Source: Acidobacteriota bacterium
Lineage (GTDB): Bacteria > Acidobacteriota > Terriglobia > Bryobacterales > Bryobacteraceae
DNA: 10,764 nucleotides
Reading direction: 5' to 3'
Assembly: GCA_026394095.1 (NCBI GenBank)
Contig: JAPKYY010001032.1
Span: 1 to 10,764 of the forward strand
In this document: positions 1 to 10,764 of the stretch, in pieces
How the letters are laid out: every line of letters starts with the position of its first letter
How positions within the stretch are numbered: position 1 is the stretch's first letter
Notes under the pieces: generated by a model
Database searches by the model: none
What the model was told of the DNA's origin: nothing
Seen by the model: only the letters and a program-made list of their open reading frames with translations
Position numbers and translations under genes: made by a program

Positions 1-348
1 GAAGGGAAACGCCTGCGTGGCAAGTTGATGGCAGGTAGAAAGCTAATAGTTGGCGATAGGACTGTTGCTCTGTTGAGCGATGAAGCTGTCGCAAAGGTGC
101 TCGATGACGAGCGATTGATCGGAGCGGAGCTTGAGGTGGAAGGCTCGACAACTGGGGATGGAAGCTTCGAGATCGATGGAATCCATACCAAGCCGGTCTA
201 TACCTTCATAAAGGGAGAGCGGTTAGGGGTGAGTTATTGGTGCGAGATCTGCTACATCCGCACCTATTCTCCTGGCAAGTGCTGGTGTTGCCAGGAAGAC
301 ACCAAGCTCGACCCGAAGGATCCCAACACGCCAGACCGTAAGCCTTAA
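1..348 (+). CDS. Small cysteine-motif protein of unknown function, 5' partial
   Basis: The reading frame is open to the left edge, and the residues before the first Met (position 28) and the TTG at 25 look like continuous protein, so the true start probably lies outside the window. There are 115 visible residues. The first ~70 look like a small beta-rich domain of alternating hydrophobic and charged residues (KLIVGDRTVALL, GAELEVEGS, SFEIDGIHTKPVY). The C-terminal third carries CEIC (Cys81, Cys84), then ten residues later CWCC (Cys94, Cys96, Cys97), followed by an acidic, Pro-rich tail. This cysteine cluster could bind a metal or form disulfides; the sequence does not decide which. I recall similar small proteins with a YWCxxCxIRTYTPGxCWCCQ motif from Acidobacteriota, but none with a known role. 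It lies 9 nt upstream of the epimerase-like gene and is probably co-transcribed with it. The function is unknown. Confidence 0.7.
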   Translation, partial: EGKRLRGKLMAGRKLIVGDRTVALLSDEAVAKVLDDERLIGAELEVEGSTTGDGSFEIDGIHTKPVYTFIKGERLGVSYWCEICYIRTYSPGKCWCCQEDTKLDPKDPNTPDRKP

Positions 349-357
349 GATAGGCAT

Positions 358-1320
358 ATGGCACAATATCGAGCGGTACAGACCAGTGAAGACGGACAGT
401 CGGTGGTGCGGCTGACAGAAGTAGAGAGCAACAGCGAAGTGGCGGTTGCGCCTGGTTTTGGGGCAAACTCCTATGACTTCCATGTAAATGGCAAGAAGGT
501 GTTCTGGGGGCCTCCTGGCGTTGGCATCGGTGAACTGGTGTCCAAGCCCCGCTTGCTCGGCAATCCATTGTTGTCGCCTTGGGCGAACCGGATTGAGGGG
601 ATGAGCTACAAGGTGAACGGCAAGGAGTACTTGCTCAATGGTGCGCTGGGAAACTTGCGCCTCGATGGAAACAAAAATCCAATTCACGGTCTCGTAACCT
701 TCACCAAACTTTGGCAAGTGAAAGAAGTGTCAGCGCAGAAGGACCATGCTCTGGTTCGAATGACGCTGGATTGTTCGAAGCAGCCGGATTGGCTGGCTCA
801 GTTTCCTTTCCCGCATCGGATTGAATTGACCTACAAATTAACGGCAGGAACGCTTGAAGTGATTACGGCTGTCGAAAATCTGGCAACCGAGCCGATGCCG
901 CTGGCGATTGGATATCACCCCTATTTTCAATTGAGCGATGCACCGAGGGATGAATGGGAAGTGACGATCCCTGCAAAGGACTTGCTGGTTTTGTCTCCGA
1001 AGTTGATCCCAACTGGGGAGAAGAAGCCAAACCCGTATCCGAAGGGAATGAAGCTGAAGGGGGTGGTGCTCGACGATGTATTCGGTGGGTTGGAAGAGAA
1101 GGCTACGTTTCGGGTGAAGGGCAAGTCGCAGGCAATTGAAGTGATTTACGGCAAAGATTATCCTATTGGCGTCGTCTACGCACCAGCCGGCCAGTCATTT
1201 ATTTGCTTCGAGCCGATGACGGCACCAACAAATGCTTTCAATACTCCTGGTAGCTACAAAACAATCGCGCCAGGAATGACCTGGCGCGAGAGCTATTGGA
1301 TTCGGACGAGCGGCTTCTAA
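358..1320 (+). CDS. Aldose 1-epimerase (mutarotase) family protein
   Basis: This 320-residue protein has the galactose-mutarotase fold. Family enzymes interconvert the alpha and beta anomers of free sugars, or in some branches epimerise sugar phosphates. Visible landmarks are the substrate-pocket segment NPLLSPWANRIEG (69-81), the IHG motif with His110, the YHPYFQL motif with His187 (the usual catalytic acid position, HxYFNL in GalM) and CFEPMTAPTNAFN with Glu285 (the usual catalytic base). All expected catalytic residues are therefore present. The length is near the family norm of 300-350. No signal peptide is seen, so it is probably cytoplasmic. The start is ATG, with only a weak purine stretch (gatagg) just upstream. 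Translation is probably coupled to the preceding gene, which ends 9 nt before. The true sugar is not evident, so galM is not assigned. The last codons contain a perfect inverted repeat that reads as a terminator for the opposite strand. Confidence 0.9.
   Translation: MAQYRAVQTSEDGQSVVRLTEVESNSEVAVAPGFGANSYDFHVNGKKVFWGPPGVGIGELVSKPRLLGNPLLSPWANRIEGMSYKVNGKEYLLNGALGNLRLDGNKNPIHGLVTFTKLWQVKEVSAQKDHALVRMTLDCSKQPDWLAQFPFPHRIELTYKLTAGTLEVITAVENLATEPMPLAIGYHPYFQLSDAPRDEWEVTIPAKDLLVLSPKLIPTGEKKPNPYPKGMKLKGVVLDDVFGGLEEKATFRVKGKSQAIEVIYGKDYPIGVVYAPAGQSFICFEPMTAPTNAFNTPGSYKTIAPGMTWRESYWIRTSGF
1255..1289 (-). terminator. Intrinsic terminator of the bamA-skp cluster, inside the epimerase gene
   Basis: A perfect 10-bp stem (arms 1265-1274 and 1280-1289, TCGCGCCAGG/CCTGGCGCGA) closes a 5-nt loop. 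Read on the minus strand it is followed directly by TTGTTTTGT. It lies 38 nt past the skp stop codon, where a terminator for the minus-strand operon is expected, and overlaps codons ~303-310 of the convergent epimerase gene. On the plus strand there is no T-run after the stem. Confidence 0.75.
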
Positions 1321-1335
1321 AGCCGCTTACTTCTT
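1309..1335 (+). terminator. Possible terminator of the epimerase operon
   Basis: A 7-bp stem (AGCGGCT 1309-1315 / AGCCGCT 1321-1327) closes the loop TCTAA, which contains the epimerase stop codon. It is followed by TACTTCTT on the plus strand. The stem is short and the T-run is interrupted, so this is weaker than the minus-strand terminator nearby. Confidence 0.45.
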
Positions 1336-1926
1336 AACGGGAGCTGCAGTCTTGGGAGCTGCCGGAGCTGCAGTCTTCGGGGCTGCAGGAGCTGCCATCG
1401 TCGAAGGAGCATTTGCGTCATAAAGCTTGATCACTTCGTTTGTGATGTCGAGGGTGTTCGACGCCCAGATTACCGGAGTCTGCGGTGAGCTAATGTCGAG
1501 GATCATCGAGAAGCCGTTATCCGTGGCGTACTTGTTGATCACCTGCATGATGCGGCCACCGAGTTCGTTCAGCACCTTCTGCTGTTCCTGATCGAATTCA
1601 GCCTGGGCATCTTCGCTCTCACGTTGCAGGCTCTTCGTCTTCATTTCGATGTCTGTCTGGAGCTTGCGTTTTGCTTCTTCGCTGCCTACTGTCCCGAGCT
1701 TCTGGTATTGGGCCTGCAGTGCCTGTACGCTTGCATTGGATTTCTCAATATCCTTGCGGCGAGGTTCAAAGCGTGTCTGGAGCTCAGCCGCCGCCTTCTG
1801 GCCGTCTTTTGTTGAGACTATTGCCTGCTGAATATTGATCGTGCCTACTTTGTTCTGCGCGAAAGCGGAGACGGAGAGACCGAGCACTACAGCGCCGGCC
1901 AGGATGTTTTTAACGAAAATGCTCAT
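1327..1926 (-). CDS. skp: OmpH/Skp-family periplasmic chaperone
   Basis: This 199-residue protein fits the Skp (OmpH) family, trimeric periplasmic chaperones that hold unfolded outer-membrane proteins on their way to the BAM complex. A signal peptide is clear: basic MSIFVK, a hydrophobic core, and AFA|Q cleavage near residue 23. The mature start KVGTINIQQAIVST matches the family's first strand (VGxVDxQxxL). Residues ~42-125 form the long charged coiled-coil arm, rich in Gln, Glu and Lys. The family's conserved C-terminal strand region follows (NKYATDNGFSMILD, 131-144). The last ~25 residues are an unusual Ala-Pro-Lys-Thr repeat tail absent from the E. coli protein. It starts 41 nt after bamA, with a purine-rich AAAGAGAAA ahead of the ATG, which is the classic bamA-skp order. 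It is convergent with the epimerase gene, 6 nt apart. Confidence 0.9.
   Translation of the reverse strand: MSIFVKNILAGAVVLGLSVSAFAQNKVGTINIQQAIVSTKDGQKAAAELQTRFEPRRKDIEKSNASVQALQAQYQKLGTVGSEEAKRKLQTDIEMKTKSLQRESEDAQAEFDQEQQKVLNELGGRIMQVINKYATDNGFSMILDISSPQTPVIWASNTLDITNEVIKLYDANAPSTMAAPAAPKTAAPAAPKTAAPVKK
1340..1396 (-). repeat. 24-bp tandem repeat encoding the Pro/Ala tail of Skp
   Basis: About 2.4 copies of a 24-bp unit (1340-1363, 1364-1387, partial 1388-1396) encode the octapeptide pattern A-A-P-K-T-A-A-P in the C-terminal tail of the Skp-like protein. Units 1 and 2 differ at only a few bases. Such in-frame repeats may vary in copy number between strains. Confidence 0.8.
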
Positions 1927-1967
1927 TTACTTGGATTTCTCTTTCAGGATCTTATCAAAACCGTTGG

Positions 1968-4121
1968 TTAGAATGTGCGGCTGATCGTAAAGCGGAAGAT
2001 TCTCTGTCTTTCGCGATACGGGCTGCCCTGGCCAAACTGGGCAACCGAGTTGATAAAGGTGGCTTGGTTCGGGAAGTACGACCTGTCAGCTGCGATCGGC
2101 GGCTGGATAAAGTCGTCAACCCGGAGGGGATTGAAGGCGTAGTAGAAGCGGAAGGGCGCATTTACAACCGGCATCATAATCTGTACTTCAAGGCCGGTTG
2201 ACATGCGGGGCTTCTGGGTGAAGTCGATTAGGAAGGCTTTGTTTTCAAAGCCAGCCTGCGGGAAGTCGGCGTTCAGCTGAGCGATTCGACCCGGGTTGAG
2301 GTTAAGGCCGTTCGAGCGGCTAATTCGGTTCACACCGATGTCGGCAAAAGCGGCCAGGACTACCGGGCCAAAGATCGGAATCCGGTACTCAAAGTTACCG
2401 ACACCCTGCGTGTCGCCACCTGGATAAATGATCTGGTAGGTAGGGATGGTCTGCGTGACATTGCTCAAAACGAGCTTGCCGTCTGTGCCGATGGACCGCT
2501 GAATTCTGGCGCTGCCATCTTCGTTCAAGACCGGAACTGTGGCCTTGCTGGGAATGTAGGCCAGAGGGCTGATACCCCAGATGTCAAATCCGCGGATATC
2601 ATTTTCACCACCCATGTAGAAGCGGTTGAATGGCGGTGCAGTTTTGCCGCCATAACCAGTGATGAAGCGGCCCAATGTGTGGACCCCGATGACGTGGCCC
2701 TTCTTGAAGCCAGCGCGGAAGTACTTGAAGTCAATCGTGGGTTCGATCATGTTGGTGTTGCCACCGAGGAAAGAACCAGCGAAAGTGCTTGAGATGTAGA
2801 TCGACTTACCGCGAGAAGGCGTGACCGGGTGATCGACTGTGTTGTATGAGTAGTTGGGGATGATCGATGACTGACGGATACCGGAGAGCTGGTTGGGGCC
2901 GTCAAGGTTCTGGAAGTTCACCGCTTCGAAGTAGGTACGGGCGGCCGTTGTGGACGGAGCGTACTTTGAATTCGAGTAGCTGTAGGTGAGGCCGACACGA
3001 GCAAAACTTCTACGCAGAAGTGTCGAGGCATAGGCGGTGAATCCGTAGCCGTTGGACGAGTAGTTGAGCAGGTTGTCGCGGCCGAGCGAGTTGAATTGCT
3101 GCGTCAGGTTACGACCGGAGAAAAGCGAAACTTCGCGGCCCTGATCGTAATTGAAGCGCTGGTAGAAGATCGTGAAACCAACCTGGACTGGCTTATCGAG
3201 GAAATAGGGTTCGGTAAAGCCGAAGGTTGCCGAGCGGATTCGGTCACCCAGCTGGGTGTCGAGAGAAAGCGTCTCGCCGAGGCCCAGGAAGTTGTTGGTG
3301 GAGTAGCCGAAGCTAACGAAGCTGCCAGCGATGCCGGAGACGCCACCGGACATCTGGACCGAGTTCTTTCCGCGTTCCTTCACCTTGAGAGTGATGTCAA
3401 CGGTATTGTTTTTGGTGTCGCGGGTAATGTTTGCAGCTTCGTTTTCTTTGAGAACTTCAAAGTAGCCGAGCTGGTTGAGGCGAAGCAAGCTGACTTCCCA
3501 TAGGCGGGAGTTGAAGAGATCACCTTCGTCGAGGAGGATTTCACGACGGATTACCTTGTCGCGCGTTGTCGTGTTGCCCGCAAAGTCGATGCGACGAACG
3601 AAGAACTGTTTGCCTTCGTCTACATTGAGCGTAAGGTCGATCTTGCCGTTCTTGATGTCTGGCTCTAAACCTGGCTCAGGAACGAAATCAAGGAAGCCGA
3701 ATTGGCCGTAAAGCTTGCGCATGTCTTCGAGACCCTTGCGGAGCTTTGCCGTGGAAAATACGTCGCCTTCTCCCATGCCAAGGACTCTGCTAAAGAGTTC
3801 TTCGGGTGCGCGGAAAAATTTGACGCCAACCAGGTTCAACTTCTGTAGGCGGTACTTTGGCCCTTCGTCAATGTTGACCCTGAAATCTGCGCGCTTGCCG
3901 GGTTTGTTTGGCTTAACTACAGGAATACGAAAGCCCTTGCCACCGACATCCTTGATCACCGGGTCTTCGGCGCTAGCCTTAGCTGTAAAGTAGCCCTTCT
4001 CCTGATAGAAGCTTTGGACGCGGCTCATGTCTTCTTCGAGCTTTGTGGCGTCATAGGTCTTGGCGAAGAGGTTCTCAAGGAGGATGGAACGTGGGATACC
4101 AACCGGACGCAGGTTCTTCAT
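1968..4121 (-). CDS. bamA: BamA, C-terminal fragment: POTRA3-5 and outer-membrane barrel
   Basis: This 717-residue frame holds most of BamA, the Omp85 protein that folds and inserts beta-barrel proteins into the outer membrane. It contains the rest of POTRA3 (to ~88), POTRA4 (~90-168, ending LTLNVDEG), POTRA5 (~172-250, VRRIDFAGNTTTRDKVIRREILLDEGDLF) and the 16-strand barrel (~255-717). The barrel has the loop-6 motif IRGF (Arg510) after GGEND and a terminal Phe (FTISRTF), the usual recognition end of outer-membrane proteins. The first Met is not a natural start. The same frame reads back through VGNIDIQGNKVFSDAVVRRA, plain POTRA3 sequence, with no stop before 4190 and no Shine-Dalgarno sequence before the ATG. 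The piece overlaps the N-terminal fragment as ATGA, so coupled reinitiation is possible, but a frame-disrupting deletion or sequencing error is more likely. Confidence 0.85.
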   Translation of the reverse strand: MKNLRPVGIPRSILLENLFAKTYDATKLEEDMSRVQSFYQEKGYFTAKASAEDPVIKDVGGKGFRIPVVKPNKPGKRADFRVNIDEGPKYRLQKLNLVGVKFFRAPEELFSRVLGMGEGDVFSTAKLRKGLEDMRKLYGQFGFLDFVPEPGLEPDIKNGKIDLTLNVDEGKQFFVRRIDFAGNTTTRDKVIRREILLDEGDLFNSRLWEVSLLRLNQLGYFEVLKENEAANITRDTKNNTVDITLKVKERGKNSVQMSGGVSGIAGSFVSFGYSTNNFLGLGETLSLDTQLGDRIRSATFGFTEPYFLDKPVQVGFTIFYQRFNYDQGREVSLFSGRNLTQQFNSLGRDNLLNYSSNGYGFTAYASTLLRRSFARVGLTYSYSNSKYAPSTTAARTYFEAVNFQNLDGPNQLSGIRQSSIIPNYSYNTVDHPVTPSRGKSIYISSTFAGSFLGGNTNMIEPTIDFKYFRAGFKKGHVIGVHTLGRFITGYGGKTAPPFNRFYMGGENDIRGFDIWGISPLAYIPSKATVPVLNEDGSARIQRSIGTDGKLVLSNVTQTIPTYQIIYPGGDTQGVGNFEYRIPIFGPVVLAAFADIGVNRISRSNGLNLNPGRIAQLNADFPQAGFENKAFLIDFTQKPRMSTGLEVQIMMPVVNAPFRFYYAFNPLRVDDFIQPPIAADRSYFPNQATFINSVAQFGQGSPYRERQRIFRFTISRTF

Positions 4122-4867
4122 CGCGCGCCGAACAACCGCATCGCTGAATACCTTGTTTCCCTGAATATCAATATTTCCAACTTGGAAAGGTATTCCTTTA
4201 GAACATTGGCGGCACGCTGGATCTTGTTGGGGTCGTACTGCTGTTCGACCTGGAGACCTACTTTTCGCTCTTTGAAGCGATCGAGGATCTCAGATACGGT
4301 GACTGACTTCATGCCATCGTACTTGATCGAACGAACCACGCGACGCTCGGTGACTACGTAACGGATGATCCAGCCAGTGCGGCCAGCTTCACGTTCCAAT
4401 CGGATGTCGTCGAATCTTGCGGTGTTCCATAGAGCCATGAAGTCCCGATTCAAAGAATCCTGGCTGTACTTGTCGCCCTTCTTGCTGATGATGAGTGCAC
4501 GAAGCGTGTCCTGGGGGACGCGACGCGAGCCGCGGAACTCGATAGCTTCGATTACGTCTTCAGATGGGGTGTCTGCCTGTGCAGGAGCTGGAGTCGCTGC
4601 AGTAGGCGAAGGCTGTGCGGGGTTCTCCAGTTTTGGCTTTGCAGGTGCCTGAGGCTCCGGCTTCGGCGCATCAACAGGAGTGGACGAAGGAACATTTTCA
4701 AATGGATTCGCGGGTTTGGGCTTGGCTGGCTGGGGTGCCGGAGGTTGAGATACCGGTGGCTGCTGGCTAGCTTGCTGCGCGAGTAGTGAAGAGTATGAGA
4801 ACGCCAGAACAACAACAATAGACTGCAGAAATGGCATACCCAGGCTTGCTCGCCTGTAAGACATCAT
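4118..4867 (-). CDS. bamA: BamA, N-terminal fragment: signal peptide, Pro-rich linker, POTRA1 and part of POTRA2
   Basis: This 249-residue frame encodes the start of BamA. A signal peptide covers ~1-30 (hydrophobic LQSIVVVLAFSYSSLLA|QQ). It is followed by a ~70-residue Pro/Ala/Lys-rich linker (31-102), longer than in E. coli BamA. POTRA1 covers ~104-175 (VIEAIEFRGSRRVPQDTLRALI). POTRA2 begins at ~176 (VVRSIKYDGMKSVTVSEIL) and reads normally through its second helix (NKIQRAANVLKEYLS, to Ser228). After that the frame is nonsense (KLEILIFRETRYSAMRLFGAR) and stops, because the correct frame has moved by one base. The last two strands of POTRA2, roughly 30 residues, are found in no frame. An AAAGGAA sits ~10 nt before the ATG pair; Met1, Met2 and Met11 are alternative starts. 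As drawn, this fragment could not form BamA alone. Confidence 0.8.
   Translation of the reverse strand: MMSYRRASLGMPFLQSIVVVLAFSYSSLLAQQASQQPPVSQPPAPQPAKPKPANPFENVPSSTPVDAPKPEPQAPAKPKLENPAQPSPTAATPAPAQADTPSEDVIEAIEFRGSRRVPQDTLRALIISKKGDKYSQDSLNRDFMALWNTARFDDIRLEREAGRTGWIIRYVVTERRVVRSIKYDGMKSVTVSEILDRFKERKVGLQVEQQYDPNKIQRAANVLKEYLSKLEILIFRETRYSAMRLFGAR
4184..4190 (-). other. Frameshift/deletion junction in bamA
   Basis: The seven bases CCTTTCC fit both flanking readings. In the upstream frame they belong to KEYLS (end of the POTRA2 helix); in the downstream frame they belong to PFQVGNI (start of POTRA3). This is what a deletion between two copies of a short repeat, or an assembly collapse, would leave. 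The frame shift is -1 (equivalent to +2). No classical slippery heptamer in the upstream frame is seen. Confidence 0.6.
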
Positions 4868-4978
4868 CTAAAGCTGGTTCCTTTCCACTCTGCGCCTTTG
4901 AAGAGACGAAGCCAAATCTGGTTGGGTTTCAAACGAAATACCTAGTCCAAGGGAAATTCTCACGCCTAAGGCCGAGCC

Positions 4979-5527
4979 CTAATCGGCGGAGATTTGCGTC
5001 TCTTTTGAAGAGCGCACAAATACTGAGTATAAACCAACACAAATGCCAAGGAGGACGAAGGAGAAGAAGATCGACGGTCTACGCGAATATTGTGAGACCA
5101 AAGGGAAAGAATTTCGCCAAAAAAAACCGTCCAGAAGGTAAAACCAGCTCGTTGCTGCAAGGATTCCCAAAAAGAGGGAAGTCAGCGGGCGAAGGGTGGG
5201 CGGGATTAGAGCCGCAAAGCCCAGCGCAAATGCCGTCGAAAAAAGCAGGTGCGTAGCAAGCCCGGAAAGGGTATGAAACCCGAAATCGGGCCGAAGGCTA
5301 TTTTGTCCGTAGAAGAGACCTGCCATCAGATTCGGTAGTGTCCAAAAGGAATGAGAACTGGAGCGGGAAGCGATTCCACACCAGAACATCATGAGTATTG
5401 AGGCAAGAGAAGCGGCCTGCAACGCGGCGAAGAGCCGATCGGTGCGGGTGGTTTGTAGTTGGGAACCTAGGCCCGGGTTTGGCGCCGGAGGGTCAGGGAA
5501 TGAGTCCGGAGAAGACGAATCGATCAT
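4979..5527 (-). CDS. Four-helix membrane protein of unknown function
   Basis: This 182-residue protein begins with a hydrophilic Pro/Ser-rich N-terminus (1-30). Four likely transmembrane helices follow: ~32-53 (LFAALQAASLASILMMFWCG), ~87-108, ~113-132 (LTSLFLGILAATSWFYLLDG) and ~152-171. A hydrophobic aromatic stretch, FWTLPNLMAGLFYGQ (61-75), may be a short re-entrant or interfacial segment. The C-terminus is short and charged. The start chosen is the ATG at 5527, with AGG 7 nt upstream. ATG 5548 and GTG 5563 in the same frame are alternatives; the longer forms would run closer to, or into, the divergent synthase's start region. I recognise no family. It lies 111 nt upstream of bamA on the same strand and may be transcribed with it. 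A run of eight T (5126-5119) within the Gly-Phe-Phe-Trp codons is a place where sequencing or replication slippage would break the frame. Confidence 0.65.
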   Translation of the reverse strand: MIDSSSPDSFPDPPAPNPGLGSQLQTTRTDRLFAALQAASLASILMMFWCGIASRSSSHSFWTLPNLMAGLFYGQNSLRPDFGFHTLSGLATHLLFSTAFALGFAALIPPTLRPLTSLFLGILAATSWFYLLDGFFWRNSFPLVSQYSRRPSIFFSFVLLGICVGLYSVFVRSSKETQISAD

Positions 5528-5565
5528 GCCGCAACCTAATGGTAGCATTGGAGTTCTTAACACTT

Positions 5566-6819
5566 ATGACAATGCGGCTCGTATGTATCACCGGGATCGG
5601 CGTTATCAGTCCGAATGGATTGGGGCGCGAGGAGTTTTGGCGAAATACGCGAGCGGGCCAGAGCGGGGTTAAACAAATTTCCAGGTTTGATTGTTCAGGA
5701 CAGCCTGTGCAGATTGCCGGCGAAATTGTTGGATTCAATCCTCTCCAATACATGTCGGCCAGAGATCTCGACGGAACCGGCCTCGCAACGCCTTATGCAA
5801 TCGCTGCTGCCGGCGAAGCTTTGGCTGATGCCCGAGTGGATTGGCAGTCGATGGACCTTGACGCTCTTAGGCGAGTGAGCGTCTACGTCGGAAGTGGCGG
5901 AGGCAACCAGGAGTTTACTGAGAGACAGTATTCTTACTACTACAGCGGGCAGCAGAAAAAATGTAGTGTTTACGTAATCCCCTCCAGCACGCTGGGGACT
6001 CTGGCCAGTGAAATTTCGATGCAATATGGTTTTCGTGGCCTGAGCCACATGTTCAGCAACGGCTGCACCAGTTCTACCGACGCGATCGGTTATGCTTATC
6101 GAGCGGTCAAATATGGTGATGCCGAAATGGTAGTTTGTGGCGGAGTGGATGCCCCCATCGCACCACTCACGTTAAGGGGTTTCCAACTGTTGAGGATCAT
6201 GAGTACGGGTTCTAATGAAGCTCCCGAGCGCGCCTCAAAGCCATTCAGCGCTAGTCGCGATGGCTTTGTTCTTGCAGAAGGTGCCTGGTTTTTCGTGATG
6301 GAGAGCGAAGAAAGTGCTCGCCGCCGCGGTGCGTCAGTCTATGGAGAAATTGCCGGCTATGGGGCGACTTGTGAGGCATTCCACCGGGTCAGGCTGGAGG
6401 AGGTGGGCATAGAACCTGCACGGGCGATGGATTTAGCAATGACGGAGGCCGGGTTCAAGCCTGAAAGTTTTGACTACATTCACTATCATGGCACTGCCAC
6501 TCACCTGAACGACCGCGTGGAGACGACGGCGGTAAAGTTGGCCTTTGGGGATTATGCGCAGAACTTGCCGGGTTCTAGTGTCAAGAGCATGATTGGTCAT
6601 CCTCAGGGAGCTTGCGGGGCGGCAAGTCTGGCGACAACATTGCTTGCGATGAGAGATCGGTTTGCACCACCCACGATCAACCTCGACGAAGCTGCAGCGG
6701 AATGCGATTTGGACTACGTTGCAAATGTAGGCAGAGCGCTGGAAATTAAAAAAGCGATGGTGAACACCATCGCTTTTGGGAGCAAGAATGCAGCTCTTGC
6801 GGTCGGACTTGTAGACTGA
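5566..6819 (+). CDS. Orphan beta-ketoacyl-ACP synthase, FabF/KAS II-like
   Basis: This 417-residue thiolase-fold condensing enzyme should join an acyl-thioester to malonyl-ACP with loss of CO2. The N-terminus MRLVCITGIGVISPNGLG is typical. The nucleophile is Cys167 in SNGCTSSTDAIGYA, with His308 in HYHGTATHLND, Lys340 (SSVKSMIGH) and His345. These match the FabF Cys-His-Lys-His set in order and spacing. The C-terminal gate motif is AFGSKN. The nucleophile elbow GCTSS resembles that of type II polyketide KS-alpha proteins (GCTSG) more than the ACAT(G/S) of housekeeping FabF. No acyl carrier protein, chain-length factor or reductase is in view. ATG 5566 was chosen because GGAG lies 12 nt upstream; ATG 5572 is also plausible. 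The frame stays open upstream to 5398, but that extension is not family-like and is antisense to the membrane gene. The product could be a secondary lipid, polyketide or specialised fatty acid; fabF is not assigned. Confidence 0.88.
   Translation: MTMRLVCITGIGVISPNGLGREEFWRNTRAGQSGVKQISRFDCSGQPVQIAGEIVGFNPLQYMSARDLDGTGLATPYAIAAAGEALADARVDWQSMDLDALRRVSVYVGSGGGNQEFTERQYSYYYSGQQKKCSVYVIPSSTLGTLASEISMQYGFRGLSHMFSNGCTSSTDAIGYAYRAVKYGDAEMVVCGGVDAPIAPLTLRGFQLLRIMSTGSNEAPERASKPFSASRDGFVLAEGAWFFVMESEESARRRGASVYGEIAGYGATCEAFHRVRLEEVGIEPARAMDLAMTEAGFKPESFDYIHYHGTATHLNDRVETTAVKLAFGDYAQNLPGSSVKSMIGHPQGACGAASLATTLLAMRDRFAPPTINLDEAAAECDLDYVANVGRALEIKKAMVNTIAFGSKNAALAVGLVD
6743..6777 (-). terminator. Strong intrinsic terminator of the polysaccharide operon, inside the synthase gene
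   Basis: Perfect 13-bp arms (6750-6762 and 6765-6777) centre on GCGATGGT/ACCATCGC, with an effective loop GAAC. Read on the minus strand the GC stem is followed by TTTTTTAATTT, a strong uridine tract. It lies ~46 nt beyond the kinase stop codon. On the plus strand the same stem has only TTTT then GGG, and termination there would remove the synthase stop codon, so the site is best read as acting on the minus strand. Confidence 0.85.
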
Positions 6820-6822
6820 ATT

Positions 6823-9294
6823 CTAGTCGGGTTTCGAGTAGTAATAGGTGTGATAGTAGGTGTACTTCGAGTAGAGTTCGCCACGGCGTGCGCCGTTGAC
6901 GACAGTACCCAAAATATTGTTTTCACACAAGGACTGTATGGCTCGGGTGATGGAATCGACCGTCGTTACACCAAGGCGTACGACCAGAACCGTACCATCT
7001 GACATTGTGGAGAGAAGATTCGCATCCGCCGCAAACAGGAGCGGCGGCGTATCGAGAATTACCCAGTTGAAAACCTTTTCGAGATTCTTGAGAAGCTCCC
7101 GTACCTTGTCAAGATTCAGCAATTCCAGCGGATTGATTACCGCTTCACCAGCAGGAAGGATGCTGAGATTGGTGCCAGCTACTTTCTTGATGATTTGCTC
7201 CATGGTCGCTTTCCCGAGAAGGTAGTCTGTGATGCCCGGTGAGCGGTCGACCTGAAAGAGATTGTGTACGAGCGGACGACGGAAGTCGAAGTCGCATAAT
7301 AGTGTGTTGTTGCCAGCCAGGTGAGACTCAGCGAGTGCGAGGTTCACAGCTGCCATCGACTTTCCTTCTGCGGGTGACGGGCTTGTCACGACTACAGTAT
7401 GGATAGGCTGCAGACTCTGCAGGTGATTGAGCCTGGTTCTAAGCGTACGGAACTCTTCGCTGGGTGCTTCATGGGGGCGCGAGGCATCAATCAGATGTGC
7501 GTCCTGCGAAGGATTAAAAGGGATCTCCTGTATGCGCTCAAGGAGGTTTTCGAAGTCGGGAGGAAGGATTGCAGGTGGCGGACTTAGAGTTCGTGAGACC
7601 GGTGCCGAATTTCTCGGCTGGCCCTGGAAATCAGTCGGGCTAACCCCGGATCGCCTTAAGGCGTCATGTACTCGGCTCATTAATGTTGCGGTTGACCAGG
7701 CAAGCCAGGTCAATCTGCGGCGACGACGTACTACCAAGTCATTTTCGAGCAGAGGAATGCAGCCGAGGATGGTTAGCTGGGTATAGGCACGGACATCCTT
7801 AAGATTCTTGAGGGTGGAATCTTTCATTTCCTTCGCACCAGCAAAACAGATGCCAAGGATCAAACCACCGATTGCGCCACCGAGGATGATGATCCATCGC
7901 TTCGGTTCTGTCGGATTTTGAGGAAGAGAGGCTTGATCGAGAACTTCCAGCTTTTCCGTTTGCTTGCGATTTTCGAGTTCTACGGCAGCGTTGGCGCGCT
8001 GACGCATGCGGTCGATTTCTTCAAAGTCGCGGCGAGCCATCATGGCTGAGAGCCGAAGCTGTTCGTATTCTTTCTCGCTCGATGGCAGGGTGGCCAACGT
8101 ACCCTGAAGTGTGCGGGCTGCTCTATCGGCATCCTGAAGGCCTTTTTTATAAGACTCTTCTTCCATTTTGGAAGCTTCAATTCTGCCCATCAATTGTTGG
8201 ATCTGTGCTTCCAGGCTTCGTGCTTCGCGAACAGCTTCCGGTCTCAGCCCAGAAATTGAGCCACCGGTTTTCTTGGCTGCAGCCTCGAGCTCATCCTGAG
8301 TTTTCTGGAGACGATCCTTTTCCTTTTTCAAGATCTGGAGGTTCCCGATGGAGGCCTTGATATCAGGATGAGATTCCTGATATTGCTCACGAAGGCCCTG
8401 AAGGCGAGTTTCAAAGTTTGCGATTTCACGCTCAAGGGTTACAAGGCGATCGTTGCGTGGCACCAAGGCAACAGGTACGGTTTCAACCGTTGGAGTTGTT
8501 ACCTGCTTCAACTGATCTTTCAAAATGCTGATCTGGTTTTCGATGATCAATCGATCTTGATTGACCCTTCCTAATGCCGCGTTGATATTGGTCATCCGCG
8601 TTTCGATGCCGTTAATCGCCGAGAAAGTTGCCCCCTGCTGTTCAGGCGTTCTGCCGACATTGGCGGATTTGAATTTCGACATCTGTTCTTCAATTGCATC
8701 GAGATCTCGCTTTCGCGTTTGCCACTGATCTTCGACGAAATCTTTCATCTGGGAAGAGGAACTGGCTCGTTCTCGAACGTTTTCGTCAATGAATTTGGTG
8801 ACCAGATCCTGGCAGACTCTTTGAGCCGTAACCCGGTTTTCGTATTTGAAGGCTACAGAAAAAGCTAAGGTTTTTGTCCGATTCTCTCCACCGCCTCCGA
8901 TAGGGGTTACAAAAACAGCTTTTGACCGCATGTTTTCGATAATGTCTTCCATGGGGAGGCGCTTTCTCTCTCTGGGATAGAGCGAGTGAGTAGTAATGAT
9001 GTTCGTTAGCGTTGCTCGGCTGAGAATGCTCTGAGTCATCTGGTTGACTCGTTGACTCATGTCGACGGTTAAGGGCATTGAAAGCAGCCCTTCTGGTACC
9101 TGGGGAGGAAGAACACGTATAGTGGCACTGGAAACATAGGTGTCCGGCCAAAGGAAGGCTACAACCACACTGATCACCAGTCCAGCCAACATTGGAGCGA
9201 GGATTAAGGACCGATGGCGGCGTACGACGTCGATGTAGTCTTCTACATCCAGCGCTCTGTGCTGAATGGCAAGTGGATCTTGTAAAGGTTGCAC
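6823..9294 (-). CDS. Wzc-like polysaccharide chain-length regulator fused to BY-kinase
   Basis: This 823-residue inner-membrane protein combines a Wzz chain-length domain and a bacterial tyrosine kinase, as in Wzc-type co-polymerases that gate polymer length and export. It begins with a cytoplasmic N-terminus (DVEDYIDVVRRHR), then TM1 (~30-49) and a periplasmic region with long coiled coils (~180-450). The Pro-rich GNVR-type segment PQNPTEP (458-464) and TM2 (~467-486) follow. The cytoplasmic kinase has the ExxRxxR oligomerisation motif (Glu613, Arg616, Arg619), Walker A SPSPAEGKS (638-646), Walker A' CDFDFRRP (667-674), Walker B VILDTPP (745-751) and a C-terminal tyrosine cluster with seven Tyr in 808-819, the usual autophosphorylation tail. 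The start is GTG, supported by AGGAG 9 nt upstream. It lies 29 nt after the Wza-like gene and ends 3 nt from the convergent synthase. No tyrosine phosphatase or glycosyltransferase is in view. Confidence 0.9.
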   Translation of the reverse strand: MQPLQDPLAIQHRALDVEDYIDVVRRHRSLILAPMLAGLVISVVVAFLWPDTYVSSATIRVLPPQVPEGLLSMPLTVDMSQRVNQMTQSILSRATLTNIITTHSLYPRERKRLPMEDIIENMRSKAVFVTPIGGGGENRTKTLAFSVAFKYENRVTAQRVCQDLVTKFIDENVRERASSSSQMKDFVEDQWQTRKRDLDAIEEQMSKFKSANVGRTPEQQGATFSAINGIETRMTNINAALGRVNQDRLIIENQISILKDQLKQVTTPTVETVPVALVPRNDRLVTLEREIANFETRLQGLREQYQESHPDIKASIGNLQILKKEKDRLQKTQDELEAAAKKTGGSISGLRPEAVREARSLEAQIQQLMGRIEASKMEEESYKKGLQDADRAARTLQGTLATLPSSEKEYEQLRLSAMMARRDFEEIDRMRQRANAAVELENRKQTEKLEVLDQASLPQNPTEPKRWIIILGGAIGGLILGICFAGAKEMKDSTLKNLKDVRAYTQLTILGCIPLLENDLVVRRRRRLTWLAWSTATLMSRVHDALRRSGVSPTDFQGQPRNSAPVSRTLSPPPAILPPDFENLLERIQEIPFNPSQDAHLIDASRPHEAPSEEFRTLRTRLNHLQSLQPIHTVVVTSPSPAEGKSMAAVNLALAESHLAGNNTLLCDFDFRRPLVHNLFQVDRSPGITDYLLGKATMEQIIKKVAGTNLSILPAGEAVINPLELLNLDKVRELLKNLEKVFNWVILDTPPLLFAADANLLSTMSDGTVLVVRLGVTTVDSITRAIQSLCENNILGTVVNGARRGELYSKYTYYHTYYYSKPD

Positions 9295-9303
9295 GAAATA
9301 AAA

Positions 9304-9308
9304 CTCCT
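9304..9308 (-). promoter_or_regulatory. Ribosome binding site fixing the GTG start of the tyrosine kinase
   Basis: AGGAG on the minus strand lies 9 nt before the GTG at 9294-9292, in the 29-nt gap after the Wza-like gene. It supports translation from GTG rather than an internal ATG. Confidence 0.7.
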
Positions 9309-9323
9309 GATGTTCTGATCGAC

Positions 9324-9956
9324 CTACGGAACGACTATGTGATCGCCTGGCTGGAGCAAAATATTCTGCTCCAACTTCTTACCTTTGATCACTTCGTTGA
9401 AATTAAACTTCAACCGTTCGTTGCCGCGCATAATGATAATTTTCTTGCCGTTGCCGAATTCTCTAATTCCACCTGCAATGGTAAGAGCTTCGAGCACCGT
9501 CATAGGCCTAACCAGTGGAAAGGCACCGGCTTTGTTCACTTCGCCGGAAAGGAGAAATCTTTTGCTCTCAACTTTCTGAACTTGAAGACTGATGATCGGA
9601 TTCTTCAGAACTTTTTCGTAGGCTTTGGAAATTCTGGCTTCAAGTTCAACTGGTGTTGTGTCGGCAGCGTCGATTTCACCAATCAAGAGCAGATTGATCT
9701 TGCCATCAGGTCGAACCGATACTAGCCCGGACAGATCCGGTTCTCTCCAGACACGAATCAGGATGACATCTTCTGCCCCAATGCGATAAGATTTCGGGTC
9801 TACAGCAGCTCCGGCTGAGGCGGCGGATATCTCTGGCTTTTCTTCAACCGAAGTAGGGGGCTTCTGCTCTTGCCCAGTTGGGGGAGTTTGCTGCGCAAAA
9901 AGTCCAGCAATTGCCATGGCAGAGCACAGCAGGGCCAGTTTTATCAATCGGGTCAC
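9324..9956 (-). CDS. Wza-like polysaccharide export protein (Poly_export and SLBB)
   Basis: This 210-residue secreted protein is of the outer-membrane polysaccharide export family, which forms the periplasm-spanning exit channel for capsule or exopolysaccharide. A signal peptide covers ~1-21 (LIKLALLCSAMAIAGLFA|QQ). Cys11 lies within the hydrophobic core and no lipobox surrounds it, so it does not look like the lipoprotein form typical of Wza. A Pro/Glu linker (22-52) precedes the Poly_export domain (~54-126: YRIGAEDVILIRVWREPDLSG, VRPDGKINLLLIGEI). One SLBB-type domain follows (~131-190: FLLSGEVNKAGAFPLVRPMTVLEALTIAGG). Ending at VVP with only one SLBB makes it shorter than E. coli Wza (~380). 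It is the first gene of a two-gene operon with the tyrosine kinase, its normal functional partner. The start is GTG, supported by a strong GGAGG 6 nt upstream. Confidence 0.9.
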   Translation of the reverse strand: MTRLIKLALLCSAMAIAGLFAQQTPPTGQEQKPPTSVEEKPEISAASAGAAVDPKSYRIGAEDVILIRVWREPDLSGLVSVRPDGKINLLLIGEIDAADTTPVELEARISKAYEKVLKNPIISLQVQKVESKRFLLSGEVNKAGAFPLVRPMTVLEALTIAGGIREFGNGKKIIIMRGNERLKFNFNEVIKGKKLEQNILLQPGDHIVVP

Positions 9957-9962
9957 GTCTTT

Positions 9963-9967
9963 CCTCC
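9963..9967 (-). promoter_or_regulatory. Ribosome binding site fixing the GTG start of the Wza-like gene
   Basis: GGAGG on the minus strand lies 6 nt before the GTG at 9956-9954. It is among the strongest Shine-Dalgarno matches in the window and supports the GTG start and full signal peptide. Confidence 0.7.
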
Positions 9968-9979
9968 AATGGATGAAGC

Positions 9980-9997
9980 TTCGAAGGTATATTCGAA
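9980..9997. repeat. Paired TTCGAA palindromes in the Wza-like gene leader
   Basis: Two TTCGAA hexamers (9980-9985 and 9992-9997) are separated by GGTATA, so together they make an 18-bp dyad. The pair sits 24-41 nt upstream of the GTG start. It could be a small operator or a weak hairpin; the chance expectation for such an AT-balanced motif is not negligible. Confidence 0.35.
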
Positions 9998-10025
9998 AGA
10001 CATATGCCTCATCTCATCACGTCTA

Positions 10026-10031
10026 ATTTTA
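10026..10031 (-). promoter_or_regulatory. Candidate -10 element for the polysaccharide operon
   Basis: TAAAAT on the minus strand matches five of six bases of the sigma-70 -10 consensus and would start a leader of about 60 nt before the GTG at 9956. No good -35 hexamer is seen. The -35 position is occupied by one arm of the outer inverted repeat (10047-10055), so the promoter may depend on an activator, or the call may be wrong. Confidence 0.3.
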
Positions 10032-10046
10032 CACTAATCAAAATGC

Positions 10047-10104
10047 TAGAACTGTAGTACTGAGGTGTCATTCTTGAGAACCTAAGAATGAATCGACAGT
10101 TCTA
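10047..10104. repeat. Nested inverted repeats upstream of the EVE gene
   Basis: The outer arms are TAGAACTGT (10047-10055) and ACAGTTCTA (10096-10104), 9 of 9 complementary. The inner arms are TCATTCTT (10068-10075) and AAGAATGA (10084-10091), 8 of 8, around an 8-nt loop. As RNA this gives two stacked stems with a 12/4-nt asymmetric internal loop, ending just before GGGGGAG and the EVE start. As DNA it could be an operator pair between the divergent genes. It makes up the right third of the 168-bp intergenic region. Confidence 0.6.
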
Positions 10105-10124
10105 TGGGGGAGATGAGAAGGCGA

Positions 10125-10505
10125 ATGAAATATTTTTTGGCAAAGTCAGATCCACTGACGTACTCAATTGACGATCTGGAGCGTGATGGGAAGACAGCTT
10201 GGGATGGGGTTAAGAACGCTCAAGCACAACAAGCGATCAGGACAATGGAGGATGGAGACTGCGTTATTTGCTACCACTCCCAGGGACAGGCGGCAATTGT
10301 AGGCTGGGGCTACGTAGAAGGAGCTGTTTGGGTTGATGCCGCAGATCCCAAAATGAGCGTATTCACCTATCGATTCGCTGAAATCAAAGAGAGCGGATTG
10401 TTCTCAGATTTCGCTCTGGTCAAGCAATCCAGACTCTCGACAATGGCTGCCCCAAAAGAATTCGTGAACTGGCTAAAAAAGCGGGCTAAAGAGTTCAAAC
10501 CTTAG
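10125..10505 (+). CDS. EVE-domain protein
   Basis: This 126-residue protein is a stand-alone EVE domain, a PUA-like fold that in characterised relatives binds modified bases in DNA or RNA. Typical landmarks are the start MKYFLAKSDPLTYSIDDL (1-18), the WDGVKNAQAQQAIRTM segment (26-41), the core strand DGDCVICYHSQGQAAIVGWGYV (43-64) and ALVKQSRLSTMAAPKEFVNWL (97-117). The length is slightly below the usual 135-150. ATG 10125 is preferred because family members start MxYWLxKSEP. GGGGGAG (10106-10112) and GAGAAGG (10115-10121) lie just upstream; in-frame ATGs at 10104 and 10113 would add a basic MGEMRRR leader. Its 3' end overlaps the Maf gene by 11 nt. The target nucleic acid is unknown, and no restriction or methylase gene is adjacent within the window. 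Confidence 0.88.
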   Translation: MKYFLAKSDPLTYSIDDLERDGKTAWDGVKNAQAQQAIRTMEDGDCVICYHSQGQAAIVGWGYVEGAVWVDAADPKMSVFTYRFAEIKESGLFSDFALVKQSRLSTMAAPKEFVNWLKKRAKEFKP

Positions 10506-10764
10506 CGAGGACGCCTGCCAGGGCGAAGATTCGATGGACCTGATGCACCGGGAGCCCTACGACGTTGAAGTAACAACCTTCAATCCTGGGAATGAACCGG
10601 GATGCGAGCCCCTGGATCCCGTAACCTCCGGCTTTGTCGAATGGCTCGCCTGAAGCCACATATTCTGAAATCTCAGTCTCTGAGAGTACAGAGAATTCAA
10701 CCTTGGTTTCTTCAACGTGGAGCCATTGGCGGTCTTGCCAACGAAAACAAATTGCAGTTAGCAC
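10495..10764 (-). CDS. maf: Maf-family nucleotide pyrophosphatase, N-terminus outside the window
   Basis: These are the C-terminal 89 residues of a Maf protein (whole proteins ~190-200). Maf enzymes hydrolyse non-canonical or excess nucleoside triphosphates to the monophosphate and pyrophosphate. Seen here are HVEETKVEFSVLSETEISEYV (16-36), EPFDKAGGYGIQGLASRFI (40-58) and IEGCYFNVVGLPVHQV (61-76). The YGIQG and NVVGLP wording fits the YhdE-type dTTP/UTP pyrophosphatase branch rather than the YceF-type m7GTP branch. The frame is open to the right edge, and the edge codon GTG is probably internal Val (VLTAICF), not a start. The stop codon lies within the last codons of the convergent EVE gene. 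Confidence 0.9.
   Translation of the reverse strand: MLTAICFRWQDRQWLHVEETKVEFSVLSETEISEYVASGEPFDKAGGYGIQGLASRFIPRIEGCYFNVVGLPVHQVHRIFALAGVLAKV

Follow-up and report, generated by a model that had tools for sequence, protein, structure and literature searches.

A split bamA gene in an Acidobacteriota draft genome is very probably an assembly join across about 100 missing bases

The bamA gene in the window (the whole stretch of DNA analysed here, 10,764 nucleotides) lies in two reading frames, and at the break between them 100 bp are missing relative to related genomes. The window is the entire contig C522 of the draft genome G000, which has 5,049,699 bases in 1077 contigs and is 88.9% complete. 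From sequence comparison we consider it very probable that the split is an assembly join and not biology, and that the organism itself most likely carries one normal copy of bamA. Draft metagenome assemblies are known to contain genes split where scaffold gaps were closed or stripped. Two pieces truly about 100 bp apart would here have been joined at about 4181-4184 with the bases between them omitted, either by stripping of a scaffold gap (a run of Ns) or by butting two contig ends together, and the omitted bases would still exist in the organism.

The nearest congener, G003, was used as the reference for all comparisons of joins and indels, and it has the same gene order as the window from end to end. 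The genes of the window are, in order, an unnamed ORF, an aldose epimerase-like gene, ompH, bamA, a hypothetical gene, a ketoacyl synthase gene, a Wzz/kinase gene, an export protein gene, an EVE-domain gene and Maf. The OmpH/Skp-like gene (1327..1926, minus strand) is intact, and it adjoins bamA in all six congeners compared.

The original prediction described bamA as split with good BamA sequence on both sides, and this was confirmed. The 5' part (4184..4867, minus strand) carries residues 1-228 in the correct frame, that is the N-terminus (hydrophobic by eye), a proline-rich linker, POTRA1 and the start of POTRA2; it is 89% identical to P0121 and 91% identical to the protein of G003, the two closest intact proteins. 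The left ORF (4867-4118) encodes 249 amino acids, of which the last 21 after residue 228 (...KEYLS) are in the wrong frame; this tail and its stop (4118..4183, minus strand) are spurious and overlap the correctly framed right part. The 3' part (1968..4181, minus strand) belongs to a 773-codon open frame, resumes in the other frame at the valine codon 4181-4179 (VGNIDIQGNK...) and stays open to the end of BamA at 1968. It runs from the POTRA2/3 boundary over the remaining POTRA domains into the Omp85 barrel and is 95% identical to G003 and 96% identical to P0121; the listed right ORF starts inside it at the ATG at 4121. The Pfam cut-off was passed by one POTRA domain in the left ORF and by three in the right ORF, which also has the Omp85 barrel (PF01103, E 8e-36); POTRA2 is cut by the join. 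The G000 assembly thus holds no single continuous bamA reading frame. In its POTRA domains, its barrel and the ompH-like gene downstream the window resembles BamA/YaeT of the Omp85 superfamily, as known from Bryobacter aggregatus (P0132, 86% identical to the right part) and from the E. coli BamA structures, and it differs from them in the 100 bp of POTRA2 that are absent in the G000 assembly.

The size of the missing stretch follows from the interval between the serine of KEYLS and the valine at which the right frame resumes. This interval is 34 residues in relatives and 2 bases in the window, hence 100 bp are missing at the join (4181..4184) and the frame changes. Two alignments concur, one placing a 100-bp deletion at 4180 and the other giving a net loss of 100. 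Sizing the gap by aligning relatives had been proposed together with an estimate of about 30 residues lost from the last two strands of POTRA2. In alignment with E. coli-type BamA the missing part falls at the end of POTRA2, presumably on its last two strands.

A comparison set of 80 bamA loci was kept out of 131 matched. In 79 of these the gene is unbroken with identical spacing at the join site, and the missing stretch is present in all five congeners compared for it. The exception is L058 (a MAG, isolate gp3 AA111), with a frame break of its own at about 6594-6596, at reference residues 259-263 and some 35 residues beyond the break in the window. Counted by sequence, 124 of 130 span the join, many of them being the same contig fetched twice; those that do not are the window, its two copies (L001 and L004), two unrelated loci (L002 and L003) and L058. 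None of the relatives examined has the split of the window.

At genome level the N-terminal part of bamA was matched in 60 of 61 genomes, G000 itself included. Only G007 gave no match; it is the only genome of the same genus without one and is 79% complete, so that its missing match is probably missing sequence. Among the 59 matching relatives, the open frame at the main match is 833-1110 codons long in 54 and shorter, at 117-669 codons, in five (G023, G025, G037, G055 and G056); locus L031 of G025, one of these five, spans the join. No split fragment like those of the window was seen among the best 120 of 487 protein matches (best 81%), which is weak evidence as the proteins were clustered and limited in length. 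An intact copy from the same species was not found. The best relative is P0121, and from its 89% and 96% identity on the two sides of the join its source is probably a congener and not the same species.

The two fragments were also compared with intact genes at the codon level. Between the window and G003, dN is 0.020 for the left part (130 codons) and 0.034 for the right part (737 codons), with dS saturated (>1.5). The six pairs formed by four intact congeners give 0.033-0.114 over the same parts. As the window values are about or below those of intact pairs, no decay is seen, and the two parts carry no further frame break. A pseudogene reading of bamA is unlikely; the locus is under strong purifying selection and the gene is otherwise strongly conserved.

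A shared CCTTTCC at both edges of the gap had been taken to favour deletion or collapse between short repeats. This motif occurs in a single copy in the window (4184-4190). In the 79 loci it is exact at the left edge in one and present in 18 when one mismatch is allowed, and at the right edge it is found in none, nor in any with one mismatch. Since the motif is never at the right edge, the proposed deletion between repeats is unsupported.

Compared with G003 the window carries seven indels, all of them losses, and three of these are large (100, 96 and 30 bp). The 96-bp loss lies at a second join (7681..7682) and takes the end of the Wzz/GNVR gene together with the spacer before the gene that follows, an AAA gene of BY-kinase type. 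The two genes are thereby fused into one ORF of 823 codons (6823-9294), where G003 has separate ORFs of 559 and 292 codons; the first of these stops at the join point in the six congeners aligned. The 823-codon ORF should thus not be taken as a natural BY-kinase fusion. The 30-bp loss (10377..10378) removes 10 residues from the EVE-domain gene (10104-10505), and all four aligned relatives have these residues.

To cover more of the assembly, G000 was searched with five 20-kb stretches of G003, and the matching contigs and a few others (20 stretches) were aligned to G003 together with the window. This gave 21 contigs, of which 17 were aligned, the window included; of the other four, C3 was masked and C414, C1 and C2 lacked any match of 120 bp. 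A blunt join was defined as a gap within 5 bases on the contig at which 60-400 bp are missing, a definition set after the data had been seen. Ten blunt joins lacking 83-321 bp were found in 88,357 aligned bp. The two sides of each join share no more than 5 bases (range -5 to +3), which means little or no repeat. Ten of the 17 contigs have no such join. The ten joins fall in the other seven, with two in the window and, by alignment to G003, one at about 1483 in C394 (L171), one at about 6027 in C788 (L192), one at 652 in C380 (L193), one at 8532 in C759 (L198), one at 3594 in C82 (L176) and three at 676, 1366 and 3815 in C969 (L199).

The missing stretch lies wholly within a G003 ORF of at least 100 codons at seven of the ten joins and partly at two, and no such ORF is found for the C82 join; not all of these ORFs need be genes. 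By Pfam, the genes cut code for, among others, ATP synthase subunit a, a protein with a poly(A) polymerase head domain (CCA-adding type), a fatty acid hydroxylase, a PhzF-like protein and a DUF4097 protein. The genes for the first two, split by the joins in C394 and C788, are each left in two frames. About 51 residues of ATP synthase a are absent in G000; G001 and G004 have the complete gene, and G005 and G006 have nearly all of it. For the joins in C788 and C82 and those at 676 and 3815 in C969, the third genomes examined gave no confirmation of the missing stretch. The base composition of the missing stretches is unremarkable.

Twelve of the 22 events between G000 and G003 do not meet the definition of a blunt join. 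Five are indels of 15-39 bp within alignments, namely four losses (one being the EVE loss of the window) and one 39-bp insertion in C212. The other seven are wider gaps (bases in contig/reference): 15/2538 in C212, 912/2467 and 1253/1533 in C292, 30/485 and 1091/2139 in C380, and 1556/80 and 37/290 in C788, where 1556/80 is a large gain of gene content in G000.

As controls, 15 stretches of G001, G002, G004, G005 and G006, some of them overlapping one another, were aligned to G003. In 150,568 aligned bp they show no blunt join of 60-400 bp. They do show two larger ones (557 and 561 bp, both at one site of G003), as well as net losses of 23-79 bp and more that are not blunt. The same lesion thus recurs elsewhere in the G000 assembly and not in the relatives (10 joins in 88 kb, and none of this size range in 151 kb of controls), with the reservation that the controls stand further from G003 than G000 does (identity mostly about 66-81% for the controls and mostly 80-94% for G000), so that their breaks fray more. 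With the expected proportion taken from the aligned bases, the binomial probability that all ten joins fall in G000 is 5e-5; it becomes 1e-3 if the two larger joins of the controls are set against them.

Furthermore, the assembly does break at short gaps, as is seen from unjoined contigs that lie close together on G003. Along C11 of G003 (from C788 to C244), four of eight neighbouring contig pairs are 13, 50, 52 and 73 bp apart. In another of the eight pairs, the end of C380 (L193) and the start of C394 (L171) share an exact overlap of 21 bases, possibly a hint of a short-word assembler.

Vital genes cut by the same blunt and nearly repeat-free loss make poor biology and are what is expected from gaps closed without their bases. 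G000 resembles known errors of closed or stripped scaffold gaps in that the joins are blunt, are nearly always losses of up to about 320 bp with 5 or fewer shared edge bases, fall in any frame and hit core genes. Of the three causes offered by the original prediction, loss in assembly or sequencing is therefore the one supported. A real deletion, in which the strain or a fraction of its population recently lost 100 bp of bamA, would leave the fragments otherwise clean, as they are. We nevertheless consider it improbable, because similar blunt losses occur about once per 9 kb in the sampled sequence, the ATP synthase a gene being one of those affected, and because the edges of the bamA join carry no repeat. 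Furthermore, bamA is essential in the Gram-negative bacteria studied, which also counts against it.

The split gene could instead be a dispensable copy beside a second, intact bamA that an assembly only 88.9% complete might lack. This is highly improbable. Neither the right fragment nor the POTRA family nor an intact congener, used as queries, retrieved a second bamA from the G000 assembly: all four POTRA matches lie within the bamA locus and other matches are below 15 bits. The locus also keeps the bamA-ompH order of the congeners and is under the purifying selection described above. A two-piece BamA made from the overlapping ORFs, by coupling at an ATGA or by frameshifting, has a practically negligible probability. 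The overlap predicted at 4121-4118 does exist, and both ORFs are conserved. Its ATGA, however, is an in-frame Met-Lys of the intact gene in all six congeners shown, and the start of the right piece is internal to the protein and not at the N-terminus of the gene, so that this piece would be made without the N-terminal export signal. Even with frameshifting, the product would be missing a stretch whose length is invariant in 79 loci, and no relative examined shares the split. That bamA is truly in two pieces without part of POTRA2, the organism living with a split or shortened outer-membrane assembly factor, is extremely improbable. In all, the original prediction is partly supported: it described a true sequence feature and had the right kind of cause among its options, and it was wrong in detail.

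If about one join per 9 kb held over the 5.05 Mb of the assembly, there would be several hundred such joins in it. Gene splits, fusions and short deletions from the G000 assembly, such as the Wzz-kinase fusion, should then not be counted as biology. A split bamA would be remarkable if true, but the evidence points the opposite way, and the main value of the case is caution.
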